This document shows, one piece after another, positions 1-64,000 of a stretch of 64,000 nucleotides of DNA. Numbering within the stretch: position 1 is the stretch's first letter; every line of letters begins with the position of its first letter. The position numbers were made by a program, and so were the translations under genes. The notes beneath the pieces were generated by a model. The model had not been told where the DNA came from, did not search any database, and worked only from the letters and a program-made list of their open reading frames with translations. The DNA lies in NCBI GenBank assembly GCA_027452265.1, contig DAIDGR010000025.1:1-64000 (forward strand), written 5' to 3'. The DNA comes from Caulobacteraceae bacterium (GTDB lineage Bacteria; Pseudomonadota; Alphaproteobacteria; Caulobacterales; Caulobacteraceae).

Positions 1-68
1 ACCACAACCAGGATCTCGGAGAGAAACTCTCGCAAACTGTGGACGGGCTTCGGCTTATGGATGTCCAC
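1..68 (-). CDS. Partial: 5' end of an uncharacterised membrane protein, paralogue of the 31803-32480 gene
   Basis: Only the first 22 codons are inside the window; the gene continues beyond the left edge. Read on the minus strand from a GTG at 68-66, it begins (M)DIHKPKPVHSLREFLSEI and then enters a hydrophobic run. This closely matches the start of the 225-aa protein at 31803-32480 (MEIHKPKAAHSLREFLVEI), so the two are paralogues. A purine-rich GAGGAGG a few bases upstream of the GTG is a good ribosome binding site and fixes the start. The function of this family is unknown to me; the N-terminus suggests a short cytoplasmic segment followed by one membrane helix. A 112-bp repeat lies upstream at 249-360, as it does upstream of the paralogue. 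Confidence 0.75.
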   Translation of the reverse strand, partial: MDIHKPKPVHSLREFLSEILVV

Positions 69-482
69 GGTCCCTCCTCGTCGCCCGCGCGGCGCTTTAC
101 CCGTATCAGCGGTCTCGACCGCGGTGAAGTTCACGGCGGTCCTTGGCCTGCGCCCGACATCGCTCTTCCCGAGCCTAGACGGCGTGCCCTCCGCGACGCG
201 TCTTCTCGCTCTGACGGCGCAGGGAGCGCATCCTCGGTAGGCGCCCCAGAGCGCGTTGCGTTTGGACGGAACCGACCTGGCGCGTCGCAACGCGCTCAAG
301 GACTTTAAGACCGAGCCCGATTCAGCGCTTTCGCGGAGTCCGCGAAAACGCATCGTGCTCTGGGGGCCGCCGCGCCTTTCCATCTCGAGGCGGGACCCTC
401 TAGGGTGGCGAGGTTGACGCTGCGGATCGGGCGCCAAGGCGGGGGGCTTCGGCGGGCGCCCTGAGGTCGCGGGAGGGAGAGG
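69..482. other. Divergent intergenic region with one repeat element
   Basis: About 410 bases separate the left-edge minus-strand gene from the histidine kinase. It holds the 112-bp repeat at 249-360. An open frame across 39-308 has no homology I recognise and runs through the repeat, so I do not call it. I see no convincing sigma-70 promoter or RNA gene. The kinase ribosome binding site (GGGAGGGAGAGG) lies at the right end. Confidence 0.6.
249..360 (+). repeat. 112-bp bipartite intergenic repeat, copy 1
   Basis: First half: perfect 12-bp inverted arms GAGCGCGTTGCG (249-260) and CGCAACGCGCTC (286-297). Second half: an imperfect hairpin whose core is TTTCGCGGA (329-337) and TCCGCGAAA (339-347). 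The two ends, GAGCGCGTTGCGTTT and AAAACGCATCGTGCTC, are also related as terminal inverted repeats. It contains two GANTC sites, 319-323 and 336-340. Copies of exactly the same length occur at 16405, 32629 and 51568. It lies between the divergent left-edge gene and the histidine kinase gene. Confidence 0.9.
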
Positions 483-3044
<2,562 letters not shown>

Positions 3045-3047
3045 TCG

Positions 3048-3497
3048 GTGGATCGGCGCCCCCCGTCGCCCCCGTCGTCCCTGATCCTGCTGGTCGATGA
3101 CGATGAGCTCATCGGCGAGCTTCTCGCCCTGGCCTTGTCCGGGGCGGGATATGAGGTCGAGCGGGTGCGTGACGGGGTCCAGGCCCTGGAGTGGCTGACC
3201 GATCGCCAGCCTCAACTGATGATCCTGGACCTGGGTCTCCCGCGTCTCGACGGCCTGTCGGTCCTGGCCGCTCTGCAGCAACGCCGCGCCATTCGAGGAC
3301 CGGCCACGACGGATTTCCCGATCCTGGTTCTCTCGGCGCGTCAGTCGCCCGAGGATGCTCGCCGGGCCATGGCCCTGGGCGCGGCGCGGCACATGGTCAA
3401 ACCGTTTGAGGTTCCTCGCCTGTTGGCGGTGGCGGGCGAGCTCCTCGGCGCCCAGGCCGCCGCCCCGGAGCGCGATGGGCCGAGGTCAGGCGGGTGA
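3048..3497 (+). CDS. Single-domain response regulator
   Basis: A 149-aa CheY-like receiver with no output domain. The acidic pocket D17-D19, phospho-acceptor D61 (LMILDLGLP), S96 (VLSAR) and K118 (HMVKPF) are all present, so it should be phosphorylatable. It starts with GTG three bases after the hybrid kinase stop and is surely co-transcribed with it. The likely role is shuttling phosphate from the kinase, or acting on a partner protein. The short C-terminal tail is charged and low in complexity. The next gene overlaps its 3' end by 23 bases in another frame. Confidence 0.9.
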   Translation: MDRRPPSPPSSLILLVDDDELIGELLALALSGAGYEVERVRDGVQALEWLTDRQPQLMILDLGLPRLDGLSVLAALQQRRAIRGPATTDFPILVLSARQSPEDARRAMALGAARHMVKPFEVPRLLAVAGELLGAQAAAPERDGPRSGG

Positions 3498-3933
3498 ATC
3501 GCTTGCCCAGGAGGAGGGGAGCCTGAGCACGCATAGGGTGGAGCTCGAACGGACGGCGAGGGATGGGGCCTCGCGTCAGGTCTGGGTCTGTCTGGAGGCG
3601 GATGGCGATCTGGTCTTCATGGGCCAGGCGCTGGGGCCGGCGGCGCCGGAAGGTGGCCTTCGCGAATACGAGTGGAGCGTGAGGGTCGCGGCCGAACATC
3701 TCCCCCGCCTGCGCCAGTCCCTGGGGCTCGCGACCCTGGGCGGACTTTGGCCCGTGTCCGAGGCGCGCCTCCTGCGCGCCCTTCGACGGCGCTTTTCCGG
3801 CCGCGCGACGCGCCGGATCGAACCTTTTCTGGAAGCCCACGGCATTCCCGCCTCGCTCTGGAGGCGGACGGCGATTAGGGCGTCGCGGCTTGCGCGGTCC
3901 GCCCCGGCGCGTCAAAGTGATTATGTCGCCTAA
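3475..3933 (+). CDS. Hypothetical protein downstream of the response regulator
   Basis: About 152 aa if started at the ATG at 3475, inside the end of the regulator gene. The frame stays open 120 bases further upstream, but that part is the regulator read out of frame. The protein has an N-terminal half with mixed beta-like segments (VWVCLEADGDLVFMGQ, YEWSVRVAAEHL) and a basic, arginine-rich C-terminal half. No family is recognised. No signal peptide or membrane helix is visible. Overlap with the regulator suggests translational coupling, so it may be part of the same signalling unit. Existence is likely, function unknown. Confidence 0.6.
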   Translation: MGRGQAGESLAQEEGSLSTHRVELERTARDGASRQVWVCLEADGDLVFMGQALGPAAPEGGLREYEWSVRVAAEHLPRLRQSLGLATLGGLWPVSEARLLRALRRRFSGRATRRIEPFLEAHGIPASLWRRTAIRASRLARSAPARQSDYVA

Positions 3934-3957
3934 CTAATTCGGTGCGAGTCGCCGCCT

Positions 3958-4404
3958 GTGTCCCTGGATGATCCGCAAGCCCGTGCGCAGATGGGGCCGC
4001 TGGCGGAGCGCTTGAGGACGGCCCTGCTGCGCGCCTCGCGCAAGCTCCGGCGCGAGGCCCAGATGGCGGGCGTGTCCGCGCTCGACGCCCAGATCCTCGG
4101 GGTCATCTCCAAACATCCCGGCATCGGCGCCGCCGCTCTGGCCGACCACGAACAGATTACCCGGCCCTCCATGAGCGGCCATGTGAAGCGCCTGGCCGCC
4201 GCCGGCTGGATTGCCCGGGCCGGGGTCGACGCCGATGGGCGGCGGATCGGTCTCACCGTGACCGAAGAAGGCCGCCGGGCCCTGGATACGATCCGGGCCT
4301 ATCGCAACGACTGGCTGGTCAAGCGCCTGACGGCTCTGGATCCTTCCGCCCAGCGCGCCCTGGCCGCCGCCGTCAGCGCCCTCGAACAGCTGGCGGAGGG
4401 GTGA
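3958..4404 (+). CDS. MarR-family transcriptional regulator
   Basis: 148 aa from a GTG start. It has the MarR layout: an N-terminal helix, a winged helix-turn-helix at about residues 45-100 (GIGAAALADHEQITRPSMSG followed by a wing containing DADGRR), and a C-terminal dimerisation helix. MarR proteins are dimeric repressors released by small aromatic or lipophilic ligands. The stop codon overlaps the start of an MFS exporter gene (TGATG at 4402-4406), so it most likely controls its own operon with the pump. There is only a 24-base gap from the preceding gene, so the promoter is not obvious. Confidence 0.88.
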   Translation: MSLDDPQARAQMGPLAERLRTALLRASRKLRREAQMAGVSALDAQILGVISKHPGIGAAALADHEQITRPSMSGHVKRLAAAGWIARAGVDADGRRIGLTVTEEGRRALDTIRAYRNDWLVKRLTALDPSAQRALAAAVSALEQLAEG

Positions 4405-5915
4405 TGGACGACGACCGCGCCGCCCTTGAGCTTCCCACCGAGGAAGAGCTGGAGCTGCCCCGCCCCTGGTCGCAGGTCCTTCCCGCGCCGCGGGCTCCGG
4501 ACGATCCCGGCGAGGCGAGCGCGAAGCCGTTCTCGTCCCTGGTTCCGGCGATCATCGGCGCCTGCCTGATGATGCAGACCCTGTCGGCCACGGTGATCGC
4601 CAACGCCCTGCCGACCATGGCCCACTCCCTGCACGAGGACCCGGTGCGGCTGAACACGGCCATCACCGCCTACCTTCTCGCCTCGGCCATTGTCCTGCCG
4701 ATCAGCGGCTGGGCGGCGGACCGGTTCGGCGCCCGGCGCATCTTCCTCTTCGCCATCGTCGCCTACGCCCTGTCCAACGCCGCCTGCGGGTTCGCCACCG
4801 ACCTCACGACCCTGCTCCTGGCGCGCATGGCCGAGGGCGCGGCGGGGGCCATGCTGGGGCCCGTGGGCCGGCTCGTCCTCTTGCGCTCCACGCCCAAGCA
4901 CGACCTCGTCCAGGCCATGAGCGTGCTGACCATGCCCGCGCTCCTTGGACCGGTGCTTGGCCCGCCCATCGGCGGGGCGATCATCACCTATGCCTCCTGG
5001 CGCTGGATCTTCTTCCTCAACCTGCCCATCGCGGCCCTGGGCGTGGCCCTGGTGCTGATGTTCATCCCCAATGTGAAGGGTGAGGATCCCCGCCCCCTCG
5101 ACTGGCCAGGCCTGTTCCTGACCGGGCTGGGCATGGCCGGGGTCGTCTACGGCTTCGAAAATCTCGGCCGCCGCGCCTTTCCCGCCTGGGCCGTGGCCGG
5201 GATGCTGGTGGGGGGCCTCGTCTGCCTCGCCGCCTTTGTCCGCCACGCCCGCCGCGCGCCCCATCCGATCGTCGATCTGGGGCTTCTGCGGGTCCGCACC
5301 TTCAGCGCCTCGGTGGTGGGCGGGGCCTTCATGCGCATGGGCATGGGGGCGACGCCCTTCATGCTGGCCATGCTGTTGCAGGTGGCGTTCGGCCTGTCGG
5401 CCCTCCAGGCCGGCCTGATGACCTTCGCCAGCGCCGCCGCCGCTCTGATCATGAAGACGGTCGCGCCGCCCATCCTGCGCGCTTTCGGCTTCAAGCGGAC
5501 CTTGAGCGTCAATGCGGTGATCGTGGCCCTGCTGTTCATGGCCTACGCCCTGTTCCGTCCCCAGACGCCGCACTGGGTGATCTATGCGGTGCTGCTAACG
5601 GGCGGCTTCTTCCGCAGCCTGCAGTTCACGGCGTTGAACGGCCTTGCCTATGCCGACCTCGATTCGCCGCGCATGAGCCGCGCCTCGACCATGTCGACCA
5701 TGTTCCAGCAGCTTTCCCAGAGCATCGGCATTGGGCTGGCGGCCCTTTTGTTGCGCCTGTTCCGTGGCCTCTCGCACAGCCCGTCCCTGACCGCCGACGT
5801 CATCGCCCCGGCCTTCATCGTCATCGGCGGAGTCGCCCTGATCTCGGCCCTGTTCTTTGTCACCCTGCCGAGGCACGCGGGCGCGGAGCTGAATGGCCGG
5901 CCCAAGCGGGCCTGA
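4404..5915 (+). CDS. MFS drug-efflux transporter, DHA2 (EmrB/QacA) type
   Basis: 503 aa with a ~45-residue charged cytoplasmic N-terminus and then about 14 hydrophobic segments, the number expected for DHA2 exporters. MFS signatures include DRFGARR in the loop after helix 2, and the motif-C-like GPVLGPPIGGAI in helix 5. These are proton antiporters exporting drugs, dyes or fatty-acid-like compounds. The ATG at 4404 overlaps the TGA of the MarR gene; a GTG one codon upstream is an alternative start. No membrane-fusion protein is adjacent, unlike the emrAB set at 44.6-48.7 kb. The substrate is unknown. Confidence 0.9.
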   Translation: MDDDRAALELPTEEELELPRPWSQVLPAPRAPDDPGEASAKPFSSLVPAIIGACLMMQTLSATVIANALPTMAHSLHEDPVRLNTAITAYLLASAIVLPISGWAADRFGARRIFLFAIVAYALSNAACGFATDLTTLLLARMAEGAAGAMLGPVGRLVLLRSTPKHDLVQAMSVLTMPALLGPVLGPPIGGAIITYASWRWIFFLNLPIAALGVALVLMFIPNVKGEDPRPLDWPGLFLTGLGMAGVVYGFENLGRRAFPAWAVAGMLVGGLVCLAAFVRHARRAPHPIVDLGLLRVRTFSASVVGGAFMRMGMGATPFMLAMLLQVAFGLSALQAGLMTFASAAAALIMKTVAPPILRAFGFKRTLSVNAVIVALLFMAYALFRPQTPHWVIYAVLLTGGFFRSLQFTALNGLAYADLDSPRMSRASTMSTMFQQLSQSIGIGLAALLLRLFRGLSHSPSLTADVIAPAFIVIGGVALISALFFVTLPRHAGAELNGRPKRA

Positions 5916-5966
5916 TCCGCAAATTGCAGAGACCTTGAGGGCCTCTTGCTTGCTTTCTGAAAATAT

Positions 5967-6293
5967 CTAAATGCCGCCGCCCTGCGCCCGCCGCTGGCGG
6001 AAGGTGCGCAGAACCTCAAGCGCCTGGTCGCGACGCTCCTGCGGGATGTCCGCCCACACCTCCAGGATGTCGTTGTCCATCTCTGAGGGATCCAGCTCAA
6101 GCAGGTGGCCCGGCCGCGTCTGGAGCACGGGCGCGAGCTTGCGCAGCCACTTGTCCGACAGGCCGCGATCGCCCGACTCCAAGAGGCTGATGACGGCGCC
6201 GGTGGTGCCCACAAGCTCGGCCAACCGGGTCTGGGTGAGACCGCGATGCTCGCGCCAGGCGCGCAGATAGTTCCGGACGTGAGAACGGACCAT
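5967..6293 (-). CDS. XRE-family helix-turn-helix regulator
   Basis: 108 aa. Residues about 8-65 form a Cro/CI-type helix-turn-helix (LRAWREHRGLTQTRLAELVG, then VISLLESGDRG). The C-terminal ~40 residues are acidic then basic and probably dimerise. It is divergently transcribed from a GcrA-C-domain-like gene. On the minus strand a -35-like GTGACA (6326-6321) and a -10-like CATAAT (6304-6299), 16 bases apart, put the start of transcription at or next to the ATG (6293). I therefore infer a leaderless message. A palindromic TTGCATAATGC overlaps the -10, which would allow autorepression. Confidence 0.88.
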   Translation of the reverse strand: MVRSHVRNYLRAWREHRGLTQTRLAELVGTTGAVISLLESGDRGLSDKWLRKLAPVLQTRPGHLLELDPSEMDNDILEVWADIPQERRDQALEVLRTFRQRRAQGGGI

Positions 6294-6296
6294 GCC

Positions 6297-6376
6297 GCAT
6301 TATGCAAAAGCGGCCTGGATTGTCACTCAACAAAATGCAAAGATCGAGTCTTGCCGGATATATTGCATAATGCAAT
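6297..6376. promoter_or_regulatory. Divergent operator/promoter region with spaced ATGCAA half-sites
   Basis: Two dyads, GCATTATGCAA (6297-6307) and ATTGCATAATGCAAT (6362-6376), flank a third half-site ATGCAA at 6335-6340. The three ATGCAA copies start at 6302, 6335 and 6370, that is 33 and 35 bases apart, about three helical turns each. The left dyad covers the inferred -10 of the XRE gene; the right dyad lies just upstream of the rightward gene and contains a CATAAT that may be its -10. A GANTC site (GAGTC, 6346-6350) lies between. This fits binding by the XRE protein, but that is inference. Confidence 0.6.
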
Positions 6377-6385
6377 TATTTGGCG

Positions 6386-6736
6386 ATGACCCGCTCCTCG
6401 CCCTGCAACCCTCTCAAGGCCCTACCGTCCTCCGGAACCGACGCCATCGCCCGGGCGCCCCGGCCCTGGCTCTCCCGCCGCCGCCACGAATGCGCCTTTC
6501 CCGTGGCCGGGGAGGGGGCGACGACCCTGTCCTGCTGCAACCCCTGCGGTCGCTGGACCTATTGCGAGGCGCATCGCGGCGTGATGCGCGGCGCCCTGGC
6601 CTATCCCGACCGGTTCGAGCGCGCGATCCTCGCCTGGCTGGCGAGACGCGCCGAGCAGGCGGCGCTGGACCCCGTGGGCGAGTCGGATGAGCCCCCATCT
6701 TCCGACTCCCCGGCGGTCCTGAGGGTGGCCGCATGA
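6386..6736 (+). CDS. Small protein resembling the GcrA C-terminal (sigma-interacting) domain
   Basis: About 116 aa from ATG 6386 (a TTG two codons upstream is possible). The central part reads CAFPV, then CCNPCG, then YCEAHRGV. This spacing of C-x-x-P, C, and YC-x-x-H resembles the C-terminal sigma-interacting part of the Caulobacter regulator GcrA. The N-terminal DNA-binding helix-turn-helix of GcrA is absent; residues 1-35 are basic and proline-rich. GcrA acts with CcrM methylation at GANTC promoters. A stand-alone domain could bind sigma-70 as a co-activator or as an antagonist. It overlaps the next gene by ATGA, so they are one operon. The homology is by eye and needs a profile search. 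Confidence 0.5.
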   Translation: MTRSSPCNPLKALPSSGTDAIARAPRPWLSRRRHECAFPVAGEGATTLSCCNPCGRWTYCEAHRGVMRGALAYPDRFERAILAWLARRAEQAALDPVGESDEPPSSDSPAVLRVAA

Positions 6737-7335
6737 CCCGCCGCCGCAAGAAGCCGGCCGCCCCGCGCCCCTTGACCGCCCTGTCGCCTGATCCCCAGGC
6801 GTCGGCCGATCCGGCAAACTGGGGCGTCAATGCCGAGGCGCTTTCACTCCCGTCCCAGGTCGGGGTGGTCCATGGCCGGGGCGCCCGGGGCGAGGTCACG
6901 CGGGCGCGACGCACCGACGTCTTCGAGCGCCTCCTGGCGCGCGGGGCGCTCAGCGTACGCGGCGTCCTGGCCGTGCGCCGGCTCCAGGACGACATGGCCG
7001 CCTGGCATCGCTCCGGCCTTGGCCTCAGCGCCCGCCTGGAGGCGCCGTCTCAGGGCGGCGCGCGGCCGGGGGTCATGGCCGAGGCGTGTCTGGCCGCCGG
7101 CGCCCGGGTGCGGGCGGCCCTGGGCCTCGCCGGCCCGGCCAGCGCGGGTCTGCTGGGCGCCCTGTGCGAGACCGGCGCCGTGCGCGGGCTGGAGCTCGAC
7201 TGGCGCGAGGTGGTCCTGGCCCAAACCGGAGAGCGGCTGGCCGACGCCCAGACCGCGGTCCTGCGCGCCGCCACGGAAAACCTCGCCGGCGCCTATGCCC
7301 TGCTGGATCGGCGGCCCCGGACGCCTCGCCCGTAG
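6733..7335 (+). CDS. Hypothetical protein, possibly DUF6456-like
   Basis: 200 aa, coupled to the preceding gene by an ATGA overlap. A basic N-terminus leads into a linker, then from about residue 60 a helical domain: VFERLLARGALS, a run of arginine-rich helices, ARVRAALGLAGPAS, and a final helix ending ENLAGAY. The order of these elements recalls the DUF6456 domain of alphaproteobacterial regulators (a GP near the middle and a terminal LA..Y helix). I hold this only moderately. No signal peptide, membrane segment or catalytic motif is seen. Its position suggests a role in the same regulatory unit as the XRE and GcrA-like proteins. Confidence 0.6.
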   Translation: MTRRRKKPAAPRPLTALSPDPQASADPANWGVNAEALSLPSQVGVVHGRGARGEVTRARRTDVFERLLARGALSVRGVLAVRRLQDDMAAWHRSGLGLSARLEAPSQGGARPGVMAEACLAAGARVRAALGLAGPASAGLLGALCETGAVRGLELDWREVVLAQTGERLADAQTAVLRAATENLAGAYALLDRRPRTPRP

Positions 7336-7356
7336 ACGGTGAGCCGCGCGCCGGAA

Positions 7357-8160
7357 TCAGGCCGGGCCCCGCGCCGCCCGCCGGGCCTCGCGTTCGGCCA
7401 TGAAGGCGCCCATCCGGCGCTGCGCCTCGCCGCTCTCATAGGCGGCGGCGAAGGCCTCGATCCCCGCGGAGATCGCCGCCTCGACCGCCTCGCCCTCCCA
7501 GCGCCGCATCAGGGCCTTTTGCAGGCGCAGGGCCACGGGCCCGCCCGCCAGAATCGCGTCGAGCTTCGCCTCCAGAAGGGCCTCGAACTCCGCCGCCTCG
7601 GCTGCGGCGTTGAGGAGGCCCAGGCGCAGGGCCGTCGTCGCATCGATCGTCTCGCCCAGCATCAGCATCTCCCGCGCCGGGCCCGCGCCCATGAGCGCCG
7701 GCAGCAGGGCCGCCTCGACCACGCTCGGCACACCCAGCCGCACCTCGGGCATGCCCAGCCGCGAACCGACCGTGGCGAGGCGCAGATCACAGGCCGCGGC
7801 CAGCTCCAGGCCCGCCCCCAGGCACCAGCCCCGGATCGCCGCGATGACCGGGACCGGGCAATCGCGCACCGCCGCGCAGGTCTTATGCACCCGGGTAATG
7901 AAGGTCCGGGCCTCCTGCGGCGTGGAGAGGGCGGCCATCTCTCCGATGTCGGCCCCGCCGACAAAGGCCTTGGCGCCGGCGCCTTGCAGCACGATCGCTC
8001 GCAGGTCCGGGCGGGCGCCCAGCCGCTCCACCTCGGCGATGAACCGGGACATCAGATCGGAGCCGAGCGCGTTGAGCCGGGCCGGATCGCCCAAGGTCAC
8101 GAACGCCACCTCGCCGTGGCTGCGGGTCTCGAAACGAACGGCGAGATCGGGTGCGGACAT
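7357..8160 (-). CDS. Enoyl-CoA hydratase/isomerase family protein
   Basis: 267 aa from ATG 8160; the frame stays open upstream, but the family homology starts here (MSAPDLAVRFETR). It is a crotonase-fold protein. The oxyanion-hole regions are visible as AFVGGADIGEM and GWCLGAGLELAAACDLR. The usual catalytic glutamate region GMPEVRLGV is present, so hydratase activity is plausible. Likely role: hydration of 2-enoyl-CoA in beta-oxidation or a related route; the substrate cannot be set. It runs convergent with the DUF6456-like gene (21 bases between stops) and divergent from an aldo/keto reductase. Confidence 0.9.
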   Translation of the reverse strand: MSAPDLAVRFETRSHGEVAFVTLGDPARLNALGSDLMSRFIAEVERLGARPDLRAIVLQGAGAKAFVGGADIGEMAALSTPQEARTFITRVHKTCAAVRDCPVPVIAAIRGWCLGAGLELAAACDLRLATVGSRLGMPEVRLGVPSVVEAALLPALMGAGPAREMLMLGETIDATTALRLGLLNAAAEAAEFEALLEAKLDAILAGGPVALRLQKALMRRWEGEAVEAAISAGIEAFAAAYESGEAQRRMGAFMAEREARRAARGPA

Positions 8161-8303
8161 CAGAGGGCTCGCGGTGGGCAGGGTCGGGCCCCGCAATGGC
8201 GCCCTCGTCGCGAGCGAAATCAAGCCCGGCGGGGTCCCTCGGACTTTGCGCCGCCGCACCGGCTCCCTATGTCCACGGCGACGCCAGCGGGAAGACGACG
8301 CTT

Positions 8304-9185
8304 ATGACCCACATCGATAAGGCCGGACGCTACCAACTGGGCGCCCGGGAGGTGCGGCGTATGGGCTATGGCGCCATGCAGCTCGCCGGGCCTGGCGTGT
8401 TCGGTCCGCCGGCCGATCGGGCGCGGTGCGTGGCGGTGCTGCGCCAGGCCATCGCCGCCGGCGTCAATCACATCGACACCAGCGATTTTTACGGCCCCTA
8501 TGTGGTCAACGAGATCCTGGCCGGGGCCCTGCATCCCTATCCCGACGATCTGGTCCTGGTGACCAAGGTCGGGGCGCGACGCGACGCCGCCGGGGCCTGG
8601 CTCCCGGCCTTTTCGCCGGAAGAGATCGTCTCGGCTGTGCACGACAATCTGCGACGCCTGAAGATCGAGGCGATCGACGTGGTCAATCTGCGATCCATGC
8701 ACGGCCACCAGGCGCCCGCCGAAGGCGAGATCGGGCCGCAGATCGAGGCCCTGGCCGCCCTCCAGGCCCAGGGCAAGGTGCGCCATATCGGCGTCAGCCA
8801 CGTCACCCCGGCCCAGATCGCCCGCGCCCGTTCCCTGGTCGAGATCGTCTGCGTCCAGAACCTGTACAATCTGGCCCGGCGAGAGGACGAGGCCCTGATC
8901 GACGCCCTGGCCGCGGATGGCGTCGCCTATGTGCCCTATTTCCCGCTGGGCGGGTTCCAGCCCCTCCAGGCCGAGGCGCTGAGCGCGGTGGCCGCCTCGC
9001 TGGGCGCGAGCCCCTTGCAGGTCGCCCTGGCCTGGCTTTTGCATCGCGCGCCCAACATCCTGCTGATCCCCGGCACCTCCTCGCCGGCGCATCTGGCCGA
9101 GAATCTGGCCGCCGCCGAGTTGGTCCTCCCCGCCGACGCCCTGGCCGCCCTGGACGCGATCGGCCGGCCGCCGGCCCTGGCCTAA
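8304..9185 (+). CDS. Aldo/keto reductase family oxidoreductase
   Basis: 293 aa, NADPH-dependent (beta/alpha)8-barrel reductase. The catalytic tetrad is recognisable as D58 (HIDTSDFYG), Y63, K88 (LVTKVG) and H133 (SMHGH). The C-terminal SSPAHLAENLAAAEL segment is the usual cofactor-phosphate loop. I start at ATG 8304 behind GGAAG; the frame is open from 8151, but that part overlaps the divergent gene and lacks family sequence. Members often reduce sugar or xenobiotic aldehydes; the sequence does not set the substrate. The next gene, an APC permease, follows after 61 bases. Confidence 0.9.
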   Translation: MTHIDKAGRYQLGAREVRRMGYGAMQLAGPGVFGPPADRARCVAVLRQAIAAGVNHIDTSDFYGPYVVNEILAGALHPYPDDLVLVTKVGARRDAAGAWLPAFSPEEIVSAVHDNLRRLKIEAIDVVNLRSMHGHQAPAEGEIGPQIEALAALQAQGKVRHIGVSHVTPAQIARARSLVEIVCVQNLYNLARREDEALIDALAADGVAYVPYFPLGGFQPLQAEALSAVAASLGASPLQVALAWLLHRAPNILLIPGTSSPAHLAENLAAAELVLPADALAALDAIGRPPALA

Positions 9186-9246
9186 AGGGCTCCATCGCCC
9201 CATGCGCCGCTTGACTTGACCCTCAAGGCCGGGCCTCTCGGAGGGG

Positions 9247-10611
9247 ATGCCGGATTCGACACCGCACGCGGACGCGGCGCCTGCCGCCCAGCCCAGCCTG
9301 CGCCGGGTCCTTGGCCTGGTGTTCGGCCTCGCCGTGGTGGTCGGTGGGGTCATCGGCTCGGGCATCATGCGCGCGCCCGGTGTGGTGGCCCTTGGCCTCT
9401 CCAGCGTGCCCCTCACCCTGCTGCTCTGGGTCGCCGGCGGAGCCCTGGCGCTCGTCACCGCGATGCCGGTGGTGGAGGCGGGGGCCTCCGTGCCGCGCGC
9501 CGGGGGCAGCTACGCCATCGCCACCCGGGCCTTCGGGCCGACGGCCGGTTTCATGACCGGCTGGATCACCTGGCTGCAATATACCGGCTCCAACGCCTTC
9601 ATCGCCGTGGTTTTCGGCGAATATGTCCACCGCCTCGGCTTTCTGACCGGCGTCCCCACGGCCGGCCTCGCGGTGGGCCTGATCGCCGCGTGCAGCCTCC
9701 TGAACCTCGCCGCCACCCAGGTCAGCGGCGGCTCCCAGAGCCTGGCGAGCGCGCTGAAGGGCGCCGTGTTCATCGCCGTGGCGCTGGTCCTGCTCGTCTC
9801 GCCGCGAGCGCCGCCGAGCTTCCATCCCGTCGCGGCGTCCATGGCTGTCGCCGGCGCCGGGGGTGTGGCGGCCGTGATCATGGCGGTGCGGGTGGTCTAT
9901 CAGACCTATGCCGGCTGGGACGGGGCCATCTATTTCTCCGAAGAGGTGCATGACCCGGGACGCAATGTCGCCCGCGCCACCTTTTCCGGCATCGTCCTGG
10001 TCACGCTCGTCTATCTGCTGGTCAATATCGCGCTCTTTCACGTGCTGAGCCCGGCCCAGGTGGCGGGCTCGACCCTGGCTGTGGGCGATGCCCTGCATGT
10101 GGCCCTGGGTGGGTTCGGCGACACCGCGGTGACGGCCATTGGCGCCCTCTCTCTGGCCGCCATCGTCAACCTGCAGGTCATGGCCTCCTCGCGGATCATC
10201 TACCGCATGGGGGCCGATGGGCTCCTGCCGCGCGCCTTCGCCGTGGTGTCCAGGGGCGGCTCGCCCGTCGTCGCGGTCCTGGCCGTGGCCCTGGTCTCGG
10301 CCCTCCTGGCGGGGTCGGGGAGCTATGAGAAGATCGTGCGCATCTACGCTCCGTGGAGCATCGGCAGCATCTTCATGATCTGCGTCTCCGGCATCGCCCT
10401 GCGCTATACGGCGCCGGACCTGCCCAGGCCCTACAAGACGCCGCTGTTTCCCGCCCTCTCGATCTTCGCCGCCCTGGTCCAGGCCAGCCTGATCGCCGTG
10501 GTGGTGGTGGACGATCCCCATTCGGCGCTCTGGTCGGTGCTGGTCCTCTTCGCGCCCCTGCCCGTGCTGCTGGCCCTCAGGCGCCGGCGGACCCAGAGTC
10601 CGTCACCTTAG
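9247..10611 (+). CDS. APC-superfamily amino acid permease
   Basis: 454 aa with about 12 hydrophobic segments. The unwound first helix motif GGVIGSGIM, the EAGASVPRAGGSYA stretch and the GWDGAIYFSEEV motif in the middle are typical of APC amino-acid/cation symporters. It sits in the inner membrane and probably imports, or exchanges, an amino acid or polyamine. The start at ATG 9247 follows GAGGGG at rather short spacing. The neighbours do not reveal a substrate. Confidence 0.9.
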   Translation: MPDSTPHADAAPAAQPSLRRVLGLVFGLAVVVGGVIGSGIMRAPGVVALGLSSVPLTLLLWVAGGALALVTAMPVVEAGASVPRAGGSYAIATRAFGPTAGFMTGWITWLQYTGSNAFIAVVFGEYVHRLGFLTGVPTAGLAVGLIAACSLLNLAATQVSGGSQSLASALKGAVFIAVALVLLVSPRAPPSFHPVAASMAVAGAGGVAAVIMAVRVVYQTYAGWDGAIYFSEEVHDPGRNVARATFSGIVLVTLVYLLVNIALFHVLSPAQVAGSTLAVGDALHVALGGFGDTAVTAIGALSLAAIVNLQVMASSRIIYRMGADGLLPRAFAVVSRGGSPVVAVLAVALVSALLAGSGSYEKIVRIYAPWSIGSIFMICVSGIALRYTAPDLPRPYKTPLFPALSIFAALVQASLIAVVVVDDPHSALWSVLVLFAPLPVLLALRRRRTQSPSP

Positions 10612-10735
10612 CCTTCCTCCCTCGCCCTGACTTTGCCGCCCGGGCCCCTCCGCCAGGGCCTTCCCCGCCTTGACCTTGGCGGTCCGGGAGGCCTTTGATC
10701 GGTCGCGGCTCACGCGGACAGCGAGGACAAGGCCC

Positions 10736-11623
10736 ATGGACCTGCGCGGCAAGACGGTGGTGATGACCGGGGCCACCTCCGGCATCGGGGCGAGCGCCGC
10801 CCAGAGCCTGGCCCGGGCCGGCGCGCGCATCCTGTTCACGGCGCGCAACAAGCGCAAGGGCGAGGAGACCCTGGCCCTGCTGCTGCGGGCCAATCCCGAC
10901 GCGGCCCACGACATGGTCCTGGCGGACCTTACGACCCTCGCCGAGATGACCCGGGCCGGCGAGACCCTGGCCGCCAAAGCGCGCGAGGTGCATGTCCTGG
11001 TGAACAATGCGGGGGCCATCTTTCCGACCCGCGAGCTGACCGCCGATGGGCTGGAGATCACCTTCGCGGTCAACCACATGGCCTATTTCGTCGTGACCGA
11101 GTGCCTGCGCCCCGCCCTGGCCGAGGGCGCGCGCATCATCAGCACGGCCTCCATGGCCCATCGCAGCGGCCGGCTCGACTTTTCCGATATGGGCCTCGAA
11201 CGCGTGGGGCCGGCCAGCTACAGCATGGCCGCCTATGGCCGCTCCAAGCTATGCAACATCCTCTGGACCCGGGAGCTGGCGCGCCGCCTCGAAGGCACGG
11301 GGATCACCGCCAACTGCCTGCACCCGGGGGGCGTGAACACCGGTTTTGGCGACAATCTGGAGGGGCCGGGCAAGGCCGCCTTCGGCCTGATCAAGCGCTT
11401 CATGCTGAGCCCGGCCCAGGGCGCCGACACCCTGGTCTGGCTGGCCCAGTCCGACAGCGTCGAAGGCCAAAGCGGCGGCTACTACGCCAAGCGGCGCCTG
11501 GTCACCCCCTCCGCCAGGGCCCGCGACCCCGAGGCGCAGGGGCGTCTCTGGGCGTTCAGCGAAAGCCTGATCCGCCCTAACGATCCGGCCCCGCCCACGC
11601 GCAAGCGCCGCGCCAAGGCCTGA
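10736..11623 (+). CDS. Short-chain dehydrogenase/reductase, retinol dehydrogenase-like
   Basis: 295 aa. Classical SDR: cofactor loop TGATSGIG near residues 11-18, NNAGAIFP, and the catalytic Y-x-x-x-K in AYGRSKLCN, with the serine in STASMAHRS. The layout resembles retinol dehydrogenase/WW-oxidoreductase-like SDRs, which usually prefer NADP(H). The C-terminus ends in a lysine/arginine-rich tail. Start chosen at ATG 10736 behind GAGG; upstream open frame is not SDR sequence. No operon partner is apparent. Confidence 0.9.
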   Translation: MDLRGKTVVMTGATSGIGASAAQSLARAGARILFTARNKRKGEETLALLLRANPDAAHDMVLADLTTLAEMTRAGETLAAKAREVHVLVNNAGAIFPTRELTADGLEITFAVNHMAYFVVTECLRPALAEGARIISTASMAHRSGRLDFSDMGLERVGPASYSMAAYGRSKLCNILWTRELARRLEGTGITANCLHPGGVNTGFGDNLEGPGKAAFGLIKRFMLSPAQGADTLVWLAQSDSVEGQSGGYYAKRRLVTPSARARDPEAQGRLWAFSESLIRPNDPAPPTRKRRAKA

Positions 11624-11641
11624 GTTCTCGCGCCGAGCCCT

Positions 11642-11863
11642 TCAGGCCTGGATCACGGCCTTCCAGTGGAAGGCGTCGCACCGGCAGACCCGGTCGGCGC
11701 CGTCGCGGGTGTCGCGCAGCCAGACCCGGCCCTGGCCGATCTCCATCACCTGATAGATGGGCATGCCGCCGGCCTCGATGGAGATCAGCTCGCCCTTGTG
11801 GATGTGCGCTTCGTCGGCCTGGTCCAGATAGATCCAGTCGACGCTATGGGTCTCAGCGGGCAT
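11642..11863 (-). CDS. Conserved-looking small hypothetical protein (73 aa)
   Basis: A compact 73-aa protein from ATG 11863, preceded by GTGAGGGGG, a good ribosome binding site. The same frame remains open far upstream through the antisense of aspS, which is an artefact of GC bias. The protein is rich in beta-strand-like segments (SVDWIYLDQADEAHIHKGEL, MPIYQVMEIGQGRVWLRD) and ends with C-R-C and a final hydrophobic strand. It may be a small beta-barrel. No signal peptide. Function unknown. It is convergent with the SDR gene, 18 bases apart. Confidence 0.65.
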   Translation of the reverse strand: MPAETHSVDWIYLDQADEAHIHKGELISIEAGGMPIYQVMEIGQGRVWLRDTRDGADRVCRCDAFHWKAVIQA

Positions 11864-12145
11864 GGCCCCCTCACTTGCAACAGGATCGGCGATCCGATCG
11901 ATGCGCTCATCTGGCGCGCTCAAGCCTGAAACTCTGCTGAGGCGAGGGTTAAGGTTGCGTTCATGTGGAGGAGGGGCGGTCGGACGGGATGGGCCAAGGC
12001 GGCTCAGCGGTCCGCGCGACCACGGTCGCGGCGGCGACGATTGACCTGACAAAGGCAAACGCCGACACACCGGCCATTCCCGCGATCTTGACAGGCGCCG
12101 GCGCCCGTGCGCCCTTCCGCGCCCCTTGCAACCCCACCTTTTGTG
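11864..12145. other. Divergent intergenic region upstream of aspS
   Basis: About 280 bases between the small minus-strand gene and aspS. TTGACA-like hexamers are visible at 12041-12046 (TTGACC) and 12088-12093 (TTGACA), but no matching -10 at 16-18 bases is convincing. I see no leader gene or RNA element. Confidence 0.4.
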
Positions 12146-13963
12146 ATGTCGGCCGTGTCCCTTTCCAGCCCCGCCTATCGGACCCACACCTGCGGCGCCC
12201 TGCGTGCGGACAATTCCGGCGAGGCGGTCCGGCTGAGCGGCTGGATCCATCGCAAGCGCGACCATGGCGGCCTGTTGTTCGTCGACCTGCGCGACCATTA
12301 CGGCCTGACCCAGCTGGTGGCCGAGCCGGACACCCCCGGTTTCGAGACCCTGACCCGTCTGCGCGCCGAGAGCGTGGTGCGGGTCGACGGCGCGGTGGTG
12401 GCGCGCGACGCCGAGGCCGTGAACCCGGGTCTGGCGACGGGCGAGATCGAGGTGCGGGTCAGCGCGGTGGAGGTGCTCGGCGAGGCCTCCGACCTGCCCC
12501 TGCCGGTGTTCGGCGAGCCGGACTATCCCGAAGAAATCCGCCTGCGCTACCGCTACCTCGACCTTCGGCGCGAGACCCTGCACCGCAATATCGTGCTGCG
12601 CTCGCGCGTCATCGACTCCATCCGCCGCCGGATGATCGACCAGGGATTTCTGGAGTTCCAGACCCCGATCCTCACCGCCTCGAGCCCCGAAGGCGCCCGC
12701 GACTTCCTGGTGCCCTCGCGCCTCCATCCGGGCAAGTTCTACGCCCTTCCCCAGGCCCCGCAGCAGTTCAAGCAGCTGCTCATGGTCTCCGGCTTCGACC
12801 GCTATTTCCAGATCGCGCCCTGCTTCCGCGACGAGGACCTGCGCGCCGACCGCAGTCTGGAATTCTATCAGCTCGACCTGGAGATGAGCTTCGTCACCCA
12901 GGCGGACGTGTTCGCCGCCATGGAGCCGGTGTTCCACGGCCTGTTCACCGAGTTTGCCGGCGGCAAGCGGGTGACGGGACGGCCGTTCCCCCAGATCCCC
13001 TATCGCGAGGCGATCGCCAAATACGGCACGGACAAGCCGGACCTGCGCAATCCGATCGTCATGCAGGATGTGTCCGAGCACTTCCGCGGCGGCGGCTTTG
13101 GCGTCTTCGCGCGCCTGCTGGAGACGCCCGGCCACGCGGTCTGGGCCATTCCCGCGCCGGGCGGCGGTTCGCGCGCCTTCTGCGACCGGATGAACGCCTG
13201 GGCTCAGGGCGAGGGCCAGCCGGGGCTGGGCTATGTCTTCTGGCGCCCGAGCGAGGAAGGGAAGGATGAGGAGGGCGGCGCGGGCCCCATCGCCCGCAAT
13301 CTCGGACCTGAGCGCGTGGCCGCCCTCGCCGCACAGCTGGGCCTTGGCGTGGGCGACGCGGCCTTCTTCGTGGCCGGCGATCCCAAGGCCTTCTACAAGT
13401 TCGCCGGAGCCGCCCGGACCCGCGTGGGAACCGAGCTGGGCCTGGTGGACGAGGACCAGTTCGCCTTCTGCTGGATCGTCGACTTCCCGATGTACGAACG
13501 CGACGAGGAGACCGGCAAGATCGACTTCTCGCACAACCCGTTCTCCATGCCGCAGGGCGAGCTGGAGGCGCTGAACAGCCAGGATCCGTTGGAGATCCTC
13601 GCCTATCAATATGACATCGTCTGCAACGGTCACGAGCTGTGCTCGGGGGCGATCCGCAACCATCGCCCGGACGTCATGCTGCGGGCCTTCGAGATCGCCG
13701 GCTATGACCAGGCCACGGTGGAGCGCGACTTCGCGGGCATGCTGAGCGCCTTCCGGCACGGGGCGCCGCCGCACGGCGGCATGGCGCCGGGCATCGACCG
13801 CATCGTCATGCTTCTCGCCGGCCAGAGCGCGATCCGCGAGGTGATCGCCTTTCCGATGAACCAGCAGGGACAGGATCTGCTGATGAACGCACCCTCGCCG
13901 GTGCGCGAGGCCCAGCTTCAGGAGCTGAATATCCGCCTCAACCCGCTCAAGCCGGCGAAATAG
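12146..13963 (+). CDS. aspS: Aspartyl-tRNA synthetase (bacterial type)
   Basis: 605 aa, class II synthetase charging tRNA-Asp. The N-terminal OB-fold anticodon domain ([19 protein letters not shown]) is followed by the catalytic core with motif 2 [11 protein letters not shown] (arginine R228) and motif 3 [13 protein letters not shown]. The bacterial GAD insertion lies roughly at residues 300-430. I start at ATG 12146 because bacterial AspRS homology begins there. Many alphaproteobacterial enzymes are non-discriminating and also make Asp-tRNA-Asn; whether this one does is not decided here. It is monocistronic, convergent with the pentapeptide gene at 20 bases. Confidence 0.97.
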
Positions 13964-13982
13964 GGCCCCGTCCTCTTCCCGC

Positions 13983-14780
13983 CTAATCCCGGTCGTGGTC
14001 GTGGTCGGGGTCACGGTGAGAGACGAACCCGCCGGCGCGACCGCATCCGCGCTCAACCGGGGTCAGATCGGGCGGCAGGCGCGTATTGTGATCGAAGCAG
14101 GCGGCGTTGAGCTGCTCGCGCGTCAGCCCCCGCGCGGCGCTGAGATCGGCGCCGAACAGCTGGGTCCCCCGCATCCGCGCACCGGAGAAGTCGGCCCCCT
14201 CCAGGCGGGCATTGGTCAGGATCGTGCCGGTCAGGTCCGCGCCGCGGAATGATGCGCCGACAAAATCGCCGTCCTTGAGCTGGGCGGCGCCCAGACGCGC
14301 ATGGTCGAACCGCGCGCCCCGGGCCTGGGCATTGCGCAGGTCCGCCCCGGCCGCTTCGGCGTCACTGAGATTGGCCATGTCCAGCTTCGCGTTCGCCATA
14401 TCGACCCCGACCCCGCTGACGCCGGAGAGATCCGCCCCCGAAAAGTCGGCGCTGTTGAACGCCGCCCCGGTCATCACCGCGTCGTGCAGATTGGCGTGGG
14501 CGAGGTTGGCGCCGTTGAACCGCGCGCCGAGAAACACCGCGCCCTTGAGGTCTGAGCCCACCAGCAAAGCCCCGCGAAAATCGCTGCCGATGAAGCGCGC
14601 GCCCTCCAGCTTGCGGGTGGAGAGATCACAGCCGACACAGGCGCCGCCCAGGGAGACCACCCGCTGGACACCCCGGTCCTGTGCCCGCGCCGCGCCAGCC
14701 GCCACGACGCCCAAACTGGCCGCCAGGGCCAGGGCGAGGGGGGCGCTGCGACGCATCAGGGGGGAATGAACCCGTCTCAT
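13983..14780 (-). CDS. Exported pentapeptide-repeat protein
   Basis: About 265 aa from ATG 14780. A basic N-terminus plus a hydrophobic helix ending in AARAQ is a clear signal peptide, so the protein is periplasmic or outer. The mature part is a long series of A(D/N)LXX-type pentapeptides (residues ~50-230), expected to fold as a right-handed quadrilateral beta-helix. An early C-x-x-C (CVGCDL) and a late cysteine pair (CFDHN, RGCGR) could form disulfides. The C-terminus is a His/Asp tail (HRDPDHDHDRD) that looks metal-binding. Alternative starts are ATG 14756 and GTG 14816. Role unknown; exported members are less studied than the gyrase-protecting Qnr/MfpA type. Confidence 0.8.
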   Translation of the reverse strand: MRRVHSPLMRRSAPLALALAASLGVVAAGAARAQDRGVQRVVSLGGACVGCDLSTRKLEGARFIGSDFRGALLVGSDLKGAVFLGARFNGANLAHANLHDAVMTGAAFNSADFSGADLSGVSGVGVDMANAKLDMANLSDAEAAGADLRNAQARGARFDHARLGAAQLKDGDFVGASFRGADLTGTILTNARLEGADFSGARMRGTQLFGADLSAARGLTREQLNAACFDHNTRLPPDLTPVERGCGRAGGFVSHRDPDHDHDRD

Positions 14781-14853
14781 GCGTCCGATAAACGTGAGAA
14801 AACCACGGGGCGCCACTTAATTCGCGGTAAGCCTCGGCGCCGGGCGGGCCAGA

Positions 14854-15588
14854 TCAGAGCCGCCTCCGGAACAAGGCCAGAAGGCGCTCCCAATGGCGGT
14901 CGGCGGCGCGCGGGTCGTAGACGGCGCGTTGCGGAAAGGCGAAGCCGTGCTCCGTGCCTGGATAGACCTCCACCTCGGCCTGGGTCGAGGCCTTGGCCAT
15001 GGCGGCGGCAAGGGCGGCGACCATCTCCGGCGGGGCCCAGCGATCGGTCTGCGCGCACCCGAAATAAAGCTCGGCCTTGGTCTTGTCGCCGGCGAGGTGC
15101 GGGCTGTCCTCCCGCTCGGTGACCAGGCTGACGCCATAGAACGACGCGGCGGCGGTGACCCGTCCGGGGAAATGGGTGGCGGCGTTCACCGCATACTGGC
15201 CGCTCATGCAATAGCCCACCGTTCCCACCGACCCCGCGCGCGCGGCCGGGTCGGCGTCGGCATGGGCCAGCAGGGATTCGGTATCGCGCATGACCTTGGG
15301 CACATCGAGCGACGCCATCAGCTCGAACATGCGGGCGCGCACCGCGTCTCCGTCCGGCCCGGTCATGGGCGGCAGCTCCAGCACGCCCTCGCGGTAATAG
15401 AGGTTGGGCAGCATGACGTAATAGCCGCAGGCGGCGATGCGCCGGGCCATGTCGCGCAGCTCCTCGCGGATCGCCGGGGCGTCCATATAGAACAGCACCA
15501 CGGGAAAGGGCCCGCCGCGCTCCGGATGGCAAATGAAGGTTTCGGTCGCGCCATCGCGCGTTGGGATCAAGGGTCGAGCTTCGATCAT
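14854..15588 (-). CDS. Dienelactone hydrolase family protein
   Basis: 244 aa alpha/beta hydrolase from ATG 15588. The nucleophile is Cys127 in GYCMSG, as in true dienelactone hydrolases; the acid region is QTDRWAP and the histidine sits in PGTEHGFAF. Family members hydrolyse dienelactone in chlorocatechol degradation, but most chromosomal copies have unknown esterase roles. No other aromatic-degradation genes lie nearby. The upstream extension of the frame overlaps the divergent MlaC-like gene and is not part of the protein. Confidence 0.88.
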   Translation of the reverse strand: MIEARPLIPTRDGATETFICHPERGGPFPVVLFYMDAPAIREELRDMARRIAACGYYVMLPNLYYREGVLELPPMTGPDGDAVRARMFELMASLDVPKVMRDTESLLAHADADPAARAGSVGTVGYCMSGQYAVNAATHFPGRVTAAASFYGVSLVTEREDSPHLAGDKTKAELYFGCAQTDRWAPPEMVAALAAAMAKASTQAEVEVYPGTEHGFAFPQRAVYDPRAADRHWERLLALFRRRL

Positions 15589-15647
15589 GCCGCATGATCG
15601 GCTAAGTGTGGGTTCAGGACAATGTTTGGGCTTTGGGTTCCGGCTTT

Positions 15648-15669
15648 GGGCTGGGCCGTTGGGCTTGGG
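15648..15669 (+). other. Potential G-quadruplex motif upstream of the MlaC-like gene
   Basis: Four GGG tracts with loops of 2, 5 and 3 bases (GGG at 15648, 15653, 15661, 15667) on the coding strand, 34 bases before the start codon. Two further GGG runs precede it, within repeated TTTGGG units from 15625. It would lie in the promoter or 5' untranslated region. In such a GC-rich genome this may be chance. Confidence 0.4.
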
Positions 15670-15703
15670 CGGCAGGCGCTCGGCCGCTTTGGAGGCAGGT
15701 GCG

Positions 15704-16330
15704 ATGATGGTGTCGAAACGCTCTCGAGCTTTGCAAGGCGGCCTGGCCGCCTTTGTGCTGGGCCTGGCCGCCCTGGGCTCCGCCGCCCCGGCCCTGGCCC
15801 AGGCCGATCCGGCCGCCGCACGGGTCGAGGCGTTCGACGGCGCGCTGATCGCCAGCATGAAGGCCGGCGCCGCGGCCGGGGTGAAGGGGCGGGCCCGGAT
15901 CCTCAGCCCCGCCATCGCCGAAGACTTCGACCTCGCCACCATGGCGCGCTTCGCCGTGGGCGCGGCGTGGACCGGCTTCAGCGAGGCGCAGCGCCAGGCG
16001 GTGGTCGCCGCCTTCACCCGCTTCACCGTGGCCAGCTACGCCAGCAACTTCGACGGCTATAGCGGCCAGAGCTTCAAGTTGAGTGCGGTGCAGACCCGTG
16101 GCCTCGACAAGATCGTGCCCTGCGTTCTCACCGCGCCCCACAACGCCCCGGTGAACCTCATCTATCGCCTGCATCAGACGCCGGCGGGCTGGCGGATCAT
16201 CGACATCTATTTCAACGGCGTCAGCCAGCTCACCACCCGCCGCGCCGACTTCGCCGCCCCGGTCCAGTCCGGCGGAGCCGATGGCCTCGTCAGGCACCTC
16301 GACGCCCTCACGGCCAAGCTGGAATCATAG
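15704..16330 (+). CDS. MlaC/Ttg2D-like periplasmic phospholipid-binding protein
   Basis: 208 aa. A basic N-terminus and hydrophobic core ending ALAQA form a signal peptide. The mature part fits the MlaC (toluene-tolerance Ttg2D, HpnM) family: an early F-D-x-x-x-M-A-R-F motif (EDFDLATMARFAVG), F-x-x-F(T), a Y-x-x-x-F segment and a WRIIDIYFNGVS strand near the end. MlaC proteins ferry phospholipids between the MlaFEDB ABC complex and the outer membrane. No mla or hopanoid genes are adjacent, so the partner is unknown. The first of two tandem ATGs (15704) is 8 bases from GGAGG. Confidence 0.85.
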   Translation: MMVSKRSRALQGGLAAFVLGLAALGSAAPALAQADPAAARVEAFDGALIASMKAGAAAGVKGRARILSPAIAEDFDLATMARFAVGAAWTGFSEAQRQAVVAAFTRFTVASYASNFDGYSGQSFKLSAVQTRGLDKIVPCVLTAPHNAPVNLIYRLHQTPAGWRIIDIYFNGVSQLTTRRADFAAPVQSGGADGLVRHLDALTAKLES

Positions 16331-16404
16331 GGGCAGGGCCAAGCCGGCGGGGGTTCGTCCGCCACGGTCATGCGCGCTGCGCGACCCCGGGACGCGTCAC
16401 GCCA

Positions 16405-16516
16405 GAGCACGATGCGTTTGGACGGAACCAACCTGGCGCATCGCAACGCACTCAAGGACTCTAGGATCGAGCCCGATTCAGCGCTTTCGCGGACTCCGCG
16501 AAAACGCATCGTGCTC
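16405..16516 (+). repeat. 112-bp bipartite intergenic repeat, copy 2
   Basis: Same length and layout as the copy at 249. Its ends are perfect 15-bp terminal inverted repeats, GAGCACGATGCGTTT (16405-16419) and AAACGCATCGTGCTC (16502-16516). It contains three GANTC sites: 16457-16461, 16475-16479 and 16492-16496. By eye it differs from copy 1 at roughly a dozen positions. It lies between convergent genes and overlaps the 3' end of the uxuB-like gene, supplying its last 12 codons and the stop. Confidence 0.9.
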
Positions 16517-17935
16517 CAGGGCCCGCCGGACAGCCGCTTGCGGCCCCTCGGCGTCGAGCCGCGCGAGGGCGGCGGCGACCTCCTTCAGCTTTGCCGGCGT
16601 CAGGTCCGGCAAGAGGCCGAGCGCCCGCGCCCCTTGCACGCGATCTTGCGCCGGGCCCCGCAGCGCCGCGAACCGGGCCACGGCTTCGGTTGACGCATCA
16701 TCAAAGGGCCGCCGCGGCGTCGCCAGGGCCTTGAGCCAGGCGGCGGCGCCCAGGGCCAGGGCGGGGGAGGGGCGGTCCTGCCGGGCCGTGAGGCTGGCGA
16801 GGAGGCGCGGGGGCAGCTTGCGTGAGCCGTCCGTGGCGATCTGGTCCAGGCGATGGGGCAGGCCGGCATTGGCGAATCGCCGCAGCAGCGCGGCGCGATA
16901 GGTCGAAAGCTCAAGACCCGCCGGAGGGGTCAGGGTCGTCTCCGCCTCGTCCCACAGGGCCTGGACCGCCCGCGCCAGGGCGGGATCGGCCATGGCCTCG
17001 TGCACGAAGGCGTGACCCAGGAGCAGGCCCAGATAGGCGAGCAGGGAGTGGGCGGCGTTGAGCAGGCGCAGCTTGGCCTGGGCGAAGGGCGTCACATCGG
17101 CGGTCACGGTCACGCCCACGCTTTCGAGCTCCGGACGCGGGCCGGCGAAGCGGTCCTCGATGACCCAGCTCCAGTAAGGCTCGGTCGGGGTCAGGGCGGC
17201 GTCGATCAGGCCGGTCTGTTTGGCGAAGGCCGCCCGGTCGGCCTCGCGCGCGGCCGGGGCGATGCGGTCGACCATAGTTGAGGGAAAGGCGCCGTGGCGC
17301 GCGATCCAGTCGCCCAGGGCGGGCCGGTCCGCGGCGGCCGCCTGAACGAGGGCCGCCAGGCGCCGACCGTTGTCGTCGAGATTGTCGCAGGAGAGGGCGG
17401 TGAAGGGGGCAAGGCCGCGCGCGCGGCGCAGGTCCAGGGCTTCCGCCAGGAGGGCCCCCACCGAAAAGGCGCCGGTCGGGGGGGCGGGCGCGTAGCCGGC
17501 CTCGGTCAGGGTCAGGGTGACCAGGTGCGTGGTCGGCGCGGACAGGCCCCGCAACAGCCGGTCGTGGGCCTTGCCGGCGGCCCGGGGCTCGCGGGGGGCC
17601 AGGCTTACGGCCTCGCGCACCACGCCGATCACCTGGCGCGCCGTCTCCGCGCCGTCGCGGATCTCCAGGACGAAGAGGCCGTCCTGAGACGCCAGGGCGG
17701 CGCTGCGCGCGGCCGAGACGAGGCCGGCGGCGAGCACGCCGAAGCGCCGCTCGCCCCGCGCCGCCAGGGCTTCGAACACCGGCGCCTGATGCGCCCGGAA
17801 GAAGGCGCCAGGTCCCAGATGCACCACGCCGACGGCCAGGTCGCGGCGCTCATAGGCGGGCCGGGTCACGGCGGGCGGCAGGGTCGGGACGGTGGCGTCA
17901 GAGAGGGTCGCGTTTAAGGGTCGAGGCGGGCTCAC
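16478..17935 (-). CDS. uxuB: Mannitol dehydrogenase family protein, probable fructuronate reductase
   Basis: 485 aa, NAD-dependent polyol dehydrogenase of the mannitol dehydrogenase/UxuB/UxaB family. The dinucleotide-binding start is GVVHLGPGAFFRAHQA; the conserved DNLDDNGRRL, TMVDRIAP and KLRLLNAAHSLLAYLG motifs (catalytic lysine and helix) are present. Its partner gene uxaC, overlapping by GTGA, makes fructuronate the likely substrate (fructuronate to D-mannonate). Odd feature: the last 12 residues (EHDAFSRSPRKR) and the TGA come from the 112-bp repeat, so the native C-terminus was probably replaced when the repeat arrived. The symbol is assigned by context. Confidence 0.88.
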   Translation of the reverse strand: MSPPRPLNATLSDATVPTLPPAVTRPAYERRDLAVGVVHLGPGAFFRAHQAPVFEALAARGERRFGVLAAGLVSAARSAALASQDGLFVLEIRDGAETARQVIGVVREAVSLAPREPRAAGKAHDRLLRGLSAPTTHLVTLTLTEAGYAPAPPTGAFSVGALLAEALDLRRARGLAPFTALSCDNLDDNGRRLAALVQAAAADRPALGDWIARHGAFPSTMVDRIAPAAREADRAAFAKQTGLIDAALTPTEPYWSWVIEDRFAGPRPELESVGVTVTADVTPFAQAKLRLLNAAHSLLAYLGLLLGHAFVHEAMADPALARAVQALWDEAETTLTPPAGLELSTYRAALLRRFANAGLPHRLDQIATDGSRKLPPRLLASLTARQDRPSPALALGAAAWLKALATPRRPFDDASTEAVARFAALRGPAQDRVQGARALGLLPDLTPAKLKEVAAALARLDAEGPQAAVRRALEHDAFSRSPRKR

Positions 17936-19344
17936 AGGCGATAGGCCGCCTTGGCCAGATCGTAGGCCAGGGCGCGCGCGATCTGGCCGGCCTCGTCCTC
18001 GTCCAGGCGATGCTCGGCCACGAGGCGGGCGAGATGGGCGCAGTCCATGCGGCGGGCCACGTCGTGCCGCGCGGGGATGGAGAGGAAGGCGCGGGTGTCG
18101 TCGGTGAAGCCCACCGTATTGAAAAATCCAGCGGTCTCGCCCGCCTGTTCGCGGAAGCGGCGCATGCCTTCGGGGCTGTCATGGAACCACCAAGGCGCGC
18201 CCAGCCTGAGCGCGGGATAGAAGCCCGCCAGGGGCGCCAGCTCGCGGCTATAGGTCGTCTCGTCCAGGGTGAAGACCACCAGGGTGAAGCCGGCCGCGTG
18301 GCCGAAACGGTTGAGCAAGGGCCGGAGGCCGCGCGTGAAATCGGCGGGCAGGGGCATGTCGGCGCCCTTGTCCGGGCCAAAGCGCGCGAGCGTCGCGGGG
18401 TCGTGATTGCGCAGCACGCCGGGGTGAAGCTGCATCACGAGGCCGTCGTCGAGGCTCATCTGCGCCATCCGCATCAGCATGTGCGCACGGAAGGCCTCGG
18501 CGTCAGCGGGACTCGCCGCGCCGCCCGTCACCCGGTCGAACAGGGCCTGCGCCTCGACCTCGCTGAGGTCCAGGGTCGCGGGGCTGGGGTGGCCGTGATC
18601 GGTGGCCGTGGCGCCCCGCGCCTTGAACGCCGCGCGGCGGGCGCGCAGGGCCGCCAGATAGCCGCGCCAGGCGAAGGCGTCCTCGCCGGTGAGCTCGCTC
18701 AGCGCCTCCAGATCGGCGCGAAAATGGGGGTGCTCCGGGTCCAGCGCCGCGTCGGGGCGGAAGGTGGGCAGGATGCGGCCGCGCCAGCCGCTGGCGGCCA
18801 GGGCGGCATGGTGGGTCAGAGGGTCGAGGGCCCCCTCGGTGGTGGCCAGCGCCTCCACCCCAAAGCGCTCATAGAGGGCCCGGGGACGGAAGGCCGGTTG
18901 GGCGAGGGCCTCGGCAATCACGTCGTAATGGGCGTCGGCCGTGGCGGGGGAAAGACGCGCCTCAAGGCCAAAGACCTCGCTGAACACGTGGTCCAGCCAC
19001 AGCCGCGAGGGCGTCGCGGCGAACAGGTGATAGCCGGCCGCGAGGCGTCGCCAGATGGCGCGGGGATTGGTCTCGAACGGGCCGCCGTCGCGCGGCGCCA
19101 CGCCCAGGTCTTCCAGAGGGACGCCGTGACTGGCCAGCAGGCGCAGGACATAGTGGTCCGGCGTGATCAGGAGCGCGGCCGGATCGGCGAACGGCGCGTC
19201 GGTGGCGAACCAGGCCGGATCGCAATGACCGTGCGGGCTGAGGATCGGCAGTTTGGCGATCCGCGCATAGAGCCGCCGCGCCACATCCCGCGTCGCGGGC
19301 TCGGCGGGGAACAGGCGGTCGGGATGGAGCAGCGGCGCCGGCAT
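17932..19344 (-). CDS. uxaC: Glucuronate isomerase (uronate isomerase)
   Basis: 470 aa, the usual length of UxaC. It belongs to the amidohydrolase superfamily: SPHGHCDP (H38, H40) gives the metal-binding HxH, with later [21 protein letters not shown] and a late TDDTRAF aspartate. It isomerises D-glucuronate to D-fructuronate (and galacturonate to tagaturonate). It is the first gene of a minus-strand operon with uxuB, with a 4-base GTGA overlap. Divergent from it, 109 bases away, is the mannonate dehydratase gene, so one control region may drive both arms. I find no clear GntR or LacI operator there. Confidence 0.95.
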
Positions 19345-19453
19345 CGGTCACGAGCATAGGCCCTGGGGTTTTGGGCGGAAGGGGGGCGAGACCAGGCGAG
19401 GGGCGCCGCGCCGCCATGGACCCCGGGCCGGCGGCTGGCTACAGAAGAACGGG

Positions 19454-20686
19454 ATGAGCGCCGCCGCCCTGCCTCGCCTGACCATCCGCGCCGCGAGGGT
19501 GATCGTCACCTCGCCGGGCCGCAACTTCGTCACCCTGAAGATCGAGACCGACCAGGGCGTGTACGGCGTCGGCGACGGGACGCTGAATGGCCGCGAGAAG
19601 GCCGTGGTCGCCTATCTCGAAGACCATGTGATCCCGGTCCTGATCGGCCGCGACGCGCGCGCCGTGGAGGACATCTGGCAGTATCTGTATCGCGGGGCCT
19701 ATTGGCGGCGCGGCCCAGTGACCATGCGCGCCATCGCCGCCGTGGACATGGCGCTATGGGACATCAAGGCCAAGGCGCTCGGCGCCCCGCTTTATGACCT
19801 GCTGGGCGGGGCCAGCCGCGACCGGGTCCTGGTCTATGGCCACGCCAACGGCGCCGACATCGCTGAGACCACGGACGAGGTCGCCCGCTATCTGGAGGCC
19901 GGCTATGCGGCCGTCCGCGCCCAGACCGGGGTCCCGGGCCTCGCCAAGCCCTATGGCGTCTCGCGAGACAAGGATTTCTACGAGCCGGCCGAGGCCAGCC
20001 TTCCGGTGGAGACGGTGTGGTCGAGCCCCGCCTATCTGCGCCAGGCGCCCAAACTGTTCGAGGCCCTGCGCCTGCGCTTCGGCCCCGAGCCGCTCCTGCT
20101 GCACGACGTCCATCATCGCCTGACCCCGATGGAGGCGGCGCGCCTGGGCAAGTCCCTGGAGCCGTACGACCTCTTCTGGATGGAGGACCCGACCCCGGCC
20201 GAGAACCAGGAGGCGTTCAGGCTGATCCGGGCCCACACCACCACGCCGCTCGCCGTGGGCGAGGTGTTCAACAGCATCTGGGACGCCAAGGATCTGATCG
20301 CCAACCAGCTGATCGACTATCTGCGCGCCACGGTGCTCGGCTGCGGCGGGATCACCCATCTGCGGCGCATGGCCGATCACGCCGCCCTCTGGCAGGTGCG
20401 CACCGGCTGCCACGGGGCCACGGATCTTTCGCCCATCACCATGGCCTGCGCCCTGCACTTCGACCGCTGGGTCCCCAATTTCGGCATCCAGGAATATATG
20501 CGCCACACGGCCGAGACCGACGCGGTCTTTCCCCACGCCTATCGCTTCGAGGCCGGCGCGCTCTTCACCGGCGAGGCGGCTGGCCACGGCGCCGACATCG
20601 ACGAGGCGGAGGCCGCCAAATACCCCTACGATCCGCGCCAGCTTCCGGTCGCCCGTCTTCAGGACGGGACCATGTGGAACTGGTGA
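19454..20686 (+). CDS. manD: D-mannonate dehydratase, enolase superfamily (ManD-like)
   Basis: 410 aa. An enolase-superfamily dehydratase of the ManD/RspA group: N-terminal capping domain ([18 protein letters not shown]), then a barrel with metal ligands in [22 protein letters not shown] and AVGEVFNS, and the C-terminal [13 protein letters not shown] tail typical of ManD. It dehydrates D-mannonate to 2-keto-3-deoxy-D-gluconate, the third step after UxaC and UxuB. It replaces the unrelated UxuA. Some members prefer D-gluconate or have low activity; the complete uronate set here favours the high-activity role. It is followed after 26 bases by a GH31 gene. Confidence 0.9.
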
Positions 20687-20712
20687 TCGGGCCCGCCGGC
20701 GACTGACGGGCC

Positions 20713-23109
20713 ATGGCCAGCCTCGCCGATCCGCCGGTCTTTCGCCTCATCCATCGCGCCGGGCCGCGCCTGGACCTTGAGGCGCCGTGCGGCGCGCGGG
20801 CGCACATCTTCGTGCTGGAGCCGGACATCATCCGCCTTCTGGTTCTGCCGCGCGGCGAGCTGGAGGGTCCGCCGAGCTGGGCCGTGGCGCCGGGCGCGGC
20901 GGACGTCCCCTGGGGCGGTCGCGACCGCTTCGAGGTCTCCGGCTTCTCCTGCCCCGCCTTTCAACTTCAGACCGGCGAGGAGGGCCTCGTCGTCGCCACG
21001 GCGCGCCTGCGGCTGGAGCTTTCCTGGCGCAACCTGCGCGCCCGCTGGTCGATGGATGCTCCGGGGCAGGGCTGGCTCCCCATCGCCGAGGACCGGCCGA
21101 CCCAGGCCTATGATTTCGGCTGGTGGGACGGCAAGCCGCGCCACTATCTGCGCCGCCGCGCGGGCGAGGCCTATTTTGGCCTGGGCGAACGGGCCGGGCC
21201 GCTCGACCGCGCCGGGCGCCGCTATCGCCTCAGCAATGTCGACGCCATGGGCTATGACGCCGAGACCTCGGACCCGCTCTACAAGCACATTCCCTTCTAT
21301 CTGACCCGCGTCCGGCCGACCGGGGAGAGCTTTGGCCTGTTCTATGACGCCGCCGCCGACGCGACCTTCGACTTCGGCTGCGAGCGCAGCAATTATCACG
21401 GCCTCTATCGTGGCTTCGAAGCCGAGAGCGGAGACCTCGACTATTACCTGATCGCCGGGCCCGAGCCGCTTGAGGTGGTGCGGCGCTTCACCTGGCTGAC
21501 GGGAAGGCCGGCGCGCCTGCCGCGCTGGTCGATGGCCTATTCCGGCTCTGGCATGGCCTATGCCGACGATCCCGAGCCCCTGGCGCGGCTGGAGGCCTTC
21601 GCGGGCGCCTGCGCCGCGCACGACATCCCGTGCCAAAGCCTGCATCTCTCCTCCGGCTACACCCTGAAGGACGGGCGGCGGAACGTCTTCGTCTGGGACC
21701 GCGGTCGATGCGGGGCGCCGGGCGAACTGGCCGAGCGGCTCGAGGCGCGGGGTCTTCGTGTGATCGCCAACATCAAGCCCTGTCTCTTGACCACCCATCC
21801 CGACTTCCCGGCGGCGGCCGAGGCGGGACTGTTGGTGCGCGGACCGGACGGGGCGCCGAACCTGGTGCAGTTCTGGGACGGTCTGGGCGCCTATCTCGAC
21901 TTCACCCACCCCGACGCCGTGGCCTGGTGGCGCGAACGGGTGACCACGACCCTTCTGAAGGAGGGGATCGCAGGGCTCTGGAACGACAACAACGAGTTCG
22001 AGATCCGTCATCCCCTGGCGCGTCTCGCCGACGGGACGCCGGCCCTGGCGGCCAAGCCGCGCCTCTCGATGCTGATGATGCGCGCCTCGCGCGAGGCGCA
22101 GCTCGCCGCCGCGCCGACGCTTCGGCCCATGAGCGTCTCCCGCTCCGGGGCCGCGGGGATGCAGCGCTATGTCCAGACCTGGTCGGGCGACAACGCCACC
22201 GACTGGAAGACGCCGCGCTGGAACAGCCGAATGGGCCTGGGCCTCGCCCTGTCGGGCGTCTCCAATTTTGGGCACGACGTGGGCGGCTTTTCCGGTCCGC
22301 GGCCCGACCCTGAGCTTCTCGCGCGCTGGAGCGCCGCGGTCGCCCTCCTGCCGCGCTATTCGATCCATTCCTGGAACGACGATGGCTCGGTCACCGAGCC
22401 CTGGAGCGATCCGGGCGCCCTCGCCGCGATCCGCGCCCACCTCGCCCTGCGCCACCGGCTGGGCCCCTATCTGGACGAAGCGCTGCGACGTTACAGCGAG
22501 AGCTTCGAGCCGGTCGTCCGCGCCCTGTTCCTGGACGCGCCGGACGATCCCGCCGCCTGGGCCGAGAGCGATCTGTTTCGCATCGGTCCCGATCTCCTTG
22601 TGGCGCCGGCCTTCGACCCGGAGATGGAGGAGGTCGCCTTGACCGCGCCGCGCGGCGACGCCTGGCGAGATCTGGCGACGGGCCGCCTGTTTGCCGGCGG
22701 CGAGACGCTGAGCCTTTGCGCGCCCTGGTCCCGCGTCCCGGTCCTGGTGCGCGCCGGCGCCATTCTGCCGCTCGATCTTTCGCCGGCCGGATTTGACGCT
22801 CGCCCCCTTGAACGCGGCGCCCTGATCTGCGCCCCGCGATCAGGTCCTCTGGCGGGCGCCTGGGTCGAGGATGACGGGGTCAGCCTGGAGGGCGGGGCCA
22901 GGATCGCCTGGCGCCTGACCGGCGAGGCGACGGCGGATGCGATCCTTCTGACCCTGGAGGCGGCCGGCGCCGCCTCGGCGAGCGAGACCCTGAGGCTCGT
23001 GCAATGGGAGGCCGATCCTCGCCCGATCCGCGTGCGAGGCGCAAAGATCGTGTCGCGATCCGCCCAGAATGGGGAGATCTGGACGCAGGTGCGCCCCTCG
23101 GGGGTATGA
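20713..23109 (+). CDS. Glycoside hydrolase family 31 alpha-glycosidase
   Basis: 798 aa. N-terminal beta-sandwich (residues ~1-250), then a (beta/alpha)8 barrel. The nucleophile is D425 in GLWNDNNEFEI and the acid/base D493 in TWSGDNATDW. HDVGGFSGP and RYSIHSWNDDGS are further GH31 signatures. No signal peptide is seen, so it acts in the cytoplasm on imported oligosaccharides. GH31 includes alpha-glucosidases, alpha-xylosidases and others; the sequence alone does not decide. Its place directly behind manD suggests it releases sugar from an oligosaccharide whose uronate feeds the pathway, which is inference. The NDNNE form differs from the common WxDMNE. Confidence 0.9.
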   Translation: MASLADPPVFRLIHRAGPRLDLEAPCGARAHIFVLEPDIIRLLVLPRGELEGPPSWAVAPGAADVPWGGRDRFEVSGFSCPAFQLQTGEEGLVVATARLRLELSWRNLRARWSMDAPGQGWLPIAEDRPTQAYDFGWWDGKPRHYLRRRAGEAYFGLGERAGPLDRAGRRYRLSNVDAMGYDAETSDPLYKHIPFYLTRVRPTGESFGLFYDAAADATFDFGCERSNYHGLYRGFEAESGDLDYYLIAGPEPLEVVRRFTWLTGRPARLPRWSMAYSGSGMAYADDPEPLARLEAFAGACAAHDIPCQSLHLSSGYTLKDGRRNVFVWDRGRCGAPGELAERLEARGLRVIANIKPCLLTTHPDFPAAAEAGLLVRGPDGAPNLVQFWDGLGAYLDFTHPDAVAWWRERVTTTLLKEGIAGLWNDNNEFEIRHPLARLADGTPALAAKPRLSMLMMRASREAQLAAAPTLRPMSVSRSGAAGMQRYVQTWSGDNATDWKTPRWNSRMGLGLALSGVSNFGHDVGGFSGPRPDPELLARWSAAVALLPRYSIHSWNDDGSVTEPWSDPGALAAIRAHLALRHRLGPYLDEALRRYSESFEPVVRALFLDAPDDPAAWAESDLFRIGPDLLVAPAFDPEMEEVALTAPRGDAWRDLATGRLFAGGETLSLCAPWSRVPVLVRAGAILPLDLSPAGFDARPLERGALICAPRSGPLAGAWVEDDGVSLEGGARIAWRLTGEATADAILLTLEAAGAASASETLRLVQWEADPRPIRVRGAKIVSRSAQNGEIWTQVRPSGV

Positions 23110-23361
23110 GCATGGCCGCGCATGATCTGCGCCAAAAGGGCCCTCGTGGCGCAAAACTCTTGCGCGAAGCCCGATCCGCATCTAAGCGATCCGCATGATC
23201 TTGCCGGATCGCCCGCTTCGACTCCTTCGCCTGGGGCTTAGACGCCCCCGGACGCTGTCCTAGGCGTCGCGAGCCTTTCTCAAGGATCCGCGACCGGGCG
23301 TTCGGGGGCATTCGCAAGACCGCCGCTCCCCCCGTCCCCCGTCCATCAGGCAGATCCCTCC

Positions 23362-24948
23362 ATGACCAATCCCACCCACGCCACCGCTGCGCCGGCCCCC
23401 GCCCCCGGCAGGGTCATCGTCTTCGACACCACCATGCGCGATGGCGAGCAGTCGCCCGGCGCCTCCATGTCCATCGAGGAGAAGCTGGAGCTGGCCAAGA
23501 TCCTCGAAGACATGCGCGTCGACGTCATCGAGGCCGGCTTTCCCATCGCCTCCAACGGCGACTTCGAGGCCGTGCGCCGCATCGCCGGCCTGATCACCGA
23601 GAGCACGGTCTGCGGCCTGGCCCGGGCCGGGGTGGCCGATATCGAGCGCTGTGGCGAGGCCCTGCGCGGGGCCAAGCGCGGACGCATCCACACCTTCATC
23701 TCCACCAGCCCGCAGCACCGCGATCATATCCTGCGCATGAGCCCCGAAGACGTGGTCGAGGCCGTCCACGCGTCGGTGAGCCATGCGCGCAAGCTGATCG
23801 ACGACGTGGAATGGTCGGCCCAGGACGCCACCCGGACCGAGCGCGACGTGCTGCGCCGCTGCGTCGAGGCGGCGATCCGCGCCGGCGCGCGGACGATCAA
23901 CATCCCGGACACGGTGGGATACGCCTATCCCGACGAGTATGCGGCGGTGTTCCGCGACCTGATCGAGAACGTGCCCGGCGCCGATGAGGTGATCTTCTCG
24001 ACCCACTGCCACAACGATCTGGGTCTGGCGGTGGCCAACAGCCTGGCCGGCGTCCAGGCCGGGGCGCGTCAGGTGGAGGTGGCGGTCAACGGCATTGGCG
24101 AGCGGGCCGGCAATGCGGCGCTGGAGGAGGTCGTGATGGCCCTGAAGGTGCGCGGCGACGCCCTGCGCTTCACCACCGGCGTGCAGACCGAGCACATCAC
24201 CCGCGCCAGCCGCTATGTCGCCGCGATCACCGGCTTTCCGGTGCAGTTCAACAAGGCGATCGTCGGCAAGAACGCCTTCGCCCATGAGGCCGGCATCCAC
24301 CAGGACGGGATGCTCAAGGACGCCTCGACCTACGAGATCATGCGGCCCGAGGACGTGGGCCAGGGCGGCTCAAACCTCGTCATGGGCAAGCATTCCGGCC
24401 GCCACGCCTTCCGCGAGAAGCTGCGGGCCCTGGGCTATGATCTGGGCCAGAACGCGCTCAACGAGGCCTTCGGCCGGTTCAAGGATCTGGCCGACAAGAA
24501 GAAGAGCGTGTTCGACGACGACATCATCGCCCTCGTGGATGACGCCCTGTCGCGCGGCGAGGAGCGGGTCCAGGTCAAGGCGCTGCGCGTCATCGCCGGC
24601 ACCGAAGGCCCGCAGGAGGCGCACCTGACCCTGGTGGTGGACGGGGCCGAGGCCCGCGCCACGGCCACGGGAGATGGTCCGGTGGATGCGGTGTTCAACG
24701 CCATCGGCGCCATCGTGCCGCATGAGGCGGTCCTGCGCCTGTTCCAGGTGCACGCGGTCACCGAAGGCACGGACGCCCAGGCCCAGGTCTCGGTCCGGCT
24801 GGAGGAGGACGGGCGCATCGCCACCGGTCAGGCGGCCGACACCGACACCCTCACCGCCGCCGCCATGGCCTATGTCAACGCGCTCAACAACCTTTTCATG
24901 CGCAAGCAGAAATCGGCGCCCGAGCCGATGATCGCCAGCGGCTTCTGA
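23362..24948 (+). CDS. leuA: 2-isopropylmalate synthase
   Basis: 528 aa. Condenses acetyl-CoA with 2-ketoisovalerate in leucine biosynthesis. The HMGL-like barrel shows DTTMRDGEQSPG and the metal site HCHNDLG; NGIGERAGNAALEE, FAHEAGIHQDG and GKHSGRHAF follow. A C-terminal regulatory (LeuA dimer) domain from about residue 390 would bind leucine. The extra N-terminal ~15 residues are alanine/proline-rich. The 252-base upstream gap shows no leucine-rich leader peptide; a short in-frame ATG run near 23107 has no leucine codon cluster, so I do not propose attenuation. No leuBCD nearby. Confidence 0.97.
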   Translation: MTNPTHATAAPAPAPGRVIVFDTTMRDGEQSPGASMSIEEKLELAKILEDMRVDVIEAGFPIASNGDFEAVRRIAGLITESTVCGLARAGVADIERCGEALRGAKRGRIHTFISTSPQHRDHILRMSPEDVVEAVHASVSHARKLIDDVEWSAQDATRTERDVLRRCVEAAIRAGARTINIPDTVGYAYPDEYAAVFRDLIENVPGADEVIFSTHCHNDLGLAVANSLAGVQAGARQVEVAVNGIGERAGNAALEEVVMALKVRGDALRFTTGVQTEHITRASRYVAAITGFPVQFNKAIVGKNAFAHEAGIHQDGMLKDASTYEIMRPEDVGQGGSNLVMGKHSGRHAFREKLRALGYDLGQNALNEAFGRFKDLADKKKSVFDDDIIALVDDALSRGEERVQVKALRVIAGTEGPQEAHLTLVVDGAEARATATGDGPVDAVFNAIGAIVPHEAVLRLFQVHAVTEGTDAQAQVSVRLEEDGRIATGQAADTDTLTAAAMAYVNALNNLFMRKQKSAPEPMIASGF

Positions 24949-25005
24949 CGGCGGTCCTGATGCGCCTGCCCCCGTCGTCCGGGCGGGGGGGCGCGGCGGC
25001 GCGTC

Positions 25006-25914
25006 ATGTCTCTTCTCTGGATCCCGCCGACCCTCGGCGCGGCCTCGTTCCAGGTGGCCCGCAACAGCGTCCAGCGCCGGATGCTCGACGCCGCGGGGCC
25101 CTGGGGCGCGACGCTGGTGCGCTTCCTGTTCGGCCTGCCTTTCGCCGCCCTGCTGGCCGGCGCGGCCTGGCTCCAGCTCGGCGCGGCCGCCCCGCGTGCG
25201 GGGCCGGCCTTCTGGATCGCCGCCGGTGCCGCCGCCCTCTCCCAGATCCTGGCCACGGCCGCCATGCTGGTCTCCATGCGGCGTTCCAGCTTCGCGCTTG
25301 GAACCCTGTTCCAGCAGAGCGCCATTCCGCTCTCCGCCCTGATCGGCCTCGCCCTCGGCGAACCGCTCAGCGCCGCGCGCTGGGCGGGGATCGGCCTGGT
25401 GACGGCCGGCGTCCTGGCCCTCGGTTGGCCCGGCCAAGGACAGGTCACGGAACGGGGAGGGCGGCGCGAGCGGAGAATGGGCCTTGCCCTGATCCTCGGC
25501 GTGATCGCCGGGGCGGGCTTCGCCGCCGCGTCCAACGCCGCGCGTCAGGCCGCGCTCGCCCTCCTGCCGGACGCCCCGGTCCGCGCCGCCCTCCTCACCC
25601 TCCTGGCCGTGCAGAGCCTGCAGGCGGCCGGCCTGACCTTGTGGCTCGCCCTCACCGACCGGGCGGCCCTGGCCGCCCTGTTCCGCGGCTGGCGCGCCTC
25701 GCTCGCCGCGGGCGCGCTCGGAACCTGTGGTTCGGGCCTCTGGTTCATCGCCTTCGCCCTGTCGCCGGTGGGCCCGGTCCGCGCCCTTGGGGTGCTGGAA
25801 ATGCCGCTCGCCGCCCTGGCCGGCCGCCGCCTCTTCGCCGAGCGCTTCACGCCCTTCCACACCGTCATGATGCTCGTGATCGCCGCAGGGGTGGGCTTGG
25901 CGGCCCTGGGCTAG
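25006..25914 (+). CDS. EamA/DMT-family membrane transporter
   Basis: 302 aa with about ten hydrophobic helices in two five-helix halves, each ending in an EamA-like repeat (LATAAMLVSMRRSSFALGTL... and ...SPVGPVRALGVLEMPLAAL). It is an inner-membrane drug/metabolite-type transporter, generally an exporter of amino acids or metabolites. A charged loop (GGRRERRMG) joins the halves. It sits 57 bases after leuA, in the same direction, so may be read through from it. Confidence 0.85.
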   Translation: MSLLWIPPTLGAASFQVARNSVQRRMLDAAGPWGATLVRFLFGLPFAALLAGAAWLQLGAAAPRAGPAFWIAAGAAALSQILATAAMLVSMRRSSFALGTLFQQSAIPLSALIGLALGEPLSAARWAGIGLVTAGVLALGWPGQGQVTERGGRRERRMGLALILGVIAGAGFAAASNAARQAALALLPDAPVRAALLTLLAVQSLQAAGLTLWLALTDRAALAALFRGWRASLAAGALGTCGSGLWFIAFALSPVGPVRALGVLEMPLAALAGRRLFAERFTPFHTVMMLVIAAGVGLAALG

Positions 25915-26020
25915 GCGCCTGCATGAGCGACCGGGGCTAGCGACCGGGGCGGTGCGCCCTTGCCATCCTGGCGGGGCCGGCGCAGAGGAGAGGCCCCTAT
26001 CCGCCGGGCGTCCTGGCCTT

Positions 26021-26049
26021 TTGAAAAGAAGGCCCAACTCGACTATCAG
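26021..26049 (+). promoter_or_regulatory. Candidate sigma-70-type promoter of the mre operon
   Basis: TTGAAA (26021-26026) and TATCAG (26044-26049) are separated by 17 bases, about 40 bases before the mreB ATG. The -35 overlaps a short hairpin, GGCCTT (26015-26020) with AAGGCC (26029-26034). The -10 matches the consensus at four of six positions, so this is tentative. Confidence 0.4.
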
Positions 26050-26090
26050 TCTGACGACCCGCGCGTCCCTCCAGCCCCTCCGAGCCCTGA

Positions 26091-27134
<1,044 letters not shown>

Positions 27135-27194
27135 TCCGCGCGCGACCGCAGCCGACGGACGGGCGCGGCGCATTCTGACCTTGAGGAAGCGCCG

Positions 27195-28181
27195 GTGTCG
27201 CTCAGGGACGGACCTTTCAATGACCTTCGGCCCTCGCGGGGATGGCTCGCGGCGGGGGCGCTGATCCTCGCCGGCGTCGTCGCGCTCGGCCTGCTGTTCA
27301 CCCATCATCGTGGCGGCGATGCGCCGCCTTCGGCCCTCCAGACGCGCTTCGACAGCGTGGTGGGTCCGGTGGAGGAGGTGATTTCGGCCCCGGCCCACTG
27401 GCTGCGCCTGGGCGCTGGAGCGGTGGGCGACTATGTCCTGGCGGGCTCACAGAACGCGCGGCTCAAGCGCGAGCTCCTCAAGGCGCGATCGGATGAAGAT
27501 CAGTTGGCCGCCCTGCGCATGGAGAATGCCCAGCTGCGCGCCCTCCTGGGTCTGCGCACCGATCCGCCTCTGCCCATGGTTTCGGCCCGCACGGTGGTCG
27601 ATGCGCGCGGGCCCTTTTCCCATACGCGCCTGGCCGACGCCGGCGCGGTCCAGGGGGTGGGCGAGGGCAACCCGGTCTTGAGTGACCATGGTCTCGTGGG
27701 CCGGGTGGTCGGGGTCGGGCCGCAGATGAGCCGGATCCTGCTGCTGACCGATCCGGCCAGCCGGGTGCCCGTGATCGTCGCGGGGGCGCAGGCGCGGTCG
27801 CTCCTGATCGGCGATGGCGCCTCCGCGCCGCGCCTCGATTACAGCCACGGCCCCGCCCCGATCCAGGCCGGGGAGCGGGTCTATACCTCCGGGGATGGCG
27901 GGGTCATTCCGCGGGGTCTGCCGGTGGGCGTGACGGTGAAGGCGCTCGGCGGCTGGCGCGTGGCCCTCGACAGCGACGCCGCGCCGATCGACTTCGTCCG
28001 TATCCTGCTGTTCCACGATTTCTCGCAGGTGGCCGCCGGGCCCACGGGCCCAGATCCTATCGCGCCATCAGTGCTCCCCTCGCTCAAGACCGCCCCGCCC
28101 GCCCCGCCGGCGAGCGGCGCCCCACCCGGCGCTCCACCGGGTGGGACCGGCCCCGCCAACCCGTCCGGGCCCCGGCCGTGA
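27195..28181 (+). CDS. mreC: Rod shape-determining protein MreC
   Basis: 328 aa from GTG 27195, behind GAGGAA. One membrane helix near residues 18-38, then a coiled coil (NARLKRELLKARSDEDQL...) that mediates dimerisation, and two beta-barrel subdomains (ARTVVDARGPFSHTRLADAG, PVLSDHGLVGRVVGVG). The C-terminal 40 residues are proline/glycine-rich and disordered, as in several Caulobacterales. It activates PBP2 from the periplasmic side and links it to MreB. Overlaps mreD by GTGA. Confidence 0.96.
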   Translation: MSLRDGPFNDLRPSRGWLAAGALILAGVVALGLLFTHHRGGDAPPSALQTRFDSVVGPVEEVISAPAHWLRLGAGAVGDYVLAGSQNARLKRELLKARSDEDQLAALRMENAQLRALLGLRTDPPLPMVSARTVVDARGPFSHTRLADAGAVQGVGEGNPVLSDHGLVGRVVGVGPQMSRILLLTDPASRVPVIVAGAQARSLLIGDGASAPRLDYSHGPAPIQAGERVYTSGDGGVIPRGLPVGVTVKALGGWRVALDSDAAPIDFVRILLFHDFSQVAAGPTGPDPIAPSVLPSLKTAPPAPPASGAPPGAPPGGTGPANPSGPRP

Positions 28182-28696
28182 GCGCCACCGAGGTCATCGC
28201 CCGGCTTGATCCGCAGCGCTGGCTGCTGCGCCCCGCCGCCCTCAGCCTCGCCGCGACCCTGATCTTCGGCGCCCCGCTCGAGGCCCTGGGTCTGCGCTTG
28301 CCCGAACCTGTCTTTCCCCTGGTCCTGGCCTTCTCCTGGGCGGTGATCCGGCCCTCGGTCCTCGCCCCGTTCCTGCTTCTGGCGCTGGGCCTCTTCCAGG
28401 ACCTCCTGACCGGCGGGCCGCCGGGCTTGTGGCCCCTGGCCCTGCTGACCGCCTACGCCCTGACCGTGTCGGCGCGCCGCGCGCTCAGCGGTCAGAGCGG
28501 GCTGACCCTGTTCGCCGCCTATGCGGCCACTGTGATCGTGGCCCTTGGCGTGGCGACCCTGGCCCTCTGGGCGGCGGAGGGCGAGGGACCGGGCCTTGTC
28601 GACCTCCTCTGGCAGGGTCTGGCGACCCTGGTCCTGTTCGTCTTCGCCGTGCGCCTCATTGGCGCCTATGAAGACGCCGATGTGCGGTTCCGATGA
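28178..28696 (+). CDS. mreD: Rod shape-determining membrane protein MreD
   Basis: 172 aa with about five hydrophobic helices, as usual for MreD, including LLALGLFQDLLTGGPPGLWP, the conserved substrate-pocket-like loop. A partner of MreC in the elongasome inner-membrane complex. GTG start overlapping mreC by 4 bases, and its own TGA overlaps the mrdA ATG, so the three are translationally coupled. MreD sequences are poorly conserved, so identity rests mostly on gene order and topology. Confidence 0.93.
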   Translation: MSATEVIARLDPQRWLLRPAALSLAATLIFGAPLEALGLRLPEPVFPLVLAFSWAVIRPSVLAPFLLLALGLFQDLLTGGPPGLWPLALLTAYALTVSARRALSGQSGLTLFAAYAATVIVALGVATLALWAAEGEGPGLVDLLWQGLATLVLFVFAVRLIGAYEDADVRFR

Positions 28697-30645
28697 GCCG
28701 CTCGCCTCTGTTTCTCGATGACGTCAACGCCCGGCAGGGTCTCTTCCACCGCCGCGCCCTGCTGGTCGGCGGCGCGGCGGGCCTTGGCCTTACCGCGCTC
28801 CTGGGACGCCTGGCGCAGCTTCAACTGGTGGAGACCGGACGCTATGCGGAGCTGTCCGAACACAACGAGTATCAGATCGTCCTGTCGCCGCCGCCGCGCG
28901 GCCTGATCCTCGACCGCAATCGCGTGGTCCTGGCCTCCAACCGCCCGGATTTCCGCCTGCTGCTCGACAAGTCCAGGGTCTCGGACATCGATGCCCTTCT
29001 GGCCGATATCGGCCTGTTGATCGGACTCGACGCGCCGCGCCTCGCCCGCCTCAAGGCCGAGATCGCCAACGCCCCGGCGCGGGCCCCGGTCACCCTGGCC
29101 GAGGATCTGAGCTGGGAGGATTTCTCGCGCGTCAATGTTCGCGCGCCGGAACTGCCGGGCGTCACCGCCGATATGGGCGAGGTGCGGGTCTATCCCTTCT
29201 CCGCCGCCTTCGCCCACGTGGTGGGCTATGTGGCCAAGGTCAGCGCCAAAGACATTTCCAAGACCGGTCCCAACGCCGATCCGATCCTGCTCAATCCCGG
29301 CTTTCGCATCGGCAAGCAGGGGGTGGAGAAGGCCTTCGATCTGCAGCTGCGAGGCACGCCCGGCGAGAAGAAGATCGAGGTCAACGCCCGGGGCAAGGTG
29401 CTGCGCCACGACCCGGCCTTCGACACGGCGGCGATTCCCGGGGCTGAGATTCAGCTGACCCTGGACGCGGATATCCAGAACCGGGCCCTTGAGGCGTTTG
29501 GCGCGGACAGCGGCGCGGCGGTGATGATGGATTGCCGCACGGGCGATGTGCTGTGCCTGTTCTCCGCCCCGAGCTTCGACGCCAACGCCTTCGTCCGCGG
29601 CGTCAGCGGGCCGGACTACCGGGCCCTGGCCGAGTACGAGCGCAAGCCGCTGTTCAACAAGGCGCTCACGGCCACCTATCCGCCGGGCTCGACCTTCAAG
29701 ACCATGGTGGCGCTGGCCGCCCTTCAGCAAGGGGTGGACCCGGGCCGGACCTATGTCTGCAATCGCCACTGGTCCTGGGGCGGGCGGGTGTGGAGTTGCC
29801 CGGAGGCGCACGGGGCGATCAGCCTGCATGACGCCATCGCCAAGTCCTGCGACATCTACTTCTATCAGCTGGCCCTGAGCCTCGGCGGTCCCGACGCCAT
29901 GGCCGATATGGGCCGCAGGTTTGGCCTTGGCGCCCTGCACGAGATCGGCATTCCGGGCCAGAGGCCGGGGCTGGTCCCGGACCGGGCCTATAAGCGCCGG
30001 GCCTTTCCGCACGATCCGGTCTGGCATCCGGGCGAAACGCCGAGCATGGGCATCGGTCAGGGCTATCTGAGCGTCAACGCCTTGCAGCTTTGCATCCAGT
30101 GCGCGCGGATCGCCAATGGCGTCCAGGCCGTGGAGCCGCGCCTGATCGCCTCGGTCGGGGGGCAGGTTCAAAACCCCGGCGCCTTTGCGCCGCTCGGGAT
30201 CGATCCGGCTCATATCGCCTTCGTTCAAAGCGCCATGGCCGCCGTCGTCACCTATGGCACAGCGGCCAAGGACCACGTGGCGGATCTGGGCCTTGGCGGG
30301 GTGCGCATGGCGGGCAAGACCGGCACGGCTCAGGCCCATACCTACGCCCAGGGCCATCTGGGCGAGGGCGAGCATGGCGCCTGGTCGCAGCGCGATCACG
30401 CCTGGTTCATCGCCTACGCCCCTTCCGATGCGCCGCGCTACGCCCTCAGCATCCTGGTGGAGCATGGCGGGTTCGGCGCCGACGCCTCGGCGCCCAAGGC
30501 CACCAAGATCATGCGGGTCGCCCTGCTCAAGGATCCGGAAATCCGCGCCCGCATCCTGGCCGAGCCCCAAAGCGCTCCCTCCCAGATCGCGACGCGTGCG
30601 GGCGGATCGGCCGCGGCCGCCACGACGCGCCGGGTGACCGGATGA
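28693..30645 (+). CDS. mrdA: Peptidoglycan transpeptidase PBP2 (elongation)
   Basis: 650 aa class B penicillin-binding protein. One N-terminal membrane helix (~20-40), a pedestal/dimerisation domain starting PPPRGLILDRN, and a transpeptidase domain with the active-site S333 in YPPGSTFK, the SxN-type motif as SCD, and KTGTAQ. A cysteine pair around YVCNRHW...WSCPEAHG occurs in many PBP2s. It cross-links peptidoglycan during cylinder growth with RodA. An Ala/Thr-rich, disordered tail follows the catalytic domain. ATGA overlaps on both sides. Confidence 0.97.
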   Translation: MSRSPLFLDDVNARQGLFHRRALLVGGAAGLGLTALLGRLAQLQLVETGRYAELSEHNEYQIVLSPPPRGLILDRNRVVLASNRPDFRLLLDKSRVSDIDALLADIGLLIGLDAPRLARLKAEIANAPARAPVTLAEDLSWEDFSRVNVRAPELPGVTADMGEVRVYPFSAAFAHVVGYVAKVSAKDISKTGPNADPILLNPGFRIGKQGVEKAFDLQLRGTPGEKKIEVNARGKVLRHDPAFDTAAIPGAEIQLTLDADIQNRALEAFGADSGAAVMMDCRTGDVLCLFSAPSFDANAFVRGVSGPDYRALAEYERKPLFNKALTATYPPGSTFKTMVALAALQQGVDPGRTYVCNRHWSWGGRVWSCPEAHGAISLHDAIAKSCDIYFYQLALSLGGPDAMADMGRRFGLGALHEIGIPGQRPGLVPDRAYKRRAFPHDPVWHPGETPSMGIGQGYLSVNALQLCIQCARIANGVQAVEPRLIASVGGQVQNPGAFAPLGIDPAHIAFVQSAMAAVVTYGTAAKDHVADLGLGGVRMAGKTGTAQAHTYAQGHLGEGEHGAWSQRDHAWFIAYAPSDAPRYALSILVEHGGFGADASAPKATKIMRVALLKDPEIRARILAEPQSAPSQIATRAGGSAAAATTRRVTG

Positions 30646-31796
30646 CCATCGGCGCCATCAGCCGTCCGGGCGAGCGCGATCGGCTGATCGTCAAGCTCAC
30701 CCGTGTGGACTGGACCATCTGTCTGCTTCTCACCGCCATCGCCGGCATGGGCGGGGTGGTGCTCTATTCCATCGCCGGGGGGCACTGGTCGCCCTGGGCG
30801 GCCAAGCATCTGATCCTGTTCGGCCTGTGCCTTATCGCCACCATTGCCCTGGCGACGGTGGACCTGCAGGTTTGGTTCGACCTGGCCTACCCGATCTATG
30901 CCCTGTGCATGCTGCTCCTCCTGGCCGTGCCGGTGATCGGCCATGCGACCCTGGGCGCCCGCCGCTGGCTGCAGTTCGGCCCGGTCCAGATCCAGCCGTC
31001 CGAGATGATCAAGGTGGCCCTCGTCCTGGCCCTGGCCCGGTTCTATCACGGTCTGGATCTCGCCCAGGCGCGGCTCTCCTGGCGCCTCCTCATCCCTGCG
31101 GCGATGATCGCCGCCCCGGCCGCCCTGGTGGCGCATCAGCCGGATCTCGGCACGGCCATCCTGATCGCCGCCACGGGCGCGGCCATGATGCTGATGGCGG
31201 GCCTCAGCCTGCACCTGGCCGGCGCGGTGATCGCCGCCGGCGCGGCGCTCGCGCCCATCGCCTTCCTATTCGTCATCAAGGGGTACCAGAAGGCGCGCCT
31301 CCTGACCTTTCTGCACCCGGAGGCGGACCGCTCCGGCGCCGGCTATCACATCATTCAGTCGAAGATCGCGCTCGGCTCTGGCGGCCTCCTGGGCAAGGGC
31401 TTCGAGCTTGGCACCCAGAGCCAGCTCAACTTCCTGCCGGAGAAGTCCACCGACTTCATCTTCGCCTCCATGGCCGAGGAGTTCGGCTTTCTCGGCAGCC
31501 TGAGCGTCCTGGTCCTGTACGGGGCGGTGATCTTTCTCGGTCTGCGCATCGCCTCCATGGCCCACAGCCACTTCGCCCGCCTCGCGGCGTCGGGCGTGAT
31601 CGTCGGCTTTTCTCTGTGCGTGCTGATCAACGGGGCCATGGTGATGGGCCTCGCCCCGGTGGTCGGGGTGCCCATGCCTCTGCTCTCGTTCGGCGGCACG
31701 GTGATGATCACCATGATGGCTGGCTTCGCCCTGGTCCTTTCGGCCAAGGTCCACCGCTATTCCGAGGTGGCCAGCGGCAGCGGCGCGCTGCTGTAG
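30642..31796 (+). CDS. rodA: Peptidoglycan glycosyltransferase RodA
   Basis: 384 aa SEDS protein with about ten membrane helices. Polymerises lipid II glycan strands together with PBP2. Signatures: GARRWLQFGPVQIQPSE, HQPDLGTA, the large loop with FLHPEADRSGAGYHIIQSK, FLPEKSTDFIFA, and PMPLLSFGGT near the end. The ATG at 30642 overlaps the mrdA TGA; the open frame upstream is a shadow of mrdA. Last gene of the mre operon, facing a convergent gene only 6 bases away. Confidence 0.97.
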   Translation: MTIGAISRPGERDRLIVKLTRVDWTICLLLTAIAGMGGVVLYSIAGGHWSPWAAKHLILFGLCLIATIALATVDLQVWFDLAYPIYALCMLLLLAVPVIGHATLGARRWLQFGPVQIQPSEMIKVALVLALARFYHGLDLAQARLSWRLLIPAAMIAAPAALVAHQPDLGTAILIAATGAAMMLMAGLSLHLAGAVIAAGAALAPIAFLFVIKGYQKARLLTFLHPEADRSGAGYHIIQSKIALGSGGLLGKGFELGTQSQLNFLPEKSTDFIFASMAEEFGFLGSLSVLVLYGAVIFLGLRIASMAHSHFARLAASGVIVGFSLCVLINGAMVMGLAPVVGVPMPLLSFGGTVMITMMAGFALVLSAKVHRYSEVASGSGALL

Positions 31797-31802
31797 CGAC
31801 CC

Positions 31803-32480
31803 TCAGCCCTCCTGAACGTGACCCTCGCAGACCTCGTCGACAAAGCTCGCCGGAGCCTTGGGCGGGGTCAGGCCCAGGTCCTGCGTCAACTGCAGATTGA
31901 TCCGGGCGTTGCGCACCCACAGATATTCCAGCCGCCTGGCGCGCGCGAGGCGCATGCGCAGCAGGGTGAGGTCGCTGACGCTGAAGCGCTTGGGCGGGCC
32001 GTCCAGGACGCTGAGGTCCGACCAGATGTCCAACTCCTCACTATTCCAGCCCTTCATGTCTTCGATCAGTTGGTAATAGAGCTCCATCGTCCGGCGCTCC
32101 GGGACCGGGAAATGCACCAGAACCTGGGCCGCCTCCTGCGCCTGTCTCTCCTCGGTCTGGAAGCCCCGCCCCAGGTGGCCGGCGACCCCGCTCACCTGGG
32201 AGGTCATCCCGGTCCGCGCCACCTTGGCGATCAGGGCGTCGACCTCGGCCATGTGTCGGTCCATGCACCCCGCGACGGCCACGCGCTCGGCGAGGTAGAG
32301 GTCGTCGCCGAGGATCTCCCGGTGCAGGGCCAGGCGGGCCTTGGACACCGCCTCCTCCCAATGGAAGGCCTCCACCGCCTGCTCCAGGCCGAGCGCGATC
32401 AGGATGCCGCAGGTGATGGTGGCGATCTCCACCAGGAATTCGCGCAGGGAGTGCGCCGCCTTGGGTTTGTGGATCTCCAT
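31803..32480 (-). CDS. Uncharacterised protein of the MEIHKPK-start family, one membrane helix
   Basis: 225 aa from ATG 32480. Begins MEIHKPKAAHSLREFLVEI, then one hydrophobic helix (~20-36, TITCGILIALGLEQ) with an E-Q-A-V-E-A-F-H-W motif just beyond it, and a soluble helical domain. Two-thirds of it is predicted helical, with RLALHREILGDDLYLAERV and RRTMELYYQLIEDMKGW. I know such proteins only as hypotheticals in Caulobacterales and relatives. Orientation of the soluble domain is uncertain. A paralogue begins at the left edge of the window. Stop is 6 bases from the convergent rodA stop. Confidence 0.8.
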   Translation of the reverse strand: MEIHKPKAAHSLREFLVEIATITCGILIALGLEQAVEAFHWEEAVSKARLALHREILGDDLYLAERVAVAGCMDRHMAEVDALIAKVARTGMTSQVSGVAGHLGRGFQTEERQAQEAAQVLVHFPVPERRTMELYYQLIEDMKGWNSEELDIWSDLSVLDGPPKRFSVSDLTLLRMRLARARRLEYLWVRNARINLQLTQDLGLTPPKAPASFVDEVCEGHVQEG

Positions 32481-32628
32481 GGACAAGCCCCCCAGCCTGC
32501 AAAGCCCGCGCCTTCGCCCCTCCGATATCGAGATCGCGCGACGCCGCCAAGCTGCGCGGCGCCCGGGACCTCGCGCGCTCAGGCTCATCCGCCGCGGGCC
32601 CAAGGGCGTATAGTGCCCCATCGCCCTG

Positions 32629-32740
32629 GAGCGCGTTGCGTTTGTACGGAACCAACCCGGCGCTTCGCAACGCGCTCAGGAACCTAAAGATAGAGCACGA
32701 TTCAGCGTCTTCGCCGATTCCACGAAAACGCATCGTGCTC
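32629..32740 (+). repeat. 112-bp bipartite intergenic repeat, copy 3
   Basis: Perfect 12-bp arms GAGCGCGTTGCG (32629-32640) and CGCAACGCGCTC (32666-32677), then the second hairpin ending CATCGTGCTC at 32740. Two GANTC sites, 32699-32703 and 32716-32720; the second replaces a base pair of the hairpin tip seen in copies 1 and 2. It lies in the divergent spacer between the MEIHKPK-type gene and the membrane protein gene at 32779. Confidence 0.9.
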
Positions 32741-32778
32741 CGGATGCCGCCGCCGAGCCTTGGGAGGCGAATGTCGCT

Positions 32779-33234
32779 GTGAGACTGACGCTCAAATTCC
32801 TGCACACCCTGGGGGCGATCGGCCTGATGGGGGCCATGGCCTCCCTGCTGGCGGCGGTGCTGTGGGCGAGCCTGGCGGCGCCGGCGACGCGCTGGGCGGC
32901 CGTGGGCGCCATGGCCCAGATCGCGGGCCTCGTCTTTCTGCCGGCCCTGGCCCTGACCCTGCTCTCGGGCCTCCTGGCCATCGCCGCCACGCCCGCCTTT
33001 CACGACGCCGCCTGGGTGTGGATCAAGCTCGCCACCGGCATTTCGGTCTTCGAGGGCGGCCTCGTCTATATCCAGGGCCCGATCCAGGCGGCGGCCAAGG
33101 CGGGCGCCGCGCCAGCCGATCTCGCCCACACCCTCACGGCCGAGAGCCACACCCTGGTCGTGCTGCTGCTGGTCGCCCTGGTCAATGTGGCCCTGGGCGT
33201 CTGGCGCCCGCGCATGCCGCAAATCCCGTTTTAG
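32779..33234 (+). CDS. Small integral membrane protein, DUF2269-like
   Basis: 151 aa, GTG start behind GGGAGG. Four hydrophobic helices with the order seen in DUF2269/CopD-like small membrane proteins: first helix LKFLHTLGAIGLMGAM, a second of ~20 residues, a third containing WIKLATGISVFEGGLVYIQG, and a last before a short basic tail. A histidine in helix 1 and another in the last loop could bind heme or copper, but this is speculative. No operon partner; the next gene is convergent, 9 bases away. Confidence 0.65.
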   Translation: MRLTLKFLHTLGAIGLMGAMASLLAAVLWASLAAPATRWAAVGAMAQIAGLVFLPALALTLLSGLLAIAATPAFHDAAWVWIKLATGISVFEGGLVYIQGPIQAAAKAGAAPADLAHTLTAESHTLVVLLLVALVNVALGVWRPRMPQIPF

Positions 33235-33243
33235 AGCGCCGCG

Positions 33244-33774
33244 CTAATCCGCCGGGTCGAGGGTGAAGTCGACCATGATCTCGGCGGAGATGTTCTCCAG
33301 GGCGGCCTGAACGGTTGCGGCGGAAAGGCCGTCGGGCAGGCGCAGCTGGGCGTCAACGTGGAACAGGGGAAGGCCCGTCTGGGGCTCGGCGCTGATCCAG
33401 GTCTCGAAGCTCTCGATATTGGCGCCGAGGGCCGCCAGGGCGGCGGTGACGTCGTTGACAATGCCGGGCTGGTCCTGGCCCACCAGGAAGAAGTCGAGGG
33501 TCGCGCCGGCGGGGGCGGGGGGCTCGGCGACCACGCCGTCGAGCAGCGCCAGGCGCACGTCCAGGCCCTGGGCGTCGACCTTCTGCACGCCCGCGCGCAG
33601 GGCCGGAAGACCGTCGGCCTCGACCTCCACCAGGACCGAGCCGACATAGAGCCCGCCTAGCTGGCTCAGGTGGCTTTCAAGCCAGTTGCCCCCGGCCGCG
33701 ACCACCGCCGCCGCCAGGGCCTGGGTCAGGCCCGGCCGATCGCTGCCGACGACGCTCAACACCACTTGGGTCAT
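33244..33774 (-). CDS. ACT-domain protein, GcvR-like
   Basis: 176 aa with two consecutive ACT domains: residues 1-75 (VLSVVGSDRPGLTQALA) and ~90-176 (FFLVGQDQPGIVNDVTAAL). This is the architecture of GcvR, the glycine-cleavage regulator that binds glycine and GcvA. No gcv genes are near, and no DNA-binding domain is present, so the role as an amino-acid-sensing partner protein is inferred. Start at ATG 33774; the frame continues upstream by 11 codons without homology. Confidence 0.8.
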   Translation of the reverse strand: MTQVVLSVVGSDRPGLTQALAAAVVAAGGNWLESHLSQLGGLYVGSVLVEVEADGLPALRAGVQKVDAQGLDVRLALLDGVVAEPPAPAGATLDFFLVGQDQPGIVNDVTAALAALGANIESFETWISAEPQTGLPLFHVDAQLRLPDGLSAATVQAALENISAEIMVDFTLDPAD

Positions 33775-33862
33775 GACGGCTCCTTCTGGTTCAGACAGAC
33801 GCCTCACCGGTTAGCCCAGGATCCGGCGGCGCGCCATGACGGGCGGCCGCGCCCGCGACCCC

Positions 33863-34858
33863 TCAGACCTCGAGCGCGGCGTCGGTGGCGCGGACCAGGG
33901 CGTCGATCACGCCAGGCTCGGTGGAGGCGTGTCCAGCGTCCCAGACGATGTCGAAGCGGGCCTCGGGCCAGGCCTTCTTGAGCGCCCAGGCGGCGCGCAT
34001 CGGCGTCACCACATCGAAGCGGCCCTGCACGATCCAGCCCGGGATGTGGCGGATCTTCGCCGCCTGATCCAACAGCCAGCCGTCGTGGGGAAAGAAGCCC
34101 TTGTTCACGAAATAGTGGCACTCGATCCGGGCGAAGGCGACGGCGAAGTCGGTTTCGTTGAACTTGGCCGGGCGCGCCTGGGGGCCGCGCAGCGACAGGG
34201 TGTCGCCCTCCCACTGGCTCCAGGCGGCGGCGGCCTCGGCCTGGATGCGCCGGTCGGGGTGGGTCAGACGCTTGTGATAGGCGCGCACCAGATCGCCGCG
34301 CTCCGCCTCGGGGATCGGCGCCAGGAAGCGCTCCCAGGCGTCGGGAAACAGGTTCGAGGCGCCGTCCTGATAGAACCAGTTCAACTCCGCGTCGGTGACC
34401 AGAAACACGCCGCGCAGGATCAGGGCGTCGACCCGCTCGGGGTGGGTGACGGCATAGGCCAGGGCCAGGGTCGAGCCCCAGGACCCGCCAAACACGGTCC
34501 AGGTCTCCACCCCGAGGTGGCGGCGAAGGCGCTCGATATCCTCCACCAGGGCCCAGGTGTCATTGGCCTGAAGCGAGGCGTTGGGCCGGCTTCGACCGCA
34601 GCCGCGCTGGTCGAACAGGGCCATGCGCCAGCGCGCGGGGTCGAAGAAGCGCCGCATGGTCGGGTTGATCGCTCCGCCCGGGCCGCCGTGCAGGATCACC
34701 GCCGGCTTTCCCAGCCGCGCGCCGCACTCCTCATAATAGACCTCATGGCCGTCGCCGACGTTCATCCAGCCCTGGTGAAACGGCTCGGTCTCGACGAACA
34801 GGCCCCGCCGACCGGCGCCGGACATGGCGGTCTGGGGCGAGGGGGAGGCGCGCTCCAT
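33863..34858 (-). CDS. pip: Proline iminopeptidase
   Basis: 331 aa alpha/beta hydrolase of family S33 releasing N-terminal proline. HGGPGGAINP gives the oxyanion hole, GGSWGSTLALAYA the nucleophile serine, and late QGRFDVVTP and DAGHAS the aspartate and histidine. LFDQRGCGRSRP and NDTWALVEDIERLR are standard for the family. No signal peptide, so cytoplasmic. Start at ATG 34858 is chosen by homology, with ATG 34825 possible; neither has a strong ribosome binding site. Confidence 0.93.
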   Translation of the reverse strand: MERASPSPQTAMSGAGRRGLFVETEPFHQGWMNVGDGHEVYYEECGARLGKPAVILHGGPGGAINPTMRRFFDPARWRMALFDQRGCGRSRPNASLQANDTWALVEDIERLRRHLGVETWTVFGGSWGSTLALAYAVTHPERVDALILRGVFLVTDAELNWFYQDGASNLFPDAWERFLAPIPEAERGDLVRAYHKRLTHPDRRIQAEAAAAWSQWEGDTLSLRGPQARPAKFNETDFAVAFARIECHYFVNKGFFPHDGWLLDQAAKIRHIPGWIVQGRFDVVTPMRAAWALKKAWPEARFDIVWDAGHASTEPGVIDALVRATDAALEV

Positions 34859-34976
34859 TACCCGCGACCCGCAGGAGCTGCGGCCGGGACGGCGGAGGCG
34901 GGGCGGAGAGCGGTTCTGACCACGCCCGACACTGTGCAAAAAACGCGCGCGCGGGCAAGCTCAGGCATGGGCTCGA

Positions 34977-35351
34977 TCAGTGCTGACCCCCGGCGCGACC
35001 GGCATTGAGCGCGAAGCTCGCCCAGCCGGCCATGAACAAAAGGCCGCCCACCGGGGTGATGGCGCCGGTGATGCGCGGCGCGCCCAGCGCCAGGGCGTAG
35101 AGCGAGCCGCAGAACAGGACGCTGCCGAGCAGGAACAGCCAGGCGGTCAGGATCCGGCCGCGTGGCGTCTTGAGAATGGCCAGGGCCGCCAGGGCCGCCA
35201 GGGCGTGGATCGCCTCGTATTGCGCTCCGGTCTTCAGCAGGGACTGGGCCTCGAGGTGATTGGCCATGCCATGGGCGGCGAATGCGCCGAAGGCCACGCT
35301 GAGAAGCCCGCTCAGGGCCGCGATCCGGGTAAGGCCCGCGCTGTCGTCCAT
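34977..35351 (-). CDS. DUF423 small membrane protein (YgdD/TMEM256 type)
   Basis: 124 aa, four membrane helices. The family signature is visible at the start (LSVAFGAFAAHGM) and in QYEAIHALAAL and LFCGSLYAL. Widespread inner-membrane protein, function unknown. Start at ATG 35351 is favoured because GGAGG lies 9 bases upstream; a GTG six codons earlier is in frame but lacks that spacing. Divergent from the lipocalin-like operon, 71 bases apart, so a shared control region is likely. Confidence 0.85.
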   Translation of the reverse strand: MDDSAGLTRIAALSGLLSVAFGAFAAHGMANHLEAQSLLKTGAQYEAIHALAALAALAILKTPRGRILTAWLFLLGSVLFCGSLYALALGAPRITGAITPVGGLLFMAGWASFALNAGRAGGQH

Positions 35352-35422
35352 GGCTTGACCCTCCGTCACGGTTGCCGCTCGCGCCGGGCCCGGCTTATCT
35401 CCGTTTCAGGGAGAAAACGACC

Positions 35423-36577
35423 ATGGTCCTGACGCGGGGCGACGATTTTCCGATTCATCAGACGCCCGACCCCATCGCCTATTCGGGCTCCGACCGGAAT
35501 TTCTACGATCGCTATTTCTTCAACGGCTACGCCCTGGAGACGCCGGCCGGGGGCGAGGTTTTCTTCGCGGCGGCCTTTGGCGTCTATCCTCACCTCAACA
35601 TCGCCGACGCCAGCTTCTGCCTCGTCCAGGACGGGGTGCAGACCGACCTGCACGCCAGCCGCTGGCTGGGCATGGAGCGCCTGGACCTGACCGTCGGCCC
35701 CATCGCCATCGAGGTGAACGAGGCGTTGCGCCGCCTCAGCCTGCGCATCGACGCCCCGGACCACGGCCTCAAGGCCGAGCTTAGCTTTACCGGGCGGGCC
35801 TTTCCGATCGAGGAGCCGCGCTTCATCCGCCGCAACGGTCCACGCCTGTTCATGGACTATACCCGCCTGACCCAGAACGGCCGCTGGCAGGGCTGGGTCG
35901 AGCGCGACGGCGTGCGCACCGATGTCTCCGGCTTCGTCGGCACCCGGGATCGGTCCTGGGGCATCCGCCCCGTGGGCGCGCGCGACCCGCAGGAGACGCC
36001 GCCGGCGAGCCCGCCCCAGTTCTTTTGGATCTGGGCGCCGATCAACCTTCCGCACGCCAGCGCCTTCTTCCACACCAATGACGACGCCGAAGGATTGCCG
36101 TGGAACCGGCGGGCCTGCTGGGCGCCGGACGGCGCGGCGGCGGACGCGATCGCCGAGATGGACCACTGCGCGGTCAGCCTCGACTGGGGCCGGTCCTCGC
36201 GCCACGCGAGCCGCGCGGTGATCGCCATGACCGCGCCGGACGGCGAGCACCGCCTGATCCTCGAGCCCTCATTCGAATTTCTGATGAACGGCCTCGGCTA
36301 TGGCCATCCCACCTGGGGCCACGGCCTGGCGCATGGACCGCTGGAGACGGCGCGGGAGGATCGCGACCTCGCCGCGCAGGACATGACCTCGCCGCTCAAC
36401 CTGCATGTCCAGGCCCTGGCCCGCGTCACCCATATCGATCCTCGCGGCGTCGAGACCCGGGGGCGCGGCGTGCTGGAGCAGCTTGCGCTGGGTCCGCACC
36501 GCGGAGCGGGCCTCACCGGCGTCTTCGATCCGCCGCCCGCCCAGGGGAGCGCAAACGGGAGCGTCGGCCCGTCATGA
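35423..36577 (+). CDS. Hypothetical protein, lipocalin-like/CrtC-like beta-barrel
   Basis: 384 aa, ATG 35423 behind AGGGAG. No signal peptide. The sequence is strand-rich, with aromatic repeats and a central GFVGTRDRSWGIRPVG motif. That motif and the general layout recall the two-barrel hydroxyneurosporene-synthase (CrtC)/AttH-like proteins and the DUF7064/7065 group, which I recall only loosely. Such proteins bind lipophilic molecules. It is first in an operon with an APH-like kinase and a 140-aa protein (ATGA overlaps), which suggests one pathway acting on a small hydrophobic compound. The specific function is unknown. Confidence 0.65.
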   Translation: MVLTRGDDFPIHQTPDPIAYSGSDRNFYDRYFFNGYALETPAGGEVFFAAAFGVYPHLNIADASFCLVQDGVQTDLHASRWLGMERLDLTVGPIAIEVNEALRRLSLRIDAPDHGLKAELSFTGRAFPIEEPRFIRRNGPRLFMDYTRLTQNGRWQGWVERDGVRTDVSGFVGTRDRSWGIRPVGARDPQETPPASPPQFFWIWAPINLPHASAFFHTNDDAEGLPWNRRACWAPDGAAADAIAEMDHCAVSLDWGRSSRHASRAVIAMTAPDGEHRLILEPSFEFLMNGLGYGHPTWGHGLAHGPLETAREDRDLAAQDMTSPLNLHVQALARVTHIDPRGVETRGRGVLEQLALGPHRGAGLTGVFDPPPAQGSANGSVGPS

Positions 36578-37581
36578 CCCTGGCGTCCCAGATCGAGGCC
36601 TATCTGACCCGGGTCACGGGGGGCCCCGTCAAGGTCAGCGGCGTGGCGCGCATCTCGGGCGGGGCGAGCCGCGAGACCTATCGCTTCGATGCGCAGACCC
36701 CGGACGGCGTGCGCGGCTATATTCTCCGCCGCGACCCGCCGGATAGCCTGATCGAGACCGACCGCAGCGCGGAGTTCCTGGCGATCGCCTCCTTCGCCGG
36801 CAAGGACGTGGCGGCGCCGCGGGCCCTCTGGCTGGAGACGCGGGGCGCGGAGCTGGAGCGGCCCTTCTTCATCATGGGGCGGGTGGACGGCGGGGCGGCG
36901 GCAAGCCCGTTCCAGCCCGACCCCTACGGCCCCCACGCCGACGCCATTGGCGCGCGCTTTTTCGAGGTCATGGGGCGCATCGCCGCCGAGCCTCTGCGGG
37001 ACCTGCCGCTGTTGCAGGTCATGGACGCCCCGGCTCCCGAGGACTGCTGGCGACGCGAGCTCGACTACTGGGAGGGCGTGATCGACGCCGATGAGGCCCA
37101 TCCCCAGCCCATCGTCCGCGCCGCCATCCGCCGCCTGCGCCACGCCCCGCCCCCTCCGCCCAAGCGGGTCGGCGTGGTCCATGGCGACCTGCGCTCGGGC
37201 AATTTCCTGCACGATGGCGCGGGCCGGATCCTGGCGGTGCTCGACTGGGAAATGGCGCATCTGGGCGACCCGCTCGAGGACCTGGCCTGGGCCACTGACC
37301 CGCTCTGGTCGCGCCCCGACGATCCGCGCGTCTCCGGCATGATCGCCTTCGAGGAGGGGGTGCGGGTCTGGGAGAAGGCCAGCGGCCTCGCCTTCGACCC
37401 CGAGGCCTTCGCCTGGTGGTCCCTGTTCGCCTCGGTCAAGGCTCAGGCGATCTGGATTTCATCCGCCAAGGCCTGGAGCGAGGGCGGCGCCGAGCCCGTC
37501 CTGCTGTTCTCCGGCTGGTTCACGGCCCGGGCGCAGGACCTGATCCTCGCGGCGCGCCTGAAGGCGCTCGGCCCCCTATGA
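36574..37581 (+). CDS. Aminoglycoside-phosphotransferase-like kinase (APH/choline kinase fold)
   Basis: 335 aa from ATG 36574, overlapping the previous stop. Kinase-fold motifs are present: ISGGASRETYRF as the nucleotide loop, the Brenner motif VVHGDLRSGNFLHD and the metal motif VLDWEMAHLGDP. The best match is the ACAD10-type phosphotransferase group often found with acyl-CoA dehydrogenases, which phosphorylate small hydroxylated molecules such as 4-hydroxy acids, not antibiotics. The catalytic aspartates are intact, so it should be active. The substrate is unknown; the neighbouring lipocalin-like protein and oxidoreductase may belong to the same pathway. Confidence 0.85.
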   Translation: MTLASQIEAYLTRVTGGPVKVSGVARISGGASRETYRFDAQTPDGVRGYILRRDPPDSLIETDRSAEFLAIASFAGKDVAAPRALWLETRGAELERPFFIMGRVDGGAAASPFQPDPYGPHADAIGARFFEVMGRIAAEPLRDLPLLQVMDAPAPEDCWRRELDYWEGVIDADEAHPQPIVRAAIRRLRHAPPPPPKRVGVVHGDLRSGNFLHDGAGRILAVLDWEMAHLGDPLEDLAWATDPLWSRPDDPRVSGMIAFEEGVRVWEKASGLAFDPEAFAWWSLFASVKAQAIWISSAKAWSEGGAEPVLLFSGWFTARAQDLILAARLKALGPL

Positions 37582-38000
37582 GCCCCAAGCTGCCTGATCT
37601 GCTGACTGGCCTCGCCCAGGCCATGCTCGTCCCGCCACCCGCCGAGGTGGGTCCCGACTACATGGCCTCGCGTCAGGGCCTGGTGGCGACCTTGCTGATC
37701 CTCGCCGCTCAGGAGGCTGAGAAGGGACCGGCGGCGCGCCGCTGGGAGAACGCCGCCATCGCCGCTCTGCTGGACGCGGTGCGTGAGGTCTATCCGGCGA
37801 CTCCGCGCCTGACGACGGCCAGGCCCGACGCCTCCTGGAGCGAGCTGGACGCCGAGAACGCAGCCCTGCGTCAGGCCCTGATCGGCCTGCACATCGCCGC
37901 CGAGGCCCGCGGCGACGCGGCCACCCAGATCCGTATCCTGACCCTTTATGAGGAGATGGCGCAGGCGCGACGTCTCGACCTTATGCCCAACGGCGTGTGA
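37578..38000 (+). CDS. Hypothetical helical protein coupled to the APH-like kinase
   Basis: 140 aa from ATG 37578 with an ATGA overlap. All-helical and soluble, with conserved-looking AAQEAEKGPAARRWENAAIAAL and a final helix ending MAQARRLDLM. In other genomes small proteins such as DUF6285 sit directly behind this kind of phosphotransferase; the arrangement matches, but I cannot confirm the family. Likely an accessory subunit or adaptor of the kinase. Its stop codon lies inside the first of two duplicated hairpins (37992-38049). Confidence 0.65.
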   Translation: MSPKLPDLLTGLAQAMLVPPPAEVGPDYMASRQGLVATLLILAAQEAEKGPAARRWENAAIAALLDAVREVYPATPRLTTARPDASWSELDAENAALRQALIGLHIAAEARGDAATQIRILTLYEEMAQARRLDLMPNGV

Positions 38001-38049
38001 ACGCCGCCTCGACTTCAGACCAGGCGTGTGAACGCCGCCCAAGGTCCCA
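37992..38049 (+). repeat. Two copies of a 17-bp hairpin repeat, period 41
   Basis: GGCGTGTGAACGCCGCC occurs at 37992-38008 and again at 38033-38049. Each copy can fold as GGCGT/ACGCC with a GTGA loop. The first contains the TGA stop of the 140-aa gene. They lie between that gene and the oxidoreductase gene at 38089 and could attenuate or terminate transcription, or mark a local duplication. Confidence 0.75.
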
Positions 38050-38088
38050 CCCCGGCGGCGCACGTGCGCCACTTCAAGGAGCCCCGCC

Positions 38089-39102
38089 ATGCGCGCCCTG
38101 CAACTGACCGACGGCCTGGGCCTCGACCATCTCAAGGTCGTCGAGCTGCCCGACCCTGAACCGGGTCCCGGCGAGGTGCGGCTGCGGATGCGCGCCGCCT
38201 CGCTCAACTATCGTGATCTTCTGATGATCAATGGCGTCTATGGCCCCCAGACGCCGCTTCCCCTGACGCCCTTCTCGGATGGGTGCGGGATCGTCGATGC
38301 GGTGGGCGAGGGGGTGACGCGGTTCAAAGTCGGCGACCGGGCGGCGACCCTGTTCTTCCAGAGCTGGATCTCCGGCCCGCCCACCCCGGAGGCCCTGCGC
38401 TCGGCCCTGGGGCTGCCGATCCCCGGCGCCGGACGCGAGCTGGCGGTGTTCCACCAGGACGGGCTTTCAAAGGTCCCGGACTTTCTGAGCGACCACCAGG
38501 TCGCGACCCTGCCCTGCGCCGCCCTCACGGCCTGGCGGGCCCTGTTCGAGGACGCCCGCCTGAGGCCGGGCGATACCGTGCTGGTCCAGGGGACCGGCGG
38601 GGTCTCGGTCTTCGGCCTGCAACTGGCCAAGGCGGCCGGCTATCGCGTCATCGTCACCTCGTCCTCGGACGAAAAGCTGGCGCGAGCCAAGGCCCTGGGA
38701 GCCGACTTCGGGATCAACTATCGCGCCACCCCGGAATGGGGCGCCGCGGCCCGGGCCTGGACGGGTCCGCGCGGGGTCGACTTCATCATGGGGGTCGGCG
38801 GCGCGACGGTGGCCGAAGGGCTCAAATGCATCTCGCTGATGGGCCATATCGCCATCATCGGCGTGCTGGGCGGGGCGGCCGAGCCCTTGCCCTTCGGCGG
38901 CATGATCGCCACGGGGGCGAAGCTGCAGGGCGTCATGGTCGGCTCGCGCGAGATGTTCGAGGCCATGTGCCGGGCGCTCGCCACCCATCAGATCGCCCCG
39001 GTGGTGGACAAGGTGTTTGCCTGGACCGAGGCGCGGGCGGCCTTCGAGGCCATGGCGGCGGGCAGCCATTTCGGGAAAATCGTCCTGGATTTCGGCGCCT
39101 AG
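38089..39102 (+). CDS. Zinc-independent medium-chain dehydrogenase/quinone oxidoreductase
   Basis: 337 aa MDR-superfamily protein. N-terminal GroES-like domain (PGPGEVRLRMRAASLNYRDLL), Rossmann domain with VLVQGTGGVSVFGLQLAKAAG. The structural-zinc cysteines are lacking, so it is nearer quinone/enoyl reductases than alcohol dehydrogenases. NADPH use is suggested by SSSDEKLARAK. AAGGAG precedes the ATG 38089 at good spacing. 88 bases after the kinase operon and in the same direction, it probably belongs to the same pathway. Its TAG stop abuts a decayed repeat. Confidence 0.88.
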   Translation: MRALQLTDGLGLDHLKVVELPDPEPGPGEVRLRMRAASLNYRDLLMINGVYGPQTPLPLTPFSDGCGIVDAVGEGVTRFKVGDRAATLFFQSWISGPPTPEALRSALGLPIPGAGRELAVFHQDGLSKVPDFLSDHQVATLPCAALTAWRALFEDARLRPGDTVLVQGTGGVSVFGLQLAKAAGYRVIVTSSSDEKLARAKALGADFGINYRATPEWGAAARAWTGPRGVDFIMGVGGATVAEGLKCISLMGHIAIIGVLGGAAEPLPFGGMIATGAKLQGVMVGSREMFEAMCRALATHQIAPVVDKVFAWTEARAAFEAMAAGSHFGKIVLDFGA

Positions 39103-39174
39103 CAACGCGCTCAAGCCCTTGAAGACAGGGCTTGGTCTGGCCCCATCGCCGACGCCACGAAAACCCATCGCACC
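39102..39174 (+). repeat. Decayed, 5'-truncated copy of the 112-bp repeat
   Basis: It starts at GCAACGCGCTCAAG, which matches the right arm of the first hairpin in the intact copies, and ends CCACGAAAACCCATCGCACC, a degraded version of the common 3' end. The left arm and first loop are missing, replaced by the end of the oxidoreductase gene. It holds no GANTC site. It lies between convergent genes. Confidence 0.65.
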
Positions 39175-39184
39175 CTGGGCGCTC

Positions 39185-39216
39185 AGCGCTCTGGGTCCTA
39201 AGCGCTCTGGGCCCTG
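39185..39216 (+). repeat. 16-bp tandem duplication
   Basis: AGCGCTCTGGGTCCTA (39185-39200) and AGCGCTCTGGGCCCTG (39201-39216) are adjacent, differing at two positions. It directly follows the decayed repeat, next to the stop of the convergent minus-strand gene. Probably replication slippage; no function seen. Confidence 0.7.
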
Positions 39217-39218
39217 AC

Positions 39219-40058
39219 CTATGGCTTGTGCGCCACCTGGATCTCGCGCGCGCCGGTGCGCAGGTCGTCGTCGGTGGTGGTCAGGGTCGTCCCGTCGGGG
39301 GAGACGACCATGGTGAAGACATCGGTCTCGCGCCCCCCGCGCCAGTCCGTCTCGACATATTCATGGTCGCTGATCTTCTTCACCGACACGAGGGTCTGGC
39401 CCGGATCGTTGATCTGAGGGGCCTTGGTCCCATCGAACTTGGCCAGGTAGCTCATGCCCGCGCCGTTGCTCCAGGCCAGGGCGTCGCCCCGGTCCTCGAA
39501 GGCGTTGACCACCAGACCTGGCATGCCGACGCTCATATGGCTCCTTCGCCAGGACCCGGAGATGGCGAGGCCGCCCACCGGCGGTTGCCCCTGTCGGACC
39601 AGGATACGCTGGTATTTCAGCTCGCCGGTCGGGCCCGGATCGACGACGGTCTCGGTCAGGGTGGCGCGGTCGGGGCCAAGCCGCCAGTGGTCGACATAGA
39701 CCGGCCTTCCGGCCTTGTAGGCGACGGTATCCACCCCATCGGCGCGAACCTGGGTCACCGCCAGGGCGTCGAACCTGTCCGGCCTGAGCGTGAAAGGGTG
39801 CGGCTTCCCATCGATGGGAATTGTGAAGCTGTGGCCGTTCTCGCTCTGGATGAAGGTATCGGCCGTGACCAGAAAATCGATGGTCGAGCCGGACCAGGAC
39901 ACCGAGCGAAGATCGACCGTCCAGGTTCCGTCGATCGGGCTCGCGGCGAGGGAAGGCCCCGCCATCAGCAATCCCAGGCCCGCGACCGCCCACCCCACGA
40001 GGCCGAAACCGGCGCGGCGCGCGCGCCTCTTGTCCTTATTCCCCATCAGGCCACGCAT
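39219..40058 (-). CDS. Exported hypothetical protein
   Basis: 279 aa from ATG 40058 behind AAGGGGGAA. A long basic n-region (GNKDKRRARRAGF) and a hydrophobic helix ending SLAAS form a signal peptide or anchor. The mature part is strand-rich: IDGTWTVDLRSVSWSG opens a lipocalin-like fold, with GLAISGSWRRSHM, and a C-terminal ETDWRGGRETDVFTMVVSP, typical of proteins that bear extracellular beta-barrels. No known family recognised. Possible periplasmic binding or sensor role. Another exported protein gene follows upstream on the same strand. Confidence 0.7.
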   Translation of the reverse strand: MRGLMGNKDKRRARRAGFGLVGWAVAGLGLLMAGPSLAASPIDGTWTVDLRSVSWSGSTIDFLVTADTFIQSENGHSFTIPIDGKPHPFTLRPDRFDALAVTQVRADGVDTVAYKAGRPVYVDHWRLGPDRATLTETVVDPGPTGELKYQRILVRQGQPPVGGLAISGSWRRSHMSVGMPGLVVNAFEDRGDALAWSNGAGMSYLAKFDGTKAPQINDPGQTLVSVKKISDHEYVETDWRGGRETDVFTMVVSPDGTTLTTTDDDLRTGAREIQVAHKP

Positions 40059-40130
40059 TGGTTCCCCCTTAACCCACACCGCCAAAACGCGGCGGGGCGC
40101 AAAAGGTTCAATTCGGCATGATGCGCGCCA

Positions 40131-40727
40131 TTAAGGCAGGGGATGCAGGTCATGGCTGAACACATCGCTCCAGACCCGACCGTCGGTGGAGGACTCCTCG
40201 GTCTCGTGCACCGTCTCGCCTGTGCGGGTCCAGGTCAACCGCACGAGACCTGACTTGCCGGGCGCCGAGACCTCGCCTTCCAGGACCATGGCGCCGTTCT
40301 GCTCGCCGCCCTCAAGGGTGAGAAGCTCACCTTCGCCGGAAATCTGGGTCCGCCGCCAGATCGTGGCTCCGGGATCATAGACGCTGAGGCTCACCGTCGA
40401 GGCGCCCTGGGTTGGCGTGTCGGTCTCGATCAGCGCGCAACCGTCGGCGGCGCGGCGGACCTCGACCCTGGAGATCTCCCGAAGGTCATCCGAGCGCGAC
40501 AGGCTCCAGCGGCCGAGGAGGAAGTCGAACTGCCGGGCCGCATCCAGCGCGCAGGCGGGCGACACGGCGATGCTGAGCTGGCCGGCGGCTGAGGGGTTGT
40601 CCTTGACCACGGCCGGCGGCGCGCCGGGCGGGGCGGCGCCTGGCTGGACGGGGCCCAGAAGGCCCGGGGACTGCGGCGCGGCGGCCGCAACCTGAAGGAG
40701 GGCGGTCAGGAGCAGAGCAGGGGACAT
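40131..40727 (-). CDS. Exported hypothetical protein with DUF1579-like start
   Basis: 198 aa from ATG 40727 behind GGGAGGAG. A signal peptide (LLLTALLQVAAAA) and a proline-rich linker precede a beta-rich domain starting FDFLLGRWSLSRSDD. That F-D-F-L-x-G-x-W opening is typical of DUF1579/nitrobindin-like barrels. A cysteine pair (C59-ish and C98-ish) may form a disulfide in the periplasm. It follows the minus-strand cysNC gene by 14 bases and may be read through from it. Function unknown. Confidence 0.7.
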   Translation of the reverse strand: MSPALLLTALLQVAAAAPQSPGLLGPVQPGAAPPGAPPAVVKDNPSAAGQLSIAVSPACALDAARQFDFLLGRWSLSRSDDLREISRVEVRRAADGCALIETDTPTQGASTVSLSVYDPGATIWRRTQISGEGELLTLEGGEQNGAMVLEGEVSAPGKSGLVRLTWTRTGETVHETEESSTDGRVWSDVFSHDLHPLP

Positions 40728-40741
40728 GGGGGCTCCTCCCG

Positions 40742-42634
40742 TCAGGCCCGCGCCAGATGCGCCACGATCCTATCGGCGGCAAGTTCGGCGGAAATCTGGT
40801 CGGCCTGGATATGGATCTCCGGCGCCTCGGGGGCCTCATAGGGGCTGTCGATCCCGGTGAAATTCTTCAACTGGCCCTCGCGCGCCTTGCGATAGAGACC
40901 CTTCACGTCGCGGGCCTCCGCCACGCTGAGCGGGGTATCGACGAAGATCTCCACGAACTCGCCCGGCTCCATCAATTCGCGCGCCATGGCCCGCTCGGAG
41001 CGGAACGGGCTGATGAAGGAGACAAGCACGATCAGCCCGGCGTCGACCATCAGCTTGGCCACCTCCGCCACCCGGCGGATGTTCTCCACCCGCTCGGCGT
41101 CCGTGAAGCCCAGGTCCCGGTTGAGGCCGTGGCGAACATTGTCGCCGTCCAGGAGATAGGTGTGGCGGCCGAGCGCCAGGAGCTTCTTCTCCACCAGATT
41201 GGCGATGGTCGACTTGCCCGAACCGGAGAGGCCGGTGAACCAAAGCACCGCCGGCGTCTGGCCCTTGGCGGCGGCCCGGCTGGCCTTGGACACGTCCACC
41301 GCCTGCCAGTGGATATTGTGCGCCCGGCGCAGGGCGAAGCGGATCATGCCGGCGCCGACCGTCGCGTTGGTCATGCGGTCGATCAGAATGAACCCGCCGA
41401 GGTCGGGATTGGCCTTGTAGGGCTCAAACGCCACCGGCGCGCTCAGGCTGACATTGACCAGGGCGATCTCGTTCAGTTCGAGCTGCCGCGCCGCCAGATG
41501 CTCGAGCGTGTTCACATTGATGCGGTGTTTGATCTCGGTGATCGTGGCCTGAACCGTGCGCGCGCCGATCTTCAGCCAGTAGGGCCGTCCGGGCAGAAGC
41601 GGTTCGCTGGCCATCCACACCAGATGACACTCGAACTGGTCGGCGACCTCCGCCGGGTCGCGGGCGTCGGCGATCATGTCCCCGCGAGAGCAGTCGACCT
41701 CGTCGGCGAAGGTCAGGGTGACCGACTGCCCCGCGCCGGCGATCTCGAGATCGCCATCGGACGTGACGATGCGCGCGAGGGTCGTCTCGCGCCCCGAGGG
41801 CAGGATGCGCACGGCGTCGCCCGGCCGCGCCACGCCCGCTTCGATCTGGCCGCTGAAGCCGCGAAAATCCAGATGCGGGCGATTGACCCATTGCACGGTC
41901 ATGCGCAGGGGCTGGGCGGCCCGCGCCTCGGCGTCGATCTCCACCGTCTCCAGGTGGTGCATCAGGGAGGGACCGGCATACCAGGGCGTCCGGGCGCTGG
42001 TCTCAGTGATATTGTCCCCGCGCAGGCCGCTGATCGGGATGGCCAGAAGCTCGGTGAAGTCCAACGCGGCCGCGAAGGCGCGGTAGTCGGCGACGATGCG
42101 GTCGAACACCGCCTGGTCGAAGCCGACCAGGTCCATCTTGTTCACCGCCAGGACCACCTTCTTGATCCCCAGGAGGTGCACGAGGAAGCTGTGGCGCCGC
42201 GTCTGGGTCAGCACGCCCTTGCGCGCATCGATCAGGATCACCGCAAGGTCGGCCGTGGAGGCGCCGGTGACCATGTTGCGGGTATATTGCTCGTGGCCGG
42301 GCGTGTCCGCGACGATGAACTTGCGCCGGTCGGTGGAGAAGAAGCGGTAGGCGACATCGATGGTGATGCCCTGCTCGCGCTCGGCGGCGAGGCCGTCCAC
42401 CAGAAGCGCGAAGTCGATCTCCCCGCCCTGCGTGCCCACGCGCCGGGAGTCCGCCTCCAGGGCCGCGAGCTGATCCTCGAAGATCATCTTGGAGTCGTAG
42501 AGCAGGCGCCCGATCAGGGTCGACTTGCCGTCGTCCACGGACCCGCAGGTGATGAAGCGCAGCAGGGACTTGGCCTGATGCTGCTCCAGATAGGCCTCGA
42601 TATCGGTGGCGATCAGGTCAGATACATGCGCCAT
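40742..42634 (-). CDS. cysNC: Bifunctional sulfate adenylyltransferase large subunit / APS kinase
   Basis: 630 aa fusion. Residues ~1-440 are the CysN GTPase subunit: P-loop GSVDDGKST (31-39), [12 protein letters not shown] and NKMDLV. Residues ~455-630 are the CysC APS kinase: P-loop GLSGSGKST from ~468, [15 protein letters not shown], and [17 protein letters not shown]. Together with CysD it makes APS from sulfate and ATP, then PAPS. The start ATG at 42634 overlaps the cysD stop (TGATG), confirming a cysD-cysNC operon. The fused form is common in alphaproteobacteria. No cysH or cysI is in the window. Confidence 0.97.
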
Positions 42635-43572
42635 CAGAAATAGCCCTCGCGCTTCTTCTTTTCCATCGAGGCGGTCTGGTCGTGGTCGATCACCCGGCCC
42701 TGGCGCTCGGACGTGGAGGTCAGAAGCATCTCCTGGATCACCTGGGTCAGGGTCTCGGCCTCGCTCTCCACGGCGCCGGTCAGGGGATAGCAACCCAGGG
42801 TCCGGAAGCGGACCTTTCGCAACTGAGGCGTTTCGCCCGGTTCAAGGCGCATACGGGCGTCATCGACCATGATCAGGGTCCCGTTGCGCTCGACCACGGG
42901 GCGCGGCGCGGCGAAATACAGCGGCACGACCGGAATGGCTTCGATCTGGATGTATTGCCAGATGTCCAGCTCGGTCCAGTTGGACAGGGGGAAGACGCGG
43001 ACCGTCTCGCCGGGGCCAAGACGGGTGTTGTACAGCTTCCACAGCTCCGGCCGCTGACTCTTGGGGTCCCAGCCATGGCCGGGGCTTCGCACCGAGACCA
43101 CGCGCTCCTTGGCCCGGCTCTTCTCCTCATCGCGCCGCGCGCCGCCGAAGGCGGCATCGAAACCATGCGCATTCAGGGCCTGTTTGAGGCCTTCGGTCTT
43201 CCACATGTCGGTGTGGAGCGCGCCGTGGTCGAAGGGGTTGATGCCCTGCGCCTTGGCCTCCGGGTTCTGGTGCACGATCAGCTCGAAACCGAGCTCCTTC
43301 GCCATCCTCTCGCGCATGGCGTACATGGCCTGAAACTTCCAGGTGGTGTCCACGTGCAGCAGGGGAAACGGCGGGCGGGAGGGATGGAAGGCCTTCGCCG
43401 CCAGGTGCAGCATGACCGCCGAGTCCTTGCCCACGGAATAGAGCATCACCGGGCGCTCGCGCTCGGCCACGACTTCGCGCAGGATCTGGATACTCTCCGC
43501 CTCCAGCCGCCGCAGGTGGTTGAGGCGCACGAGGCTGGACAGGGGCGCGGGGGCCAGGGTGTTCGGGCTCAT
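42634..43572 (-). CDS. cysD: Sulfate adenylyltransferase small subunit
   Basis: 312 aa from ATG 43572. ATP-pyrophosphatase family: the PP-loop [27 protein letters not shown] and the C-terminal [20 protein letters not shown] tail are intact. It adenylylates sulfate with energy from GTP hydrolysis by CysN. Leading gene of the minus-strand operon. Its ribosome binding site is an AAGGGAT. Upstream, at 43622-43636, is a short inverted repeat that could be an operator. Confidence 0.97.
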
Positions 43573-43621
43573 GCAATCCCTTGAGAGGCGTCTGCGGGTC
43601 ACCGTGATGCGGCGCGGGATT

Positions 43622-43636
43622 GCCTTAACCTAAGGC
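43622..43636 (-). promoter_or_regulatory. Inverted repeat upstream of cysD, possible operator
   Basis: GCCTTA-ACC-TAAGGC, 6-bp perfect arms, about 50 bases before the cysD start codon. In this GC-rich sequence an AT-containing palindrome stands out. No known regulator is assigned, and no clear promoter hexamers surround it. Confidence 0.35.
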
Positions 43637-43836
43637 GGCCCGGCAAGTCCCGCGAGGAATTCCGGCAGGCTGTCCCGCCCGCCTGAACCCTCATCGGTTT
43701 GTCGGACGGGGCGGGGACGCCTCCGGGCTGCAAAGCTCACGGCCGGGTTTCATAAACCCTTGACGGAGCGGGCGCCCATGGGCCACCCCACACCCGCCCC
43801 CCGCCGATGCGCCGTCGCCCGACCGAAAGGGTCTTC

Positions 43837-44619
43837 ATGATCGCCGATCTCTTTTCCCTCGAAGGTCGTGTGGCTCTGGTGACGGGCGGCTCGCGGGGTA
43901 TTGGGCGCATGATCGCCGAGGGCTTTCTGCGCCAGGGGGCCAAGGTCTACATCTCCGCGCGAAAAGCGGACAAATGCGATGAGACGGCCAAGGCCCTCTC
44001 GTCCCTGGGTCCCTGCATCTCCCTGCCGCAGGATGTCTCCACGGTGGAGGGCTGCCAGGCGCTTGCCGCGCGTCTGACCGCGCTGGAGCCCCGGCTCGAT
44101 ATCCTGGTCAACAACGCCGGCGCCGCCTGGGGCGCGCCGTTTGACGATTTCCCCGAGAGCGGCTGGGACAAGGTGCTTAACCTCAATCTCAAATCGCCCT
44201 TCTTCCTGACCCAGGCCCTGCACGGGGCGCTCAAGGCCGCCGCCAGCGCCGAGCGCCCGGCGAAGGTCATTCATATCGCCTCGATCGATGGGGTCCGGCC
44301 CAATCCCATGGAGACCTATTCCTATCAGGCGTCCAAGGCGGGGCTGATCCACCTCACGCGGCGGATGGCCGCGCGTCTGATCGAGGACCAGATCGTTGTC
44401 ACCGCGATCGCGCCGGGCGCCTTCGCCTCGGATATGAACCGTGACGCCCGCGACCGGGCGGACGCCATTGCCGCCCTGATCCCGAGCCGTCGGATCGGAC
44501 GCGATGAGGACATGGCCGCCGCCGCGATCTATCTCGCCGCCCGCTCGGGCGACTATGTGGTGGGCGACACCCTGGTCGTCGACGGCGGCGTGGCGTTGGC
44601 CCAGACAGGCGGCGTTTGA
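43837..44619 (+). CDS. Short-chain dehydrogenase/reductase (FabG-like)
   Basis: 260 aa from ATG 43837 behind GAAAGGG. TGGSRGIGR cofactor loop, NNAGAAWG, and the catalytic YSYQASKAG with S in HIASIDGV. Basic residue after the first Rossmann strand (SARKADKCD) suggests NADPH. The C-terminal GDTLVVDGGVAL is typical of FabG-type SDRs. Only 19 bases separate it from the EmrA-like gene, so it may be the first gene of the pump operon and could modify the exported compound, or simply be adjacent. Confidence 0.88.
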   Translation: MIADLFSLEGRVALVTGGSRGIGRMIAEGFLRQGAKVYISARKADKCDETAKALSSLGPCISLPQDVSTVEGCQALAARLTALEPRLDILVNNAGAAWGAPFDDFPESGWDKVLNLNLKSPFFLTQALHGALKAAASAERPAKVIHIASIDGVRPNPMETYSYQASKAGLIHLTRRMAARLIEDQIVVTAIAPGAFASDMNRDARDRADAIAALIPSRRIGRDEDMAAAAIYLAARSGDYVVGDTLVVDGGVALAQTGGV

Positions 44620-44638
44620 GACGGCCGGGGAGCATCAG

Positions 44639-45700
44639 GTGAGCGCAGACGACACCTCCGGGACCTTGGCCCCGCAGAGCGCCCTGGCCCGGTGGCGCTG
44701 GCCGCTGATGATCGGCGGGCCGGTGATCCTGATCGCCATCGTCGCCTGGTTCGCGCTGAACAGCGGCAAGAGCCAGACCACGGACGACGCCTATGTCGAC
44801 ATCGGCAAGGCGCCGATCAGCGCCGCCATCGCCGGACGCGTGGTCGAGGTGGATGTGGTCGACAACCAGGCGGTCAAGGCCGGGCAGGTCCTGTTCCGCC
44901 TCGATCCGGCTGACGAGGTCGCGGCCCTGCACAAGGCCCAGGCGGATCTGGCCGCGGCCAAGCTAGAATTCGTCGCGCGCCAACACGCGGTGGACGAGGC
45001 CCGCCTGCGCGTCGCCGCCGCGGCCGTGACCGCCGCCCATGACGGCCGCGAGGCCGACCGTCAGGACGCTCTGGTCGCCGCAGGCGTCGCCTCGCGCCGG
45101 GACGCGGCCAATGCCCGCCAGAGCGCCAATCTCGCCACCGCCGATCTGGCTCTGGCGCGCGAGGCCCTGGCGACCGCGATCGCCAATCTCGGCGGCCCGA
45201 AGATGACCGAGGCGGGCTATCCCGCCGTCGCCCAGGCCCAGGCGGCTCTGGAGACGGCGCAGATCGCGCTTGGACGCACCGAGGTCGCAGCGCCGCGCGA
45301 CGGCGTGGTGGCGCGGGTCGACGAGCTCCAGCCCGGCGCCTATGTGAACCCGTCCCAGACCGTGTTCTTCCTCCTGGCGGGCGCGCCCTGGATCGACGCC
45401 AACTTCAAGGAAAACCAGCTGGCCAGGATGCGCATCGGTCAGCCGGCCAAGATCCATATGGACGCCCTGGGCGGTCGGACCTTCAGCGGTCACGTGGAGA
45501 GTTTCAGCCCAGGCTCCGGCTCGACCTTCTCGGCCCTGCCGGCCCAGAACGCCACGGGCAACTGGGTCAAGGTGGTGCAGCGTCTCCCCGTGCGGATCGC
45601 CTTCGACAAGCCGCCCCCCGGCATCGCCGCCCGGGCGGGCCTCTCCGCCACGGTGACCGTGGACGTGACGGCGGCGGGCCAGAAGCCGCCCGGAAGCTGA
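44639..45700 (+). CDS. EmrA-like membrane-fusion (HlyD family) protein
   Basis: 353 aa from GTG 44639 behind GGGGAG. Single N-terminal membrane helix (~20-42), then TTDDAYVDIGKAPISAAIAG, which opens the biotinyl-lipoyl-like domain, a long alpha-hairpin coiled coil (~75-190), and a beta-barrel ending NFKENQLARMRIGQPAKI. It bridges the inner-membrane pump and the outer-membrane channel. The next two genes supply these. Confidence 0.93.
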   Translation: MSADDTSGTLAPQSALARWRWPLMIGGPVILIAIVAWFALNSGKSQTTDDAYVDIGKAPISAAIAGRVVEVDVVDNQAVKAGQVLFRLDPADEVAALHKAQADLAAAKLEFVARQHAVDEARLRVAAAAVTAAHDGREADRQDALVAAGVASRRDAANARQSANLATADLALAREALATAIANLGGPKMTEAGYPAVAQAQAALETAQIALGRTEVAAPRDGVVARVDELQPGAYVNPSQTVFFLLAGAPWIDANFKENQLARMRIGQPAKIHMDALGGRTFSGHVESFSPGSGSTFSALPAQNATGNWVKVVQRLPVRIAFDKPPPGIAARAGLSATVTVDVTAAGQKPPGS

Positions 45701-45707
45701 CCGTCGC

Positions 45708-47240
45708 ATGGTCAGCCGGCGCGATATCGAGAACCGGGTTCCCATCACCCTCAGCCTGATCCTGGCCACGGTGATGAACTCGCTCGACACGACCATCGTC
45801 AATGTCGCCCTTCCGCATATCCAGGGCAGCGTCTCGGCCTCCCAGGACCAGATCACCTGGGTGCTGACCTCCTATCTGATCGCCACGGCGATCATGACGC
45901 CGCTCTCAGGCTGGCTGTCCCTGCGCGTCGGCCGCAAGAGCCTCTTCATGATTTCGGTGGTCGGGTTCACCGTGGCCTCGATGCTCTGCGGGATCGCCAC
46001 CAATCTCGGCGAGATCGTCGTCTTTCGTCTGGTCCAGGGCCTGTTCGGGGCCTCGCTGGTGCCCCTTTCCCAGGCCGTGGTGCTCGACCTTTATCCGCCG
46101 CAGCAGGTGGGGCAGGTCATGGCGCTGTGGGGCGCGGCGACCATTCTCGGCCCCGTGCTCGGCCCCACGCTGGGCGGCTGGTTGACCGACAATCTGAGCT
46201 GGCGGTGGTGCTTCTATATCAATCTGCCCGTGGGCATTCTCGCCTTTACCGGCCTCTTCCTGTTCATGTCCGCCGAGCGGGGCGAGGACAAACCCAGGCC
46301 CTTCGACTTCATCGGCTTTGGCGCCCTGACCACCGCCGTGGCGTCCTTTCAGCTGATGGTCGATCGCGGCCCGACCCAGGACTGGTTCTCGTCCCAGGAG
46401 ATCTGGACCGAGGCGATCATCGCCGCCATCGCCTTCTGGGTCTTTCTGGTGCAGACCCTCACCGCGCGACACCCGTTCTTCAACCGCGCCCTGGCGCGGG
46501 ACGGCAACTTCGTCACCTGCACGGTGTTCGGATTTTTCGTCGGCGTGCTGCTGTTTTCGGCCATGGCCCTCCTGCCGCCGATGATGCAGGACCTGATGGG
46601 CTACAGCGCCTTTCAGAGCGGTTTGGCCAATATGCCGCGGGGCATCGGGTCGATGATCTCGATGCTGGTGGTCGGCCGCCTGATCGGCAAGGTGGATACG
46701 CGCCTGATCCTGGTCGTGGGCCTGTCGGTCGGCGCTCTGGCCATGGGCATGATGGCGGGATTCAGCCTCGACATGACCGCTGGCCCGATCATGTTTTCGG
46801 GCTTCCTGTCGGGCCTTGGCCTTGGCCTGATCTTCGTGCCGCTGAGCACCCTGGCCTTCGCCACCATTCCCCCAACCCTGCGGCCGGAAGGGGCGGGGAT
46901 GTACAATCTCGTGCGCAATCTGGGCTCCAGCGTGGGCATCTCGATCATGCAGGCCCTCTGGACCTCCAACACCAGCGTGGTGCATTCGACCCTGGCGGCG
47001 CGGATCGTCCCGAGCAATCCCGTGATCAGCGCGGCCCTGCCCCGTGCGCTCTCGCTCACGAGCCCCATGGGGGCCGAGGCGCTGAACGGCGAGATCACGC
47101 GGCAGGCGGCGATGGTCGCCTATGTGGACGACTTCAAGGTGATGATGATCATTTCCATCGCGGTCATGCCCCTGCTGGTCTTCATGCGCACGGCGAAGAT
47201 GGCGGAGCGTCCCTCGGCGCAACACATGGCGATGGAATAG
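45708..47240 (+). CDS. EmrB-like MFS efflux transporter (DHA2)
   Basis: 510 aa with 14 hydrophobic helices. LDTTIVNVALPHIQG in helix 1 and LGPVLGPTLGGWLTD in helix 5 are strong DHA2/EmrB signatures; GWLSLRVGRKSLF is motif A. It is the proton-driven pump of a tripartite EmrA-EmrB-NodT system for lipophilic drugs or detergents. Seven bases from the EmrA-like gene. Distinct from the solo DHA2 transporter at 4404-5915. Confidence 0.94.
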   Translation: MVSRRDIENRVPITLSLILATVMNSLDTTIVNVALPHIQGSVSASQDQITWVLTSYLIATAIMTPLSGWLSLRVGRKSLFMISVVGFTVASMLCGIATNLGEIVVFRLVQGLFGASLVPLSQAVVLDLYPPQQVGQVMALWGAATILGPVLGPTLGGWLTDNLSWRWCFYINLPVGILAFTGLFLFMSAERGEDKPRPFDFIGFGALTTAVASFQLMVDRGPTQDWFSSQEIWTEAIIAAIAFWVFLVQTLTARHPFFNRALARDGNFVTCTVFGFFVGVLLFSAMALLPPMMQDLMGYSAFQSGLANMPRGIGSMISMLVVGRLIGKVDTRLILVVGLSVGALAMGMMAGFSLDMTAGPIMFSGFLSGLGLGLIFVPLSTLAFATIPPTLRPEGAGMYNLVRNLGSSVGISIMQALWTSNTSVVHSTLAARIVPSNPVISAALPRALSLTSPMGAEALNGEITRQAAMVAYVDDFKVMMIISIAVMPLLVFMRTAKMAERPSAQHMAME

Positions 47241-47259
47241 GGACGGCGGGGCGGAGGGG

Positions 47260-48735
47260 ATGCGGCGCGTGACGACAGGACCTGGCTTGAGCCCGCCCCC
47301 GAGGGCGCGTGCAGCGGCGCTCGCCCTGGCCATGGGCCTTGCCGGTTGCGCCGCCGTGGGCCCCAACTACACGCCGCCGAAGCCGACCGCCGGGACGACC
47401 TTCGCCATGACCGGCGACGCCGCTCCCAGCGCGTTGCGTCTGGATGCGCCGGTCGACAGGCCGTGGTGGGGCGTCCTCAACTCCAGCAAGCTCGATCAGA
47501 CGATCCGTCAGGCGGTCGCGGGCAGTCCGACCTTGGCGGCGGCCGACGCGACTCTGGGCGAGGCCCGGCAGGAGGCGGCGGCGGCGCACGGCGGGCGTTA
47601 TCCGCAGGTGACCGGGGGCGTGGGCTATCAGCGCGAGCGGATCAATGTCTCGGCGCTCGGCTTTCCCGGCTTTCCGAGCCCGACCATCGGCCTCTACACG
47701 GTCGGGGCGAACGTTTCCTATGACCTCGACCTGTTCGGAGGAGAGCGGCGGCGCGTCGAGGCGGCGGACGCCCAGGCCAAGGCGGCGGCCTGGCGGGCCG
47801 AGGCGGCCTATCTCACCCTCACCGGCCAGGTGGCCGAAAACGCGGCGGCGATCGCCGATCTCAATGCCCAGATCGGCGCCCTGAAGGCGGTGATCCATGA
47901 CGACGAGGTCGATATCGGACTGATCCGCGCAGCCGAGGAAGCCGGGGGTGACGCCCGTTCCCACATTCTCGGTGGGCGGGCCAAGCTTGCGCGCGACACG
48001 GCCGCCCTGGCCCCTTTGCAGCAGGCGCTGAGCCTGCGTCGCCATGCCCTCGCCCAGCTCGCGGGCCATAGCCCCGATGGCTGGACCCCACCGGATTTCA
48101 CGGTCTCGGACTTCAGTCCTCCCGCCGACCTGGTCCTCGCCACGCCCTCGACCCTGGTCCGGAGGCGTCCTGACATTCAGGCGGCCGAGGCCGACCTGCA
48201 CGCGGCCAGCGCCAGGATCGGCGTGGCCACGGCCGACCTCTATCCCGATGTGCGCGTGACGGCGGGCATCACGCAGGAGGCCCTGACGCCGCAGAACCTG
48301 CCGCAGTTCGCGGCCACGGCGTACAATTTCGGACCCCAGCTCTCCTTGCCCCTGTTCGACGGCGGGATCCTGAGGGCCCGGCGCCATGCCGCGGTGGAGG
48401 CGGCCAAGGTCTCCGAGGCGCGTTATCGCGCGACCGTGGTCCAGGCCCTGACGGAGGTGGCCGACGCCCTGAGCGCCGTGGGCGAGGACGATCAGCGAAT
48501 CGCCAGCCTGACCAAGGTCGAACGCCTGGCCCAGGCCTCGCTTGAGGACGCGCGCAACGCCTATCGCCTGGGCGGCGCGCCTTTCGCCGATCTCGTCAAT
48601 GCGCAGGACAGTCTCGACGCCGCCCGTCGGGACCTGGTGGCGGCCCAGGGCCAGAGGCTGGGCGACCTGGTGACGCTCCTGGCCGCGGCGGCGGGAGACT
48701 GGCGCGAGACCCCGTCCGGCAAGGGCGGATCGTGA
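47260..48735 (+). CDS. NodT-family outer-membrane efflux lipoprotein
   Basis: 491 aa. A signal peptide with lipobox LAGC (C30 by this start) anchors it as a lipoprotein; GPNYTPPKPT follows as in NodT/OprM proteins. Two TolC-like repeats of long helices are seen, and VSYDLDLFGGERRRVEAADA and FGPQLSLPLFDGG mark the beta-barrel strands. It supplies the outer-membrane channel for the EmrAB-like pair. GGAGGGG is very close to ATG 47260; a GTG at 47269 with better spacing is an alternative start. Confidence 0.93.
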   Translation: MRRVTTGPGLSPPPRARAAALALAMGLAGCAAVGPNYTPPKPTAGTTFAMTGDAAPSALRLDAPVDRPWWGVLNSSKLDQTIRQAVAGSPTLAAADATLGEARQEAAAAHGGRYPQVTGGVGYQRERINVSALGFPGFPSPTIGLYTVGANVSYDLDLFGGERRRVEAADAQAKAAAWRAEAAYLTLTGQVAENAAAIADLNAQIGALKAVIHDDEVDIGLIRAAEEAGGDARSHILGGRAKLARDTAALAPLQQALSLRRHALAQLAGHSPDGWTPPDFTVSDFSPPADLVLATPSTLVRRRPDIQAAEADLHAASARIGVATADLYPDVRVTAGITQEALTPQNLPQFAATAYNFGPQLSLPLFDGGILRARRHAAVEAAKVSEARYRATVVQALTEVADALSAVGEDDQRIASLTKVERLAQASLEDARNAYRLGGAPFADLVNAQDSLDAARRDLVAAQGQRLGDLVTLLAAAAGDWRETPSGKGGS

Positions 48736-48914
48736 CCTTGGGCCGGCCTTGGCGACACGGCCATCCAGGCCGGACGGCGCGGGTGCGACATCACGTCCCT
48801 TTCAGGTCGTCGCGCCGCCCCTGATCTTGACCCCGAGTTGCCGCCGGACGATGGACGCCCTACCAATAGGCGCTCCTGGCCGACAGCCCCGCCTCTTTGT
48901 GACAACTGTACTGG

Positions 48915-50786
48915 GTGATCTTGATGCCGGATGGAGACGTCTCCGCTGCCGCCAATCGCGTTCCTGGACTGGAGCCGGCGCCGACCCGCCATCGCGCCCT
49001 GGTCGAATGGGTGCGCGAAATCGCCGCCCTGACCCGGCCGGACCGGGTGCGGTGGTGCGACGGGTCTGAGGCGGAATGGCGTGAGCTGACCGACCAGATG
49101 GTCGCCTCCGGGTCCCTGATTCCTCTGAACCCGGCCAAGCGCCCCAACAGCTTCTACGCCGCCTCGGACCCCAAGGACGTGGCCCGGGTCGAGAGCCGCA
49201 CCTTCATCTGCTCGCATGACGAGGCTGATGCCGGCCCCAGCAACAACTGGCGCGAGCCGGTCGGCATGAAGGCCGAACTCCACGGCCTGTTCGAGGGCTG
49301 CATGCGTGGACGCACCCTCTATGTGGTGCCCTTCTGCATGGGACCGGTGGGCTCACCCATCAGCGCGCTCGGCGTGGAGCTCACCGACAGCCCCTACGTG
49401 GTCATTTCCATGCGGATCATGACCCGCATGGGCCGGGCGGCCCTGGAGGCCCTGGGCGAGGACGGATTTTTCGTTCCGGCGGTGCACAGCGTCGGAAAGC
49501 CCCTGGCGCCGGGCGAGACCGACGTCGCCTGGCCGTGCAACGAGACCAAATATATCTGCCATTTCCCGGAGACGCGGGAGATCTGGTCGTTCGGCTCGGG
49601 CTATGGGGGCAATGCCCTCCTGGGCAAGAAGTGCTACGCCCTGCGCATCGCCTCGGTGATGGCCCGGGACGAGGGCTGGCTGGCCGAGCACATGCTGATC
49701 CTCAAGCTCACCTCTCCCGAGGGCCGCGCCCATTTCATCGCCGCGGCCTTCCCCAGCGCCTGCGGCAAGACCAACCTTTCCATGCTCCAGCCGACCCTGG
49801 CGGGCTGGAAGGCCGAGACCGTGGGCGACGATATCTGCTGGATGCGATTTGCCCCGGATGGGACGCTTCGGGCGATCAATCCTGAGGCCGGGTTCTTTGG
49901 CGTGGCGCCGGGCACCGGCGAGGCCACCAACGCCAACGCCATCGCCGCGCTCAACGCCAACTGCCTGTTCACCAATGTCGCCCTGACCAAGGACGGCGAT
50001 GTCTGGTGGGAAGGACTGACCGAGCATCCGCCGGAGGGCCTGACCGACTGGAAGGGCCGGGCCTGGAGCCCCGCCACGGGCGAGCCCGCGGCCCACCCGA
50101 ACGCGCGCTTCACCGCGCCGGCGGGCCAGTGCCCCTCGATCGCGCCGGAGTGGGAGGACCCGCAGGGCGTTCCGATCTCCGCCATCCTGTTCGGAGGTCG
50201 CCGCGCCAGCGCCGTACCGCTCGTGACCGAGGCGTTCGACTGGGACCACGGCGTCTTCCTGGCCTCGAACGTGGCCTCGGAGGGGACGGCGGCGGCCGAG
50301 AACAAGGTCGGCGAACTGCGCCGCGACCCGTTCGCCATGCTGCCCTTCTGCGGCTACAATATGGGCGACTATTTCGCCCACTGGCTGAAGATGGGCGCCA
50401 AGGCGGACCCGGCGCGCCGGCCGCGCATCTTCTTCGTCAATTGGTTCCGCAAGGACGCCAAGGGCCGCTATGTGTGGCCAGGTTTTGGCGACAACAGCCG
50501 TGTTCTCAAATGGATCGTCGAGCGGCTGGAGGGTCGGGCCGGGGCGGTGGAGACGGCGATCGGCCACGTGCCCGCCTCCAAGGACCTGGACCTCGACGGT
50601 CTGGACCTCGCCCCGGCCGATCTCGACCTCCTGCTCGGTGTGGACGCCGAGGTCTGGCGTGAGGAGGCGTCGCTGATTCCGCCCGCCTATGAACGGTTCG
50701 GCGACCGCCTTCCGGGCGCGCTCTGGGCGCAGTACGACGCCCTGGTGCGTCGTCTGGGCGGGGCGCCGGCTCACGGCCAGGCCTGA
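48915..50786 (+). CDS. pckG: Phosphoenolpyruvate carboxykinase (GTP)
   Basis: About 620 aa. Converts oxaloacetate and GTP to PEP for gluconeogenesis. The GTP-type kinase signature [13 protein letters not shown] (active cysteine C280 counted from ATG 48924) and [13 protein letters not shown] are present. GTG 48915 or ATG 48924 can be the start; neither has an obvious Shine-Dalgarno sequence. Upstream 188 bases hold no repeat. The TGA is followed 14 bases later by a GTG-started gene, so these two may be co-transcribed. Confidence 0.96.
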
Positions 50787-50799
50787 AGGGGCCATCGGC

Positions 50800-51540
50800 G
50801 TGGAGGGGCAGACGCGGACGACAGTCACGGTCGCGAGCCAGTTTCGCGGCCCGCCGCAGTCCGGCAATGGCGGCTATGTCTGCGGCCTGCTGGCTGAGGC
50901 GCTCGGCGGTCCGGTCACGGCCATGTTGCGCGCGCCGGTCCCTCTGGATCAGGCCCTGACCCTGGTCGCCGATGGCGAAACCGCGCGTCTTGTCGGACCG
51001 GGCGAGACTCTGATCGGCGAGGCGCGGCGCGCCGCGCCGGAGGATCTGCCCGCGCCTCCCGCCCCGCCGTCCCTGGCTCAGGCCCGCGCGGCGGCGGAGC
51101 GCTTCGTCGGTCTGCAACGCACCTTCCACCCGATCTGCTTCACCTGCGGCCCCAGTCTGGCGGACGGCGTCGGGCTGCGCGTCTTCGCCGGCCAGATCGA
51201 AGGTGCGCCCGCCGGACACGTCGCCGGCCCCTGGACGCCGCACGCGGCCTTTGCCGGCGCCGATGGCCTTATCCCCGCTCCGATCATCTGGGCGGCCCTG
51301 GATTGCCCGGGTTCGGTGGCCTGGGTGGTGCAGGAGGGCGGCGGCGGCCTACTGGGGACCATGACCGCTCAGGTGCTTCGCCACCCGAAGCCCGGCGAGA
51401 CCCTGACCGTGCTCGCCTGGCCGATGACGCTCAGCGGCCGAAAGCGTTTCGCGGGCACGGCCCTCTACAGCGCGGAGGGTGAACTTCTGGCCCACAGCGC
51501 TCAGATCTGGATCGGGCGCGCCCCGGTCAGCCCGGAATAG
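50800..51540 (+). CDS. Hotdog-fold thioesterase-like protein
   Basis: 246 aa from GTG 50800 behind AAGGGG. The C-terminal part ([59 protein letters not shown]) is the second hotdog domain of a TesB/PaaI-like double fold; the N-terminal part is a shorter first domain. [11 protein letters not shown] cysteine pair lies between. Likely cleaves or binds an acyl-CoA. It sits 13 bases after pckG. Confidence 0.7.
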
Positions 51541-51564
51541 GCGCGCGAGGACTCCGCAACCCAT

Positions 51565-51682
51565 CTAGAGCGCGTTGCGTTCGGACGGAATCGACCCGGC
51601 GGGTCGTAACGCGCTCAAGGACTCTAAGACCGAGCACGATTCAGCGTTTTCGCCGGTTCCGCGAAAACGCATCGTGCTCTAG
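51565..51682 (+). repeat. 112-bp bipartite repeat, copy 4, with CTAGAG...CTCTAG ends
   Basis: The 112-bp core is 51568-51679. It is bounded by CTAGAG (51565-51570) and CTCTAG (51677-51682), so its terminal inverted repeat is 3 bases longer than in the other copies. One mismatch occurs in the right arm of the first hairpin. Three GANTC sites are inside, 51588-51592, 51620-51624 and 51638-51642. It separates two tandem genes. Confidence 0.9.
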
Positions 51683-51743
51683 CGTCCGGCGAGCCTGGGC
51701 GTATAGAAGCGACGACAAAGTCGACGTCAGGGAGAAAACGCTC

Positions 51744-52916
51744 ATGCGTGAAGCCGTCATCGTTTCCTATGCCCGTACCGGACTGGCCAAGTCCGGCCGC
51801 GGCGGGTTCAACATCACCCCCACCGTCTCCATGGCGGCCCACGCGGTGAAGCACGCGGTGGCGCGCTCCGGCATTGAGGCCGAGGCCATTGAGGACTGCT
51901 TCATGGGCAATGTGGCGCATGGCGCGGGCAATCTGGGCCGTCAGGCGGCCCTGCTCGCCGGTCTGCCGATCACCACCTCGGGGGTGACGATCAATCGCTT
52001 CTGCTCGTCGGGCCTGCAGACCATCGCCATGGCCGCCCGTTATGTCACCGACGACGGCGCCGACGCGGTGGTCGCCGGCGGCGTGGAGTCGATCAGCTTT
52101 CCGGGCTCCGGGGTGGGCCAGGGCAACAACGATCCCAAGCTCACCGAGATGTATCCCGACATCTTCATGCCGATGATCGACACCGCCGACATCGTCGCCA
52201 AGCGCTACCAGGTCAGTCGCGAAGATCAGGACGCCTATTCGCTGGAGTCGCAGCGTCGCATGGCGGCGGCGCAGCAGGCGGGCAAGTTCAAGGACGAGAT
52301 CGTGCCCATGGCCACCAAGATGAAGGTGGTGGACAAGGAGACCAAGGCCGAGAGCATCGTCGACTACACGGTCAACCGCGACGAATGTAACCGTCCCGAC
52401 ACCACGCTGGAGGGACTGAGCAGCCTGCAGCCGGTGCGGGGACCTGGCAATTTCATCACCGCGGGCAACGCCTCTCAGCTCTCCGACGGCGCCGCCGCCG
52501 TGGTGGTGATGGAGGCCAAGGCGGCCGAGCGCCGGGGGCTTGAGCCCATGGGCATCTTCAGGGGCTGGGCGGTGGCCGGCTGCGCCCCGGACGAGATGGG
52601 AATCGGCCCGGTCTTCGCCGTGCCTCGACTGCTCGAACGCCACGGCCTGAAGGTCGACGACATCGATCTCTGGGAGCTGAACGAGGCTTTCGCCAGCCAG
52701 TGCCTCTACAGCCGCAACCGGCTTGGCATCGACCCCGACAAGTACAACGTCAATGGCGGCTCGATCGCGATCGGCCATCCGTTTGGCATGACCGGTGCGC
52801 GGCTCACCGGCCACGTGCTGCAGGAAGCCAAGCGGCGCGGCAATGTGAAGTATGCCGTGGTCACCATGTGCATCGGCGGCGGCATGGGCGGAGCGGGCCT
52901 CTTCGAGGTCGTCTGA
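51744..52916 (+). CDS. Acetyl-CoA acetyltransferase (thiolase)
   Basis: 390 aa, the typical thiolase length. Catalytic residues are visible: nucleophile C87 in NRFCSSG, H345 in GHPFGMTG and C376 in MCIGGGMG. It performs either thiolytic cleavage of 3-ketoacyl-CoA or condensation of two acetyl-CoA; the degradative class is perhaps favoured by the residues around NEAFASQ. AGGGAG lies 9 bases before ATG 51744. It follows the repeat and precedes an MFS gene, with no obvious beta-oxidation operon around. Confidence 0.94.
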
Positions 52917-52986
52917 GCCGCCTCGCGCCCGGGTCCGTACGGGTCCGGGCGCAGCCCTCATCCTGTTTCGCGAGTCCCCTGACGAC

Positions 52987-54351
52987 GTGACCGACGCCGC
53001 TGCGCCGACCGCCGCGCAAGATGACCTGACGGGCGACGAGCTCGCCGCGGCCGAGGCCGCTTATGACCGGTTCGTCTGGGACCACCTGCCGCGCAACTTC
53101 GCCGGGCACTTCATCCACGGCGCCCTGGGCATGACGGGCTTTCGCCTGGTCAACAGCCTGACGATCATGCCGGCCTATCTCAGCCTGCTGTCCGGCGGCT
53201 CAGCCCTGTTTGTGGGCCTTGGCCAATCCTTGCAGCAGCTTGGCGGCGTCGTGTCTCCGGTGGTCGGGGCCACCTTTGTCGAGCATCGAAGGAAGGTCCT
53301 GCCCATCTCGATGGTGATGGGCGCGCTGATGCGGGTCCAGGTCCTGATCCTGGGGCTGGCGGGCTTCTTCCTGCACGGCCGCCCCCTGCTTTACGTCGTG
53401 CTCGCCGCCTTGTTTCTGCTGGGACTGTTCTCCGGGGCCCAGGGCGTGGCCTTTCAGCTTCTGCTCGCCAAGGTCATCCCGATCACCCGACGCGGAGCCC
53501 TGCAGGCCGTGCGCAATATGATCGGCGGTTCGATCGCCGCCGCCCTGGCCTGGTGGGCGGGGGCCTATCTCGTTCAACGCAACGTATTCGGCAATGGCTA
53601 TGGGGTCACCTTCCTGACCGCCTTTGTCCTGACCAGCGCCGGGCTGGCGGCCCTGGGCCTCTTCATGGTCGAGCCCTCGCCGCCGCGCGTGCGGCCCAAG
53701 ACGAGGCTTTCCGCCCGCCTGCGCGAGTTTCCGGCCCTGTTCGTTCAGGATCGCGGCTTCATGCTGTTCATGATCGCCCAGACCCTGGCCACGGCGGGAA
53801 GGATCGGCGCCCCGTTCTACATCCTGTTCGCGGGGCGCTCGATGTCGCTGGACGGCAAGACGGTCGGCCTGCTGTCGCTGATCTCCCTCGGCTCGGACAC
53901 CGTCACCAACCTCCTCTGGGGCCTGACCGGAGACCGCTTCGGCTTCCGCTTCACCTTCTGCCTCTCCCTGATCGTATGGATTGGCGGCACGGCGCTCCTG
54001 ATGGCGGCGCCGGACCTCCCCACGGTTCACCTTCTGGGTCTCAACCTCGGCTCGGTGGCGTTCATTCTCGTGGCCTTCTTCGCCCTCGGCGGGGCGCAGT
54101 CCGGCTTTCTGATGAGCTCGCAGACCATGGTCCTGGAGTTCGGCGCGCGCGAGGACGTGCCCATGCGTCTGGCCCTTATGGCCACCGGTCAGGGGACGAT
54201 GAACGCTCTGACGCCGCTGGTCGGCGGCCTGATCGCCGCGACCCTGGGCTATGAGGCCCTGTTTGGCGTCTCGGCCGTGTTCCTGATCGTGTCCCTGATC
54301 CTGCTGGTCGCCGTGGTCGAGGAGCCGCGCCTGCGCCGCCGCGCGGCCTAG
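52987..54351 (+). CDS. MFS transporter
   Basis: 454 aa from GTG 52987. About 12 hydrophobic segments after a ~45-residue acidic cytoplasmic N-terminus. TGDRFGFRF is a motif-A-like loop in the second half, while the first half has VVGATFVEHRRKVLP. The likely direction and substrate are not clear. The frame is open further upstream, but only over the end of the thiolase gene. The stop codon TAG is formed by the first bases of the repeat element at 54348. Confidence 0.82.
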   Translation: MTDAAAPTAAQDDLTGDELAAAEAAYDRFVWDHLPRNFAGHFIHGALGMTGFRLVNSLTIMPAYLSLLSGGSALFVGLGQSLQQLGGVVSPVVGATFVEHRRKVLPISMVMGALMRVQVLILGLAGFFLHGRPLLYVVLAALFLLGLFSGAQGVAFQLLLAKVIPITRRGALQAVRNMIGGSIAAALAWWAGAYLVQRNVFGNGYGVTFLTAFVLTSAGLAALGLFMVEPSPPRVRPKTRLSARLREFPALFVQDRGFMLFMIAQTLATAGRIGAPFYILFAGRSMSLDGKTVGLLSLISLGSDTVTNLLWGLTGDRFGFRFTFCLSLIVWIGGTALLMAAPDLPTVHLLGLNLGSVAFILVAFFALGGAQSGFLMSSQTMVLEFGAREDVPMRLALMATGQGTMNALTPLVGGLIAATLGYEALFGVSAVFLIVSLILLVAVVEEPRLRRRAA

Positions 54352-54465
54352 AGCGGATTTCGCACAGACGGAATCGCGATCGCAGTCGCCATCCGCTCTA
54401 GATTCAAACGTTTACGCGCCGTCTGACCGCCCAGACCGTTCCCATCTGGTCGGACGGCGCTCTAG
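54348..54465 (+). repeat. Second-type bipartite hairpin repeat bounded by CTAGAG...CTCTAG
   Basis: Two hairpins in tandem as in the 112-bp family, but different in sequence and 118 bp long. First: CTAGAGCGGAT (54348-54358) with ATCCGCTCTAG (54391-54401), perfect 11-bp arms. Second: GCGCCGTC (54416-54423) with GACGGCGC (54453-54460). GANTC sites at 54371-54375 and 54401-54405. It ends CTCTAG at 54465. The TAG in the first arm is the stop of the MFS gene. Confidence 0.8.
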
Positions 54466-54618
54466 GCTCAGACCCCATCACACGCGCCGCGGACATCGCG
54501 TTCAAAGCCATCGTGTTGCGCGCGGGCTTCGGCTATAGGGCGCGCCATCGCGCCGGCGGCGTTGGCCGGCCAATCGTCCAGGCCCGCCGCTTTGGGCCCC
54601 GTTCAAGGAAGTCACACC

Positions 54619-55707
54619 ATGCGTATCGGCGTTCCCACCGAGATCAAGACCCTGGAGTTCCGCGTCGGCGTCACCCCTGGCGTCGCCCAACGGCTGGTCC
54701 GTGAGGGCCATCAGGTGTTCATCGAATCGGGCGCCGGAGCGGGCATCGGCCTCGCCGACCAGGCCTATGTCGATGTCGGCGCCGCCATCCTGTCCACCGC
54801 CGACGAGGTGTTCGAAGCCGCGGACCTGATCGTCAAGGTCAAGGAGCCTCAGCCTGTGGAGATCGCCAGGCTCAAGCCGCGTCACATCCTGTTCACCTAT
54901 CTGCACCTCGCCGCCGATCCGGATCAGGCGCGCGGCCTGATGGCGTCCGGCGCCACCTGCATCGCCTACGAGACGATCACCGATCGCGCGGGCCGGTTGC
55001 CCTTGCTGGCGCCCATGAGCCAGGTCGCGGGGCGGATGGCGGTGGATGTCGGCGCCTATCACCTGATGAAGCCGGCCGGTGGGCGTGGCCTGCTGCTCGG
55101 CGGCGCGCCCGGCGTGCTTCCGGCGCGGGTGCTGATCCTGGGCGGCGGCGTGGCGGGCAAGCACGCGGCGGAAATGGCCGTGGGCCATGGCGCCGACGTC
55201 ACCCTGTTCGATATCTCCGCGGCGCGTCTTGAGCAGCTGGACGACCAGTTCGGCGGGCGGCTGAAGACCTGCTACTCGACCCACGATCTGGTGGCCGAGG
55301 CCCTGCCCACGGCCGATCTCGTCATTGGCTGCGTGCTCATTCCGGGAGCCGCGGCGCCCAAGCTGGTGACCCGGGCCGATCTGAAGACCATGCGCAAGGG
55401 CGCCGTTCTGGTGGACGTGGCGATCGACCAGGGCGGCTGCTTCGAGACCAGCCATCCGACCACCCATGCGGACCCGACCTTCGTCGTCGACGACATCCTG
55501 CACTATTGCGTGGCCAATATGCCCGGCGCGGCGCCTCTGACCTCGACCTATGCCCTGAACGCCGCCACCGCGCCCTACATCTCGCTTCTGGCGGGACGCG
55601 GGGTCGAGGAGGCCTTCGCCGAGGACGCTGGCTTCGCCGCCGGCCTCAATGTCCGCGCCGGACACATCACCCATCCGGCGGTGGCGCACGATCTGGGCCT
55701 GAACTGA
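54619..55707 (+). CDS. ald: Alanine dehydrogenase
   Basis: 362 aa. NAD-dependent deamination of alanine to pyruvate. Pyruvate-binding K75 (IVKVKEPQ) and H96 (FTYLHLA) are at the usual positions; the NAD loop is ILGGGVAGKHAAEMA, and DVAIDQGGCFET follows. AAGGAAG precedes ATG 54619; the earlier in-frame ATG at 54562 has no homology. It is monocistronic. The 267-base upstream region includes the second-type repeat (54348-54465) and 150 bases with no distinct promoter seen. Confidence 0.96.
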   Translation: MRIGVPTEIKTLEFRVGVTPGVAQRLVREGHQVFIESGAGAGIGLADQAYVDVGAAILSTADEVFEAADLIVKVKEPQPVEIARLKPRHILFTYLHLAADPDQARGLMASGATCIAYETITDRAGRLPLLAPMSQVAGRMAVDVGAYHLMKPAGGRGLLLGGAPGVLPARVLILGGGVAGKHAAEMAVGHGADVTLFDISAARLEQLDDQFGGRLKTCYSTHDLVAEALPTADLVIGCVLIPGAAAPKLVTRADLKTMRKGAVLVDVAIDQGGCFETSHPTTHADPTFVVDDILHYCVANMPGAAPLTSTYALNAATAPYISLLAGRGVEEAFAEDAGFAAGLNVRAGHITHPAVAHDLGLN

Positions 55708-55810
55708 CCCGAGGGCGCGCGCGGGGGAGGGCGCTTTTCTTCCCCGCGCCGCTTGCCAGGACTGGCGGCCTGGGCTTGATGATCCCTCGGGTCGAGGGAT
55801 GGAGGGTCGC

Positions 55811-58405
55811 ATGGGCGCCAAGCGCGGCGGGCATATTCGCGTCACAGCGGGGGCCGTCTGCGCCCTGGCCCTGACGGGGCTCTTCTCCGGGGCGCCTCAC
55901 GCCCTGGCGGCCCCCGCGCCCGGACCGGCTCAGGCCGCCGCGCAGGCCCATGCCAGCGACGCGTTCGCCAAGGCGACCCTGGGCTTTACGCGCAAAGACG
56001 GACTCCTTGCCCTCTATGTGGACGCCAAGGCGGGCCGGGTGCTCGCCCTCCTGCCCCCGGACGGGCAGGGGACCTTCGGCGAATATCTTTACCAGACCTA
56101 TATGCGCAGCGGCATCGGCTCGACCCCGATCGGGGTTGACCGCTCCAATCCCGGCCGGACCCGGGTGTTGCGGTTCCGTCGCGCCGGTCCGCGCATGGCC
56201 GCCGAACTGGAGAACTTCGCCTTCCGCGCCGACGGCGGCTCGGCCGACGAAGCCCAGGCGGTGCGCGAGTCGTTTCCGCCCTCGCAGGTCTGGTCGGGCG
56301 AGATCCTGGCCTTTGCCCCCGATGGCGCCGCCCTGGTGGATCTGACCAGCTTCCTGACCCGCGACGCGTTTGGCGTGATCGATGCGCTCAAGCGCGCCGA
56401 CCAGGGCGTCTTTCATCTGGCCGAGGATCGCGCCTTCGCGGACGTCGACGGGATCGGGGCATTTCCGGACAATCTGGAGTTTGACGCCCACGAGACCTTC
56501 GTCGGGGACAGCCCGGGCCGCGAGTTGCAGCGCCTGGCGCCTGACCCCCACGCCATCACCCTGATCGAACACCAGTCGCTGATCCGCCTGCCGCCTCCGG
56601 GCTTCACGCCGCGCCTCGCCGATCCGCGCACCGGGACGTTCAGCGAGCTGGTGGCCAATTACGGGGCCAGCCTGGACCAGCCGACCGTCTATCGTCTGGC
56701 CGAGCGATTCCGGCTGGAGAAGACCGATCCCACCGCCGCGCGCTCGACGGTGAAGAAGCCGATCGTGTTCTATGTCGATCGCGCCGCCCCCGAGCCCATC
56801 CGCCAGGCCCTGCTCGACGGCGCCCGCTGGTGGTCCAAGGCCTTCGACGACGCCGGCTTCATCGACGCCTTCAAGGTCGACGTGCTGCCTCCAGGGGTAA
56901 GCCCGCTGGACGCCCGCTACAACATCATCAACTGGGTGCACCGCCAGACTCGGGGCTGGTCCTACGGCTATGCGGTGACCGACCCGCGCACGGGCGAAAT
57001 CGTCAAGGGATCGGTGCTGTTGGGCTCGCTCCGGGTGCGCCAGGACCGGATGATCTTCGAAGGCCTCGTGGGCGCGGACAAGACCGGGACCGGGACGCCG
57101 GACGATCCGATCGTCATCTCTCTGGCGCGCCTGCGCCAACTGGCCGTGCACGAGACCGGCCACGCGCTTGGCCTCGCCCACAACTTTGCCGGCAGCACCT
57201 ATGACGACCGGGCCTCGGTGATGGATTATCCGCCGCCGCGCATAGGGATCACGCCCGACGGCGCGCTCGATTTCAGCCACGCCTATCAGGTAGGGGTCGG
57301 CGCCTGGGACGCGTTCGCGATCAAGTGGCTCTATAGCGAGGTTCCCGCCGGCGCGGCCGGTCGGGCGGATCTGGAGCGCATGGTCGAGGACGGCTATGCG
57401 CACGGCCTGCGCTATGTGCGCGACGAGGACGCCCGGCCCACCGGATCGGCCCAGCCCTATGGCGCCCTCTGGGACGACGGCCCCGACAGCGTCGCCAGCC
57501 TCGCCCATGTCATGCAGGTGCGGCGCATCGCCCTCGACCACTTCGGGCCTGGCGCCCTGCCGCAAGGCGCTCCGCTCTCGGACCTGCGCCGGGTGATTGT
57601 GCCGATCTATCTGTTCCACCGCTATGAAGTGGACTCCGTCGCCAAATCCATTGGCGGCGTCGATTTCGCCTATGGCGTGCGCGGCGGGCCGGTGCATGAG
57701 GCGACGCCAGTGGACGGGGCGCGGCAGCGCCAGGCGCTGAAGGCGCTTCTGGCCACCCTCGACCCGGCGGCGCTCAGCCTGCCGCCTCATCTGATCGACA
57801 CCTTGTCGGCCGGCCGCGATGGGGCCGAGGATCGGGCCTACGACATCGAGGTGTTCGGCGACCCGCAGTCGCCGGTCTTCAGTCTCGACGCCGCCGTGAA
57901 CGCCGCCGCCGACGTGACCCTGGCCAATCTGCTGGATCCCGATCGGCTTGCGCGCGTCGCCGAACAGGGGGCCCGCGATCCTTCGCAACTCAGCCTGGGC
58001 GAGCTTCTCGACGCTGCGGTGGGGCAGGTCTTCGAGTCCAGGCCCTTGTCGGGGGAGGCGGCTCAGGTCCGCCGCGACGTTCAGGCCCGCCTGGTGATCA
58101 AGCTGGCCCGGTTGACGCAAGACGCCACTGTGTCTCCGGCGGTCAGCGCGGCGGCGCGCGCGCGGCTCGACCGGTTGGGCGCTGATCTGTCCCACCGCTC
58201 CGGCGGAGACCCGGCGGAGATGGCCCAGGCCTCCTGGCTCAGCGATCTGATCCTCGACAAGGCGCCTGGAGCGCTGGCGCGGCTCGTCGCCGCCGACCGG
58301 ACCTACGAGCCGCCGCCCGGCATGCCGATCGGTGATGGCGACGAGACCTGCTGGTTCTGTGAAGGGACCGCCAGCTTTGGCGAGGCGCCCGGCCCGGCGT
58401 CCTGA
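55811..58405 (+). CDS. Secreted zinc metalloprotease (DUF4953/DUF5117 type)
   Basis: 864 aa from ATG 55811, four codons after another ATG but with GGAGGG upstream. Signal peptide at residues 1-~35, ending ALAAPAP. The extended zinc motif HETGHALGLAH gives H447, E448, H451 and H457, with NF following, as in metzincins of the M10-like/astacin-related group; VMDYPPP is a Met-turn-like segment. The N-terminal ~300 residues and C-terminal ~250 residues are additional domains of unknown function. Near the end is a CWFC motif. It is probably periplasmic or extracellular and degrades peptides or proteins. Confidence 0.85.
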   Translation: MGAKRGGHIRVTAGAVCALALTGLFSGAPHALAAPAPGPAQAAAQAHASDAFAKATLGFTRKDGLLALYVDAKAGRVLALLPPDGQGTFGEYLYQTYMRSGIGSTPIGVDRSNPGRTRVLRFRRAGPRMAAELENFAFRADGGSADEAQAVRESFPPSQVWSGEILAFAPDGAALVDLTSFLTRDAFGVIDALKRADQGVFHLAEDRAFADVDGIGAFPDNLEFDAHETFVGDSPGRELQRLAPDPHAITLIEHQSLIRLPPPGFTPRLADPRTGTFSELVANYGASLDQPTVYRLAERFRLEKTDPTAARSTVKKPIVFYVDRAAPEPIRQALLDGARWWSKAFDDAGFIDAFKVDVLPPGVSPLDARYNIINWVHRQTRGWSYGYAVTDPRTGEIVKGSVLLGSLRVRQDRMIFEGLVGADKTGTGTPDDPIVISLARLRQLAVHETGHALGLAHNFAGSTYDDRASVMDYPPPRIGITPDGALDFSHAYQVGVGAWDAFAIKWLYSEVPAGAAGRADLERMVEDGYAHGLRYVRDEDARPTGSAQPYGALWDDGPDSVASLAHVMQVRRIALDHFGPGALPQGAPLSDLRRVIVPIYLFHRYEVDSVAKSIGGVDFAYGVRGGPVHEATPVDGARQRQALKALLATLDPAALSLPPHLIDTLSAGRDGAEDRAYDIEVFGDPQSPVFSLDAAVNAAADVTLANLLDPDRLARVAEQGARDPSQLSLGELLDAAVGQVFESRPLSGEAAQVRRDVQARLVIKLARLTQDATVSPAVSAAARARLDRLGADLSHRSGGDPAEMAQASWLSDLILDKAPGALARLVAADRTYEPPPGMPIGDGDETCWFCEGTASFGEAPGPAS

Positions 58406-58492
58406 CCGGGCCCACCTGACCTCGATCTCCTGACCCTCGCGCGTCAGGCGCGATGTTCGGGGCGGGACGCCCTGTTCCCCCGAAAGCGGTAG

Positions 58493-58540
58493 CCCTTGGG
58501 CGCGTCAACCCTTGGGCGCGTTAACCCTTGGACGCGCGCC
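58493..58540 (+). repeat. Three tandem 16-bp repeats upstream of mraZ
   Basis: CCCTTGGGCGCGTCAA (58493-58508), CCCTTGGGCGCGTTAA (58509-58524) and a third weaker copy CCCTTGGACGCGCGCC (58525-58540). The period of 16 is about 1.5 helical turns. It lies 229 bases or more before the mraZ start codon, just after the metalloprotease gene. It could be a protein-binding array or a simple duplication. Confidence 0.75.
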
Positions 58541-58605
58541 TGGCGGCGCTGCGCACGTCCGAGCGCCCGCAAATGTTCTTTGTATGTTCTGAAATTAACC
58601 TTTGT

Positions 58606-58655
58606 CGCCCCAGTCTAGGGGCGGCTTTCGACTGAAATCGCCCCAATTTAGGGCG
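58606..58655 (+). promoter_or_regulatory. Two similar dyads 33 bases apart upstream of mraZ
   Basis: CGCCCCAGTCTAGGGGCG (58606-58623) and CGCCCCAATTTAGGGCG (58639-58655). Each is an inverted repeat with a CGCCCC...GGGCG pattern and a 6-base centre, and they start 33 bases apart, three helical turns. This is the layout of an operator pair for one dimeric regulator. The regulator is not identified. Confidence 0.55.
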
Positions 58656-58670
58656 TCTTGTGTCATTGTA

Positions 58671-58695
58671 TCCCAATCCATCCCATGTTAACCCA
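58671..58695 (-). promoter_or_regulatory. Triple MraZ box (TGGGN-N5 direct repeats)
   Basis: On the minus strand TGGGT-N5-TGGGA-N5-TGGGA; on the plus strand TCCCA at 58671, TCCCA at 58681 and ACCCA at 58691, exactly 10 bases apart. MraZ of E. coli binds TGGGN repeats separated by 5 bases upstream of mraZ. The site ends 73 bases before the mraZ start, so MraZ probably controls this operon itself. Confidence 0.75.
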
Positions 58696-58768
58696 TTCGG
58701 ACCCTGTGGCGTCGGCTCCCTAGGCGCTGGCGTCGCGCGGCGGGGCTCAAGGAGAGGTTCCGGGCGCG

Positions 58769-59233
58769 GTGTTCATCTCAACGGCCGAGAAACAGCTGGA
58801 CGCCAAGCGGCGCATCGTTCTGCCGCAGGATTTCCGCGCGGCCGCGGCCGGCCCGTTCGACGGCGTGTTCTGCTTTCCCTCGATTGAGGCCGACTGCCTG
58901 GAGGGCGGCGGCCAGGCCCTGTTCGAGACCTATCGCGGCCTGATTGAGGAATTGCCCTTCGGCGATCCGCTGCGCAGCGCCCTGGAGGTCAGCGTCTATG
59001 GCGGTCTGAGCCGGCTGGCCTTCGACACGGCAGGCCGCATCACGCTTCCCGAGACCCTGTGCGAACGCTTTGGCCTGACCGACTGGGTCGCCGTCGTGGG
59101 ACTGGGCGAGCGCTTCCAGATCTGGTCGCGCGACGCGTTCCGGGCGCATCGGGATCGTCAGCTGGCCGCCGCCCGCGAGGGCCTGCCGGCGTTCCGCGCC
59201 CAGCAGCGCCTTGCCCGGGCGTCCGCATCATGA
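58769..59233 (+). CDS. mraZ: Transcriptional regulator MraZ
   Basis: 154 aa from GTG 58769, with AAGGAGAGG upstream at a long spacing. Two AbrB-like swapped-hairpin repeats: the first begins [19 protein letters not shown], the second has [18 protein letters not shown], ~residues 82-101. MraZ binds DNA as a ring-like oligomer and represses the dcw operon. The N-terminal repeat's K/R pair (D-A-K-R-R) that contacts DNA is intact. It starts the operon mraZ-rsmH-ftsL-ftsI-murE and overlaps rsmH by ATGA. Confidence 0.95.
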
Positions 59234-60228
59234 GCCGGTCGCGTCGCGCGCCTGTCCGCGCCGTTGCGCCGGTCGACGGGGCGGCGCCGTCGACCTCCGG
59301 GCCGCACGCGCCGGTCCTGCTGGCCGAGGTGCTCGAGGCGCTGAGCCCCGCGCCCGGCGAGGTGGTCGTGGACGGCACCTTCGGGGCCGGAGGCTATAGC
59401 CGCGCCTTCCTGGCGGCGGGCGCTCAGGTCGTGGCCTTTGATCGGGACCCCTCCGCGCGGCGGTTCGCCGCGGAGCTGGAGGCCCTGCCGGGCTTCCGCT
59501 TTGTGCTGGCGCCCTTCTCGACGCTCGCCAGCGCCGTCGGGCCGGGCGGCGCGGACGCCGTGGCTCTGGACCTCGGGGTCTCCTCCATGCAGCTCGACGA
59601 GGCGGAGAGGGGCTTTTCCCTGCGCCGCGACGGTCCGCTGGACATGCGCATGTCGGATGCCGGAGCCACCGCCGCCGACCTCGTCAATGAGGCCTCGCCC
59701 GAGACCCTGATCGACATCTTCCGCCGGTATGGGGAAGAGCCCCAGGCGCGCCGCGTGGCCAAGGCGATCGTGCGCCGCCGGGCCCTGGCGCCGTTCCTGC
59801 GCACCCTCGATCTCGCCGAGGTCGTGGAGCAGGCCCTGGGGGGGCGGCGCGGTCTTCGCATTCATCCCGCCACACGCGTTTTCCAGGCTCTCCGAATCGC
59901 GGTCAACGAAGAGCTGGTCGAGCTTGAAGACGGATTGGCGGCGGCGGAGACAGTGCTCAAGGCGGGGGGACGTCTGGCGGTGGTCACCTTCCACTCGCTC
60001 GAGGATCGGATCGTGAAGGCGTTCCTGCAGATCAGGGCGGGTCACACCCCTGCCGGCTCGCGCCACGCGCCGCCGCGGGCGGCGGGTCCTGCCCCCAGCT
60101 TCACCCTCGTGGAGCGCAGCGCCCGTGTCCCGGGCGAGGCCGAGATCGCGGCCAATCCGCGCGCCCGCTCCGCCAAACTGCGCTGGGCCATACGTACGGC
60201 CGCGCCCCCCTGGGGGATGGCGGCGTGA
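59230..60228 (+). CDS. rsmH: 16S rRNA (cytosine-1402-N4)-methyltransferase
   Basis: 332 aa, formerly MraW. SAM-binding motif [12 protein letters not shown] and [28 protein letters not shown] are hallmark sequences; the helical insertion begins near residue 115 and [15 protein letters not shown] lies near the end. Methylates C1402 of 16S rRNA with RsmI. A 25-residue disordered N-terminus precedes the fold. The ATG overlaps the mraZ stop; the upstream continuation of the frame is a shadow of mraZ. Confidence 0.97.
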
Positions 60229-60734
60229 TCAATCCCTTCGCCCTCTTCACCCGGCGTGTTCGCGGCTTTCGGGTCATCGACATCGCCGCCGTCGCGGTGA
60301 TCCTGGTCACCGCCCTGGCCACCTATGCCTTCAAGACCTCGGCCGGAGCCGAGGACGCCGACTCCGCGAGCCTCGAGGCGCGGATCGTGGCTGAGCAGCA
60401 GCGTATCCGCCTGCTCAATGCGGAGCTTGCCAAGCTTGACGATCCAAGCCGCATCGAGGACCTGTCCAGCCGCTATCTGGGCATGGGCGCGGAAACCGCC
60501 AAGCAGGACATTACCCTGACCGACCTGCCCAGCCTCGCCAACCGGCCGGAGCCTGCGCCGCCGGCGGTTCAGGCGACGACGGCCGCCGACCCGGAAGCCG
60601 TCCCCACGCGCATCGACGATGCGTCCGCCGCGGGCCCGGTCCCGGCCTCCAAGCCCGCCTCGGCCCCGTCGGCGAAGCCCGCCGCGGTCAAACCGAACCC
60701 CGCCGCCCGGCCGGTCGTGCGGAGGGCGGGATGA
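60225..60734 (+). CDS. ftsL: Cell division protein FtsL
   Basis: 169 aa from GTG 60225, overlapping rsmH by GTGA. One membrane helix (~20-38, [18 protein letters not shown]) and then a short leucine-zipper-type coiled coil ([20 protein letters not shown]), the standard FtsL topology. The C-terminal ~65 residues are Pro/Ala-rich and disordered, an extension common in Caulobacterales. It forms the FtsQLB complex that activates FtsWI. FtsL is poorly conserved, so position in the cluster supports the call. Confidence 0.93.
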
Positions 60735-62626
60735 GCGTCGCCCAGCCGCCTTTCGACGGAGCGGGAAGCCCGCCGGCGACTCCGGCCTGGCGTGACTGGC
60801 GCGCGATCCTGGCCGCCATCGAAGGCGCCACCAGCCGGGGCCTTGCGCCTGGCGAGGTGCGCGAGGCCTCGCGCGTGCGCATCTTCTTCGTCATGGCCCT
60901 GTTCGCGGCCGCCTTCGTCTATGCCGGGATCTTCGCGGCCAAGGCGGCGCTGCTGCCGGGCCTGGAGGGGCGCGGGGGCGCCGGCGCGCCCGCCGAGACG
61001 GTCCGCTCCGACCTGGTGGATCGCAACGGCCGGGTCCTCGCGGTCGATCTGATCCGCTACGGCCTCTATATCCGCCCACAGGAGGTCTATGACCGGGCCG
61101 CGACGCTCGATGCGGTGGCGCGGATATTGCCCGGCGTGCCGCGCGCGCGTCTCGCCAATGTGCTCAGTCGCGACAAGGGCGAGTTCTACATCGCCGGCGA
61201 CCTCAGCCCCGAGGTCCGCGACCAGCTGCACGACCTGGCTCTGCCGGGGCTCTATTTTCAGGACGAGGCGGGGCGGGCCTATCCGCTCGGCGATACCGCG
61301 GCCCAGGTGATCGGGCTCGCCAGTCGCGATGGTCGGGGCCTTTCCGGCGCCGAGCGCGCCTTCGACGGCGCGATCCGCAAGAACAATGGCCCCGTCGCCC
61401 TGTCGATCGACCTGCGGGTCCAGGCGGCGCTCCAGGACGAGGTCGACAAGGCCGCCGTCCATTTTGGCGTCAAGGACGCCGTGGGCATGGTGGTCAATGT
61501 CCGCACGGGCGAGATCCTGGCCATGACCAGCTGGCCGACCTTCGACCCCAACCATCCCGAGCGCACCCCGCCCGAGAACATGGTCAATCACGCCGCCGCC
61601 ACGGTTTATGAGCCGGGCTCGGTGTTCAAGGTCTTCACCCTGGCCGAAGGGCTCGACACCGGAGCGGTGAATATCCGCACCGTGTTCGACGTCTGCTCGC
61701 CCCTGGTCCTGCCGGGCCAGATCATTCACGACTATGACAAGGGCGACTGCGCCCTGCCGCTTTGGGAGGTGTTCACCCACTCCTCGAACATCGGCGCGGC
61801 GAAGATGGCGATCCGCGTGGGCGGCGAGGCGGAGGACCGCTACTTCCATGCCTTTGGCCTGTTCAACAAGGCTCCGAGCGAACTTGTGGAGTCGGCCCGG
61901 CCCCTGACGGTCAGCCGGATGAGCATCAACAGCGTCGCCACCATGGCGTTCGGCCAGTCGATCTCGGTCAGCCCCCTGGCCCTGGCGACCGGCATGAGCG
62001 CCATCCTCAATGGCGGCATCTACCGGCCCCTGACCCTGCGCAAGCTCGGCCCGGGCGAGGCCCCGGCGCCTGGCCGGCGGGTGATCCAGGAGTCGACCTC
62101 GCGGGTCATGCTTGGCCTGATGCGCCTGAACGGCACCAACGGCACGGGTCGGTTCGCCGACGACCTCGCGCCGGGCTACATGGTCGGCGGCAAGACCGGC
62201 ACGGCCACAAAGCTGGTCAACGGCCATTATGATCTGGGCAAGAAGAATCTCGCCTCCTTCGCCGCGGTGTTCCCCACCGACGGCGGATTCGACCAGGACC
62301 GCTATTTCGTGCTGGTGATGATGGACGAGCCCAAGGCGCTGCCGGAGACGGGCGGATTTACCACCGGCGGGGCGGTCTCCGCGCCGATCGCCGGGCGCAT
62401 CGTCGAGCGCATCGCGCCGTTCCTTGGCCAGGTGCGACGCACCAATGTCTGGGACGAGCCGCCCAAGGGCCGCAACAAGGACATCGTCGACGCCCAGGTC
62501 CTTGACCACATCCAAAACGTGTCGGGTCCGTCCGGACCGCCGATCAATCCGGTCATCGCGCCGATCTCAACCCAGGCGTCCGCGACGCGCGCGAGCGCCA
62601 AGGGCGCCGGAGGGCGCGCGCGATGA
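60731..62626 (+). CDS. ftsI: Septal peptidoglycan transpeptidase FtsI (PBP3)
   Basis: 631 aa, ATGA overlap with ftsL. A ~50-residue cytoplasmic part, one membrane helix (RIFFVMALFAAAFVYAGIFA) and then a pedestal starting RSDLVDRNGRVLAVD. The transpeptidase domain has S297 in YEPGSVFK, SSN and KTGTAT. It cross-links septal peptidoglycan with FtsW. The C-terminal ~60 residues are rich in basic and Ser/Pro residues and probably disordered. ATGA overlap with murE. Confidence 0.97.
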   Translation: MSVAQPPFDGAGSPPATPAWRDWRAILAAIEGATSRGLAPGEVREASRVRIFFVMALFAAAFVYAGIFAAKAALLPGLEGRGGAGAPAETVRSDLVDRNGRVLAVDLIRYGLYIRPQEVYDRAATLDAVARILPGVPRARLANVLSRDKGEFYIAGDLSPEVRDQLHDLALPGLYFQDEAGRAYPLGDTAAQVIGLASRDGRGLSGAERAFDGAIRKNNGPVALSIDLRVQAALQDEVDKAAVHFGVKDAVGMVVNVRTGEILAMTSWPTFDPNHPERTPPENMVNHAAATVYEPGSVFKVFTLAEGLDTGAVNIRTVFDVCSPLVLPGQIIHDYDKGDCALPLWEVFTHSSNIGAAKMAIRVGGEAEDRYFHAFGLFNKAPSELVESARPLTVSRMSINSVATMAFGQSISVSPLALATGMSAILNGGIYRPLTLRKLGPGEAPAPGRRVIQESTSRVMLGLMRLNGTNGTGRFADDLAPGYMVGGKTGTATKLVNGHYDLGKKNLASFAAVFPTDGGFDQDRYFVLVMMDEPKALPETGGFTTGGAVSAPIAGRIVERIAPFLGQVRRTNVWDEPPKGRNKDIVDAQVLDHIQNVSGPSGPPINPVIAPISTQASATRASAKGAGGRAR

Positions 62627-64000
62627 AGCCGCGTCTCTCCGCCCTGCTGCAGCGCGATCTTGAGGTCGATCCGGTGATCCGGGGGGTCACGGCCGACAGT
62701 CGCCAGGTGCGGCAAGGCTATCTCTTCGCCGCCCTTCCCGGCGGACAGGCGGACGGCAAGGCCTATGTCGGCGCCGCCCTGGCCCAGGGCGCCGCCGCGG
62801 TTCTTGCGGCTGACGACCTGCCAGGTCTCTCCGCGCCGGTGGTGCAGGTGCATGATCCCAGGCGCGCCTACGCCCTGGCCGCCGCCGCCTTCTGGAACCG
62901 CCAGCCCGAAACCTGCGTCGCGGTCACCGGAACCAACGGCAAGACCTCCGTGGCCGGGTTCTGCCGCCAGATCTTTGCCGCTCTCGGCCGCGCCTCGGCC
63001 AGCATGGGCACGCTGGGCGTGCGTGCGGGCGAGGTGCAGTTGACCCCGCCAGGCCTGACCACGCCCGACGCCGGCGACGTGGCGCGCCTGTTGTGTGAGC
63101 TGGCTACGGGGGGGGTGACCCATCTGGCGCTGGAGGCCAGCTCGCACGGCCTCGACCAGCGGCGGCTGGACGGCGTTCGCCTCACCGCCGGGGCGTTTCT
63201 CAACCTGACCCAGGATCACCTGGACTATCATGGCGACATGGCCCGCTATCGCGCGGCCAAGCTGCGCCTGTTCGACACCCTTCTTCCGCGCGGCGCCACG
63301 GCCGTCCTGAACGCCGATTCCGACGCCTATCCCGCCTTCGCCGCCACAGCGGTCAGTCAGGGACTTACCGTGCTCTCCGTCGGCGCCGCAGGGCAGTCGA
63401 TCCGAGTTCTGGCGCGCGAGGCGGACCTGTCGGGCCAGCGCCTCGCGGTGCGCGCCTTTGGCCGCCGCTACGATGTCGACCTGCCCCTGGCGGGCGCATT
63501 CCAGGCCTCAAACGCCCTGGTCGCGGCCGGTCTTTGCATCGCCGCGGGGGAAGCGCCGGAGGCGGTGTTCGCCGCGCTCGCCAATCTTGAGGGCGCCCCG
63601 GGCCGGTTGCAGCGGGTCGGCGCTTCGGCCAAGGGCGCCGTGGCCTATGTCGACTACGCCCATACGCCCGACGGCCTGGAGACGGTGCTCAAGGCGCTGC
63701 GCGGTCACGCGCGGGGCCGGCTGGTGCTGGTCTTCGGGGCCGGCGGCGATCGCGATCGGACCAAGCGGCCTCTGATGGGCGCCGCGGCGGCCAGCCTGGC
63801 GGATCTGGCCTTTGTCACTGACGACAATCCGCGCACCGAGGACCCCGCGGCGATCCGGGCCGAGGTTCTGGCGGGGGGCGCGGGCCTGATCGAGGCGCCC
63901 GGCCGGGCGGCGGCGATCCGCATGGCCGCTGAGCGACTCGAGGCGGGGGACATCCTCGTGGTGGCCGGCAAGGGCCATGAGCAGGGCCAGACCGTTGGCC
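62623..64000 (+). CDS. murE: UDP-MurNAc-tripeptide synthetase MurE (partial at the right edge)
   Basis: 459 complete codons are in the window; the stop lies beyond. It adds meso-diaminopimelate to UDP-MurNAc-L-Ala-D-Glu. The N-terminal domain shows TADSRQVRQGYLFAALPG, the ATP loop is VTGTNGKTSVA, SSHGLDQRRLDGV and NLTQDHLDYHGDM follow, and the DNPR motif (DDNPRTEDP) marks specificity for mDAP. KGHEQGQ lies near the end. It starts at ATG 62623, overlapping the ftsI TGA. Confidence 0.96.
   Translation, partial: MKPRLSALLQRDLEVDPVIRGVTADSRQVRQGYLFAALPGGQADGKAYVGAALAQGAAAVLAADDLPGLSAPVVQVHDPRRAYALAAAAFWNRQPETCVAVTGTNGKTSVAGFCRQIFAALGRASASMGTLGVRAGEVQLTPPGLTTPDAGDVARLLCELATGGVTHLALEASSHGLDQRRLDGVRLTAGAFLNLTQDHLDYHGDMARYRAAKLRLFDTLLPRGATAVLNADSDAYPAFAATAVSQGLTVLSVGAAGQSIRVLAREADLSGQRLAVRAFGRRYDVDLPLAGAFQASNALVAAGLCIAAGEAPEAVFAALANLEGAPGRLQRVGASAKGAVAYVDYAHTPDGLETVLKALRGHARGRLVLVFGAGGDRDRTKRPLMGAAAASLADLAFVTDDNPRTEDPAAIRAEVLAGGAGLIEAPGRAAAIRMAAERLEAGDILVVAGKGHEQGQTVG

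Follow-up and report, generated by a model that had tools for sequence, protein, structure and literature searches.

A candidate three-gene switch for genome-scattered P22-like particle genes in Caulobacteraceae

A soil bacterium related to Caulobacter has three adjoining genes, which encode an XRE-type repressor, a stand-alone GcrA sigma-interacting domain and a remote DUF6456/GafZ-type protein; they are probably the master switch of a domesticated P22-like (podovirus-like) particle system whose genes are scattered over the genome. The predicted control link between this trio and the scattered phage genes is well supported; operators of the trio recur at P22-like virion genes elsewhere, a feature that lay outside the view of an earlier sequence-only reading of the locus. 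Particle production and the packaging of host DNA are inferred from the genes.

Three-gene locus and its protein families

The window, that is, the whole 64,000-nucleotide stretch that was analysed, belongs to a 2.73-Mb draft genome (G000) of 117 contigs that is 98.9% complete. The genus sample comprised 16 genomes, draft assemblies throughout, and the public contigs of the relatives are from metagenome-assembled Caulobacteraceae of bog, permafrost-region and other sites. In the window, the trio has an MFS transporter gene on one side and an enoyl-CoA hydratase gene on the other. ARAGORN called a tRNA-Ser (gct) at 4820-4905, within the reading frame of the MFS transporter, which is probably a false positive. 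All three gene positions given by the sequence-only reading were confirmed. The XRE gene is divergent from the other two, and the start of the 200-aa gene overlaps the stop of the 116-aa gene by 4 bases. The features of the locus are as follows, in window positions:

5967-6293, minus strand: XRE/Cro-CI-type repressor, 108 aa; helix-turn-helix (HTH) at residues 9-66, Pfam HTH_31, E=7e-10
6294-6308, no strand: operator 1, GCCGCATTATGCAAA; adjoins the XRE start, found in all trio loci, matrix score 16.5
6327-6341, no strand: operator 2, TCAACAAAATGCAAA; 33 bases from operator 1, position conserved, matrix score 12.5
6351-6356, plus strand: predicted -35 of the rightward promoter, TTGCCG, by sequence inspection
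6362-6376, no strand: operator 3, ATTGCATAATGCAAT, a perfect palindrome between -35 and -10, matrix score 25.4
6374-6379, plus strand: predicted -10 of the rightward promoter, AATTAT, overlapping operator 3, by sequence inspection
6386-6736, plus strand: stand-alone GcrA sigma-interacting-domain protein, 116 aa; motif CxFP...CC...YCxxH
6733-7335, plus strand: remote DUF6456/GafZ-type protein, 200 aa, predicted antiterminator, by profile-profile match

The HTH regulator that had been named as a neighbour was borne out by Pfam; it occupies the left position of the trio in all 11 genomes with an intact trio, at 58-85% identity. The 116-aa protein had been read as resembling the GcrA C-terminal domain, and in a profile-profile comparison (hhalign) its family indeed matched GcrA-type proteins and C-termini with Prob 98.6 and E=6.7e-16. 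A tryptophan, the C and P of CxFP, CC, YC and H are invariant across 11 members of the family. The GcrA N-terminal DNA-binding domain, which had been noted as missing, is absent from the protein of the window and from its trio relatives. Phages, prophages and one TerL locus encode full-length relatives, in which a GcrA-type HTH lies at the N-terminus. The closest phage relative is the full-length GcrA-like protein of L058 (hmmsearch, E=1e-19), Pfam assigns those of L028 and L036 to GcrA (E=1e-12 and 5e-16), and Caulobacter phage DMCA and L198 hold further ones. The sole PDB match of the 116-aa protein is a weak one to the GcrA SID structure 5yix_B (E=0.8), and its structure model was of poor quality. 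Homology (5yix) suggests that it might bind sigma-70 region 2.

The likeness of the third protein to DUF6456 also stood up, as hhalign aligned its family with Caulobacteraceae DUF6456/GafZ over 113 columns (Prob 93.4, E=2.5e-7). The matched DUF6456 proteins adjoin a DnaA-like GafY in Caulobacteraceae, i.e., they are GafZ. The neighbour of the 200-aa gene is the GcrA-domain gene and not a DnaA-like GafY, whereas the DUF6456 loci of several relatives do have a DnaA-like neighbour. Pfam matches to DUF6456 (PF20057) were obtained in five of 11 relatives of the 200-aa protein, only at E of at least 0.059 and below the curated cut-off. Phage homologues of the protein (L055, L056, L057 and L035) sit between replication genes and the terminase. 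Those of L055, L057 and L035 lie directly before terminase genes, in the position of an antiterminator such as lambda Q, and homology to GafZ predicts that the 200-aa protein is an antiterminator. In two of the phage contigs (L055 7150-7884, L056 14-274), the gene immediately ahead of the relative is a PhoB-like winged-helix gene, so that the neighbours of this family seem variable, being GcrA-like or winged-helix proteins.

Single-sequence scans of the 116-aa and 200-aa proteins against Pfam, PHROG and NCBIfam gave nothing useful and no Pfam match for either. No match was found when the genome contigs were searched with the single 116-aa sequence, nor for the 200-aa protein by tblastn against phage records or by Foldseek of its model against the PDB. 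The GcrA and DUF6456 resemblances were seen once families rather than single sequences were compared, and on these grounds we consider them real.

Operators at the trio promoter

The divergent promoter of the trio contains three conserved operators with the consensus TTGCATAATGCAA, spaced about 33 bases apart, and operator 3 is the top-scoring site in the whole window. The -35 and -10 elements of the rightward promoter are separated by 17 bases, a layout shared by the relatives. Because the operators overlap core promoters, lying between -35 and -10 at the trio and over the -10 at phage genes, the XRE protein appears to be of the repressor type. Its binding to the operators is predicted, and a paralogous XRE protein could share them. 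A GANTC site (GAGTC), the methylation motif of CcrM/GcrA, is located at 6346-6350 directly beside the predicted -35; most trio promoters of relatives are without one there.

Operator distribution across genomes

A search of the entire G000 genome with the pattern TTGCANNNTGCAA returned only three perfect sites, where 0.47 would be expected from base composition. One is in the trio, the second (C78:10600) is at a lone large terminase gene among host genes, and the third (C24:4260) is at an operon of P22-type portal, scaffold-like and capsid genes that borders on host genes at its other side. A 15-base matrix, trained on the trio promoters only, was then run over 193 kb of other loci; beyond the retrieved loci, operator scans rest on the pattern and not on the matrix. 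The 15 best matches in the 193 kb, from 8-9 genomes, are all at promoters of TerS, TerL, portal or neighbouring phage packaging and head genes. In 39 kb of two ordinary P22-like prophages, by comparison, the matrix maximum was only 13.4. An operator site scoring 15-25 is present at most further TerS-TerL loci, with G110 as an exception, and strong operators are absent from the short-tail loci.

The genome G055 has the trio and seven perfect operator sites (L085-L091) and neither TerL nor portal. Two of these sites precede lone small-terminase-like genes; the others precede a sugar aminotransferase gene, a HigBA-like pair and unrelated genes. Since several perfect sites in G055 are upstream of unrelated genes, not every site need belong to the system. 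A multicopy family of small proteins with the motif RAVRLTLALEx..EIAALRAG and no Pfam or PHROG match was also observed (L084 2064-2927; L092 2051-2368; L093 and L094, near 1950-2030, minus strand; L096 2013-2696; L082; L069). An operator-like site is found shortly before the start of several copies (G021, G055 and G100), and the family may be a member of the same regulon.

The particle promoters share TTGAC, about 17 bases and then an operator that covers the -10. CCGG follows two bases past TTGAC (TTGAC-NN-CCGG) in 10 of 11 head promoters, compared with none of eight terminase-only promoters. In C. crescentus, the element bound by GafZ, an experimentally supported antiterminator, is located between -35 and -10, and the promoter of the head cluster is the only one to carry it (PMC11150451). 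As the head-only element occupies the place of the GafZ-binding element, we propose that the 200-aa protein might load at TTGAC-NN-CCGG. A promoter and terminator scan of the head cassette gave results no better than shuffles.

Scattered particle genes and conservation of the trio

The survey of gene neighbourhoods that had been suggested with the sequence-only reading showed an intact trio in 11 of the 16 genus genomes. Given this and the profile match above, neither finding that would have counted against that reading, a lack of profile similarity to GcrA or a lack of conserved neighbourhood, was obtained. The 200-aa gene is present in 14 of 16 genomes, always as a single copy, and is cut off by contig ends in G046 and G105. 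In G076, the XRE and 200-aa genes form a divergent pair that lacks the GcrA-domain gene; a full GcrA-like protein with its own DNA-binding domain is encoded just ahead of TerS-TerL, with the same operator. At the trio locus of G063, the XRE gene is doubled in tandem (L019 1585-1881 and 1894-2106, minus strand), and one of the two genes is short, at 74 aa.

Packaging, head and short-tail modules are found at separate loci across the genus. Profile matches identified a portal (P22_portal, E=4e-102), a terminase and a capsid, and a portal gene is present in nine of 16 genomes. The TerL of the system occurs in 13 of 16 (54-100% identity, sometimes in several copies), namely in 13 of the 14 carriers of the 200-aa gene and in neither of the two genomes without it (Fisher p about 0.025). 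Multiple TerS-TerL pairs per genome were seen at separate host loci (L132-L151; G063, G085, G100, G070 and G095), most of them with the operator. The short-tail module is on separate contigs in eight genomes, and its gp4-like, gp10-like (PF11134), appendage and ejection-like genes always follow one another in the same order; the gp10 tail gene was not found in the window's genome and two relatives. The G021 head cassette also has endolysin, holin-like and tail-fibre genes. In G000, portal and scaffold are separated by a Fic/Doc-like gene (L099 1602-1994, minus strand), which was not seen at this position in G021. The particle loci showed no integrase or replication genes, nor did the cassettes with host genes at both ends, which also had no recombinase gene. 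Damaged copies occur, with a portal split in G095 and TerL fragments in G100.

Evolution of the loci and alternative explanations

Portal and capsid are under purifying selection, with dN/dS of 0.13-0.40 between G000 and G021; the values are 0.15 for the XRE gene, 0.38 for the 200-aa gene and 0.53 for the GcrA-domain gene. The TerL locus of these two genomes is syntenic with host genes on both sides and has host-like divergence, and the trio locus likewise is syntenic with host-like divergence between close relatives. The head cassette has a sharp left boundary at its own promoter and flanks that differ in every genome, and its DNA is 91% identical between G000 and G021, compared with 73-82% for host and TerL loci. 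This excess of identity and the differing flanks indicate that the head cassette moves between lineages. In a test of co-inheritance, pairwise identities of the 200-aa protein and the portal correlate weakly (rho 0.45, p 0.09).

Such a cassette, together with the several TerS-TerL copies per genome, would also suit mobile phage satellites that spread between lineages and use a host-encoded switch, the chromosome providing regulators and terminase. We consider this unlikely, as cassettes with host genes on both sides carry no integrase, recombinase or replication gene, and neither the terminase nor the switch travels with the cassette in the window's genome.

A slightly poorer account is that the loci are remnants of at least one P22-like prophage, with the trio left over from its immunity and late-control region and the scattered genes as decaying fragments whose operators persist by inertia. 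The broken portal and TerL copies, the missing gp10 in G000 and G021 and the phage-borne homologues of the 200-aa and GcrA-like proteins would be expected of such remains. The account is improbable because 11 of 16 genomes have the trio, operators are retained at many loci, dN/dS is well below 1, the loci showed no integrase or replication genes and the TerL locus is embedded in syntenic host genes.

The sequence-only reading had proposed a split activator, in which the XRE protein supplies DNA binding and the GcrA-domain protein contacts sigma, or else an anti-GcrA factor. On such a view, the XRE protein would tether the GcrA-domain protein to DNA and activate host promoters of ordinary genes, or the small protein would inhibit GcrA; a GcrA-type domain without a DNA-binding domain and the GANTC beside the -35 fit these ideas, which are nevertheless very improbable, because the XRE sites overlap core promoters as those of a repressor do, the perfect G000 sites are at phage genes and the trio, the GcrA-like protein of G076 has its own DNA-binding domain and nothing points to an anti-GcrA role.

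Proposed switch

In the preferred reading, that of a master switch of domesticated particle genes, the XRE protein would bind TTGCATAATGCAA, silence its own divergent promoter together with the particle promoters, and thereby autoregulate. Once repression is lifted, the GcrA-domain protein would bind sigma-70 region 2 and help open the particle promoters. The 200-aa DUF6456/GafZ-like protein would associate with RNA polymerase at the long head operon, with TTGAC-NN-CCGG as the probable loading element, and let it read through terminators. The outcome would be capsids, or short-tailed particles where tail genes exist, which could package host DNA.

It is possible, though we hold it tentatively, that these loci represent a new gene transfer agent (GTA) family of podovirus (P22-like) descent, with scattered modules, a head cassette exchanged between lineages and a switch parallel to RogA-GafYZ in which a GcrA domain replaces GafY. 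Classified GTAs are RcGTA-like or those of Bartonella and Brachyspira, with no P22-like one among them (PMC9662315), and no description of a P22-like GTA was found in the literature searched. If true, a scattered, centrally switched P22-like set would be a further independent domestication, and the logic of repressor, sigma partner and antiterminator would have been assembled twice in one bacterial family from different proteins. The reading suggests a purpose for the stand-alone GcrA domain, provides a defined operator and predicts that loss of one repressor turns the system on.

Comparison with known systems

The nearest described system is RogA-GafY-GafZ of the Caulobacter crescentus GTA (PMC9632790, PMC11150451). 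Both have an HTH repressor over a two-gene operon, and scattered phage genes. The operon encodes a sigma-70-contacting activator and a DUF6456-family antiterminator in C. crescentus and proteins with these predicted roles here; the -35/-10 spacer of the head promoter holds the antiterminator-binding element there and a candidate for such an element here. While RogA is a 213-aa LexA-like protein with a C-terminal peptidase-like domain (PMC9632790), the trio repressor is a 108-aa XRE protein that consists of the HTH only and is divergent from and adjoins its operon. The operator is TTGCATAATGCAA here and GGAA-N4-TTCC in the RogA system, the sigma partner is a GcrA domain here and the DnaA-like GafY in C. 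crescentus, and the targets are P22-like here and RcGTA-like there. TIGR02217 and Pfam-level DUF6456 are absent from the window's genome, and a PF04860 portal is found in one of the 16 genus genomes, one without the trio. Identity with RogA-GafY-GafZ was ruled out, since the repressor and sigma partner are built from other domains than RogA and GafY, and an RcGTA cluster is absent from the genome. Membership of the Rhodogtaviriformidae (RcGTA-like) was rejected as well, there being no RcGTA-type head-tail cluster.

The criteria for GTAs (viriforms) include tailed-phage-derived structural genes endogenised at several loci, mostly vertical inheritance with the host, and the packaging of random host DNA for delivery to other cells (PMC9662315). 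Structural genes of this kind are found here. As to inheritance, the trio and TerL loci are syntenic and host-like, and the head cassette is non-syntenic and more similar than host genes.

The 116-aa protein shares the C-terminal motif CxxP...C...YCxxH with GcrA (PF07750; 5yix, 7ye1), the cell-cycle sigma-70 cofactor. Unlike GcrA, it has no N-terminal DNA-binding domain; both domains are present in its phage relatives, which are encoded beside phage genes. Portal, scaffold, capsid, gp4-like, gp10-like and ejection-like genes of P22 type are shared with phage P22 and the P22-like prophages G133 and G137. The genes of these prophages are contiguous, whereas in the genus they are at separate loci without integration or replication genes and share one trans-acting operator. 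Membership among P22-like prophages was rejected on account of these separate loci bounded by host genes. A repressor with three spaced operators, and phage relatives that encode the antiterminator just upstream of late genes, recall lambda CI and Q; unlike in lambda, the repressor sites here are directly on the late promoters.
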